64,000 bases of DNA from Nymphaea colorata (taxonomy: Eukaryota > Streptophyta > Magnoliopsida > Nymphaeales > Nymphaeaceae): the NCBI RefSeq assembly GCF_008831285.2, contig NC_045141.1:26525315-26589314 (forward strand), given 5' to 3'. A program made the translations under genes and the position numbers. Positions 1 through 64,000 of the stretch are shown in pieces; the stretch's first letter is position 1; every line of letters starts with the position of its first letter. The notes beneath the pieces were generated by a model, which ran no database searches, was not told where the DNA came from, and was given only the letters and a program-made list of their open reading frames with translations.

Positions 1-878
1 AACTTCCCAAACAGGCGTCCTGCATGGGATGATCTTTTGATGAAAGACAGAGAAGAGATTCAAGATTATTTCTGGAATACATCTATCTTTTGGAACAGGA
101 ATACTAATCCTTTTGAACTTGTAGACCTTTTGATGCTCTTAATATAAAGAGAGGAGCGTTAAAAAATGAAAGAAGAGATACCATTGATTTGTTCAAACTC
201 GGGCCTAAGTTAATTAAGAAAGTTAAAGAAATGCTCTTTTTGAAGTTGCTTTTGTCTCACCTTCATTGCATTTTCTTGTCACTTGGGTTCAATATGACTA
301 ACTCATACCAAATAGCTGATATTTTGGGTTAAAATAATTTCTTACACTTATGCTCGTCTGCTTAAACTGAAGTGCCTTTTGTTGAACCAGAAAAATTGTG
401 AGACATATCTCTTGAGGCACATATCCTCTTGAGGTAGTTTTGTTTCTCATTCGCTTAAATTTAAAAGATTTGCATTAATTCTTCCATCAACAGTTTTAAA
501 TATCCAAGAATGTACTGTCACTGTTCTTCATTTCTCATTCTTCATGCTTCTTTCAAGGCTTTGTCTTTCTCATCATGACTAATAATCTTGATTTCTCAAT
601 CTTCTATTTTGGTAAGCTTGGGTTTGGGTTCTGCAATTGTTCCCCATGATGTGGACTCCAATTTGCAGAATCACAGACACAAGATTAAATTTCCCAAGCC
701 ATTAACTTTGTAACTGATGGAATATGATGCTTTACCACTACCAGCCATGTGATTTTTTAATATGCTAACTTGATGAAGATCTTTGGAATGAGAAAATAAA
801 GATCTACTTTTCATGCTTCTTTTAAGAAGCCTTAACCTCTCTTTTTTTCATTTGAGAAAGAAATCAAGAACCAGATTG
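1..878 (-). other. Possible internal-region remnant of a Ty1-copia element, no intact ORF
   Basis: No open coding region is visible on either strand. The stretch lies on the internal side of the copia-type primer-binding site at 879-890, so by position it could be decayed gag-side sequence read on the minus strand. The translations are full of stops and I could not match them to gag with confidence. It may instead be intron or upstream DNA of the U-box kinase gene. Confidence 0.25.
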
Positions 879-1005
879 GCTCTGATACCATGTAGACTTA
901 AACTTCAACAAAAATTAAACAAAAGAGGACTTTATTGACTTGCGAATGTTTGCACGAGAATCAATATAACTATATCTGAATAAGGGTACCAAATATTAAA
1001 TAAGC
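879..1005 (-). mobile_element. Ty1-copia primer-binding site and LTR fragment
   Basis: On the minus strand 890-879 reads TGGTATCAGAGC, the initiator-tRNA-Met primer-binding site typical of Ty1-copia elements. Directly next to it, from 891, the sequence starts TG on the plus strand, which is the CA-terminal end of the LTR seen from the minus strand. The LTR cannot be followed beyond about 1005, where a GC-rich segment begins, and no second LTR is visible in the window. It is therefore a truncated or interrupted copy. The far boundary is a guess. Confidence 0.5.
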
Positions 1006-1235
1006 CTAGAGCATCGGGCCCGGGTACCTGACGGTCAGTCCGGGCCGGCCCGATTTAATTTTTATATTATTTTTATTTAATAATGATATATATATTTTAT
1101 TATTAAAAATATATTTTAGATTTAAAATTTTTTATTTTACATTTAAAAAATATTTTTTAATTTAACTGGGCCGGGTCCAGGCTCGATTGTCGGGTATCAA
1201 GCTTGGCCCGGACTCGATTTTCGGGTGTCATGCGT
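1006..1235. mobile_element. Small non-autonomous element with GC-rich ends and AT-rich core
   Basis: About 45 bases of GC-rich sequence full of GGGCCC, CCGGG and GGCCGG motifs (1010-1055) is followed by about 110 bases of almost pure A/T. A second GC-rich block (1165-1230) has related CCGGGCC and CGGGT motifs. Opposed GC-rich ends around an AT core suggest a MITE-like insertion, apparently within the copia LTR fragment. No clear target-site duplication was found, so the class is unknown. Confidence 0.35.
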
Positions 1236-1880
1236 TTATTAGATATAGAATCTAAAAGTATTGAGGCATTACGTGCCATTTACCATGTGGCAATAAGAAA
1301 CCTGGCATAATCACACTAAACTAAATTTTGTAAATTTTGATCCAATCATCTTCTTTTGCAATTCCATACTATTGCTATTTTCTAATCTGGAATACAAGTC
1401 ATCTCCGATAAGGGTCACAGTGATATCCATAAATGCAGTATGGCAGAAGTTCATAAAAAGTTAAGCAGGTCAACTCTCAGCAAAGTATAGCCATGAATGG
1501 GGTTAATCTCCTCAATATATACAGCTCAACTAGCAACTAAGTTAACACCCATGTACACAATTAGTGTGTATATGCGTGTGCGTGTGTTTTAGAGAATATA
1601 ATTATGTTTACATGATTTTTACATTGAGATCCCAGTTAAATCTTGAGTTGTACTCAGCCTAGTTTATATAAAGACATCTGGCTCCAAGTGGCACTTACAT
1701 CTATGATCTCACAAATCACAAGCTTATTGGATGAACATGAGTTTATACAATTCTTCTTCATTTAGTTCACCAAATGTCCAGCTGCGAATAATCTATTCAC
1801 TAGCTTCCACACTAAATGCATACAGTAACAGTAGCTGGAGATACTGATTGTAGTAGACTAATCAGTGATCATCATTGCAG

Positions 1881-4800
1881 AATGGAGTGGTGCGGGCTTG
1901 TCTTGTGAGGACTTGTCTTGTGAGGATCTGGCATCATATTCTCCTTCTCTTTTGGATCAGTGTGATCGGACTTTTTCAACATTAAACTGCATTGTTGCCA
2001 ACAGAAAGCTATGTTCAGTCGATGTTGACCACTCCAGGGGTCCATCACTGGTCAACAGTGAGGGTTTTATTTCCTCCAGTTCTGGACATGCAGACTTAAG
2101 TTGTCATGTTGGAACCTCAGCTAGTGAGAGCTTCCTTACAGAGAGTGAGTCTTGGATTTTTGATCAGACATCTGAATCAGATGGTCAAACAGATGTGTCC
2201 TCTACTGCACAGGTGAGACATGTATCATGATGTGTATTGTGACACCAGCTTGTGCTTGGGTAGGTAAATTTATATTCTCGGTTTGCTTAGAAGTCAATTG
2301 AAGAATCTGGCCATTTGGGTGTACCGTTTTTCTGCTTATGTATGTTCTTTATGTCTGCATGATTTGGCAGTTGGATCTTAATCTTGAGTTAGAGAAACTG
2401 AGAATTGAGCTCCGTCATGCCCAAAGTTTGTTTTCTGTGGCTCAAGAGGAGGTAGCAGATGCTTCTCAGAAGGTAATATTCTGTTATGACTGTAAATTTT
2501 TCATTTCAAGTCTTACTTGATATAACAGCACATAGAAACACAATAAGGTGTGACATAATATATATAAATCGTCTTCTTGCTTCCTTTTGTCTTAATTAGG
2601 TGACCGATCTTCACATTCACAAGATGAACGAAGCAAATAAGTTCAAAGAGATAAGATATCAGGAAAAAATAGCAATAGAAAATGCACTATGTGAGAGGAA
2701 GAAGCGTGAAGCTGCTGAAGCAGAGGCTAAATTTGCAAAGCAAAGTGCAAAGAATGAGCTATTGTGGAGAAGAGCAGCTGAGATTGTGGCTGCTAATGAA
2801 ATGAAACAGAAGCATGTGCTGGAAAAGACCCTCGAGAAAGTGGATCAGACATACAAGAAATTTTCATGGAAAGAGATAGTATCTGCTAGCTCTTCATTCT
2901 CTGATTCAATTCGAATTGGATCAGGCGCATATGGAACTGTATACAAGTGCAAATTTCATCATACCACGGCAGCTGTTAAGGTCCTTCAATTAGATGAAGG
3001 ACACAAGACCAAGCAATTCCAGCGAGAGGTATTAACTTCTTAAAGGTGCTAGAGCAAGACATCCATGGATGAGGTAGCAAGTTAGCAAACACTTGCAACC
3101 AGCTCAGTTTCAATCTGATGTGGCTTGCATGAAACCAGAGGGCAGGCTTTGCAAGAGGATCTTGTGCCTGCTTTCTGAAACCAGAATATAAAAAGCTGAA
3201 TTGGAGCCATCTGGTTCTCACGTTGGATTATTAGCTAGGTATACGGGTGTCAGAATACATGTAATTTGGCTGATAGTTCCTAAGAAATATGTTTATTGTC
3301 TTTGAAAAACAAAAACTTTTTGGATTATAGAGGTCAATAAATGAAAGTGTTCATGATAAATAGTTGAAATTTGAGACTGAAAGTATATATTTCTTAAGTG
3401 TAGCCTATCAAGTAAAATAAGGCTGGCCATAAACTCATATTTAGATAAAATGGCTTTGTCCTCCGATTGGGAAGATCAAGGTTAAACTTCAGCATGTCAT
3501 AGAGGATTTGCACTTGAGCTTGAAAATCCCAACTATGAAATTTGGTTTATGTCTGAAAGAAATTTTAATGGATACTAGTAATCTAATGAAACGCTAATTT
3601 TTTCTGATGAACCTTATTTTGTTATGTCGTGATAATATTATTGTTCTTGTTTGGTGGTTACAGCGACATCTCAATTGTGGAAAATCATGCCATAGTAGTC
3701 AATAATTATGCCTTATCATGTAGGCCAGGTTATCTTGCTTGAAGTTTTGAATAAAATAGCAGGACTGACATTTTATTTAATTTGCTTATGGATGGTACTG
3801 TATCGTCCAAAGTAATGGGCTTTCTTACCTTTTTGCTTTTCAGCTTGAGATTTTGAGCAGAATCCGCCATCCCCATTTGTTGCTGCTTCTTGGTGCATGC
3901 CCTGAACATGGTTGTTTGGTTTATGAGTACATGGAAAATGGTAGTTTGGATGACAGGTTGTTCAGAAAGAACAATACACCACCACTCTGTTGGTCCGATC
4001 GCTTCCGAATAGCTTGGGAGATAGCTTCAGCGCTGCTTTTTCTGCACACCTCAAAGCCAAAGCCGATAGTCCATCGTGATCTGAAACCTGCAAATATCTT
4101 GCTTGACCATAATTTTGTAAGCAAGATTGGTGATGTTGGTCTTTGTACTTTACTACCTACGGATCATGCTACTACGGTATTCAACAACACAGCTCTTGCT
4201 GGCACATTATGTTATATTGATCCTGAGTATCAAAGGACTGGCTTAGTGTCTCCAAAGTCAGACATATATGCATTTGGTATGATCATCCTGCAACTGCTGA
4301 CTGCTAAACCTCCAATGGCTCTTGCCCACTTGGTAGAAACAGCATTACTGGAAGGTAAACTCCAAGAGATCTTGGATGGTTCAGCCGGTGAATGGCCTCT
4401 TAAAGAAACACAAGAATTAGCAGCTTTGGGTTTGAGCTGTGTGGAGTTAAGGCGCTCTGATAGGTCAGATCTAAAGGATGATATTCTCCCAATTCTTGAG
4501 AGATTAAAGGACATACCAAAATTTGTACAGGATTCTATGGGTGAAATCCAAAAATCATCTCCAAGCCACTTCCTTTGCCCAATACTTAAGGTTAGTCACT
4601 TCCATTTGCAGTCAGCACTTTCCTGTTTGTATGTTTTAAGTTCTGGGCTTGAAATTGATAGATGGATCATGTGACTTCCTGGATTCAAATTAATAGATGG
4701 GATTCAAATATGCAACCATGTGGTGCCTTAAGTCTAAATGTCTTCTGTTCCAGCTAGTGGTTTCCAATATTTGCTGTATTAAGGACCCTGTTAAAATTCC

Positions 4801-5280
4801 TGTTGTTAACATTTCTAAGCTTTCTGTCAATTATCTTAATAATTTTTTTCTGCTTTTCGAGTTCCTTTTTTTCCTTCAGAATTTTTTCTACATTTGGGTA
4901 CTAAGAAAGTTAGAAACAAGTAAGATGTCTTGGCACGGGGCGATATCAGAAAAGACAACATAATGTCTCATTTTATAGCTGTTGACTCCAGGATTTCGTT
5001 GTCCATCTTACCTGTATAGCTGTATTGATCCAACCGTGAACTCTGGCTCTAAGAAGAATTCTCGTTTTGCTAACTCGGTGAAGTTGAATTGATGCAGGAA
5101 GTGATGCAAGACCCTTGTATTGCAGCAGATGGCTATACGTATGAGCGAAGAGCGATAGAAAGATGGCTGAGAACTAATGATAAGTCACCAATGTCTAATC
5201 TACCATTTCCCAGTAAAGCCCTTCTCCCTAATTACACTCTTCTGGCAGCAATTGCCGAGTGGAGATCCAAGAATCCGTGA
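1881..5280 (+). CDS. U-box domain-containing protein kinase (USP tail, kinase, U-box), 5' partial
   Basis: Exons: 1881-2212, 2371-2472, 2600-3028, 3844-4590, 5098-5280, all with GT/AG borders and matching phase; stop at 5278-5280. The visible part is about 596 residues. The first exon resembles the C-terminal end of the N-terminal universal-stress-protein domain of this family (residues around FSTLNCIVANRKLCSV). It is followed by a Ser-rich linker and a coiled coil rich in E/K/A. The kinase domain has a glycine loop (GSGAYGTV), the catalytic lysine (AAVKVL), HRDLKPAN and a GDVGL motif in place of DFG, a change common in this kinase group. The C-terminal U-box begins at SHFLCPILK, is split by the last intron and continues EVMQDPCIAADGYTYE. 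Such proteins are cytoplasmic or membrane-linked receptor-like kinases with E3 ubiquitin-ligase ability. The core USP exons are not visible in 1-1880, so they either lie to the left or were lost. Confidence 0.9.
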
Positions 5281-7169
5281 GTCTCACTATATGCTTTAGT
5301 GGCTTGCTTCTTTTCCTGCTGTTATTGAGCGGAGATCGTGGTTTTCTGCTGCGACTGTCTGCAAGGATCTCAACAACTCGAAGATGTGCTGGTTTCCTTT
5401 TCAAATGTTGGTAGCTTTCTTAGAATTAGGAGGGCCATGATCGTTTTCAGCTTTCAGACCTGCCAGTAAGTGAAGAGGAAAAGTTGGGTGTGTCATCACT
5501 TCAGCCTATTCTTCGATCCATCTCCATGTAAATCCCTGTTCCTGTTGACTCAGGTTGAGTCTCATGTATCTCTCATCCAATCATTAATTATTTTTAAGGT
5601 TTCTTTTTCTTCTTTGAAGGTCGGGTAGCATGGGTTGTATATGTAATATACTGGGGTCTCAGCGTTCTTTGGTCGTGTAAATTGTTGTCGCTAACTTATG
5701 TAAAGTTAATGAAGTTAAATCTTAGTTGAAAACTGACGAACCAACTTCACCATTCCTTTTCAACATTCTTCTCTCTTCACCTTCAGAGTGACGAAAAAGT
5801 TGGTGTATGGCAATTATGCACTTCTGCGCGTACGCACCACACCTGATACGCATAAAAAAGATCAGTGGTTTCTTTCGTTCGTAATTGACAGGACTTGTAG
5901 ATCCCCGTCTGAAGCCGAGTTAGTAATTTTTATAGTGGTCCATGCATAGGCGGAGCCCCAAAACTTTAAACTTTTTATGAGGAGGGTCTAATTGTAGTTT
6001 CAAAATTTTAACAAGGGTCGAATTGTAGTTTCAAAAAGTAAGTTCTAAGATGAGATCAAGTTCCAATAAAGATGTGAGGCTATTAAATGAAAACGTCAAA
6101 TCCATACATAAAAGATTCCAAATCTGGATTTCCAATCACAAAATCCAACTCAACTCAGTCTAATTTCGTAAAGGCTGGATGCCAAACTGCTCACATCCCA
6201 ATGAGATCCAATTGAGATGCAAACATAACCAGGCGGCCGTGGATATCCGAATCCAGATCCAGAAAATTGGCAATGTTGTTGGGGGTGGGGCCAATGAGTG
6301 TATTGTTGATATTGGGTGTCAAGAAGACAAAGGGAATCAGGTTAAGTACTGTGGTGGGGTGCAGGACACTGATGGTGCACTGCATTTATAAAAAAAAAAA
6401 AAAAAAAGTGTGAAAGGGAGACAAGGAGACAGAAGGAGGATGGTCCATGAGATGAGCACATAATGTAATGATGGTTGAAGATACCTTTGGAGATAATGCC
6501 ACCAAACCATCCCTTGGTGGTCCTCATTGGAAGTTCAAGAAATCTAGACAACAAGGGTTGCAATCATCATTCCCATAATGTTTGGTATCTTCATGTCTCT
6601 CCCTTTTATTAATCTCCCCCTTCTTCCACATCAACAAATTCATAAAATATTAAACCATCGGCCCCCTCTTGGTGCGCTGCGACCTCATCGAAAAACAAAC
6701 AAACAGAATGAGAATAAGCCATGCCTTGGCTACCAATGGATAGATTTTCTCCGGCCGGCAACCTTATCAAGATCAAGATATCTAGTGATGATGCGTAACA
6801 ACATCTCAAACAACAAAATGCATGGCAGAGCTAAAACTTAATCTAAGGTCTTCAATTTGTACACAAACTCCCAGACTAGATTAGATACAAGGCGATCTAA
6901 ATCTAAGAATCAGGAGATCAAGCTTCAGCCTGAAGATTTTGAAATCAAATTAGTTCTGAGAAAATGAATCAAAAAACACTTGGTTGCATGAATCTTCTCT
7001 TCGTGTTAGAAAAGTGGAAAGAAGAAGAGGTGAAGAGAAGGAATCAGCATGTTGCACTTTTAGAGAGTTGTTGCGTCCCATACTCACGTAAGGTGGAGAC
7101 GTGGACACGTTTCTGTGTTGCACGCGACGCTTAGATAATATACATACGATTTCCCACAAAATAAAATAG
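5281..7169. other. 3' UTR of the U-box kinase gene and intergenic DNA
   Basis: The first roughly 450 bases are probably the 3' UTR of the U-box kinase gene. The rest has only short ORFs without recognisable domains. A run of 18 A at about 6390 ends a short GC-richer stretch (6130-6389) and could be the tail of a decayed retroposon. The stretch 5945-6040 has a duplicated phrase (AATTGTAGTTTCAAAA at about 5990 and 6020), also typical of an old dispersed repeat. Confidence 0.4.
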
Positions 7170-7185
7170 AGGGGGGGGGGGGGGG
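7170..7185 (+). repeat. Poly-G homopolymer of 16 bases
   Basis: An uninterrupted run of 16 G sits in otherwise AT-rich intergenic DNA. Such tracts are prone to length error in sequencing and could form a G-quadruplex. No gene is attached to it. Confidence 0.9.
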
Positions 7186-7505
7186 AATATAACTGCCATA
7201 TCTTCAAGCAATCATGGACAACTAGATGTGCATTTTTTTTTTTTTTTATCTAGTGACGCTATCACATGATTCTGCCGCAAAAGCGCATTCCTTTTTTTCT
7301 GGGCACACCAGCATAAATGGGATGGATACATTCATAGACTGTGGCTCAATTAACTAACTTCCATCCATACTAAAGTAAAGCCTGATACCATCACCAACCA
7401 ACGAATTTGAGAAATCGACAGCTGCAATTGATCATCCATCCCGATACGATGAACGCGAGCAAACACTTGTCGGCATCACATTCACATGATGCGCGATCGA
7501 TCGAA

Positions 7506-8462
7506 CACGTGTCGTCGCCTGAGCTCTGAAATAAACAAATAAAAAATAGAAAAAAAAAATCAAAAATTAGCTGTGAAATTATGGGCGTGCCAACAGCCAC
7601 CCCAAAAATCATTGGAATTTTATCGGATCCGCTTTTTTATTTATTGGGGGTTTGCATCATTGACGTTAGAGAGTTGAATTGATAAGTACAAGTTGCAAAA
7701 GGAGTTCACATGGGCAGTGGGGGGTCGGTCACGTGGGACGCAGCATCCCCCGCACGTGCGCCACAACTGCGTCCGGGCCCCGCCCGTGCGACAACCAATA
7801 ATTTGAGGGGACGACCTCAATAATTCTCTTCTTCCTCTCGGTCAAACGCCAAATCAATTCGATCCGCTTCATCATTCGTGCCGCCCACTTGGATCGGATC
7901 TGATCCGGGTCCTGTCCAAGTTGAGCCCTTGATCTCGGTTGGACCCGAAACAAAGCTTGCGTCGGTCCTGGTCTTCCACACGGTGAGGATCGGGTCCGGG
8001 TTTCACGGCATCGGAGCCGCACACGTGGCGGTTCGGGCACGTGGTTGGTTTTTGGAGGAAGCTTCTCGGAAGTCCCAAACCCCTTTTTTTTTTTTTTTCA
8101 ATTTTTCGTTCCCCGATGGGTTTGGACCTTTTTGACGGTTGACCGAGCCAGTCCCTGACAATCATATAAATTACCACTTCTGTCCACGAGGGTCGCACGT
8201 GCGACGGGCTCTGTGGTGAGCTGTACGCCACATGAAACCGAGAGTACGGCCCACATGCACGGAACCGCTTTCCCAAAGAGGACTTTTACGTCTGACGAAA
8301 TTGCCCTCTTCCCCGTGCTACGTTTTTCTCTAAATTCCCCGAATCGCCCCTTCCTTGCTCTCAAGGGCAGTTCAGGGATAAAATAATATCCCACGTGCGA
8401 TGGGCCCCACTGAGATTAGTGTGATCGTACGGAAAGCCGCATCGTGGGGACGTGGACACGTG
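7506..8462. promoter_or_regulatory. Dense cluster of eight palindromic G-boxes (CACGTG)
   Basis: CACGTG occurs at 7506, 7730, 7753, 8022, 8038, 8196, 8392 and 8457. That is eight times in 957 bases, against a random expectation of one per about 4 kb. Many have ACGTGGC or ACGTGG flanks, as in ABRE and light-response G-boxes bound by bZIP, bHLH/PIF and BZR factors. A ninth copy is at 8872. The block is markedly more GC-rich than its surroundings. No convincing gene starts next to it; the nearest downstream gene is the HD-Zip gene, whose TATA box is 2.9 kb away. Regulatory function is inferred from motif density only. Confidence 0.55.
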
Positions 8463-9941
<1,479 letters not shown>

Positions 9942-10254
9942 CACCACGATAACCAATCACTTAACAATTCATTTTAAAAGTTTCTTAAAAATTCTTTACA
10001 ATTTTAAATAAGACAGAAAACTTTGGGGTGTTATAACGATACAATTCACCTCATCCACGTTTGTGGAAACATAGACTCGAGCATTCAACCAGCTTTGATA
10101 CTAAATGTCACGATTCAGTTCAGTGAATCACAACTTGTTGTCTAATAGCTTCAGTTTTAATCCTCAAAAAAACCTTTATAAGTCCTTCTCCTCCTTCCTC
10201 CCTTAAGACTTTTCACAATATTAGATACGAAACTAAACGTTTGGAGTATTACAA
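9942..10254 (-). mobile_element. TRIM-like miniature LTR retrotransposon remnant
   Basis: Read on the minus strand, a terminal repeat starts TGTAATACTCCAAACG at 10254 and ends TCGTGACA at 10106. Next is a degenerate tRNA-Met primer-binding site (10105-10091, about TTAGTATCAAAGC) and a short non-coding interior. A second terminal repeat begins TTATAACACCCCAAAG at 10036 and ends near 9942. The two repeats share a diverged start (compare TAATACTCCAAA with TAACACCCCAAA) and a similar end. Total size of about 310 bases with no ORF fits a terminal-repeat retrotransposon in miniature. Divergence makes it old, and the outer boundaries are approximate. Confidence 0.45.
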
Positions 10255-11377
10255 TAGCATGTCTTAAAAAAACAAACATTCAGATTTCAAACATCCAAGA
10301 TGCATTGCGAATAGGGTTGGATTCGAAACTGAAAATAGCTAGAAGGCATAAAAAATGCCACCAGTTTACTAGAAATACCAACTCAAGTTTAAGCATTATC
10401 ATCCTTAATAAGTTGGCCAAGCTGGAGCCCAGGCTTTGATGCTAGTTACAACTCCGGTGTACCCTTTCTTTGTTTATATATAAATTAGATCCTCGTCGCA
10501 CACTCTTAAGGCTTCAGGAAAGTGGCAAACAATCAACCTCATAGCCTTCATAATTATGTTTTATCATAAGCTACCAAGGCACATGTTTTGGTAACTGAAA
10601 AACTGATTTTAAAATTGATCCGAGTCCAACTATTTGATTTCCACAATAACCTTTCCCAGTTAAAACCTGGTCTGATCGAGTTTGGAAAATAATGTTTCAA
10701 ATTCTAATTGGATCCAGCCGATTCTCTAAATCTTTTTTGTTGACCAATTCGATTTTGAGATTGACCTTAACAACATCGCTTTTAAGTAAAGCACAACCAT
10801 TGTCTACTTTACTCATATGCACCTCTTCAAGCATTCTTACAACACTTTCTCCAGTTTACATTGACCTATACATTATAGATATCATATAAGCTTAGGTTAT
10901 TATATAACTTTAGGCACAAACATGCAATCGATTTATGAATGAAATGTATATATATATATATATACATGAAATCGAATTTGTGAATGAGAAGATGATAGGA
11001 CAAGTAAAGTAAGAAGGAGGAGTCAAATGATTAGGGGAAGGAGATGCCGGGGAATGGGGGTACAGGATGACAGGATGGCGGGGCCCGGCACCAGGATGGA
11101 AGGCCAGGCCAGGCAACGGCATGTTGACGCACGTGACGGGGAGCCCCCCCTTTCCTTATGAACCGCCTGCCCCACGTGACCACCACTCCCACCTGTCGGA
11201 CGGATGCTCCCCCGGTCCTCCCTCTCCGGCTCCGCTCATCATCGACTCAACGCTCCTCCCTTTTCTTTTGACGGTAGCAGCCGAGCCGAGTCGAGCCGAG
11301 CCGATTGAGGATGAACGCTTTTAACCATGGTTAAGTTTGACCTCCTAAGCCCCCACGCCTCGTCATCATTGCATGGC
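10255..11377. other. Upstream region of the HD-Zip gene with two G-boxes
   Basis: AT-rich to about 11040, then GC-rich up to the TATA box. A short TA run lies at about 10948-10963. Two CACGTG boxes at 11130-11135 and 11173-11178 lie about 200-250 bases upstream of the TATA box and are good candidates for proximal light or hormone control of the HD-Zip gene. No coding region was seen. Confidence 0.45.
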
Positions 11378-11385
11378 TATAAATA
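11378..11385 (+). promoter_or_regulatory. TATA box of the HD-Zip gene
   Basis: TATAAATA sits 268 bases upstream of the ATG at 11646, preceded by GC-rich DNA and followed by a CT/CAT-rich leader typical of a plant 5' UTR. This predicts a transcription start near 11410 and a 5' UTR of roughly 230 bases. Confidence 0.7.
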
Positions 11386-11645
11386 GCGGACCACCCTTCC
11401 TCCTCCCACCTCATCGTCATCGTTGGCGTCGTCCTCATCATCACCACTGCTCGTCCCACAACACCATCGTCGTCTGCATCTCGTCATCTGAAGCTCACTG
11501 AGAAGAGGAAGCAGAGGCGGGGAAGACTTATCTCATTCAAACAAACTTTAGGAGAAGGGGAGGAATCGAAGGAGGGGCTGCTAGTGGAAGGTTTTCTCTT
11601 GGGTTTTTTTTTTTCTTTTTCTCGAGACGCGGTGGGGAGAAGAAG

Positions 11646-13334
11646 ATGGCGGAAGAGATAGGGTTGGATCTGAACCTCTTCTCGGGGAATCATCACGCGT
11701 TGCAGTTGAAGCTCTCGACCGACGCTTCGACTTCGCTGCCGGGCCTTCGTCTTCACAACGCATCTCCACGTGCGGATCTCTCTCCAGGTACCGTCAACGG
11801 AAGAAAACCTGTGCTCGATGCTTTTCCTATTTTTTTGGCTCTTGCATCGATCCTTTTATTTGTTCCTGATCCGGAAATCTGGACTCAGGGTGCTTTTCAT
11901 GGCGGACTTCCTTATTTTGTATCGTTTTCTTCTTCTTCCACACCCCCGCCCTCCTTTTTTTTTTTCACTCTTTTGAGTTTTTACCTAATTACCTGATCCG
12001 TCATAGCAGCTAAAAAAGGGGCTGTGGCCTTTGAACGTGTCTCCGAAGAATCGGATATCGGATCCGATTCGCCTGGAGATAGGAGACCATGGAATATGAT
12101 CTCCCTGGTCGATTTGCTTGGTTTGCTATATAATCTGATCCCTGATTAGACGACTCGTTTCGGTTAAAAATTATTGGGAACCACTGTTGCATGTGGGAGC
12201 TAATATCAAAACGACGTTGTCTCGTGCAGACAGAAATCCCGGCAACTTCAGAGTGGAGACGAGACGCTTTCTTAAGGGGATCGATGTGAATCGACTGCCT
12301 GATGCCACGGACGGAGACGGCTTCGAGGAAGAGGAGGAAGAGGAAGCCGTAGCCAGAGCATCCTCGCCTGCAAGCACGGTCTCGAGCCTGAGCCTGAGCG
12401 GCAACAAGCGAGGAGGAGACAACGATCTCCTCCTGGAGGATGACAGGTCTTCTCCTAGAGGAGGCGCCGGAGGAGGAAATGGTGCCAGCGACGAGGAGGA
12501 CACCTCCAGGAAGAAGCTGAGGCTAACCAAGGACCAATCTGCCGTCTTGGAGGAGAGCTTCAAGGAGCACCCCACTCTCAATCCCGTAAGCATCATCTCC
12601 AGCCTGACCTTTCTTTGTTACCAATTTGTGAGAAGATTCTCGACGATATGATTATTTCTTCTTATACTGATGCCCTGTGGTGCTTGTTTATTCTCAGAAG
12701 CAAAAACTAGCGTTGGCCAAGCAGTTGAATCTCCGGCCCAGGCAGGTGGAAGTCTGGTTCCAGAACCGCAGAGCAAGGTATAGCTACCCCCAAAAATTTT
12801 CGCGTTCTTTGCATTTGTGTGTCACTCCATACATCTCCCACATGGTTGTGTACTTTGCCGTATTTTTACAAGGATGGCCGGTAAAAATCCGGACTTATCC
12901 TACTTTTTTGGATCTGCTGGGATATTTTACTGAAACGCCCTAGTATTTGTGGGATTAGATGTATGGGAAGTCGATTTTTGCCTTCATTAAGATCTTTGTT
13001 GAAGGGATGTAAATTGATCAACTAACTCAGACTGCCTTAACTGGTTGTTTGCAGAACCAAGTTGAAGCAGACAGAAGTGGACTGCGAATTTCTCAAGCGT
13101 TGTTGTGAGAATTTGACGGAAGAGAACCGGAGACTGCAGAGAGAGTTGCAGGAGCTCCGGGCGCTCAAGCTCTCCCCTCAATTTTACATGCCTGTCCAAG
13201 CCACCACGCTCACCATGTGCCCTTCTTGTGAGAAGCTGGCGGCCATGGCCGCCACCAACAACCATTGCCGGATCCCGCCATCCGCCATTAGCCCGATTCC
13301 AATCCGCGGCTTCGACATGCCGGCGCGTTCATGA
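11646..13334 (+). CDS. Class II homeodomain-leucine zipper transcription factor
   Basis: Exons 11646-11787, 12230-12585, 12698-12777 and 13055-13334 give 285 residues with phase kept at every junction. Residues 7-11 (LDLNL) and 19-23 (LQLKL) are both LxLxL EAR-type repression motifs. An acidic low-complexity linker precedes the homeodomain (about 138-194, with WFQNRRAR at 186-193). The zipper has leucines at 206, 213, 220 and 227. The redox-sensitive CPSCE motif at 248-252 is the hallmark of HD-Zip class II. An intron inside the homeodomain (after residue 166) and one after WFQNRRA match the family layout. These nuclear proteins bind CAATNATTG-type sites as dimers and usually repress, acting in shade avoidance, auxin response and leaf polarity. 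The HAT14/HAT22-like subgroup is likely but not settled. A CACGTG also occurs in exon 1 (11767-11772). Confidence 0.95.
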
Positions 13335-14458
13335 GAGAAAGAACTGGTGTAACCGGTGGAGCCTTCCTTTTTTCTGGTTTTCCGGCCGATTGCTGTGTTT
13401 CTTTTGCCATGCGAGTGTTATCTATCAAACATAGATTAACACGTCGGTCTGAGCCTTTCTTTTCTCTCTAATTAAAGAACAAATTTGTAGCCGGATTCTT
13501 TTGTTATGAATGTAAAAATCTGTAGCTTTGTATCTGAAATTATCGGAATCAATGAATAGCTGCTTCTTTACAAAATTCTGTCCAGGCCAAGGTAGTACAG
13601 TATGATCAATAAGCTTTTTCCTTCTTTTTGAGTTAAGTTGAGGTTGAAAAACCGTAGCTTGCTTTTTACAGAAAAGAAGAAAGAGAAACTATTGAAAGAA
13701 TTTTTTAGACCATACAATTCCATCAATGAACAGATAACCCGGTTGGATTCCAAAAAAGATTTCGAAAAGTGAATCTTAGGGCTTCTCCCGGTCGGCCTTA
13801 CTGCAGAGATTCAGGAACTTTTGAAAAAATAATTGGTGCAACTACAGCCACTTCGTAAAAAAAAGGTATGAATCGTTCTGAGTAAACAGCCTTAAAGAGA
13901 AAGAGGACAGAAGTGCCCCATCTGGCACATGGGGAGACGAGCTGCAATACCCAGAAGTTCCCAAATGCGTGCTGCTTTTGGGCAAGATAAACCAGCATTG
14001 CCAATACCGAAGCCGGAGATGAGCCGTTTTTAAGTTGTTTTTTGTTAAGTTTAAATTCAAAATTCTTTTAAATATTTACTGAAAAAGAGACCGATAATTG
14101 GCAAGACCGAGTGGGTGGTTGCAGCTTTGAAAAGTTACAACTCTTCGCACGAGTGACAGAGAGAACTCTACGGCGCCGTTTCGTTTGGCATCAGGGACAG
14201 GGACACTGTTCCAGTGGGTTATAATGATATAATAATGAAATACAAGCAAAGTGTCTCTACTCCAAACAACTTTTATAAAGATGCATTAAGATTCAGACGG
14301 CTAATTGGAACTTAGCTAGTTAACTAATTAATTTAGATCACAATAATAACCCATGACCATCCTCACTACAGGACACCAGCACGACTCTTGAATAGGCTTT
14401 GCTCTTTTTTAACTTGGTTTTCACGAACTTGTATTTCATGAATCTGTATGATTTGCAT
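13335..14458. other. 3' UTR of the HD-Zip gene and intergenic DNA
   Basis: The first roughly 230 bases are probably the HD-Zip 3' UTR. The rest has no supported gene. The last 10 bases before 14458 (ATGATTTGCA) match the end of ARPC5 intron 3 and belong to the inverted exon duplication that follows. Confidence 0.45.
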
Positions 14459-14594
14459 GTACCTATATAGAGGCTTGGCTACTGGGGACCGACCTACTTG
14501 TGACCAGTGTCTCCGGATTCACGAAAGGCTGACTGAGAAGGCAGGTTTAGGGTGCATCCTACCAGCACTTTCAGACACAACAAATACTGTCTGA
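14459..14594 (+). pseudogene. Inverted duplicate of the last coding exon of ARPC5
   Basis: This 136-base block is an opposite-strand copy of ARPC5 exon 4 (15670-15805, minus). It has the same length, no indels and four mismatches by my count (about 97% identity). In the exon's phase it stays open through 44 codons and ends in the same TGA (14592-14594). Its protein differs from the functional exon by one substitution: LPA replaces LRA near the end. Similarity extends about 10 bases upstream (ATGATTTGCA) and stops at the stop codon. The splice acceptor AG is lost (TTTGCAT instead of TTTGCAG), so it should not be spliced as an exon. No copies of exons 1-3 are near it on this strand. It could be a non-functional exon copy or one arm of a hairpin. 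Confidence 0.85.
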
Positions 14595-15669
14595 TATCAC
14601 ACTCTGATGGTTTCTCAACATTTAGTGAATCGCCTCTGGCGTTGTCCTGTCATAAGAAGGACATGCAAGGCTTGAGCCCATCCAAGAATCCAGGCCCAAG
14701 TGGCTGGGCCTACCAGAGCTTCTGTTCATGTTAAAAAAAGGAAGGGGAAAAAAAGGCGAGATGAGGGCCAGTAGTCTCCCCAGTGACTGATAGGGCGCTG
14801 GATGAACCGATGGATCATCGTGTTACACACGATCAGTGTCCCATGAGAGCATGGTAAGTGGATCATCTTTGCAGGTTAAGAAATTCACCTAGAGTTTACA
14901 AGGCAGGGTTCATTAAGCGACCTCTAGTTCCAATTGGTGACGTAAATTGTTCAGACCTGGTTTCACGATTTGTCTCGCTTCTGCTGTACTGGATTTGAAG
15001 CAATCCGATTTTGCATGTTTTCAGATTGTTCAAACCTGAGTTATATCCGTAATTGCAACTCAAGTTACCCCCTTCACCAGGGACACGAGAGATGCCAGTA
15101 TCCATTAGAAGGGTATCTGTCGAAGGACCATGGACACATTTTACATGCTGCACGCCTGCGTTGGTGTATTAGCCTAAAGACTTCGAGTGGGAGAAAGCCA
15201 AATCATCATTACATCCTTTGCTGCAAGTCTAAAGTAATGGAAAGACCACCTGTTCAAAAAAGAGGGCACCAAGGATTCTAAATAAAAGGATAAACAGAAC
15301 AGAGTACGAAAAATATCAACCTCTGGAATAGGGAAACATGATGCCCCCAACAAGTTTAGTTCTTTCCATCACCCTTGCAAATTGGAAAAAAGGGAAAAAA
15401 AATCAGCAGCCATAACTCATATACAGGATTCCAAGAACAATCCATTATCATTTTTGTGTCTCCAGACAGTCAAACAGGTGCAAAACTGGATTCAAAGTTT
15501 TATATGCTGATTATAGCTAAATTACACGCAATAGACAAGCAAGATGGCATTTGCTGGCACTACTGTAGAAAAATACTGAATCTCTTTCTCTCCTCCGACA
15601 GATCGAATCTGTGATTTCAGCAGATTGTCTGTGTGGTTTAGCCATGTATCTCCTTCCAAATGGGTAGAT
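14595..15669. other. Spacer between the inverted ARPC5 exon copies
   Basis: 1,075 bases with only short ORFs on both strands and no recognisable domain. Reading from the functional ARPC5 gene on the minus strand, this is where its 3' UTR must lie. It would form the loop if a transcript ran through both exon copies. Confidence 0.5.
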
Positions 15670-18600
15670 TCAGACAGTATTTGTGGTGTCTGAAAGTGCA
15701 CGTAGGATGCACCCTAAACCTGCCTTCTCAGTCAACCTTTCGTGAATCCGGAGACACTGGTCACAAGTAGGTCGGTCCCCAGTAGCCAAGCCTCTATATA
15801 GGTACCTGCAAATCATGGAACATCGTTAGTGGAAAAGTTGGCTTTATCCGCTAAAGCAACTGCAAGACATAATCGGATAAATTCACCAAAAGGTTCCAAG
15901 CGCCAAAAACGACAAAATGAACATAATAATTCTTTGGTGTATATCCTTTGTAAAGGCATATTTTTGTTTACTGAAGGGTGTAGATGAGACTAGATCCAAC
16001 ATGTTCCCATTATCTTCTGGGAGTGCATGACGGCTGTCTTTACCAAGAAAGCAACTGCACTGGGACAATTAGACCAAGAAAACGGAAGAAACATAAAAGA
16101 TAAAAGGATGACTGGTGCTGCCATTTGCCTCAGATTTCACAGACACAACAACAACAAAAAGAAAGCAGTACCTACAAGCGCTCCTAAATCCCACCATTTA
16201 GAGCAAGCATTCCCACTACTAACCCAATGTATAAGCAACAAAAAGGCTGAGGGACATAGTGATGAAGAGATGCAATCCTTGCATGACTTGGATTTACGCC
16301 AAGCCCTAAATATACCATTCCAGGTTACAGTCTAAGTCATGATTCGGGTACTCACATTGGTGAGTGGCATTATTACCAATAATAATTGCTAACCTTCTAT
16401 GCATAATGGAGGTGATGCCTTCAAACATCCGAAAACAAGAAAACGAACACTTGTGAAAAAGCAACCTTGAGATTTGTCAAAAGAAAAAGTGGACTCACAG
16501 TCACCCTGCACCTACAGCCACCACTTTGATACATATGGCCCCAAAGTAGAAGCACATTTTGTGGTTTGGACACTCTCACAAGCCTTGCCTCATCAAGATT
16601 CAGTCCTAGAGGGATCAAATGTTCCATATGCATGCACTCCTGAATCTTCAGAAATCAGAAAACAATACGTTGTCATCATCAGAAGTGTGTCACTACTCCA
16701 AATTGATGATTTTGGAAAAAAAAAAAAAAGTCATAGAAATGATAATGATGAATGTAAGCCCTTGAAGGGTGCACAGAAAATACAACTAATCCAGCTATCA
16801 CTGTCTTGTTGAGGAGAACCGAGAACAAGTATATTATTACCGAGAAGAGAAAAGGAAGTTTATACCTAGGCTATTAACACATGCAAAGCAGACACGAACT
16901 TCAAAACCAGAAATTAGACAATCAGACAGACCCATGTCACTTAGGCATCCCATATGAACCTTAAAGCATTTTAAATTCATTATCTTAACTAGCCAAGAAA
17001 AAGGTTGCGCACCATGTATAAGAATCTCCTCATTATATTTGTGAGAGAGAGAGAAGGGTAAGTAACCTAAAGGAGAAGGCCAGAAAATAAGAAGGAAAAA
17101 GAAAAGGAGAGATCAACACGTTTGTATCCTTAGACATTGTGCTTATGTCACATATTATATGATACATATGAATAAAAAGGAAAAAATATAAAACAATGAG
17201 AAGCATGCAAACACAAAAACCAAAAGTAGAGAAAATACCCAATACAGAAAAGGACACACAACATCCTGCCATCCAAAGAGCCCCATCCTTAGGCGTTCAA
17301 GGGTCATTACACTCAATGAGCCTTATGAAATCTTGGTCCCTACTTCTTTATATTAAGTGAGTGCAATTTATTTGTCTATTGTCATCTTTTCTCTTGTATT
17401 TGCATAAGTTGTAGGACATGATTGACCTTCTCATTTGTTGATTGTTGCATCCATTACGATTCTTACTGTTTTTGTGAACCTTGAGAAAAATTGTGCACAA
17501 AATGGACTGGTCTGCCTGATGCTTTCGTACAACTTTCTAGGTAGAATATAAGTGACTACTATTAATTGCAATAACCATTTAGCATCACAGAGCAACTTCT
17601 CCAATGGAAATTTTCATCCAAAAATTATTATCATGTTTCAATATGGAAATTTTATATATTCTCCAATTTTTCAGTTTAAATCTTTTTTGTGCCCATTTTA
17701 TAAATTTCTGGTGTTATATCAAGTATCAACTTTTCTCCCTCCTTTCTATGTTTCTAAGAGATATTTGTTTTCAGGTCATCCAGCTATGCTTAATCTGGCA
17801 AAATAACTTATGAGTTATGTCCCAAAGTCAGCAAATTTTTAGGATAAGCTATAGGTCTCAAGGGTCTCTATTCAGATTTACTCATATGGATGATACAACG
17901 CTAATCTTGCCTCAAAGTTTTGAACTTGGGTTGTATTCCTATGTAGTACCAGACTACCAGTAGTGAATCTCAAAAAATATTTTGGAGTAATCGAACTTTG
18001 GGAGTCATATTAAGTTATTTCCATGGTGAGCTCCTATTAAGATGATAAGTTCTTGATACATTATGGGGGCATCGGCAATGTATGTTTGGATATTAAGAGT
18101 ATAAGACTATTCCAACCCCTGAGACGTGATACATGGACGACCATCACCTTCCTTTCTTATTGCTTATTTTCTTTGAATAGCAATCAAGGGTTAGGCAGCC
18201 TCCTTAAGTATGCCAGAAGCTGTGCCATGGATGACAAAAATGTCACAACCTTCAACTTGAAGATCTTTTAGGTCTGGCCCCCCCTAGCCAGGTTGAGAGA
18301 GCTCACCTTTGGCTTCTTGATGTTTTTATGCTTGCTTGCAATAGTTTTGTATTCTACATACAGCTCTTCTGTTCCTGAATAATCATGCTATACATAGCTT
18401 GCCAAATGTTAAATAACACATACAACCAAGACATAATCATGCTGCAGATAACTTGTTTAATGTTAAATAACGTACATAGATGTCTACTATCACAGACATG
18501 CACATGGATATTTGTCATGTTTGCCCATTATCTTTTTTTTTTTTGACATAGTGTGTTTGTCATATTTGTCATGTTTGCCCATTATCTTTAAATTAACAAA

Positions 18601-19891
18601 ATCACCATAAGAGCAACTAACTACTAGAAACTTTCCGGGTCAGAGAACCATCTGTTTCGGCTTCATGGTCGACACTAGAAGCTCATAATTCATGAAAACC
18701 AGTACAAAACTCTCAAGGAGGGAAAAACAGTATCACTTACTTCATTAGGATGTCATAGTATTCTACGTCTAAAGAGGAGAATAATGCATCCACATCTTTG
18801 ATGGCCATCATAGCCCGGTGCACCACTATCCAGTTTGCAGACTGCCAAGCGGAAGGAGAAGTTACATGCAGAAAACAAGGAAAAGAAAAATAAAATAGAA
18901 ACCAAACTAAAGCCATGACCATTGCAAAAGAAAATAAGGAATAAAGGAGCAACGACAGCTAATACTTGTGAATCACAGTTAAACCACCAAAGCCCAACAA
19001 GGCACCAAGGTTTAACGCACAAATTGATGGCCTTGAGGTCATTAACATAGGAGAGAGCTGGCTACCAAGTGAGAAATCAAGGGTTCGAGTTGAAATAGGC
19101 ACTTCCTCCAAAAATTAGAAGGTTACGGCTGTCTTGCCCCGCCCCTGCCAAGTATTCCTGCATCCAGGAGTCCATTACATATAGTCCTCTTGATTATACG
19201 TAAATGACCCAAATAAATTTTCAATAGCGAACCACATAGTTCAGTGGGATTATCTTCAAGCATAATTGAACCCCAAAGTCATACAGCTATCCAGCTAAGT
19301 GCGGAAACAAGTTCAAAGGCAAAACTGTAGAGATCCAAACAACCACGATATCCCAGTTAATGCATTTGACGTCAGGATTCCTCAATTCAAGCAAAAAAAA
19401 ATCCATTTAAACAGCACCATCATTGCATTGCTAAGATTCCAAACAGGACCAGGAAAAACAAATTATTCGAGCTTCGGGTCAACGTGTTTTACTTCCAAGA
19501 AATTTTCCCATGAAGGGTCTCCAGTGAACCGAATAAGCAACAGAAAGCTCATCTTCGCATATTACATGCGGAATGAACAGACCGATGCATGACGGTACAA
19601 TTGACCAAGAACCAACCTTACATCTCTCGTCCAAGGTTTTAGGTGGGGATCCTTCCAGAGCAGTTTTCAGTGCCTCCACGGGCTTCGATCTGTGAGAAAG
19701 AGAGAAAAGGAGAACGGTGATCTTCCGAGGGGGAGTTTAGGAGGAACAACTAACGAACGATGGAAATAGGGGGAGAACAAGAGGTGTGCTCACGATCTGA
19801 GCAGACGTTCGATTTGGCGCGACTTGTTTTCGATTCTCATGATGATTGCTTCCGCGTTGTCTGCTTCCATGAACTGAGGCGCTTCCGCCAT
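15670..19891 (-). CDS. ARPC5: Actin-related protein 2/3 complex subunit 5 (p16)
   Basis: Minus-strand exons in order: 19891-19794, 19689-19617, 18841-18741 and 15805-15670. All have GT/AG borders and continuous phase, giving 135 residues. The protein starts MAEAPQFMEADNAEAII and carries the family motifs VEALKTALEGSPPKTLDERC, NWIVVHRAMMAIK, YYDILMKYLYRGL and TCDQCLRIHERLTEKAGLGC, ending near LSDTTNTV. Length and order match plant ARPC5 end to end. ARPC5 is the smallest subunit of the seven-protein Arp2/3 complex. Activated by SCAR/WAVE, the complex nucleates branched actin and shapes trichomes and pavement cells. Intron 3 (15806-18740) is about 2.9 kb and contains a fragment of the PTPMT gene in antisense orientation. 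The final exon has an inverted copy 1.1 kb beyond the stop. Confidence 0.96.
17292..18562 (+). pseudogene. Duplicated fragment of the PTPMT gene inside ARPC5 intron 3
   Basis: This segment closely matches 30894-32322, which holds the 3' two-thirds of PTPMT exon 2 and most of intron 2. Matching starts abruptly at GGCGTTCAAGG in the exon and ends at a T-run about 30 bases before PTPMT exon 3. The copy has lost about 130-150 bases present in PTPMT (around 31330-31490). Its exon part carries a one-base deletion, and a C-to-T change makes the last exon codon CAA into TAA, so it is not coding. It reads in the plus direction, while ARPC5 reads minus. Confidence 0.9.
19021..19185 (+). mobile_element. 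SINE-like tRNA-derived sequence in ARPC5 intron 2
   Basis: A B-box-like GGTTCGAGT (about 19081-19089) follows, at about 45 bases, a degenerate A-box-like TGGCCTTGAGG (from about 19028). This arrangement and the following GC-rich tail resemble plant tRNA-derived SINEs. No poly-A end or target duplication could be defined, so the call is tentative. Confidence 0.3.
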
Positions 19892-22800
19892 CGAGACCCC
19901 TGGCAGCCCCTCTCACTCCCTCTCTCTCTACGCCACTCGATCTCGAACTTTTTGCGGCAGGGTAGGAACTTGGTCCGGCACTTATCAAGTCACTTGTATT
20001 TGGGTTTTGATACTTTCGTTCTTGGAGAGCGTCTGGATGATACACACCCACTAAGAAATGGTTTTGTGAAAATTTATTAAAAAAAATTTTTAATCAGTTT
20101 TAAAAAATTGGTAATAAGATCACCTTTTTTTAATAATCAGTTTTTAAAATTGGTAATCAGTTAAACAAGATTTTTCAAAAATTCTGTCGCCAAAACTCAT
20201 TCTTAGTATGATCAAAATGCACTTGAAATGGGTTTTTGGAAACAAAACCACCTTTAACCTACAAAAAGTGATGTTAGAATATCAACCATTTGATGGAAAG
20301 AAAAATATTGTATTCGAAAAACAAATGTACATGAGAAACATAGTATATTTATTACAAAAATATGTATAATATTTGTTTGTTATATTTAGAAATAGTATTT
20401 ATAATCATTATTATATGAAACAATTATACGGTGTTTTTATTACATATGTGTTGGTACATTTGTTTTACGATCAAAACGTTATTCTTGTCAAACACCTTTT
20501 TCAACCTAAACGTTCATAATGTGTATGATATACCTATAATTATGGATTTTTAAAATCAAAATACTCATTTTTAAGAAATTAAAATTATTAAACAAACATG
20601 GTATTTTATTTTCAGAATTAGGAAACTAAAGCTTGGAATTTAAATTTCATTTCAATTTGAAAAGGAATTATGGTTTTAGAATTTTCATTATTGAATCAAA
20701 ATTCCAAACCATCAAACGCTCGATACATATTCAATTTCTCTCTCTCTCTCTCTCTCGTCCGTCTTAAATCTACAGTAATTAGACAAGGGTTCAAATAAGT
20801 ACATATACCTCTAGCCATCCTACTAAACCCATAGGCTATCAGTTTTCATGCTGGTCCAGATTATCCAGCCGTTGGTATTGGATCCATTCAAGAATGTGAT
20901 CGGCACTAGGACTATAAACGGGTCGTACAGTACAAATTTCTTGGCAAGTTTGAAAAAATTCCATCCGAATTTGATCCAACTCCTGAATGTATCAATATCC
21001 CAAATATTTGCAACCATAATTAGCAAACTTCCTAAGAAAAAGCGTTCCTCAAAATCTCATTATTCAATTTTGAGATTAACAATTTGTGCGAATTTCAAAA
21101 TTGCACTTTCTTAGCACGAGGAAACATTCCGAGGCAACGATGCCTTGCTTGCTGTTCTTGCCACATTTTTTGCAGCTTTTGCATATTCGTATTTTCCTAA
21201 CAAAAATAACTTCGTTCCATCCTCTTACAGTCGATTTGAATCGAGCAATTCAACTGAATTCAGAAAATATATTAAAAAAAAAGAAAGTTATATAAAAAAA
21301 ATATAAAGATTCTTAAAAGATTTTAATAAGATTATGGCGCAAGACACTCTTGAATTGACTGTTAAATCAAATCAATTTGAAAATCAGCCGTTTAAAGTTA
21401 ATTCTAGTACCGGTGAGGTGGAACTCTAACTCAAGCATGATAAGTATTTCATCTTACCATTCATAAGAAAACCGAAGCTCCCACCCTATCTTGTATCTTT
21501 ATAAGGTGCAGGTCTACTTTTGATGCTTGGAATGTTGTCTCCTTCATGTTTTAACTTTCTTAAGCATCAGTTGCTTCTTGTTTGCAGTATAAGGTAAGGG
21601 AGTTAGTTGTCTCCTTCGTGTTTTAACTTTCTTAAGCATCAGTTGCTTCTTGTTTGTAGTATAAGGGAGTTAATGTTAGCAGAATTTGAAATAAAAACTA
21701 ACCCTACCAACTCCCATCCTTTCATCCTTTACTGCTTGACCTCAGTTAGGAGGACTCTAACTCAGCCTTTTTGCATCCATAAGTAGCACAAGAAAAAGTT
21801 TTAGCTTCAAAATTAGCATTAATTTTAGCATGACCTTAGCTTATCTAGTGGTTGATCTTGAAAGTCAAGGGCCCAAGGTCACTCACCAATAAAAATATTC
21901 ACATTTTTTGAGGGAGGAAAAAAGAATTATGAAGTACATATACAGACCATGTGCTTATCCAAACGCCGATTAGAAAAGGTAAAAGCCATTTCTTTTAAAT
22001 ATAAAGCAAGCCAAAGGTGAAAAAGCGCTCCACCAAACTGTTCGAACTCTCCAAAAAATAAAAGCCGGGTCAGGATCATGACGAGCTATCTTTCTGCGCA
22101 GATCTGATTCTATCATGAACTCGCGTTCATTACATCACTACATCTAAATTTAAAAGAAAAGATAAATTGTACTGTATTCACACCTCAAATTGGTATGTTT
22201 ATGACTTGGAAGCCATTAATGAGCAGACAAAAGGTCAATTGCGCATTAGTTAAAGTAGGGTACTTCATAAAGGAAGGACTCCCATTAAGTGGCCTGGTTT
22301 TTGGTGGGTTCCAGCTCGTCGTCCCCTCGAAAAGATTAAATGGCAACGTCGATCTCGTGCGAAGAGTTGCTGGTTCCACTTCCACAGATAAAGCATAATG
22401 GATCTCGAGAAATTGCCAAACAGTTTCTCCTATCTTTCTCAAGATTGGGAAGCGTGCATTGTGCTGCTTGGAATCCTTCATACCTTCAACAATACTTTAT
22501 TCCTTCCCGATGCCCGTTAAGGCTCTTGAAATCCTTCACAAGGGCCGTCGGTGAGTGGGGAATGCATATAAACTCACAATTAAGGCCAAACTTAGACTGG
22601 ATATACAGATAACACAATTGTGAAGAGACATTAAGGAATGCATTTTAAAAAATTTCACGTGGAAGCTTCTTTCACAGCGGATTTCGTTAAGATTATATCG
22701 TGTTTAGAACTTTAGAAGTCGTAATCCTCTGAAACACTGTTTACGCTTTAAGACTGTTGTGTGAGAAGGGCAACAGTTTCCTGTTTTCTATGTAAAGTTG

Positions 22801-22990
22801 AGGATCTGACAGAGGATTGGAATTTTGTAGTGTGATGACCACACTCAATCCTTTTGCTTTACCTTTTCCCTATCCATTTCCTTACGCATTAAGGGTTCTT
22901 CGCCTCCAAATACTTGCTCTTTCCTAGTTTCGTTGTCTTTGTTTTCTTTCGTCTGCGCCTGCAACCCAAAGGTTTAACCAGATTTCTTTC
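19892..22990. other. Intergenic region between divergent ARPC5 and DUF761 genes
   Basis: Both genes point away from this 3.1-kb gap, so it contains both promoters. The ARPC5 promoter should lie just right of 19891. The DNA is very AT-rich between 20050 and 21400, with many short ORFs that look like noise. A CT run lies at 20739-20757. Stretches such as 20060-20180 with repeated TTTTTAATCAGTTTT resemble an old MITE. No gene was supported. Confidence 0.5.
21534..21675 (+). repeat. Two-copy tandem repeat, 72-base unit
   Basis: The unit starting GTTGTCTCCTTC at 21534 recurs at 21606 with only a few differences (for example CATG versus CGTG, and GCAGT versus GTAGT). It lies in non-coding DNA. Confidence 0.85.
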
Positions 22991-24721
22991 ATGGCCGCCT
23001 CTTTCAAGAATGGCCGACGGCTGCATTTCTCACCTCCCCATCTAACAGATTTGAATGCTCACCGGCTAGTTTCAAAGACCCAACAGAACCCAAGCAACTA
23101 TTCTGGCTATCTGCTTAAAGGCCTGTTCATAACTGTAGCATTTGCGCTCCTGCCTTTTTGCTCCTCCCACTTACCCGAATTCACCAACCACACGAACCTT
23201 GATAGGAGGTGGGAGTTTCTGCGGCTGGCTTTCATCGGGGCTGCTCTCTCCTATGGTCTGTTAAGCCGTCGTCGGAGTGAAACAGTGAAGGAAATTGAGG
23301 TAAGGATAGAATCGACGCAGAATTATGTCTCCAAAATCCTTCAAGTCTCGCCAGTCTTTGATGGTGAGAGCGACTGTGGTTCTTACTCTGACAGCAGTAG
23401 GCTTCAGACCTGGAGCTCTCTATATTATCCTTGTGAGTCCAAGGTCATGGTGGCCGAGGAAGATCGCAACCGCCATGATCAGCCCCTCTTCCTTCCAGTT
23501 AGGAGCTTGAAATCCAGCATTTCTGACACAGAAACTATGCCTGCACGGGAGATAACACAGATTCCAGCGCCTGCAAATTCGAAAACCAAAGACAGCGTGA
23601 TGATTGGAAAAAGAGAAACTGGGATGTCCAACTTTCATGGTGTGGACCTGGACAACGTAGTTTTGCCTTCACCCGTTCCATGGCGGTCGAGGTCAGGAAG
23701 ATTGGAGGTTAAGGGAGACATATTTCCTTCTGCCCTTTACTCTCTACCACAGTCTATTTCTGGACCTGAGGTGCCGGAATTTGCAAGTCCTGCTTCACTG
23801 TCATCCATTTCACGGCCTCCTTCAATTTCTCCTCCACAGTCTCTCTCTCCAACCCCAATGTTAGCTTCTGTTCAAGACTCTGCAACGGACCCTAAAGTCA
23901 ATCGTGTCTCTTCTGTTAAGGACAATGTGTCCCCCCCTGTAAAGGAAATCGTTACGGTGAACAAGTTCCTGAACAAAACCCTAGACTATTCACAGTCGTT
24001 TGAAGGCAACCGACCTAGAAAATCCATTTCCACAATGAGAAAATGTGAAAGTTTGGATTCAACATATGGAGGTCATGTCGGTATCGAACCTGAGCAAACG
24101 GCGGTAAGAAGCAGGAGGACGTTTAATTCAATGAAGGTGGAGAACGGTGTAAGAAAGAACAAGGATGATGAGAACCTTCTGATGCCCAGGCCAGATGGGG
24201 AGGATAAAAGTGTTGGGAGTGAAGCAGAAGAAGGGATGAGCAGAAATGATGGAACAGAGTTTGTTGTTGCGACGAAGAAAAGAAAATCAGAAGTTGAAAT
24301 AGCAGAAAAGACTCAGTCAAAGTCCAATTTCCAACCGCCACGACCGCCTTCTATTGAGTTGTACGAAGAGTATCGCAAGAATAGACACAGTGCGAAGCAA
24401 GAAATCAAGGAGTTGAAGGCACAAGTAGAAGCGGCATTGGTCGCTGATGGTGATGATGACGATGACAATGGCGATGAAGACGACAATGATGAGGAGGAGG
24501 AAGAACGGGAGCACGAGGAGGAGGAAGTTGATGACACACATTCAGACACTGAAACTGTTTCGTCAGAATCAGAATCAGAAACCGATCAAATTGATGAGAG
24601 TGAAGTTGATAAGAAGGCGGATGAATTCATAGCTAAATTCAGACAGCAGATTAGACTACAAAGGGTCAGACCAATCAAGACTGGCAGCGGTCAGAAGATT
24701 CAAAACAGGAAAAATAGATGA
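22991..24721 (+). CDS. Membrane-anchored DUF761 family protein
   Basis: Single-exon gene of 576 residues; the ATG at 22991 is the first in frame and follows a pyrimidine-rich leader. Two hydrophobic segments near the N-terminus (about 41-59 and 77-92) look like membrane anchors, followed by an RRR stretch that would stay cytosolic. The middle is Ser/Pro-rich and probably disordered (PPSISPPQSLSPTP). A motif around PPRPPSIELYEEYRKNRHSA (from about 453) precedes a very acidic Asp/Glu tract (about 486-520). The C-terminus has the DUF761 signature VDKKADEFIAKFRQQIRLQR. Plant DUF761 proteins with N-terminal membrane segments are known, but their biochemical role is not established. The gene is plainly coding; its function is unknown. 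Confidence 0.88.
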   Translation: MAASFKNGRRLHFSPPHLTDLNAHRLVSKTQQNPSNYSGYLLKGLFITVAFALLPFCSSHLPEFTNHTNLDRRWEFLRLAFIGAALSYGLLSRRRSETVKEIEVRIESTQNYVSKILQVSPVFDGESDCGSYSDSSRLQTWSSLYYPCESKVMVAEEDRNRHDQPLFLPVRSLKSSISDTETMPAREITQIPAPANSKTKDSVMIGKRETGMSNFHGVDLDNVVLPSPVPWRSRSGRLEVKGDIFPSALYSLPQSISGPEVPEFASPASLSSISRPPSISPPQSLSPTPMLASVQDSATDPKVNRVSSVKDNVSPPVKEIVTVNKFLNKTLDYSQSFEGNRPRKSISTMRKCESLDSTYGGHVGIEPEQTAVRSRRTFNSMKVENGVRKNKDDENLLMPRPDGEDKSVGSEAEEGMSRNDGTEFVVATKKRKSEVEIAEKTQSKSNFQPPRPPSIELYEEYRKNRHSAKQEIKELKAQVEAALVADGDDDDDNGDEDDNDEEEEEREHEEEEVDDTHSDTETVSSESESETDQIDESEVDKKADEFIAKFRQQIRLQRVRPIKTGSGQKIQNRKNR

Positions 24722-26879
24722 GGTAGAGTTGCTTGCTTTCTTGAAAGCTAAATCCCGAAGGTTCGCAGCAGTGATGAATTCTTCAGAGTTCAGAAAAAGG
24801 AAAGTAAAACCGGAAAGACAACATAGATGGGTTTCCTTGAATTGCTGCTTCTGCTGCTGCTTCATTTTCTCTTGCCGTGTTTTTCTTTTGTGGCTTTGGT
24901 TTGCCATTTTTGTGTTTCTTATGTTGTCAAAACCAGCTTCCGATTGGCGTCTACTTGTTTATGGCCGTTTACCAGCTTAAAGACTGTGCATTACAGTTTC
25001 TCTTGCTATTTTGGATTCTCATTTGACATGCTCTGCAGGTGATGCTCTTGCAAATTTGATTGAACCATTGTGGTACCTTCTTGTCATGTCCTTCGCGACT
25101 CATGAAGCTCTTGAAAATTTCCGTGATTATTTAGCAGAACTCTGATCTTTCGGATGTGAAAATGATCCGCTTTCTATCGTTGGTCGAAGCTAGATGCACC
25201 CACTTGGTGAATAAATTCATTATGAACATCAGATCTTGTTTCACTGCTTTTAAGTGGTTCTAGCATGTTAAAATACTTTGCTTCTGATAAATTTATCCAA
25301 GATGATGAAATTTTGAAGTTCTACGAGGGACATTGACAGGCTTCCAGACTGTTCCAATTTAATTGTTTTGACTGATTCTGTAGCTACCATCACGATAATT
25401 ACTCTACCAGAAAAAGGACCCTTGAACAGAAATTCACTGCCATGGATTTTTTAATTATGGGAACACTAAATCTGTTCAAGCAAATCAGGTTCTGGCCGTT
25501 TGAATGGTGATCTTCAATTGAAAAAACCGCAGTGATCACGTCTGCAGAAAGCCCATTTGAACCAAAACAATCTGCAACAATGAACTCCCATGGAATGGTA
25601 TAGTTGGAAACTCATATTCTGTCCATTAATTTTGTCAAACAACGAGTAAGCAATGTCGGTTACTCAATCGTTAAAAATACTTGGGATAAAGGGACATGCA
25701 GCTTGTGCGAGAACGAGTGCGCCGCCCCACACAGCAGTCATATGCAATATGTGGATATTATAAAGCTGACAATACCTCCCCCCACCAGTTGCACATTGAC
25801 AGGCTCTCTTTATGAAATTATACAAGCAAAATAGTCCGAGTTCCAACTTGCGGCAAGGAATAATACACACCATGGTATATGCTTCATGACCCCTATAGTT
25901 GTAGACTTTATGAAGGGATCGACCGAAAAATGAGATCTGGTACATTGTTTTTCTTGTTCCAAAAATGGCTGCCTAAATCAATGCTTTTTTTCTTGAGCAA
26001 TGGTGGAGGCAGGATTCTGAGTCACCTGCTCAACTTTGCACCTTTCCCCTTTGAATTTCACTAGTGCCCATTCCTTGCAAAAGCAGAGACATGCTAAGAC
26101 AAGGAGTAAAAAAAAGTAGTATTAAGGGGCATTTAATCACTTAAAATTCAAAATCCATAGACTTGATATGGACATGATGTGACATGCTTTTTTGATGTGA
26201 CAAAAGATCCATGGATTCATCAAACCAAAGATTCCATACCTAAGATCAACACTTAAAATCTTTAATTTACTTATTTGTATTGAGAAAAGTTGGATTTAAG
26301 ATCGAAGGGGGGAGGGCCTGATTTTAAATCCACAGTTCTCAAATCTTAAGAATATTAGGGTTTTATGACCTAATAAAATCTCCCTGCTCAAGGTGGTTTC
26401 CTCCAAAATAAAATAAAAAATAAAAAATGTCACATATACGACTTTTATTAGTAACAAAAATGAGAAATCCAAATAGGTAAAAGAAAAGACTTTACATATT
26501 AAAGTCAAGAGTTCGATACTCAAGCTGCATTTTCTTCATAATCAAATAGGATTCTTCCTAACCTCCACTTCCTAGTGAAATAGAAACTTAAAAGGCGGAG
26601 TCTCCTCATACATGTGGTTCCCTGAGATGGTCTGGTTTGTGCCATCTATGTCCATATCCAGATCTGTTTCTGGCATAAGGAGTCGGGGGTGGTCCAAACG
26701 TGGCACCCCTTTTTAGCTCTACCGGATCCTGTTTTCCGAAGCGGAGACGTTCCAAACCCGAAACATCGAAGCCCTCCTACTTCCTGTATTATTATATTAT
26801 CCAAACCTTCATCCGTTCCATCGGATCATTTTTTAAGTGCTTTTATTTATTTGGGGGAAAATAACTGGCTGTTGGAGAG
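24722..26879. other. Intergenic region after the DUF761 gene
   Basis: The first few hundred bases are likely 3' UTR. No convincing gene was found in the rest. Around 26290-26350 the phrase GGATTTAAGATCGAAGG and its surroundings resemble 46109-46170 (GGATTTAAGGTCGG), hinting at a dispersed repeat family. A GA run at 26876-26894 marks the leader of the next gene. Confidence 0.4.
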
Positions 26880-28229
26880 AGAGAGAGAGAGAGAGGTTTA
26901 CTTTTCTCGGGATTCTAGGGTTTGTTGGGGAGAAGGGTAAGGCCAGGGTGACTTGACGGAGCAAGGAAGGCATTACAGGCGCTCGTTCGATCCCCCGAAT
27001 CCATCTATCAGCTTCGGTCATCCCGAGGGCTGTTGATGATGCTTTCGATCTTCCGGCATTGCTTTTCTGATTCGCTTCGTCCAGATCACGCCTCTCGCCG
27101 ATCGGAACTCCTCCGGTGCGTCGTCCATCTCGTGCTTTCCCCTCCGATTTAAGGGTCCTAATTTTATCCTCTTTTGGTCAATAATCCCGCTGCATCATCG
27201 AAGCGTTTGCTTTTGGGAACCCATTTAGAGTGCTCTGGAAGCACCTTTTTTTTTTTTCTGTAACTGCACCTTGGAAGGGGAATTGTGTGTGTTTTCCTTG
27301 AGAATTCAAGGTTTTTTTTGTTCTTCTTGATTGTCCATCATAGGGATCATTATGTTTTTCATTCACAATTTTAATTGTTGAAGAGATCGCCTCCTGTTAT
27401 ACATTATGCCAACCGAAAGAAAAAAGCCGTACGAGTTTCAGTGTTGTCGTTGAATTTATGTATCCATCATGAAAGCCTGCAGTGCTTTGAATTTGTCTTG
27501 TAACTTCTTGCATAATGTTTCGTTTTCAGGATTTGTTGTTGAGGAATTGGAAGCTCATCAAGACAGGAATCGTGTCCGTTGCTGGAGGAACGCTAATGAG
27601 ACGCAGTAGTAGTGCGTGATGTGAAGGTATATATATCTTATTTTCGTCTTCCCAGAGCACTTCTCTGTGGTATGAGTGTCCATCCTTTCAGAAAACCTGT
27701 GAATCTGGAAACTATGGATTGTACGTACTGCTGGGACAAGGCTTGAGTGGGAAAAACGTAAAATAAAAATAAAAAACCGAATGGAATGAACTTTATATCT
27801 AAGAATTGGGTCTGATCGGATGCGTGTTCAATTTTCGTTGTCCTGATAACTCAAGGCGTTGCAATCCTTCGATAGCAAGATGGCTTCTCGCCGTGTTTGA
27901 ATTTTTGATTTTCTTGCGTCCTAATTGATGCGATATTTCAAGATATGCATGGTTTGAGCTGTATATTCTCTAAATGCATGCAGACATGTTCTCTAAATGC
28001 ATGCAGAAACTTATCAGGACAACTGTATATTCTCTAAATGCATGCAGAAACTTATTTTATCACTTCAGTCTTCTCCGGTATCCATGTTGATGGCATTTAT
28101 TTTTAATTAAGATGTGTTAAGCATGGTCTTTCTACATGGGTTTAACATGGAAATTATTAACACATGATAATAGGAAGCTGTACCTTTGAGGAGCTTTAAG
28201 TTCAGACGTGTTTCATTTTAATTGGAGGC
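26880..28229 (+). other. Probable 5' leader of the PTPMT gene with one or two introns
   Basis: GA-rich sequence at 26876-26894 begins a likely 5' UTR. A plausible leader intron starts at GTGCGT near 27116 and ends at the CAG before 27531. A second starts at the GTATAT near 27627 and ends just before 28230. A short upstream ORF (ATGATGCTTTCG at about 27034) is present. All of this is inferred from splice-like motifs only. Confidence 0.4.
27959..28047 (+). repeat. Triplicated RY-type motif (TGCATGCA) in the PTPMT leader
   Basis: The phrase TTCTCTAAATGCATGCAG occurs three times, starting near 27966, 27989 and 28030. Each copy contains the palindrome TGCATGCA, the RY element recognised by B3-domain factors such as ABI3 and FUS3. 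The first and third copies also share an upstream CTGTATA. Confidence 0.8.
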
Positions 28230-31200
28230 ATGTACATTGAGGAATTGGAAGAGGAGACTTTACCGGACCATCATGATGGCAAGCAACTATTAGATGTTTC
28301 AAATTATACGGTTGTCCAATCAACTGCCAAAAGAATCCTGGTTGGGGCAGGTGCCCGTTTCTTGTTCTATCCAACTCTTTTATATAACATCTGCCGGCAC
28401 AAGATCGAGCCAGATTTCCATTGGTGGGATGAGGTTGATCAGGTTTGTTTTCTACATAAGCAACCCTTCCACTACTTTTAACCAAAAATGTGTGACAGAG
28501 GTAAAGATACTGCCATTGGCTTGTTCCCTTGCTGTTTTGATGTAAACATATACATTATTAGAAAAGCAAATCATTTACTGATTTGATTTCCATATAAAAA
28601 AAGGAGAGATGTTTATGATATTATATTTTTCTATGTAAATGTTTTCTTGTTCATAAAAACTCTGTGTTTGATTCCAGTTGACCATTTAACGTATAAACTG
28701 CATGTGAATTGCCCCATTTGTTCCTTGAGGCTGTAGAGGTCGTGTAAGAGTATTGTCTACACTACTCTACAGAAATGAAGACAAAGACATTAATTTTCTT
28801 TATTCCTTATGTCCTGCTTGTGGAGAAATGACATAACAGCTACTTGTCTTTGGTGTAGTATTTTTAACTATGACAGAATGCCATGCAAAGATATATGTAG
28901 AAAGGTTTAATTAGAAGAGTAATCTATCTTAAAGAAGGTGGTAAGTTGTCTCATTATATTGTTATTGACATGTTTCTAACTTTCTACTAATTTTAACATG
29001 GATGCAAGACATGTTTCGATGTGGAGAATTGAGAGATGCTTATGATATTATACTTTTGTTGGTAAAAATTCTGTGTTCCATTCCAGTTGACTACTATCAA
29101 TGCACAAACTCTATATGAGGTTTCCCATTTGTTCCATGAGGCTGTAAAGCTTGAGCACGAGAATTATCTACAGGAATGCAGCATTAATGTATTGATATTC
29201 ATATACTTCAAAGCAGTGGATGTTTGAACATGCCCAATGTCTGTTTTGCATTAGACTTATTTGATGTGTACTCCAGTGACTCCCCAAAAGGTGCACTGGC
29301 TATCTGAAGTTTGGGATCTACTTTGGAGAAATTTTGTTTGTTGTCAATGGTTTCTAACTTTCTATAGTTAAAGGATATATTTTGGGTTGTTCAGGAGCGA
29401 TTAATCTTCATTTAATTTAATAATTTCGTTATATGGAATGAACCAAGCTTTTCTTCCCCCACAGCATCTGTTTTATTTTCTTTCTTCCCATCATCTGTTT
29501 TATTCTCTTTACTCCTTATGTCCTGTTTGTTGAGAAATGGCATAGCAAGTCATTGTTATTTGTATAACGTTTCAACTTCCAACTATTACAGAACCATATA
29601 TTTGAAAAAGTTTAGTTAGCAGAGTTAGCTCGCAAGAAGTTCGTCATCTTAAACAAAAAGCTCACTTCTCTATTGTTAATGTGTTAGCTATGTCATGAAC
29701 AGGCTGTGCCTAGCCCTAGGTGCCTTAGGCAACGATTACAATAATGAAGCTATTAATTAGCTTGTATTAAGTTGTATAATACAACATCAACCCATAACAG
29801 TCAATAATATATTATATAATTAATAATTTGTATTATACTTGTATAATGAAGACAAAATGCAAAGTTTATACTTTATAGCTTTGGATATTCAAGAAAAATG
29901 ATAAACAGTTAGCAGAAATCATAAATCATTTTCAGGGAACTGTATAAAATGGGTTCAAACTTCAAACATAAAAGGAAAGCTGTAAAACAAACCTAGCTCC
30001 TAACACAATTGAGTCAAAAAAGTTATGTACGGATTACAGTCAAGTTTATATAAAGTATAAACAGTTTACTTGTAATTTTGTAAGTAAAGAATATAATCAA
30101 GAATCATATGAGTTATGACGACATTAGCTGAAAGCCTGAAACATAAATCAGATTTTTCACAAAACAGAAATCAGACTTCCCATGTCAAAGATTTTAGAAA
30201 GCTTGAACATTACCAAATCTACATGTCTATTTCACAGGAAAACTGAAAATTATGAACTGATTGTAATGAGTAACATGCTCACTGTAAATAGACAAATGAA
30301 CAGACTGTAATCAAATGGCAAACAGAGTTACAGACTATATAATGAAACAAAATCTATATAAACATTATTACATTAAAATATCAGTCAATATAGATTATGG
30401 ACAAATAAACAGGCTTTTATCAAATGAGTTACAGACACAGTTACAGAAATTTTAATGGAACAGGACCAATATAAACATTATTACATTAAAAAGTCTACTG
30501 CATAATATATAAACAGTCACAGCCTAAAAAGGTGCACCAGAACAGTCTCCAGTCCCAGTTAATCTTTATTAAGTATCCTTTAAGAGCCCCGCTGAGAGAC
30601 TATGGGACTTCTATGGAGTAGGCGCAGGCTGGGCTAGACTCGCCTAGTCCATAAATAGATGTATGATTTGCCTAAGTGCTTGGACTTAGCCACTTAGGCG
30701 ATGCAGGTGGAGTAGTGACTAGGCATGTGCCCCTAGGCGACGCCTCAACAACACATATTTTTATTGTTAGCTGTTGATTAAATGTACGGTATGTAAACCT
30801 GGCTGCTTTGACATATGCTAATAATTCAAGTTTCAGTTTGTAATTTTAGGTGCTGTCCCATTTCCCAAGGATGTTCCTCATTTAAAACAATTGGGCGTTC
30901 AAGGAGTCATTACACTCAATGAGCCTTATGAAATGTTGGTCCCTACTTCTTTATATCAAGTGAGTGCAATTTATTTGTCTATCGTTATCCTTGCTCTTGT
31001 ATTTGCATAAGTTGCAGGCACGTGATTACCTTCTCATTTGTTGAATGTTGCATCCATTAGGATTCTTACTGGTTTTGTGAACCTTGAGAAAAATTGTGCA
31101 CATTATAGATTAAATGAACTAATCTGGTTGATGCTTTCGTACAACTTTCTGGGTAGAATATAAGTGACTACTATTAGTTGCAATAACCATTTAGCATCAC

Positions 31201-32629
31201 AGAGCAACTTCTCCAATGGAAATTTTCATCCAAAAATTATTGTCTTGTTTCAATATGGAAATTTTATATACTCTCCTATTTTTGTGTTTAAATCATTTTC
31301 ATGCCCATTTTATAAATTTCTGGTGTTATATAAACTATCAAGTATCAACAGTTTTTTCTCTTTATTTTTAAAGACATGGTTTTCATTTTTGACCTGCTGC
31401 TTTAGATTCTGAGTACCATATCATGTATTAAGCTACTTCTCTCAGCTATGCTATTCTTTGCCAGATGAACATGCATCCGACCTGAACTTATGTGTTTGCT
31501 CCCTTCTTTCCATGTTTCTAAGAGATATTTGTTTTCAGGTCATCCAGCTATGCTTAAGCTGGCAAAATAACTTATGTCCTAAAGTCAGCAAATTTTAGGA
31601 TAAGCTGTAGGTCTCAAGGGTCTTTATTCAGATTTACTCATATGGATGATACAACGTTAATCTTGCCTCATAGTTTTGAACTTGGGTTGTATACCTATGT
31701 GGTACCAGACTACCAGTAGTGAATCTCAAAAAATATTTTGGACTAATCAAACTTTAGGGGTCATATTAAGTTATTTCCATGGTGAGCTCCTATTAAGATG
31801 ATAAGTTCTTGATACATTATGGGGGCATCGGCAATGTATGTTTAGATATTAAGAGTATTAAGACTATTCCAACCTCTGAGACGTGATACATGGACTACCA
31901 TCACCTTCCGTTCTTATTGCTTATTTTCTTTAATAGCAATCAAGGGTTAGGCAGCCTCCTTAATTATGCCAGAAGCTGTGCCCTGGATGTCAAAAATGTC
32001 ACATCCTTCAACTTGAAGATCTTTTAGGTCTGCCCCGTTAGCCAGGTTGAGAGAGCTCACCTTTGGCTTCTTGATGTTTTTATGCTTGCTCGCAATAGTT
32101 TTCTATTCTACATAAAGCTCTTCTGTTCCTGAATAATCATGCTATATATAGCTTGCCAAATGTTAAATAACAGATACAACCAAGACATAATCATGCTGCA
32201 GATAACTTGTTTAATGTTAAACAACGTACATAGATGTCTACTATCACAGACATGCACATGGATATTTGTCATGTTTGCGCATTATCTTTTTTTTTTTTTT
32301 TGGAAATAGTGTTTTTTGTCTAATTAATTGCATGTACTTCAAATTTCAGATTCATGGCATTGACCATCTAATGATTCCCACAAGAGATTATTTGTTTGCC
32401 CCATCTTTTGTGGACATATGCCAAGCTGTGGACTTCATTCATAGTATGTAATTGTTCTGCTAGCTAAAATTTCGGTTGGTCATACTTGTGCACCAATGAA
32501 AGTGCAGCATTGATACAATACCAGGTTCCTTCATATCATTTTGGAAAAAGAACCGTGCATTTTTGCTTTCACCTTGTATTAATTCGAATGGTCTATTTTG
32601 GAAAAGGTACATGCGCCTGTGTATTATAT

Positions 32630-32692
<63 letters not shown>

Positions 32693-34459
32693 TGAAAGCA
32701 GTCGGCTACCTCTGTGACCAGATGTTTTTTCTTTTTCATTTTGTTGCTGAAACCTGTTGCAAAATGTGCATTCCGTCACTAAAAAACTAAAAACTATGAC
32801 CGAGCAAGTGCCATCGCCAATGTACATTTTGTGATGGATTTTAGCAAACAAATTAAGAGAAAACACCTATCCAGCCACAGAGCTAGCTGGCTGTCTTCAA
32901 TTCCTGTGTCTAACCATATAGACAGATGTAAAACATATGAAAATATGATAATTAAAAAAATATCATAATTCAGTGCGCACACTGGCTTTGCTAACCCAGA
33001 AAAGCTAAGTTCGTTGTTTTTTTAAACCTTTGAAACATTGAATTTGCATGATTTTTTTTGTTTCTGAGTCTTATAATTTTTTTAATGTTTTGCATTCATC
33101 TATACGGTTCGATATATGGTAAAGGGCACTCTGAATGCTCGAGATCCAGGAGGCACTAGGAGGCAACATAATTTTTCTTTCCTAGAAAATCCTGATGGTT
33201 CGGAATGCCTTTCTTTTGGTCTAGAAAATAATGAAACAACACTCCAGTTAGCTTTGTGTTGTTGTATGATACCAATAGAAAATGGTTTTTACGGAGAAAA
33301 CATTGTTTCTTTTTTAGCCATCTCCATCATCGTTCAGATTCCTTTTAGAGTTGGTATTTTACCGTTGTGCAAACTTACTAGGTATCCGGTATGCTAGTCA
33401 GCTGTGCCGCGAGACTGGGAATGTTCTTTGTCACTCGGGTCTTTGTTGGACACAAACTGTTTTTTATGTTTTTACCAAATTATTTGTTTTTTGGATCAGT
33501 ATCGTAGTATTTGACTTTAGTTTTTGCAAATTGTTAAGTTAATTATTCTACTGGTCCTTTTTCCACCCAGAAAATGCTTCTCGTGGAAAAACAACGTATG
33601 TACACTGTAAAGCTGGTCGAGGGAGAAGCACCACCATCGTTCTCTGTTACCTGGTCTGTGACGTGAAGCTTTATTTTCCAGTTATACAAAGAAACTAAAT
33701 GGCATTAAGATTGGATTTTCTTTTTGGTGCTTGACCATCCATACTTCTGCAGGTTCAACACAAGCACATGACTCCTGTAGAAGCTTATCATCATGTACGG
33801 TCAAGCAGGCCTCGGGTGCTTTTAGCTGCTTGCCAGTGGCAGGTACTGATTTTAACCATCTTCAGGGGAATGAGTTTGAAATCATTTCCATCATCACTTT
33901 GTTGAAATTGTTAACCTCAAGTGGTAGCATTTGATCGTTGGCATAGATCTCATGCCCTCCATTGTTTGTGACGGTTCCTCTCATTCGTTATGCCCTACGG
34001 CAGGCTGTTCAAAAATATTACAGGATGAAGGTGATGGAGAAGAGAAATGCCAAAGACGTCAAGCCAACGTTTGCTTCTGCAAATCTGCTCCAAGTCGCAC
34101 CAAAATTTCAGGCCAGCAGGGCCATCATGGTGGATGATGGCTCGATTGTCATGATCACAGAATCTGACCTCGATGGTTACACTGACGGCAGGGGAAGTAC
34201 AGCAGGAATAATCGGCAACGACTTATTAGCTGATGCCAGCTTTGTCTGTAAGGTGCAGTTTGCTGGTCAAGCAGCACTGGCAAGACTCTCCTGCATTTGG
34301 CTGCGGTATCATGCAGGCGGAGATGCAAAGTCAGGGGCTTCCAGGAAGGCAGGGTTGACACGGGCAGGTTCGATCAAGACAATGGAAGGCAGTTGCTCCG
34401 GCGGCGGTGCGGCTGCTGAGCAGCTGGGTGGGATTGGTGTGGATATTCCTGTCTATTGA
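28230..34459 (+). CDS. PTPMT: PTPMT-type dual-specificity phosphatase (phosphatidylglycerophosphate phosphatase)
   Basis: Exons 28230-28442, 30837-30959, 32350-32443, 33571-33653, 33753-33842 and 34004-34459 give 352 residues with continuous phase. Plant-typical blocks are visible: GARFLFYPTLLYNICRHKI, FHWWDEVDQ, GAVPFPKDVPHLKQLGVQG, VITLNEPYEMLVPTSLY and IPTRDYLFAPSFVDICQAV. The P-loop HCKAGRGR has Cys156 as nucleophile and Arg162; Asp125 of TRDY is the likely general acid. The family removes phosphate from phosphatidylglycerophosphate in the mitochondrial inner membrane, the step before cardiolipin synthesis. In plants it is needed for phosphatidylglycerol and cardiolipin supply. The C-terminal 120 residues are poorly conserved. 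Intron 1 (2.4 kb) holds a DNA-element remnant and internal duplications; part of exon 2 and most of intron 2 were copied into ARPC5. Confidence 0.95.
28600..29575 (+). repeat. Diverged internal duplications in PTPMT intron 1
   Basis: 28604-28760 resembles 29030-29165 (both have GAGAGATG, TATGATATTATA, CTCTGTGTT or TTCTGTGTT, TTCCAGTTGAC and CCCATTTGTTCC followed by TGAGGCTGTA). 28792-28865 resembles 29500-29575 (TCCTTATGTCCTG and GAGAAATG). The order of blocks suggests one old duplication of several hundred bases, later diverged by indels. Confidence 0.6.
29690..30764. mobile_element. Probable non-autonomous DNA transposon in PTPMT intron 1
   Basis: An AT-rich block of about 1.07 kb has CCTAGG-type motifs near both ends (GCCTAGCCCTAGG at 29708; CCCCTAGGCGACGCC at about 30730). 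Imperfect inverted ends of about 23 bases start TGTCATGAACAGGC on the left and, on the opposite strand, TGTGTTGTTGAGGC on the right. An 8-base direct repeat TGTTAGCT lies at 29682-29689 and 30765-30772, as in hAT target-site duplications. It does not abut the inverted ends perfectly, so the class is tentative. No transposase ORF remains. Confidence 0.4.
32634..32689 (+). repeat. (TA)28 microsatellite in PTPMT intron 3
   Basis: Perfect TA dinucleotides lie between PTPMT exons 3 and 4. The Tyr-Ile ORFs across it are artefacts. Confidence 0.97.
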
Positions 34460-35356
34460 GTGGTCCTGCTCCGAAACTTTGAAAGAGGAATGGTTAAATG
34501 ACTGGGGGAGGTCAAACAAATGTGGGGTTTGGCTATTCTTCTGTTTAATCTGTGTTAGGGTTTCGGCAAGTCTATCAAAGGGGTTTATTATTATATGTAA
34601 TATTTCCTTTTTCTTTTTGGGTATTTGAAGGATAGGAAGAAGTATTGTACATGTATATCTATGTTTGATTTTATTTTTGACATTTGGCAAGTGTTGTAAA
34701 GAAAAGATGTAAAGGAAAAATCTCGCCGTTTTCTATTATCTGTAGAAATTATAGAAACAATTTTCAACCATTTGTTTTTCAACCTTTTCCGATAAACATG
34801 GTGATGGCACCCTGTTAAAAATCAAAAGAGATGGCGAAGGATATTGGTGGCCCTCGGTTTCCACTTTATTGGTGAAAGAGAAGATATGATTGGTTTACTA
34901 GGTTCAGTATGTAGTTTATCTAACTAGATTAACCGATCAAATGTTCTATCGCGTCATTTTCACCTTAAAATCAAATTGTGACATGATTTCCCTTTTTGTA
35001 CTTACCTGTTTTTGTTGCTTGATTTGTTAATTATAACTGCAAAGTCTTAGTTATGATTAACAAAAAAACATTAGAAGTTCTAAAAGTTAGAGGAAAATAG
35101 GTCGGTTGATGATTACACTATCTTCTAACTCAAAGGAACATATGGCATATTCTTTCTCTCCATAGCTTGCTAGGTTTTTGACGTGAACATCATTCAAAAA
35201 ACTGTTCGAATGTTGTCTGAGAGTTGAGGGAGTTCTGCAGGTTCTTGACTCCATTTGGACTTCCAAATTAACAAAAAAAAAAAATCCAGTTTGTTTGCAC
35301 CATGAGTGATTGAACTTAGAAGAACCCACCTTGAAAAGGCCATCTACAAAGGTGGT
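34460..35356. other. 3' UTR of PTPMT and intergenic DNA
   Basis: The first roughly 270 bases are likely PTPMT 3' UTR (T-rich, ending around 34690-34740). Nothing else was recognisable before the MULE-like element. Confidence 0.45.
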
Positions 35357-36511
35357 TCACTTCACTGGAAAACGCGTATTATACGTTAAAAACATCTCTG
35401 ACGTATAAAACGGGAATAAGACGCGTTTTTTTCAAAAAAAAACGCCAAATCGTAAAAAATGGCACAGCGTGTAATATTGTTTAAAAAGTTGGTTTTTTTT
35501 TTGTTAATTTGATCTCCTTTTAATGGCAAAAAATGTATTTTTACATAGAAAAAAAGGGCTTAGGGTTAAAAACTGAAAATCTAACACGCTTGACTCTTCG
35601 ACTTCCTTCCTTCCTCTGACGAAAAGGGGATGCCGGTGAGAGCCTGAGAGGTTCGTGATGAAGAGGGGACACCGGACGGACGATTGGTGAGAGGTTCGTC
35701 TCCTTCTCATTCTCATCGACTTCCTTCGTCTCCTTCTTGTTATCATTCGGCTGAGCCGCTGAAGAGGGCATTCGACTTCGTTCGTCTCCTTCTCGTTCTC
35801 ATTCGGCTGAAAAGGGCATTCGACTGAAGAGGGGACGCCGGACGGACGAGCGGTGAGAGGTTCTCATTCTGTGTTAGTTAATGGATTTTTTTTTTGATTC
35901 CATGTTCGTTTTTTTAATTCGTTTACATGGACTAGTTTCCCCTGCATTTTCCTTGTTGCCAATAATTTCATTGTGTTTATAAAGCTGAAAAAAGTCCGTC
36001 GATCTCTAGAAGTGCTTCTGTTCCCTTGAAGAAGTAGTAGGTAGTTGATAGTTGATAGTTTTAGGTGAACTGCAAATGTATTCTCAATTTTTGATAACGT
36101 GAGCAAGCGCAACGAGGACACAGTGAAAGAAATGTGATTTCATTTTCCTGATAAATTCATCAGAGGGCAGAAGAAGACGAAGGAGTTGCTTGCACATCTC
36201 CTGCCCTTACACTTTCTTCTCTATTCCATAACTCTTTGACTGTGGATTCAAATGCACAGCTTGGCACAAAGCCTTTTAAAATGGGATCAGAAATTATACT
36301 ATTGTCGATTTTTTCAATGTTTTTTTTTTATTTCTCATTTATTTTATTTTTATATAATTGTTAGGATTTTTTATTTATTTTTTAAAATTTACCGTCTTTT
36401 TTCCGTTTTATTTATGAGATATACAACTTTGCCGTATTATACTCATCTTTTTCCTCGCCTTTTTCCTCGCCGTATTATACCCGTACACGCGTTTTGTGAC
36501 AATCACTTCAC
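35357..36511. mobile_element. MULE-like non-autonomous element with 9-base flanking repeats
   Basis: A 9-base direct repeat TCACTTCAC occurs at 35357-35365 and 36503-36511. Just inside it lie inverted ends sharing AAAACGCGT: plus strand at 35369, minus strand at about 36493. Nearby are related TATTATACG and TATAATACGG motifs. Nine-base target duplications are typical of Mutator-like elements. The interior has no transposase. Instead it holds a GC-richer block (35590-35870) with an internal repeat: GGACGGACGA followed by GTGAGAGGTT appears at about 35674 and 35841. A captured host fragment (Pack-MULE style) is possible, but I could not identify a source gene. Confidence 0.5.
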
Positions 36512-37801
36512 AGTATCTTCACACCATCAACAAGAGGGGACCTTGTCAAGGATGCGACTTTTCGTTCTGACCATCAGAGAAACTCGCTGGTGCATTGGAG
36601 CAACATTCTGAAATACAATTTGAATCAACCCTTAAACCATATCAACTTGAAAAAGGAAAAAATCGTCTCCATATATATCATGTGTGTGGTCATTTCCGCC
36701 TATGAATGTTGCTCAACTAAGGACCAAGACTACGGGGAATAATGACTTAGGACTTCGTTGACCCACGAGCACAGCAAATTCAATTTTGCCAAACATCACT
36801 CTTAGTTTCCTTGCTACACTTTCTTTCACAAAATCTGCTATGATTGAAGTCTCTTTAGAGGTCGTTTGATGGACACGACGTCTTGTCCACCATACCACTT
36901 CCCTGTCCCAGCGATTAGGGGCATTCTCTGCACTGCCAAGTATGGCCTCTCAATCTCTTTCTCTCTCTCTCACCTACGGAAACCGTTACTCCTATTTTCT
37001 TCTATGAGCTCTACTATTTTTAATTGGTTTGTTTGGCACATATCGGTGGTTTGGACAGGTTTCTTCCATTTGACAGCTGATAATTGTCATGAAAAACAGT
37101 CTACCACCTTCCTCAAAGATGGAAGGTTGGTGAATTACATGAAGTGACATACATGACTCTGATGTGAATCATATGCTGATATCACTCAGACTCAAGTTTG
37201 TGTGTGTATAATCAATAAATTTACTTTTGAAGGCTGCATTGTTACTATTTTAAAATAAAAATGCAGGTAAAAAATCTTTGGCAGTTATTCACTTTTTTTT
37301 ATGCTCTAAAAGTTTTCATATTTTTTAAGATCATTGTTATTTGTTAGAAAACAAAGAGGCTGCCCATATGTTTGGTGAAGGGGCAAACTTGCAAAATGAA
37401 TTATTTGCACCGACATTTTTAAGTATTTGCATACGCTTATCACATTGCTGATAATTATAAAGGGTCATTGAGATTGGGCTTGTCATGAAGAAGGATTATT
37501 ATAATGGTGTACAACATCGCATTTGGCTTTGATTAGTCGACTTCATAAGAGCTGTTAGAGACCCAAGCGTAGCGCCGTAGCCTACTACTAGGGGCTAGGG
37601 CTCAAGGGCCTCCATAGTCCAGACCTTCTGATTGCCGTGCTGCGGCCTGCCTAACGTCATCTTCACCACGAGCGATCACGCCTTCACGCCCCACACTGGT
37701 TGAGAAGCAGAAGGATTACTGGGTCTACAGGCAGTGAAAGGAATAGGTGATTCTCTCTCTCTCTTCCTCTCTCTCTCTCTCTCGCGCGCGCGTTTCAATA
37801 T
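36512..37801. other. Intergenic region upstream of the AATF gene
   Basis: No supported gene. CT runs at about 36954-36970 and 37752-37782 suggest promoter or leader sequence towards the right end. The 93-residue plus ORF at 36866 shows no domain. Confidence 0.45.
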
Positions 37802-38010
37802 GACTAGCAAAGGGGCTCGAAAGTTGACACCTGCCAAGCTTTGTATTCTTGCGATTCCGTCGTTTCTGCGTGACTAGAGAAGGAGCTTGAGACTTGATGC
37901 CCGGAAAGCTTTGTAAGGTAGCCGTTCTCGTTTCTTCCTTACTGGAGAAGATTTTGAAAGTTGATGCCTCCCAAGCTTCGTATGTTTATTGTGTCCTCCT
38001 TTTTGAGGAA
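37802..38010 (+). repeat. Degenerate tandem repeat of about 70 bases, three units, in the AATF leader
   Basis: Units begin GACTAGCAAAGG (37802), GACTAGAGAAGG (37872) and about ACTGGAGAAG (37941). Each contains a GTTGA or CTTGA stretch followed by CCAAGCTT or AAAGCTT-like sequence. The units are diverged. They lie upstream of the predicted AATF start and contain short upstream ORFs. Confidence 0.65.
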
Positions 38011-38623
38011 GTTTTTTTCTTCGGTGCTCTTCAGCTGCAGATATTGAGGCCAAATAAAATTCTTGGTGGAATTAAAGTTGTTTACAGCAGCTTTTGTGGA
38101 TGTTGCTGTTTCCAAGTTTGATTGTTCAAGGAGCTTCGTGTTGCGTTACCTGCAACCCGCTAGCTTTTCTCTTGCTTTGGGTCTCTAGTTTTCATTTGGT
38201 GTCCTACTATGTCATTCTGATTATTGTTTCGACTGTGGTATCAACAAATCAATGTTTATATAAGCACGTTCTGTAAGATTATACGTCTGAAACAAGTTTT
38301 CTTGTGAGCTCACTTTGTACTTTGGTCGGTGCCGTTCATTATTTGGAGACATGTTTATTCTAGAGTGAACCTCTGTCCTCTATTTAGTAGAAATGTGGAA
38401 TTAATTCTCCTATGACAAAAATCTTTCAGAAAAGGGAAACCAAAATTGCAGTCTGTGAAGTAATTTTTGTTGTTGGATGAAAATTGGTTTCATTTTTGGG
38501 CGTGCCTTTGTGAATTAGACGGAAGACAAGTGACAAATGGTGATGGAAGATTTTATTCTCCTTTCACTACAAAACATGGTTAAACTTTTGCTTTTTCAAT
38601 GGCTTAGACAAGTGAAGCAAGAA

Positions 38624-40246
38624 ATGGGTATGAAGCGACATGCTAGTGAAGATGAAGAGGAACTCAGTGAAAGTGAAGGTGGTTTCTCTGAATATGATGA
38701 TGAGTTGGATTTGGAGAACGAACTGGTATGTTATGCGTTTTCTTTTTATTGCGTAAGTTGATTATTTTAAGCTGTGATCTAGTACTGCTATAGCTGATCA
38801 CTGTTCCCTATAATTTTCTTACCTAAGTCACTCGTGGTAAATGTGATTCCTTCATGCAGAAGTTGAGAAATGATGACCAACAAAATGAAGTGCACAAAGA
38901 AGATGAGATGGAAGAACTGGAGAGAGAGTACTCAAACCTACGTAGCCAGGAGGAGTATGTTCATCTTCCATCGTACAACTCTTATTACCATCATGTCTAC
39001 ACTAGCAAAAATTAACCTAGAGTCATGAATATAAAATTACAACCTGTTAAGCAGTTCTCCGTTTCATATGTGTAATTTTTGGTTGACTGATAAATGAAAT
39101 ATATACTATGTGTCTCAAAGAAAATACAGCTGAATGATCCTGCAAGTTCTGTTCATGCTTCTTTCTTGGCATTTCATCATATACCGGTTAACTTTCACAG
39201 TAATGCCGTGGAAGTCCTTGGTTATGAGTTTCTTTTGTAAGGTCTTAGCTACAGAGATTGTCCTTGTCAGAGGATATTTTGATTTAGTACAACTTGGGTT
39301 TGTTACTGAACAATTAGAGCGTATTTAGTTGGGATTCCTTCAATTGTTTGACAATCTTTTTGTTTGTGCTTCATTTTCTCGGCTTGCAGTGAAATTTCAC
39401 ATTTGCATATTGCTAGAGATATGTGGGTTCAAACTTGTGGCGGTTTGGGGCTTCTCTTTTTCTCTTGAAGCTTAATCTATATATGTTTCAGAACAGCCAT
39501 GTCTTAGTATATTACCTATATTTTGGATACATAGCATCCATGCCCTTAACATGACCTTTTTGGCTTTTTCAGTTAAAGATCTCCATATCCTAGTCTAGTT
39601 GCTGTAGCCACTGAAGTCCTCATTATTGCAGGATTAATCTTGATACTTCTCATTCATGTGATATTGTCAGTCTTTGTGCTAATCTAATATGAGCTTTAGC
39701 AGCTTAATGTGTTCCCCTTACGTTTGCCATATTTTTGTTATTTCTTTTTTTAACACAGAGACCTCTTAAGGAATTTGAAGCGCAACAAAGATGACGACAT
39801 TCAGAAAGGACAAGCTGTAAAAAATCAGAAGGTATTCATTACAATTGAAAGCTTGTAACAAAGGATCGTAATACAAATATGTTGTTGTCTTGGTTCTTTC
39901 TTTTTTCCTGATCTCTTGTCATAATTTTTGTGTATAGTTGGGGTTTCCATTATTTGTCCTGAATTTTTGGTATTATTACTTGCTTTCAAGAAGTTCATAC
40001 TTATTTTGCTCCTTCTTTCTAAGGCTCTTTGGGATAGGATGTTGGAGATTAGGATTTTGCTGCAAAAAGTATTCTCAAGTTCAAATAAATTACCACAGGT
40101 ATAGTCATTGTGATTTACAAATTATTGGTTTATTTGGTTGATCCTAAACATGCATGCACACTCACACACGTGTATACTGTTAATAAATTATGTAGTAATG
40201 ACTAGTGAGTGGCACGTCACACAGGTGCAGGGTGTGGTACACACAC

Positions 40247-40292
<46 letters not shown>

Positions 40293-43200
40293 TAACAAAT
40301 ATAACATTTAACAGATGAAAGCTATGATTCTATCAATGATTAAAATAAAAACAAATTGTATGTTGTTGCACTCACACCTGCATGTCATGTTGAGTTGGGT
40401 GGGTGACTGTTTTGAAGAACTTGTGTTACTTAGGTGTTTGATTCTGACTTTTGGATGGTGATAGGAACCCTGGAGGTCCTCATTCTCCAGTGCAGATGGA
40501 ACAATTGATCAAGCTTATGCAGATCTTGTGGCATCAACCGAACTGACACTAGATAGTTGTTTGAAACTCCTGGAGGTTTGTTTCCTTTAATGCAACAACT
40601 TGAATGTTAAGTATGAGCCACACAAATATTTTAAAACTTATGTTTTTAACAAGCTTTTACCCTTTTATGTGGTTCAGGCTTTAATTGAGAATAGTGCAGC
40701 AGTCAACCAAGTCTCTAAAAGTGGTACTTTCTTACTTTACAAGCAGTCCGTGTTTCCAAATGCATGTTTGTACATCTAAGTTGCTTGTCGTATACCGGTA
40801 CTTCACATTATTAGTCAATGTTGAACTCAAAAGGTTAGTGCACTCTTTTGGGGAATCAAGGTCATGATAAGTTGGTCATAGCATGTCTGTCTATTTGACC
40901 TCTGGGCATGTTAAAACATGCTTTATCAGCCTAACTCTTTTCCCCCTTCCCACCTATGCATGTTACTGCATGGGGCACGTTAGAAGTCACATCAACATAA
41001 TCTCTCTTTCAAGTTCTTTTAGAGATGAATTTGCATCGTCGACAAGCATATCCTGTTTTGAATACTATGTATAAAATAGTTTCTTTGCGATGAATTTAAT
41101 TGCACAAAAGCAACAGACCTTGATGGGTTGTCCTTTGCTGCTTGTGACACGGAGATAACATAAAAAACAGAGGGATGAGAATCCTGTTATTGTTTTCGAT
41201 TCTACAACCTTGCGACTTTTCGTTCCTTTATGAGAACATAGCCATATCATTTTCTTTTTGATGCTTCTCATGCATGATGTTGGTTGTTCCTATCTATACT
41301 TGTGATACACTCCATTGGTTACTTTAGTTTGCTAATTTGTAGCTCGAGCCCCTATCTCGAAGTAGAAAGAGAGGATCTTTTTTCATCCATATATACTTAC
41401 TACAATAGGACCTATATTCTAGTATCATGTTCCTGTGTGTTTTTGCTATGTTTCAATCTGGCTTAATGTTGTTACTCTCTCAGACCATTTCTGCTCTTGT
41501 AGTTAAATTTGTTTCTTCCATATGTTGGTTTCAGAAGATCACTATTTTCAATTTCTTCAAGTAATCCTGTTTTGATTCCTTGAGTTGATTTCACTAGCAT
41601 GGATGTTCTACTGATTGTTTTGTGTTTTGTTCTTTCTATGAAGACAACAAAGGAAACTCCAATGAGTCTTCAAATACGTTGAATTGTTCTTGTCCAGAAA
41701 ATGATGATGATTGGTTGCAAGTACAGACATTGAACTCTAGGTATCCTGATCTGCCAGAATGTGCTTGCTTCATGTCACTAATTTTTCATTGTTGATTCTA
41801 TTTTGGGTTATCACAGTTGGTTAGTTTCTTTGATTTTTCTAGTCTAGCTCGCTTGCATTGCTATTTCCTTGATGATCCTGTGCTTACTATTTTTTTGTTC
41901 TGTTGTTGCTACTTTCACTGTCATTGCTTCTGTCATGAATTTTCATCTTCTAGTATTTCACTACTTTGACTAGTGAATCCTAATCAGCAGATGGAAAAAT
42001 TCTCCAAATAGCCTATCTGCGTACTCTTTGAACCAGTGTCACAGATATGGCAATGTTCAAAAATCTCGCGATATTTATGAGAAAATCACATAAAGTGAAA
42101 AAATAGGAGAAAGTCGCAAGATTTTAAAAATCTCACCAAAATGAAATCTTGCAATTTTATTGCACAAATTTTTCGTGGTTTTTTTCAGAGATTTAGTTAC
42201 CAGGCTTTTTATGATTTTTTAGTTTTTTAAAAATTGTTGAAATTTTCTCGAGATTGTTCCAAGAGGCCAAAAAATACATGAGAGAAAACTTGCCGATACT
42301 CTCCTGAAAACGATATTGTGAAAATGCTTTTAACTACATTTATCATGTGTATGGTTATCTCCACCTGCAGAATTGCACCATTTAGAGACAGTTCAATTGA
42401 CAAATGGCAAAGAAAGACACAAATGACAACTGGTGCAGCTGCTTTCAAGAGCAAACTGCGTGCTTTCAATCAGGTTGATGCCATTTTAGGATGCAAATAT
42501 GTAGTTCTCCCAATGATTTAAGTTTCAGTTTCATTTTTAATCTTTTCTTTTCTTGAATACAGAGCATAAGCCAACAGGTAGCAACAAACATGAGGGATCC
42601 AAGTAGAATGATCAAGAGGATGCAGTTGAGGAGATCTTTGATTGGTGTTATTGGGAATGTAAGTTCTCTTCTGCCATTAATAATTTTGACAAGGGTAGGT
42701 TTATATTTTATGCCATTGTAGTTGCGGTAACATGTTTTGGTGGTTTCCCTGCAGGTTCCAGAAGAGAGAAATAACATTTTGGAAGAGGTACTAACCGTCA
42801 AGTTGTCTAATCAAGTGGGCTTATGTAGATCATAGATCTAGCAGTCCTTTTGCCTACTTCTGCCCTGTCCAAATTTGAGGAACTTAATTACTTATTTTTC
42901 CTACATAGATGACCTGAGCTTTGAATTTCTTCTTATTGGCCACTAGGATTCCAGTGCGGATGGTGATCCTGAATTACTGGACGATTCAGAATTTTACCAG
43001 CAGTTACTTAAAGAGTTTCTGGAGTCATTTAATCCTGATTCAACAGGTAATTTTCACCACATTTGAAATTCAGACATGTTATGTTTCAGGCTGTATTCTC
43101 ATTTAGTGGACCTTGTGTGTCATCCTCAAGAAATCACCTTGCATAGTTGTTTCTTGGACCATACAGATGAAAATCATTGATCCACACATGCTACAGCAAC

Positions 43201-43976
43201 CAAGATTGATCAAGGGATTTTCCGAAGGCCGTAGCCATTGGATTGTTTCTCATGGAGGGGCTATATTGGCAAGCAATGTGCATGTTATATACTGTAGTCT
43301 TGGATGCTAACAAAGGAAAATTCGTAAATTAAGAAGGAATGCTTTCCATGTCAAGTAGTTGTTAGAGATTGTGTTGAAGAAAAAGTGGATGAAATAGAGA
43401 TGTAATCGAGCACGTTGTCCTGGTTATTTCACTTTGAGATGGGACCATAAAATTCTCTGTATCAACTAATAGGTGATTATTTTCTGTGACAATTAAGTTG
43501 AGATATCCAACACCTGTAGGATAGTGATTCTGATCAATTGTGCCTACGGAAATCAGACTTTTCCTTATGGCCTTTCATTTGCAACTCAGAGATTGTTCAA
43601 TACAACATCCTTTGTCTTCTTGTCTTCTTTTTTGTGACAACTCCATATACATACTAAATCAAGTAGGTAAATGATTGAGCAGAGAATGTTCTTATATTAC
43701 AAAAGACGCGGACAAAGAAAAAGAAGAATGTTGATAGACGAGCATCAAAGAGTCGCAAGATAAGGTATGTCTATCCTTGCCATTTTCACTCCTTTCAGAA
43801 AATTTAGCCTATGAAATCTTTCTTGGAGCTGTTGAAGAAAAGAAGACCTGTTCTGCAGATATAATGTGCACGACAAGATTGTGAATTTTATGGCACCAGA
43901 GCCTATGAACCTGCCACCCATGGCCAATAAGTTGTTCGAAAACTTGTTTGGCCTAAGAACCATGAAGTCCGCCTGA
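38624..43976 (+). CDS. AATF: AATF/BFR2 family ribosome-biogenesis protein (TRAUB domain)
   Basis: Thirteen exons: 38624-38725, 38860-38954, 39759-39831, 40024-40098, 40465-40575, 40678-40720, 41644-41740, 42371-42473, 42563-42658, 42755-42787, 42947-43046, 43683-43764 and 43859-43976. Phase is continuous and the product has 375 residues. The N-terminus is acidic and the AATF domain is recognisable (DLLRNLKRNKDDD, KGQAVKNQKALWDRMLEIR, LLQKVFSSSNKLPQEP). The C-terminal TRAUB domain has RRASKSRKIRYNVHDKIVNF and ends PPMANKLFENLFGLR. Yeast Bfr2 and human AATF act in the nucleolus in early 40S (small-subunit) pre-rRNA processing. The start is the least certain part. MGMKRHASEDEEE at 38624 fits the acidic N-terminus, but an upstream exon may supply a few residues, since the open frame continues left and an AG at 38605-38606 could be an acceptor. 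Confidence 0.92.
40247..40292 (+). repeat. Compound (TA)n(CA)n microsatellite in AATF intron 4
   Basis: TA dinucleotides at 40247-40268 pass directly into CA dinucleotides to about 40292, between AATF exons 4 and 5. Confidence 0.93.
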
Positions 43977-44210
43977 CTTGCTTCCTGTGCTTATGGATTG
44001 CTCATTCAAATGGAGGTATCCGTCCACCTTTGCAACTGTGCTCCAGGTGTTTTTAAAATTGATGTATAAGCAAGCAGATGCATCTCTTGTCTCTTTCTGT
44101 TGGATTCATTTCTACTGTCCGTTTATGTGCTTATAGTTCTTTTGTATGAATAGCCGGTGTTATTACTTTTATTTTCCCGAAATTGATATATGCTTCTTTT
44201 TTTCACTCAA
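43977..44210. other. 3' region of the AATF gene
   Basis: Probable 3' UTR. T-rich, no further ORF of note. Confidence 0.4.
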
Positions 44211-44340
44211 TAGCTTATCCTTTGCAACATGCCAGTGGGAAATTTAGTGCTAGCTGTGACGGATAGCGTGTGATGTAGCTTATCCTTCGCAACATGCCAG
44301 TGGGAAATTTAGTGCTAGCTGTGATAGATAGCGTGTGATC
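44211..44340 (+). repeat. Two-copy tandem repeat, 65-base unit
   Basis: The unit TAGCTTATCC at 44211 recurs at 44276. The copies differ at only a few positions (TTTGC versus TTCGC; GACGG versus GATAG). This is a recent, non-coding tandem duplication in or beyond the AATF 3' UTR. Confidence 0.9.
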
Positions 44341-45284
44341 AGCTTGCTGGAGCATCTTGGTGAACCAGTTGCTGGCAGTCTTCTGTTGCTCTGTCGTGCC
44401 TTGCTGCTGTTAGTAGATTGCTGTAAATGCTTATGGATCTAGACATATCGATGTACAAGTCAGTTTTTATGTTTTTCAGTATATGTAACATGCCTGGCAT
44501 GTAAAAATTTTGGTAATATTCGTATGCTGCTTTATGATTCTTAAACACTTGTATGAGTTAAGCAGAACCTCTGCACGAGAAAGTCTGAATTGGATCGTGA
44601 ATGGTCAAGCGTCAAATTCCCCTCTTTTGATCCAACCCATCTGCATGCGTGCCAGTTTCTAACTTAAACAGAAAAACAGCGACTAAAACTGGGAGTGGCA
44701 GTGAGGTTAAAAAAACCTTACTGGTTTATTGATACCCTTGGATCTGAACTAGTCTGCATTCCCTTTTACGTGGGATTTAAAGAATAAATAAGCATCGGAT
44801 TGCACTACTATGTGAAAATAAAGATTTGGAATCCTCTCTTTATGTGCCAAGAAATTCAAATTTGGGTTCTAACCTCAAATCCTCGATCTTCAGTGATGCC
44901 AAATCGTCTCGGGTTTTTATAATCAAGGTAATCAAATGCCCCCTTGACAGGTTTTCTCCTGCTCAAACCCTACTAAATGCAAAGCCGTTGGAATACCAAA
45001 CGGCTATACCACAGCAGTTACAGCAAACAGGATAAAAAAAAACTAGCAAAGGAGCTCGAAAAACAAAACAAACTACTCCCGCTAGAAGCCCAAACCAGGC
45101 CAAAACAAGACCTCATGATCAGGCGTCAGCCTGTGCCCAGTTTTGCCATGAAAAGCCCCATATCTGCACAGCATACGACCTGCATCAAGAGATGGTAGCA
45201 TCTTCGAAGTAAATATAACATCTCTGAACGCCCGGATTTCCTCCCAAACTCGTGGAAGCTTTACTTTTCCTTGCAGCATTACAT
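44341..45284. other. Intergenic region, no gene seen
   Basis: Overlapping short ORFs on both strands lack domains. Nothing else was recognised. Confidence 0.4.
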
Positions 45285-45770
45285 TCAATCAGGCCTTCTT
45301 GGTCGAAATGATTCCCTTCCTTCCATTAATCTGTGTTGTTTTTGGCAGCCGTTTGAACAGAGACTGCAATTCTGAATTATCATGCACTCCAGCTTCCATA
45401 AACTCGTGATCGAGGTTTTCCGCTTCGCCATATTGCATGAACAACTCAAATTATCCCTGCATGTCGTAAGGATCTGCACCATGTGGTAACTATTCTTCAA
45501 AGCAGCATTACTCTTGCATATGATACCTGAGTTAGCCCGGACCAGCTTGAGCTTCTTCTCCCCTTCCTCCCAATGAAGCCCCTTGAACGCAGCCATGCAC
45601 ATCTTCCATATGCTCTCAATGACATCCTGAAGTTTGTACCTTCTAACGTATCCTGCGCCAGCTGGTTTCTGCCCAAACCTCCCGCATATGATTTTCCAGA
45701 TGTTCTGCGGTTCACCAGGAGATGACGATTCGATCGGTCCGGCATATTAAGAGCCCATCTGTCATGAGTC
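45285..45770 (-). pseudogene. Unidentified minus-strand open frame, possible gene relic
   Basis: On the minus strand one frame stays open from just after a stop near 45745 to 45285, about 150 residues. Its composition looks protein-like (for example PQNIWKIICGRFGQKPAG, VRRYKLQDVIESIWKMC and AAFKGLHWEEGEKKLKLVR). The only methionine starts are internal (45602 and later), and no flanking exons could be joined to it. I do not recognise the family. It may be an exon of an unannotated gene, a decayed gene fragment or chance. Confidence 0.25.
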
Positions 45771-48393
45771 GTAGTTACGTACATGGAGGAGCAAAAAATT
45801 GGTTGTAGATGAGAATTTTAGTAGAGCTGAATCTAAACATGTGATGCTCAAACTCTCCTAAATGGCATCTCAAGAAAACTAGATCCCGGTATTACCATAT
45901 CACCTGAAAGAGCAGTGCGTAGGAATAAGATAAAAAGGAGTCTTTGAATTGGATATCTGCAGTCCATAGATAATGTTTGCTTCTTGATGATCAGGTTGGC
46001 GTTTGATAGCTTCAGAGCTTAGAGCTGAGGCTGCATAAAAAGGTGTTCTTTGTGAGATTTTCTATTTAAACAAACTAAGGATCTTAGTAGCATGCTACAT
46101 GTAAGAAAGCATGGATTTAAGGTCGGATAAGGGGGACGGAGGTGTCTGATCTTAAATCAAAGTACCTAAGATCCTAGGATCTCAAAATCACCGTGGATCG
46201 TAGATCCGTGCGGAAAAACACAACTTCAGAATTTTGGAATGAGGATTCCAGAATTTTGAGTCTGAAATGGTTGGAACTGGAAACACGATTGCCATCTTCT
46301 AAAATGGTTTTCATGTTTGTTTTAGGTTGATCAAAGTAGCTGGAACCATATTCCATTGTTGGATGGGCGTGGCTGGAAAAATTTTTGGGTGTTTAGAATG
46401 TGAACTCCAGTAGAGAAATACGTCCGATTAATGATCTGCGTTGTACCCGGTTTTTTTTTGTTCCGTACAAGCATCGGAGTCTGCTAGGATCCGAATCTAA
46501 TGCATTTAAAAATCGGATTTTAAGCGACTCGGACTCCGATTCACTACGCCGCAATTTACATTGGACTCCTAAACTGAACTCGGATCTGATTGAGTGGCAT
46601 TTGGTAAAACCCAGACCCGACCGGGAGCCAAGAACTCTCTCTTTGGCCCCTTGCGTTTCCAAGTACCAAATACCAATGTTTCTCCGCGCAGCCATAGGTA
46701 TTTTTGCTCTTTTTGTCCGATCTCAGGGTAATATCGACATTTGCTTCACTTATAACTCCCGCCAAACTTAACCGCCTAAATCCCCATTTCTGAAAATTGC
46801 CGAAGAAAGCCCAGATGTTCCCAGTTCGACGCCGAAGGAGTTTCCTGGTGGTAGGGAGTCGGAGATCGTCTCCCATTGTCTCCGGCTTCTTGTGGATTGA
46901 AGATAGGGTATTCTTCATTCTTTTCTGTGTATGATGTCCAGAAACTTTTAGGGTTTCCGTTTTTTCTTGGATGATCGTCTGGAGCTTTTTTCTTCTGGTT
47001 TCTTCTTCTTCCTCCTGCACCTCATTCTTCTTGGGCTTGATGGTTTCGGGTTTGGAGGATCAATTGAGGAAGGTCAGAGTTTCTGCTTGAACGAGGTTCT
47101 GACGCATCCCTTTACTTGCCATCTTTCCTATTTGATAGGAAGGAAGTCACAAATCATCAGTGCGAAATCGCCCTTTCGCGACTGATTTCAGGTATGGGAC
47201 CGGATTTCTCTCTTTCCCCTTTAAACAGCAAGAGAATACCGCAATTATTGTCTGGTTTGAAATTGTATTTCTTCGTTCCCTATTTGGGCAGAAAGATTTC
47301 AAGTTTTACGCATTCTGACCGTCTTCGCTCTCTCTTCTTGTTATTTTTCGTGGAATAATCATGGACTATGTTTTTTGGAAATTATTGCTAATGCGACTTC
47401 CTATATGTTCTGGAAAGGAATTGCCAGAGGCTCATCTCCTTTGGCCATTGTTGTCTCCGCCATTATCTTGGGGTGCAAGGCGAAACGTGAGAAAGAAGGT
47501 AAAGAATGGTTTTCCCTTTGTATTTTCTTGTTTAAGAGTTCTATAATCTGATCGCGCAGGTGCATTTTCTTCATTCTTTTCCGGGAATTTTTCTTGCGTA
47601 TCCGGGCTCTTGGATTGATGAATATCTGAAAGCACAATGATTGGACTTTCAAGAAGCCTAAGATGCGAAAGCTGGAACTCCTTTCTCCACCTTATGTGAA
47701 TGGTTATGGTTTTCTTTTTTTTTTTTTTTTTTTTTTTCGATGAGTCTGCTTAACTTGTGGTGGTCGAATTAGCTGGCAGCTATTCTGGTTTAGAAGGATC
47801 CCGGTCGCTCTTGATTCCGATGGTTGATCGGTTGATGTCTTTGATATTTTTATGGATATCTATCTTGGTCTGAAATGGACGTGTGCTTTCATCAACAGCC
47901 ATCCATGCTGTTGGAAGCCCATTACTGAAGGAACTTGCTAGACATTCTTACATGGTTTGTTGAGATTTCAGAAGAAAAGGTATGGCTGGGTTTAGTGCCA
48001 CTTCTCCTTTCAGGGGTTCTTTTCTTTTGACTGTACATATCATTTAGAGGCGCTTGTGGATAAAAGGATTCTTGAGTCCATATCCCGAGGTTATAATTGA
48101 AGTATTAGTACTGAGTGGAGAACTTATATCTGGGTGAGGCAGTAAGACAAACCTGAAAAAGCTTTTCTACAGTATAGGGCTAAAAAGATCTATGCATGGG
48201 AACTCTTCTTCTTCGAAATTGCGTTTGTATGATCATGATATTCTCATCTCTTATGGTAATTGTGTTATTGCAATTTCTTATCTTCAATAAATCGGTAACA
48301 ACCATGGGGTTTTACAACCCAGGATGGGTGGGTATGTCTCTCGACCTAACTGCAATTTACCCATGTAATACATTGAAAAAGTTCTTAAGGAGT
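45771..48393. other. Gene-poor region with promoter-like CT/GC-richer stretch
   Basis: 46500-47200 is less AT-rich and has several splice-like sites (GTATTC near 46909, TTTCAG before 47192), as in the leader of a non-coding or lost transcript. No coding continuation was found. A T-run of about 24 lies around 47713-47739. The phrase at 46109-46170 resembles 26290-26350. Confidence 0.3.
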
Positions 48394-48663
48394 ATCTAGA
48401 TAGCACTCAAAAAATTGGTTTTCACAAAACCAATTTTTAAAAAATCGTTGAAAAAATGGTTTTTATGTTTAGGTAATAGAACCAAAACACTTTTATTTTA
48501 AATGATCTGGGGTGCCAGGTTATTCACTCCCATTACCAGTTTTTTTGCCAAAAATGAATTTTGGCAAAACCCTTTTTTGGTGTCATCCCAACACACCTGA
48601 AGTGGTGTTTTGGAAGGAAAACCATTTTGACCTCCAAAAATTGGTTTGGGGTGCCATCCAGAT
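48394..48663. mobile_element. MITE-like element with inverted ends, 270 bases
   Basis: The left end reads ATCTAGATAGCACTC; the right end read on the opposite strand is ATCTGGATGGCACCC. That is 12 of 15 matching, with both followed by A-rich AAATTGG or CAATTTTTGG sequence. The interior is AT-rich with repeated TTTTGG/CCAAAA motifs and no ORF. No target-site duplication was clear. Confidence 0.5.
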
Positions 48664-51546
48664 GGCCCAAACATTCTTTTTAGGAGAATGGGGAACTAAT
48701 CTGTTGATAGTTGTTTATATCGTAACTGCTTTAACTAGTAAAATGGACAGAGCATCTGTAGAATCTCACTTGGCAACAATTAAGTGCAATGATTGGTAGC
48801 ATTATATCATGACAGTTTCAGTTATATGGCTTACCAAGGATCTGTTTGAATCTCTCCCTAGTAAGAGTCTATAATAGGAGAATTATAAATTATAAGAAGT
48901 TTGTAACTCAGACTGAAAATACTAATTGGAAGATAACTACTCACAAGAAAGTCAGAGATACTGAAGATTGCAATATGTTGGTCTTGGTGTTTTTACCAGC
49001 CTTGCTTTCCATGAAATATGTCTACCTGCCAGCAATTGGATGAAATCCTACTTTGACGTCTTGTTCACTAAAAAATTCTACTAATTGAGGGAAGCAAGTT
49101 GTTTGTTTTAGTTTCCTTTTGATTTGCATTAGTTTGTGCATTTCGATTGTCGCCCTGGCTAAGCTGAAACCTGAGACTAGTTCCTCTATTAGAATGTTTG
49201 GTGTGCTTTATCATGGTTTCTGCAGATATGTTTATTTTTTTCCTATCTAATCATTCTCCATCTATCCATTGTCGAAGAGAAAGCAAATGGCTATTACGAT
49301 TGGGATTTTCCTATGGTAACCCAGCAGTTGTCAGCTTAGTTCTTGCTTGTTTTGTTGTGAACAAGCAGAACCATGCACTTATAACTTCGGTAGATGCTTG
49401 TATATGTTACTTCTTCGTAAGAATACATAACAAAAAGTTTGGATGTAGATTAATTACATGTTTGAGCATAAGAGCATCACTTGCATGTGGTTATGTACTT
49501 TTTCTGGCATGTTCAACTTGAAGAGAAGTTTAATATAAGAGGAAGCACTAACATTATAATTGAAGGTTGAAATGTTCACATGCCATAGTCATCTGCATCG
49601 TGCTTACTGTTTCCTTCTGGGGATGCATATGAGATGATCTGTTTAACTTAGTCCTGTCATTCTTCCATCAGTCCATGTATGTGCATACTTCATGTTTCAC
49701 CGCAAAATAGGCCCATGCAGGCCACTTTCTTTGATGTCTTCTTACCATTCTCTTTCAGGTCTCATTGCATACGTGGAAGAACTGTGCAAAATTATTGGCT
49801 GATGGCTGGTGAAGTAGCTGTTTGATCAAAGAATTTTTGGTTTTCCTGCAAACAATCTCATTTCTAATTTCTCATAGATGTTGAATTGCTTGTTGAAGGC
49901 CTGGCTGAGTATGTAGTTTGGGAAATGGAGTACCAGACCTCGTTTTCCTGTGGGAGGAAAGTATTTTCCCTTTGCTGAGTCCCATAACCTGCCAGCATAT
50001 AGATGGAAAGAGAAAAGAGAATCACAAGCTGTAAATTCCATCAAATAATGAAGCAAAAAGCGGGATTGGTAAAAAAATCAGGGCCTAGACCTGCCAACTT
50101 AGCATTTTCCCACCCTCTTTAGTGTCAGCTTCAGGACTTCACGGGGAAAACTACATGTTCTGCCAAGTCCAGCATGTTTGAATGGAGCTGACAATCCAAA
50201 CTAGTACACTTGTTCCCATCAAAACAAATGGTTCTAGGTTGACACCAAATTATTGATCCCTTTCAACAATGATCAGGCTCTTGGTATAGAAGGACAAAAC
50301 CGACGGCCGGTTGGTCCAACAGTAGCATTCCACCTGGATGATGGGCGTCAATTGCACTGGGAAAGCTAATCTAGATTCGGCTGCTTGCAAGATGACCATT
50401 TTAGACAACAAGAACCTGACCTGAAGTTGATAAATTTGACATAATACTGGAACCGAATGGAGGATCAAAATGGAAGCTTTGTCATGCATATGAAAGCCAG
50501 CCTTAGGTATGGTTTCCACTTCCCACGTATCCATCGAGTTTGACTCATTTTGAAAACGATATAACACTAGTCCGTTGACATAATTGGGCAGTTAAAATAG
50601 TTTATTTTTAGACTACTCATGATGATTTACTTTGATAAGATTAAATCATTGTTTCTAGTAAAACTTGCCACTTTGTAATTGTAGGTGAAGATTTTGATTC
50701 AATCTAAAATGGGTCATCCACAAACTCAACTCGTTTACGTTTGGAGTGGCTTATGCTTGAAAAGTGTCATGTATATTGAACCCTGATTGGTGTGAACCAT
50801 GTCAGGTGACAACCTTTAGCTATAACGTTAATAGATTGAACTGGGGTGATTCTGATATCGTTCTTGATCTGGCAAAGCAAAAGCTCGACCTATTTGCAAC
50901 CAGTCTTGTTGAACTTATCCATTTTAAAGCTGAGATTTAGAATTGATTCTTTTTGGGTTTCAGTAAGGATGCCGAACCTGGTTTTATACAGCTATGAAGC
51001 GGCAACAACCTACGGCAATACCCTTGGCTCATCCTGTCCCTAAAATTAAATGTTCATTGATGTTTGAAATTAAAAAAAAAAATGCTCTGCTTCTTATCGG
51101 AAAGTTCTAAAATGCACGCTGGGACCGTATTAGCCGAGCTTTGGGTGGAATCTGTGTTTTGTTCGTCTTTTTCTACCGTTTTATATAAAATCTAGCGCTG
51201 CAAATCAAATCTCCTGAAATTTGCATGATCGAAAATCCTGGCTGTTATAAAAATGGGGGTAGCTAATGGGTAGCATAGCTGCTGTACTGGCTAGTCTAGC
51301 TCACTATGGATCAGCTGATATCACCGAACCGCGTCTATGTCCAGGCCTTGTCTCAGGTGGGCTGTCGTAGACTGGAATACGTTGGTCAAGATATGTCTGC
51401 GACTGCTTGTGTGTACATTGATGGAATTTTTGTTTGATCCAACACTAATGATATGATTATCGTGTTTATATAATTTTTCTGATTACTTCTTAATTGAAGA
51501 GTTTAAGCAGTTCGTACCTCCATGTTTATCTTTATCAGTTTGCAGT

Positions 51547-51621
<75 letters not shown>

Positions 51622-53517
51622 CTGCTGAGAGGAAGATGTCCTTCTCACCATCACCATCCATGCCTCTGTTCATCGACAGTGGTGATCGGCCGAGGAGCAA
51701 ACTGACATCTCTGATGTCCAATTGTCCATATAGGAAAGCTTCTACATGTATTTGTGTATGCATAGGAAATGCAACCATCAGCTTTCTGCTTTTGGTTGCT
51801 TATAGTCATACGGGTGCTCACGATCACGAACAGAATGAAAATCAAGCGCAGGACTCTTTGCCTTTTCGCCCTTTTACTTTGGTCTGCTTTATTGACTTCA
51901 TTTGACTGTGTCTGATAAGAGTTGAATCCATTTATTGATTCCATAGATACTAGAGGAGTCCGGGACTTTCAAGTGCTATTTTTTGCCATTTCCGGTAGAG
52001 GAGTTATCCGGAAAGGAGAACGGTCTCCATTTGGGTAAAGCATCGTCGGAATAGGATCGAAGCATCATCCCGGTGGGTGTTTGCATGATACTAGCCAACC
52101 ATACCTAATCAAGGAGATGACCACCGTCATGACTTTGTAATATTGCCTTAAGATTTTCAAGTTGAAGAGTTAAGGCATAACTTGATGAAGCTGCTCTGGT
52201 GGCACAACATTGGTGGGTTAGCCTAATGCCAAAATAATTGAGAAAGAGTGGAAAAGTTTGCAACTGGGTTGAACTTCTTAATGTTGGATCCTTTAATGAT
52301 TATTTGGCAGCAAGTACACTTTGTAAGTGTTTAGTAAATCTGACTAACCTAAATGTTAAACTATATTTGTAGAACACTTATTCTAGTGCTCTATGAATCT
52401 ATCTCAATTTTTGAGGCTTTGAGGCAAGTTGTGAAACCCTCACATAGTATTTATGCTGCCAAACGACCTATCAAAGAGCAGCTTTGTGTAGGTAACATAT
52501 CCATTTAGGAAAGGGACAAGGACCCCTTCTCCTTTGAATTTTGAGTATAATTTTTTTTTTTTACTTCATGAAATCTTGCTGGGCATGCTTAAAAAGTGGA
52601 TTACCAGTTATGGGAAACTTCTTGGAGATGCAGCAGCTTCTAGCTTTCCAAATGGGGGAACTCCCTCGTGAATGTTGACCTTCCTTGCGTTTTTCCATTG
52701 GAGATGTCTTCTGTTGTCTAGGAATTACTTTATGTGATAATCTGTTGCTTGGTGGGTCCAGACCAGGTTACTTGGTGATGCATCTTGTCAACTTAAAACA
52801 CATAGGACTTAATTTCAAGCTATTTGATGCTTTCATTATTAAAAATTAAACTTACTTACAACCGAAAGCGATACAAAAGAAAAACTAAGTATCAACTATT
52901 ATCTTATACAAATCTGGCAATTGAGATGCACTTTTGCTTAAAAGCTTAGCCTTACTGAACCACCCTTGAGGTCCTTCAATTACAATGCATGTATAAACTT
53001 CGTTGGGGTCGTGAAATAAATGGATTAAATATTTTCTAAAACATGAAATACAAAATGCCACTTTGCCAACAAAGAAGAAAAAAAATGAGAGTTCCTAACA
53101 AATGAGTCATACTGAACACATCAATTTGGTCATTTTTGAGAAAACATTTTGCACGTGGATTATGCCTTTTCTATTTATTTCTGAAATTTTTCGTAGCTCT
53201 CGTTGACAAGTTATTTGGTTGTGTTTGTCTTTTAAATCACATCCTGAGGTCGTGTAGATATATCAAGTTAGCCAAAAGGGTCTGTCTTCTCAGTTTTCTT
53301 GTTCGTTGAACTTCATTTGATGGCCTTTATATGAAATTCCTAGTCCCGTAAGGTAACAAGTTGACTAATAGTTTTTCTGTTTTAGAGTTTGCTTTGAATT
53401 CACTCGTACCTGGTCGGGTGAACCGCGCCCTTGGTCAAGCCAACTAATCCGTCCGTAAGCTATCGGAAGGCATTACATTGCAAAATATTACAAACATTGT
53501 CATATAAATTCAAATCT
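48664..53517. other. Long gene-poor intergenic region
   Basis: About 4.9 kb with only short, isolated ORFs on both strands and no domain similarity. The only structured feature found is the TA microsatellite at 51551. The ORFs flanking that repeat are artefacts. Confidence 0.45.
51551..51620 (+). repeat. (TA)35 microsatellite
   Basis: Seventy bases of perfect TA dinucleotide in intergenic DNA. Confidence 0.97.
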
Positions 53518-54431
53518 CTCTCTCTCGCTCTCTCAAACATATGTAAGTATAAATATGCGATGCTTCTACCGTTCGCTCTTCGCTTCTTCGATTTGACCCC
53601 CTTCTCCTCCTCTCCTGCAGGACTCCTGAGAATTCATAATTTGAGTAAGAACCCCCTCCAATCCTCCCCGTCGTTCCCATGGGAATGAAACAACGTGAGA
53701 ATTCGGGCAGTTGCTTTCACAACAGGAGAGCGGCGGACCTGGTGGCGTTGCTCGACTCCTTGAGGGTTCTTTGAATTTCAACTGCGGTTTTTCCTTTTCA
53801 CATCGATTCCTCTCCTTAGGCTTAAGCCGTCTTTCTCGCCACCCCCGTCGAAGATTTGGTTGGTGATTGCTCGTGAAAAGGCCCTCTTTTAGAATAACTG
53901 GAGCTGTGGGTATTATATTAAACAGGTACTCTTGTTTTATTGTTGGTTTTGCTTCTATTGGTAATCAATGGCATCAAAAGAAAAATGTCTTCTTTATGCA
54001 TAATACTACCGAAGCATGTGGAAATTCAGTTGTTTTCTTCATTGTCACAGGCGTCACACGTTTGATGGAGTATCTAATTGATTTCTGTCATTCTTCGCAT
54101 TTTCTCAATTGACAGGAAATAATATGAACAGTTACTGGAATCTTACGGAGCAATCATGGAGGACTAAGGAATGGTCATGGCGGATTTTGTGAATAAATTC
54201 ATTAGCTCGAAATAGGAGACCGTCAATTGAATTAAGCTTTTGCTTTACTCGTTTGATTCTTCTTTAGAAACTTGAGCTCAAGATAATTGGAGTCCTTAGC
54301 TACCTTGATGCTTCCGAACAAGAAGTAGAAGATGGTTTCAGTCATTTAGGTTTAAATCGGTATTTGCTTTTTGGGCAAGTTTACAACTTTATATGAAGCC
54401 TTTCCGGGAGGGTTTTAAAATTTGATCAACA
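53518..54431 (+). other. Probable 5' leader of the ARABIDILLO gene with upstream ORFs
   Basis: A CT-rich stretch (53517-53534) and GC-richer DNA at 53560-53860 look like promoter and leader. Upstream of the main ATG lie short ORFs, including 54124-54192 (22 codons plus stop), one at about 54309 (MLPNKK) and one at about 54394. Transcript boundaries and any leader introns are inferred, not seen. Confidence 0.4.
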
Positions 54432-57400
54432 ATGAGCCGAAGGGTACGCCGAAAAACCATCCTCAACCAGGATAAGGAGAAGGTTGTCGTCCACAATTCT
54501 TGTGGCAATGGGGTATGTGAGGAAACCTGTCATTCGGAGGGTAACTTAGTAGATGCCGACTGGACAAGTCTACCAGATGACACAGTTGTTCAAATATTTT
54601 CGTGCTTGAACTATAGAGACAGAGCTAGCCTTTCTTCTACTTGCAAGACTTTTCGGACTCTAGGATCTTCTCCATATTTGTGGACTTCATTAGATTTGCG
54701 TGCACACAAGTGCGACATTAGGACAGCAGCTTCCCTCGCTAGTCGATGCAAAAATCTGAAGAAGCTGAGGTTTCGTGGTTCCGATTCAGCTAACGCAGTG
54801 ATGTTTCTCCATGCCCGGGATCTTCGGGAGATAAGTGGTGATTGTTGCAGGGACATCACTGATGCAACTCTGTCGGTAATGGCTGCTCGACATGAAGCCC
54901 TCGAGAGCCTCCAGATTGGACCTGACTTCTGTGATAGGATCACTAGCGATGCAATTCAGAAGGTTTCCATGTGCTGTCCAAAGTTGAAGAGGTTGCGGTT
55001 ATCAGGAGTGAGGGACATTGATGGAGAGGCAATCCTTTCGTTGGTGAGAAACTGTAAGCAGCTTGTAGAGATTGGGTTCATGGATTGCTTGAGGGTTGAT
55101 GCACCCGCACTTGAAGATGCTGTGTCGGTTAAATTTCTCTCTCTTTCAGGGTCAAAACACATAAATTGGAGTTTGTCCTCCCAGGCTTTGAGTAAATTGC
55201 CCAATTTGGTTGGTTTAGATGTTTCTCGAACGGATGTGCCCACCAGTGCTATTCTCAGATTGCTATCTTCCGAGAGCTTGAAGATTGTAAATGCCTTGCA
55301 TTGCTTATCTTTTGAAGAGGGTGGCAATTATGCATCGTCTGATGTTAAGTCTAAATTTCTTCTTACTCCATTCACTGACATGTTTAAAGGGCTCTCTTCC
55401 TTGATCTGTGGTTTGGTTCAGCAGGAAAGAGTTTTGGAGAATGATAGTAAGCTATTCTGGCTCTCTTCCTTGATTAGTGGTTTGGTTCAGCAGGAAAGAA
55501 TAACTAAGATCGATAAAAAACTACTTTGGAACCAGAGAAACCAAATAGCGGTTGATGGTACCTCTAGGGATGTTATAGATTGGATGGAGTGGGTTCTCTC
55601 ACATTCTCTACTGCGCATTGCAGAAAACAATCCTCCTGGACTGGATGGTTTTTGGGTGGGGCAAGGTGCGGCATTGCTGTTGAGTCTAGTCCAAAGCCTT
55701 CAAGAAGATGTCCAAGAGAGAGCTGCTACCGGGTTGGCAACTTTTGTAGTTATTGATGATGAAAATGCAACTGTTCACCCTGGAAGGGCAGAAGCAGTGA
55801 TGTCAGGGGCTGGAATTCGTCTTCTACTTAACCTTGCTAGGTCTTGTCGAGAGGGTGTCCAATCAGAGGCAGCAAAAGTAATTATTATGACTTAATTGTC
55901 TTCAGTACTGTCATAGGTTCTTTAGGTTTCATCAAGTTTTTGTTCGCTAATGGTTCCCACTTTTACTTGATAAAGGTTAAAAAGTCCTTTATGCTTTAAG
56001 GATGTTTTTGACTGGTTTTCTCCTGATCATGCTTTTCTATGAATGATGCTGAAGCGTTAAATGTGCAGGCTATAGCAAATCTGTCTGTGAATGCTGATGT
56101 TGCCAAAGCGGTGGCTGTTGAAGGAGGAATCAGTCTCCTTGCTGCCCTTGCAAAGTCTCCAAACAGATTGGTTGCTGAAGAGGCAGCAGGAGGCCTTTGG
56201 AACCTTTCCGTTGGAGAGGAACACAAGGTTAGTTTGTTCTGGCTAATTTCTGATACACCATCTTGATTCTACATATTATACTTTTTTGTCTTTCTCTCTG
56301 CTTTGATTTAAAAATGGACTGCCTATGAATTTTTATTGTTTCATCTCTTAGGCAGCTATTGCTGAAGCGGGTGGAGTACAAGCCCTGGTTGACCTTATAT
56401 TCAAATGGCCTTCGGGTGGTGATGGAGTCCTTGTATGTGTTTGTCTTTTCTGTTTCTTCACATACTTTGCTCAACAAGCTACAATGTGCATCATGGTGAA
56501 CAAGTTTCTCTTCACTTTTGGATTGTTTATCCTTCGAGAATAGGAGCGTGCTGCTGGAGCGCTTGCAAATTTGGCAGCAGATGATAAATGTAGTATGGAA
56601 GTTGCTGTGGCTGGTGGAGTCCATGCACTGGTGATGCTAGCTCGATCTTGCAAATCTGAGGGGGTGCAGGAGCAGGTGTTCTCAAACATTTCATTTTACA
56701 ATTCATTTTTATCTACAGTTGGTTGTGGCATCAGGTGTGCCATATTTCTCATGGTTTTAGTCTTTTAGTCATAGATTACATATATAAAAAGAAGTCTGTA
56801 TGCTTCAGCTACTTGTTTGCATTGTTTCATGTCTTGTTAGTACCAGTCATATCTGCCTATTTGTACCCTTCCTGTTATTTGGTTGTTGACATTGTCCCTG
56901 CTTTGGTGGTGGTTGTCAAGTACTTATTTATGTCCACTTTTTCTGTTTAAGCCTTAACACAACAAAAATGACACTTTGTCATTGTTTACAGAAAATACTA
57001 TTATACTCTAGGGGTCTTTGTGTCATGGACATAAACATTTTTCCTGAAAATCTTGTTATCATAGAAAATATATTGAAAGAGGAAAGAGGGCTATAAATAA
57101 GTTCTCAAAGTATGAATGGAGGATAGCATATGCAGAGAAGACATAAAGACGTACTGAACTTTCAAGACCACAATCTTTTCTTTACCCTGAGTTGGTTACA
57201 AAATTTGAAACTGCTTTGGTCTTGTCTTTCTTTCATCGTTATCCATTTACAAGTAAGTTTATTCCTAGTGAAAAAAAATCCTTTTAACCTGCATTTGTTG
57301 GAAGCAGAGTTGTGTTTATCACTTATATTCTCTCCAAAGTGCATAAAGTCTAGTCTTGCTATTACACTTAAAGTTTTAAAATAATTTAATGATAGTGCTA

Positions 57401-60400
57401 TTTGCACAATCATCTACTTGCAACTTGTTTTGTTGATTCTGATTCATTGTCCCTCTTTACTTGAACTTCCTTCTCAGGCTGCTCGTGCTTTGGCTAATTT
57501 GGCTGCACATGGGGACAGCAATGGTAATAATGCTGCTGTCGGACAGGAGGCAGGTGCTCTTGAAGCCCTGGTACAGCTCACTTGTTCTAACCATGAAGGT
57601 GTAAGGTAAAACATCAACTGCACGTCTAAAATTCAATTCTTGTTCCCTTTTTGAGCTTGAATTGAAACCATAGTCTCAAACATCATTCTTGGTAAGTTTT
57701 TCCTTAATCCTTTTTTCTAAATTCTAAATCATGTTTTTTCTCAGGGAAATTTCAAAATTTCAGACAATTTTAAAATATGGAAGATAGATTAAACAAATTA
57801 TAAAATTATGGGTCCTGTATTTTTTCTTAGAAAAACATTGGCAAACATACAGAAAAGCTTTTTAAAATATAAAAGAAACAAATAATAAAAAACATATATT
57901 TAAAATATGCACTTTTCTTAAAAGGGAGATATTGAGATATCATCAAGACAATGTGACAATGTTTAATTTTCTAATAATATTTTGACGATATTGCAACGGT
58001 TTGCCTGACAATATCAGCCAATTTCAAAATGCTGAAAATATTGTGATATTTTCAAATTTCGTTGATATTTGTGACCATCATTGGAATGTCTTCCTGTCAT
58101 CATATTTCTAATGATTGAGATGGTTGACTGTAAGGGTTAGGAAACCAAAAAGGCTTTTCTTCTTTATTAAATGCCTCTTCTTCCAGGATCGATATGCAAT
58201 TAATGTTTGCTGTTTGTAATATATTATTTGTCCAACTCCTATGCTTAAAGTGTTCTTCCATTCATGGATATATATCTACTTTAAGAACTTCTGTAGTAAT
58301 TATTCTGCAAAAGATTATTCTCAGCATTTTACAATAGCTATGCAGAAAATTTCTAAACTTATTCTTCCCTTTCCTCTTTTCTTAAAACTCGGTTTTGGAT
58401 CCAATGGCCTCATATTTAGGTCTGCATTTTGCATTCTGAGGTACTGTATTTTATGAATTAAATCAAGGTTGTTGATTACAGTTTTATGCATGTGTTTATA
58501 TGTGTGTGTTTTTATGTGTGGGTGCTTGTTTGTGTATGATTGTGGTTGCATATTTTATTGGGAGATGGTTGCTTCATTTATTTTTTGCTATATTTTGATG
58601 CTTTTGACTTGCAACAGACAAGAGGCTGCTGGTGCTTTGTGGAACTTGTCATTTGATGATAGAAATAGAGAAGCAATTGCAGCTTCAGGTGGTGTGGAGG
58701 CCTTGGTATGTTCTCTTTCTCACATTGGTTCCTGGTCCATGCTGTTTCCAATGGAATGTATATCTCTTTGTTATCTTTCGTGGTTAAGAAATGCTGCTAT
58801 CCTTTTCCAATTCATAATTACATGCTTGTTTAATGTTTGAAGGAGTAACAAAAACACACTCAGGTTTGAACATAAACAGCCATGATTGGAGCACTTCTCC
58901 AACCCGCACTATGAATCAACCTCCTTTCAGGCCGCTTTAATTAATGTGTACACCAAAAATGGGCAATTAATGGAAATTGTTGAAACATGAGCATTTTTCG
59001 TGTTGTTTCACTGAAAGTTGGGTGCCTTGTGACATGCATTCTCTTTCAGTGTTCTTGGTTAGATTTTTCTCTGACCTAGGAGATTATCGCCTTTCTCATG
59101 TGCCATCATGTGTAGTTTGCTGATGTCATGTTTATTGCTTTGTGATTTATAATTATATTTTTACTAATCATAAGCGTGAGTCTATCCCCCTGGCCATAGA
59201 TATATTTAAATTTCCCTTTCAACAGTACTGAGGGATAATAACATTCTGCATGTGTGAATGGGGATTTCACATACAGATACACTTGCTTAGATACTGATGC
59301 TATTCACGCTATTTTGCTTTTACTAGAAGTAATTTTCATTTTTGGGTCTGTGTACATTGTTGTTCATCTTATTGTCACAACTAGTACCGACTTTTTACTT
59401 TCAAGACTGTTTTAAGCATCTTTCTATTGAAAGCTGGAAAGAGTATGATTTATGTGCATTTACTTTGTTCGTCATTCTTACTAGGTTTTGTTTGATTAGG
59501 TGGCTCTGGCACAGACTTGTTCAAATGGTTCTCAAGGCCTTCAAGAAAGAGCTGCTGGTGCATTATGGGGATTATCTGTTTCTGAAGCTAATAGGTGAGC
59601 TGTTTTGAGCTAGAATCCCTCTTTAAGATTTTATATCTTCATGATAACATGATATGTATCTAACCTTACAGTTACCCATTGAGTTGTACATTGTGGTACA
59701 AAAATAAAATAGCAACTATTTATGGACAGCGAGAGAAAGTTATCAAAGATGCTGTATCACCCTCTTCTTTTGAACACAAAAGATGGATGAAACTCTGTTC
59801 TCTTGTTGTTGATCCAGTCTAGTTTACAAATACATTTTGATGTGGTGTGGCCTCTTACATTTTTACTACAGTCTACAGCATGTTTGAACAGAAAATGAGT
59901 TCAGACAGCACTTAGGTGTGGGTGCTTTCAGGAGGGTGCAGTCAGCTGCACCTGACATGGCTGAATTTACACCTGCACCTTCACCCAGTATGTATATATG
60001 TGGGTTTGGTGACCTCCATGAAGAGTGGATGTTACGTAGCTTCTCTGCTTGCTGTATGTATGACACAAGTCTGCTGCTTTATATTCATGCTGCCAATGAC
60101 GCCTCCTGCAGCTAGGATATTTTATCAGCAGAAGTTGAATTTTCTTTATCTTTAACAAAAGTAGTCAATATTCTTGGGCATATTGATTCTCTAACATAAT
60201 CCTTTTTCTTTTTCAGTATTGCTATTGGACAAGAAGGTGGTGTTCCACCACTCATTGCTTTAGCACGCTCTGATGCTGAAGTGAGTATTTTCTATCTGAT
60301 GAATGTATCTTCCTTTTTGAAACATTTTAGTGTTTAATTTACAATGTCTCCTCTATCCTGATGGATGCTTTCAAGTGAAATGTTCATGCAACATATTTTC

Positions 60401-63361
60401 TTGTATGCTACATCAAGTATCTTCACTCTTCAGCTGTAATTAACATGCTTTGTTTTTATATTAGTATGTTTGTTTCAAAAGAAGTTGTCACCTGTTTTTT
60501 CTTTATCTTTTCAGGATGTCCATGAGACTGCTGCAGGTGCACTTTGGAATCTTGCTTTCAACCCTGGCAATGCTCTTAGGATAGTAGAGGAAGGGGGTGT
60601 TCCAGCCCTTGTACACCTCTGTTGTTCTTCTGTGTCAAAAATGGCACGCTTCATGGCTGCACTGGCCCTTGCTTATATGTTTGATGGCAGGTATACCTAT
60701 GCATGGTTATTTTTCATTCTTTTTTTTTAACATAATCTCTGCCAAATTGCTATTCAGACTTGTTTATGCAGTTTTTTTTCATTGGATGGTTTAGGTAGTT
60801 TGTTTTTATTGTTCAAGCTGTTGCCAGGGCAGCGTATCTTCTCAATCAACTTTTTACTAGAGCTTGTGCTTAGCTGGAAATATGTTTTGCAATGAAAATT
60901 GTTTAAGAACTATTTTTTGGTCCAATTCTTTAGATCCTGAATCACACTCACTTTTACGCAATTACATATTCCATGGAACTTTCTCTATTTCAGTGCAACT
61001 TTCTCAATTCCAATGCTACTTCTTTTGGGGCTGATGTATTTTTGTTTATACAGAATGGATGAAGTTGCTTTAATTGGATCATCTGCAGAAGGCGGTTCAA
61101 AGGCAGGAAGCCTGGATGGTGCTAGAAAAATAGCGCTAAAGCATATTGAAGCTTTTATTCAGGCGTTTTATGATCCACCACTATTCTCTGCAGCAGCTGC
61201 ATCCTCAGCTTCAACCTCGTTAGCTCAAGTGGTGGAGGCAGTGCGGATACAGGAAGCAGGCCATCTTAGATGCAGGTTCTTTCTGAGATTCTGTTCAATA
61301 AAGTTGCCGTAGGTGACAAGTTAGTTCTGAGATACTGTATGCTAATCAAGAATGTGGCAATTAAATTTCAAATGAAGTTGGTCAAATCAAAACCTATAAT
61401 AAGCTTTGAAGTTGTGGACTTCTATTGCAAAAGCAGATATTATCTTTATTTATTAATTTATTTTCAACCTTAAATCATTTCATTTTAGTTCTAAGACAAA
61501 TCCAGTATATGTCATAGAGACATCTGTAGGAGTGGCAGGTTTTGCCGTATGCTGTCTAGCCTGAAGCAGATGAGGGAAATACTTACTGGCACATTGGTTG
61601 TTGTGACCTGGTTAATGAATGTCTATATGCAGATTGTGATGGCCTTGCCATCTGAAAGATTATATTTTGGGCAGTGAGTGCCTGCATGCAGCTAGCAACC
61701 TGCCATGATCTGTACCTTTTTAAAAGCAGTTTGGTAAATATGCATAAGCTAAGATTTCTGATTCGCCTTGTAACATCCATAACTTCAATCTAGTCCCCTT
61801 GCAGAATCACTTGTGCATGCTGAGTACATCTATGCTTGAAAATTTTTATGATTGACATATTTGTCTATTTGGCATTGGTGAAGATCGTTCCCTGGCCTCA
61901 GGGTCTGTTTATACGATCTTTCTGTGACATATACACTGATGTGGATGCAGACGTGCATGCCGTGTTCCCACATACTCTGTCTGGATCATATTTATATGTT
62001 TAAGTATAATCCTTTTGATATTTAAAGATCTTGAGAACCCAGTTGTTACCTTTTTATTTATTTTTGTATAATTTAACATGTGGTGTCCACAGGCAATCTT
62101 TCATAGACTTCACATAAAATGAATTCAAATTCTTAACAAGCTGTTGTTACCAAGTCACAGGCACAACCTAACAGGTCCATGTAAATTTGATGCACCTTCT
62201 TGAAATTTTAGTGGAAAAATGCAAGACGAGCACATGGATTTTAATAAACAAGAAACCTAAATTTTGATATTTTCTATGAGCAACATTGATATTGTTTCAA
62301 TCTCATAAAGCATCAAAAAGATGTTCACTAGCACAAGTCTCACAATGAGCATGGCATAGCACGCTTAATCAAGGACTGAGACGGAATGGTGCATTTCCTG
62401 TGCTGCAGTTTTGAATTCCTTGTAATGAAGGTAAACCAAGATGTCTAGAGGTCTGGCTATAGCAGGAGACCCTGTTGGGTGTTTTTTTGTTTTTTCTGAA
62501 TATATATTTATAATGAATAGGTGGTGTTATGAATTCTAAATTGCATTAGTTAACCAGTATAGTGGTTATTTTTCTCCACAGAATCAGGCATTGTATCGGG
62601 TTATCTGCTTCTGTCATGCATTTTTGTTTTGGTTGTATTTCTCCCTTATGGTTATTCTTGAAAAAACCAATCTATGCTTTTCTGGCAGTGGGGCAGAAAT
62701 TGGGAGATTTGTCAGCATGCTGCGGAATGCATCACCTACTTTGAGAGCATGTGCCGCTTTTGCTCTTCTCCAGGTACATACAATGCATCATGTATCTGCT
62801 CAAGAAGACAAAAAGGACAGTTAGACAACTTGGTTAGAGAATATGAGCTCATACTTTGCAACTGAAAATATTTTCCCTAATGCTGGGATGCTCTAGGTTA
62901 ATGTTTTTATAGTGAAATCCCTTTTAAGGTATATTTTGTCGATTAGAGAACTGTCAGCTGTTGATTTGAAATGTGATAAGTCAGTGGTTTACATATTAGT
63001 CGCTAGTTCAATGACTTTTTTCCCCGTAAGTTGGCATTTGATACTTTAAGTCAGGAAGCTTTACCGACCGAGCATGTGGGCTATTTGTTCACTTTTGGTA
63101 GGACTGAGCAAGACTCTTCCCCATCACATCTGATTTATTCTCACCATTGGTTTGATACGGCTCATTTCTTGCTTGCAGTTCACAATTCCTGGCAGCCGAC
63201 ATGCTATGCACCATGCAGGCCTCTTGCACAAGGCTAGTGCGTCCCGTATATTGCGTTCAGCTGCAGCATCAGCAACAGCCCCAGTAGAAGCCAAAATCTT
63301 TGCAAGAATTGTCTTACGCAATCTTGAACATCATCCAATTGACTCATGCAGCTTGACGTGA
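54432..63361 (+). CDS. ARABIDILLO: ARABIDILLO-type F-box/LRR/armadillo-repeat protein
   Basis: Twelve exons: 54432-55877, 56069-56227, 56352-56432, 56544-56675, 57478-57605, 58618-58705, 59500-59594, 60217-60280, 60515-60690, 61054-61275, 62689-62773 and 63179-63361. Phase is continuous, giving 952 residues, close to the roughly 930 of Arabidopsis homologues. The N-terminus has a basic RRVRRK patch suitable as a nuclear signal. The F-box is at about 43-88 (DWTSLPDDTVVQIFSCLNYR), followed by leucine-rich repeats to about 310. Armadillo repeats run from about 390 (AATGLATFVV, AAGGLWNLSV, AAGALANLAADDKCSME, AAGALWNLSFDDRNRE) to the C-terminus (GHLRCSGAEIGRFVSML; IFARIVLRNLEHH). Known ARABIDILLO proteins are nuclear F-box components that promote lateral root branching. 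Exon 1 carries an in-frame 23-residue tandem duplication between the LRR and ARM parts. Confidence 0.97.
55392..55529 (+). repeat. In-frame 69-base tandem duplication in ARABIDILLO exon 1
   Basis: Residues 321-343 and 344-366 are tandem copies, both starting LSSLI, then GLVQQER and ending KLFW or KLLW. Each copy spans 69 bases (55392-55460 and 55461-55529), so the frame is kept. It lies in the linker between the leucine-rich repeats and the armadillo repeats. Confidence 0.93.
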
Positions 63362-64000
63362 AAGGTGATGAGAAAAACTTGATTCCGGATTGCTTGCTCT
63401 CTTCTTTATGATGGAAGGAAATGTTGGAAAAAGAGAAGTGTCAGGACTGAAGGACGTGCAGTGCATATTATCCTTGAACCACTATTAAGGGGGTGTTTTC
63501 TGGTTAAGATCATTGGGTTTTCTCTTTCTTGGCAATCAGGATAGCATGAAAATGAGAATTTTAAGGCAATTGTGAGGATGACAGATGTGACTTGCAACTT
63601 GCTTTCTGATTGTTACTTCTGTAATGGAATGGGATTGTCACCCCATAAATAGCTGACATATTCATGGTTTATTTATTTATTTAATTTTGCTCACTTTCTG
63701 TAGCCAGATGGTGCTGGATGGCAGCTACCAGTATCTCAGTTTTGTAATTCAGAGTTCGCGTGTGTTTTGAGTACAAACTGTTTCTTATTGCCTTTGACTG
63801 ACTGAATTTTAGAGTCTTAGACTAGCTTTCCATTGATGATATATTTGAAATAAAAAAATCGAGGCTATTGCCTTTTGTTCTCAGACTAAAAGGATCCTTG
63901 AAAGAGATTGCTGTATGGGTGACTCTACCCATCTCTCTTAAGTTCCATTCTGTTTCTGAATTGCTTTCCACGGTCAATTCAAACTCAACACCATTTTGAT
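63362..64000 (+). other. 3' UTR of the ARABIDILLO gene
   Basis: No further coding sequence. AATAAA at 63849-63854 is a candidate poly(A) signal, which would give a 3' UTR of about 500 bases. The sequence after it looks intergenic. Confidence 0.5.

Follow-up and report, generated by a model that had tools for sequence, protein, structure and literature searches.

How did the last coding segment of ARPC5 come to be present twice, in opposite orientations, beside the end of its own gene? We analyzed this question in a window of 64,000 nucleotides, the whole stretch of DNA presented here, which spans 26,525,315-26,589,314 of contig C4. Our analysis indicates that a 147-nt piece of ARPC5 was probably copied as DNA and inserted in inverted orientation, by a template switch or by SDSA (filler-type) repair, and that the copy is now most likely a non-functional pseudo-exon.

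Parent gene, inverted copy and local background

The features of the locus are as follows.

12139..13334, plus strand: HD-Zip-type homeobox gene (HD-ZIP_N and homeodomain pieces; Pfam), approximate ends
14448..14594, plus strand: inverted copy, 11 nt from the end of intron 3 followed by the 136-nt final coding segment of ARPC5 (BLASTN, Pfam P16-Arc)
14595..15669, no strand: spacer of 1075 nt, which presumably holds the ARPC5 3' UTR (own-genome search)
15670..15816, minus strand: donor, made up of 15816-15806 (end of intron 3) and 15805-15670 (final ARPC5 coding segment) (BLASTN, gene model)
15670..19891, minus strand: parent ARPC5 gene, four coding exons, 135 aa (gene model, Pfam, solved chains)

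The coding exons of the parent gene are located on the minus strand at 19891-19794, 19689-19617, 18841-18741 and 15805-15670. The joined frame is open throughout, and all three introns start with GT and end with AG. The predicted protein, used as a 134-aa query that is one serine short, matches P16-Arc in Pfam (E 9.8e-20) and eight distinct ARPC5 or ARPC5-like sequences among solved structures (best E 1.5e-08). The homeobox gene is convergent with ARPC5, and the inverted copy sits between the two genes. The window also contains an F-box gene, presumably ARABIDILLO-like; together these genes point to a plant. On the minus strand from 15669 to 14200, beyond the ARPC5 stop codon, no AATAAA was found, only weaker variants of the poly(A) signal. 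A search of positions 11000-21000 against Rfam returned no structured RNA at the gathering threshold.

Intron 3 of ARPC5 has two further features. About 1.27 kb of it (17289-18558) is repeated directly at 30891-32316, as two pieces (91% and 94% identical) separated by about 150 additional nt, and looks like a dispersed repeat. In addition, the end of the intron carries an in-frame ATG eleven bases upstream of the exon (15816-15670, minus strand). A transcript starting in intron 3 could in principle encode a 48-aa C-terminal peptide of ARPC5.

Comparison of the window with itself by BLASTN pairs 14448-14594 on the plus strand with 15816-15670 on the minus strand, over 147 nt at 96.6% identity (E 3e-64). 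It is the sole pair in the 13-17 kb part of the window. The arms differ by five mismatches and no gaps. One mismatch, at 14458, is in the intronic part and changes the acceptor AG to AT. The other four (14529, 14563, 14564 and 14579) fall within the 136 nt at 14459-14594, and both arms share the TGA. These results confirm what the sequence-only reading of this DNA had reported: a second, inverted occurrence of the last coding exon with four mismatches, no indels and the same stop codon, which has lost its splice acceptor and kept its reading frame. Compared with the donor, the copy has ATG for AGG at the splice acceptor, two silent changes (TTG to CTG and ACC to ACA) and a two-base change of CGT to CCA that replaces arginine with proline.

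The assembly was searched for further copies. With the 136-nt copy as the query, two places are found at E ≤ 0.001 in the 407.8-Mb, 783-contig assembly, the copy and the donor. The 135-aa protein finds five places at the same threshold, the four exons and the copy. Neither a second ARPC5 locus nor another ARPC5 exon beside the copy was found in these own-genome searches (E ≤ 0.001), which score only the best candidates, so that repeat counts from them are lower bounds. The protein match at the copy begins at 14427, 21 nt further upstream and across a TGA, with 78% identity overall. We regard this extension as chance, because this DNA does not resemble intron 3 or, on visual inspection, exon 3. 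The 1075-nt spacer, used as a query, matches only itself. This result for the spacer, the five differences between the arms and their unrelated flanks argue against an assembly artefact, which we consider most improbable.

A background sample of 264 kb, composed of the window and a 200-kb neighborhood with a 314-base gap between them, was compared with itself for pairs of at least 40 nt and at least 85% identity, no more than 10 kb apart (E ≤ 1e-8). Of its 87 pairs, 84 are direct, many within one repeat array, and three are inverted. One of the three is a self-palindrome. Another is 173 nt long with 87% identity and arms 9.2 kb apart, each of which has five matches in the 264 kb. The third is the ARPC5 pair, the only inverted pair in the sample that is both short-distance and low-copy.

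Several direct repeats were seen nearby. Short direct duplications, separated by 2-29 nt and with 95-97% identity, are found at 44211-44339, 21534-21666 and 55390-55499 (64, 61 and 41 nt, respectively). A dense direct-repeat array is located 36-65 kb to the left of the window, at about 26,460,000-26,489,000 of contig C4 (L017-L020), where most places have about 100-130 mutual matches.

Origin of the copy

The borders of the pair are informative about its origin. Homology between the arms stops abruptly on both sides, and four flank alignments were at the level of shuffled sequence (200 shuffles per test, dealt out in two-base blocks). For the 5' flanks, the observed score was reached by 47 of 200 shuffles over 300 nt and by 120 of 200 over 60 nt, and similarity is not above chance at either length. 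The same holds for the 3' flanks, with 44 of 200 shuffles over 500 nt and 75 of 200 over 60 nt. Similarity had been described earlier as covering the exon and about 10 intron bases before vanishing. The abrupt loss holds, and the intron part measures 11 nt. The duplicate had been called exon-exact, which goes too far: on one side it extends 11 nt into the intron, and on the other it finishes with the stop codon instead of reaching the transcript end. Since the terminal exon must run on into the 3' UTR, the match ends short of the real end of that exon. The border on the stop side is itself uncertain by a few bases, because a gapped local alignment that allows a 1-nt gap gains three bases (ATC) beyond the stop codon.

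A longer segmental duplication was rejected, as the flank alignments are not above shuffles. The arms differ at about 3 of 34 synonymous sites and are thus about 91% alike there (6-9% changed, by our own count); the changes comprise two purely silent codons and one more in the doubly changed codon. With synonymous sites so little changed, flanks copied at the same time should align at about 90%, and they do not align. Selection acting alone on an old duplicate is likewise hard to reconcile with synonymous sites this similar next to flanks that cannot be aligned.

Gene conversion between the arms would account for this combination differently. An older, longer inverted duplication would have decayed in its flanks while conversion kept the coding segment alike. 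Homology does begin and end close to the limits of the coding segment, and conversion would be feasible between inverted arms separated by 1.1 kb. However, conversion tracts are not expected to end at a stop codon, similarity in the flanks does not rise above shuffles, and no second ARPC5 exon accompanies the copy at E ≤ 0.001. The process also requires an extra step that has left no trace. We consider it unlikely.

The 11 intron bases bear directly on whether RNA was the template. Near-restriction of the copy to one coding exon could suggest retroposition of the spliced ARPC5 mRNA. However, the copy continues into intron 3 where exon 3 would be expected, which argues against spliced mRNA as the template, and neither the donor 3' UTR nor a poly(A) tract follows its stop codon. 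Marks of a processed pseudogene were sought at the copy, and there are no joined exons, no 3' UTR or poly(A) and no direct repeat above chance. Retroposition is barely credible on this evidence; only an unspliced RNA template truncated at its 3' end would survive as an RNA-mediated reading.

Capture of a gene fragment by a transposable element (Pack-MULE, Helitron, CACTA or MITE) was also considered, and such capture is documented in plants in the part of the literature consulted (PMC3445842). Inverted matches around the copy are limited to two exact 9-mers and four 17-nt pairs at 82%, which we judge to be at chance level. The longest direct repeat at the ends of the copy is 4 nt, a length reached at 65% of 3000 random positions. 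No terminal repeat or target-site duplication around the copy was judged above chance, in tests that covered element types other than Helitrons. These observations and a spacer that matches only itself make transposon capture quite unlikely.

The presence of intron bases, the absence of a 3' UTR, the likeness at silent sites and the lack of transposon ends judged above chance make a one-step, DNA-templated inverted insertion the simplest account. Consistent with such an insertion, the copy is the reverse complement of nearby DNA and has abrupt ends on both sides. Among the origins proposed previously, copying of DNA by template switch or repair thus fits best; spliced-mRNA copying and selection alone do not fit, and gene conversion would be possible with its additional step. 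The earlier interpretation is to that extent partly supported. We infer that copying proceeded from the donor to the copy, because the donor belongs to an uninterrupted parent frame, whereas the copy is missing the acceptor AG, carries the arginine-to-proline change and has no further ARPC5 exon found next to it.

In the proposed mechanism, a break or switch would have occurred in the stretch about 1.1 kb downstream of the ARPC5 coding end. The last 11 nt of intron 3 and the final coding segment would then have been copied as DNA, in reverse orientation, into this intergenic stretch. Either a template switch or break repair of the synthesis-dependent kind (SDSA, filler-type) is the likely event. 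Five substitutions would have arisen since, with the copy drifting as a non-functional pseudo-exon. The exact pathway is inferred, as microhomology at the junctions is not above chance; the want of a junction signature as proof counts against this reading.

The positions of the borders count against the templated-insertion reading. When segments of 50-400 nt overlapping the exon were simulated, with a tolerance of 4 nt at the stop codon and 11 nt on the intron side, about 0.2% had borders this near the coding limits and 0.001% gave the exact ATG-to-stop frame; both are post hoc values that vary with the length range assumed, so we regard them as a curiosity and not as evidence of selection.

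Coding potential of the copy

In both arms, the 147 nt correspond exactly to an in-frame ATG...TGA frame of 48 aa. Immediately ahead of the coding segment, the AG-to-AT change turns the splice-site codon of the copy into a second in-frame ATG. The small frame of the copy (MICMYLYRG...NTV) is uninterrupted, is related to a section of the parent protein and matches Pfam P16-Arc with an E value of 4.3e-06. Plant microProteins are small frames made of part of a larger protein. In this respect the copy, as a predicted frame, resembles them.

These features could indicate a functional small gene, which would encode a 45- or 48-aa C-terminal microprotein of ARPC5 or act as an antisense or dsRNA regulator of it. 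The exact ATG-to-stop extent of the 147 nt and the additional ATG would favor a microprotein. If a minus-strand transcript ran through both arms, these would pair over nearly their whole length in the folded RNA, which would favor a dsRNA regulator. However, the donor already has the same frame, starting from its intron end. At the position where the copy has proline, both solved ARPC5 chains with a displayed alignment share the arginine of the donor. The changes are too few for a selection test, and a hairpin RNA would require read-through of more than 1.2 kb beyond the stop codon. A functional small gene is therefore very unlikely, and the copy, which has neither acceptor nor adjoining exon, appears to be a decaying pseudo-exon.

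An extension of the break-repair reading is that the copy has become a new small gene, whose expressed 45- or 48-aa microprotein or antisense or hairpin RNA would tune the Arp2/3 complex. We consider this highly improbable. Expression of the small frame, if it occurred, would illustrate how a microprotein gene can arise from a repair scar in a single step. A literature search on a microprotein of the plant Arp2/3 complex found nothing.

Comparison with known systems

The locus cleanly illustrates inverted copying of DNA over a short distance near a plant gene, and is recent enough that its borders can still be read. It indicates that a short templated insertion can mimic an 'exon-precise' duplicate. 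We regard it as a local templated duplication of an ordinary kind that happens to look neat. Searches on ARPC5 exon duplication in plants found no such copy by title or abstract start. Searches on inverted exons found none about ARPC5 on the same basis, among the matches listed.

Pack-MULE, Helitron and CACTA capture also places a gene fragment at a new site, as the consulted part of PMC3445842 describes. Unlike such captures, the ARPC5 copy showed no element ends in the tests for terminal and direct repeats.

Template switching is expected to generate inverted copies nearby, according to the excerpted text of PMC7954356. Like the short-range template-switch mutations of the four-point model described there, the copy is a short reverse complement of nearby DNA with abrupt ends. 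Those mutations are modeled within a single replication fork, whereas here 147 nt were copied over 1.1 kb, and fitting points 1-4 would require the ancestral sequence. For a template switch within one fork, 1.1 kb is a large distance, which counts against that reading.

Yeast templated and foldback insertions, in the portion of PMC11724301 drawn on here, are likewise inverted and locally templated. They range from 2 to about 150 bp, most being shorter than 14 bp, and have one junction with only 0-5 bp of microhomology. They are primed at inverted microhomology beside the break, whereas the ARPC5 template is 1.1 kb away and no priming homology is shown.

In plants, filler DNA of 1 to 123 bp (mean 13 bp) was reported in 58 of 94 rice excisions in the section of PMC4423477 available to us. 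The 147 nt of the copy are beyond this range and at the top of the yeast foldback range, which counts against the reading as a repair insertion. In contrast to SDSA fillers as characterized in the parts cited (PMC3445842, PMC4423477), the copy is longer than the rice examples, and no transposon insertion or excision was recognized nearby. Gene pieces can act as filler DNA in plants, as PMC3445842 states in the passages used. The ARPC5 copy resembles these SDSA fillers and gene-fragment insertions (PMC3445842, PMC4423477), in which repair of a break inserts copied pieces of genes.
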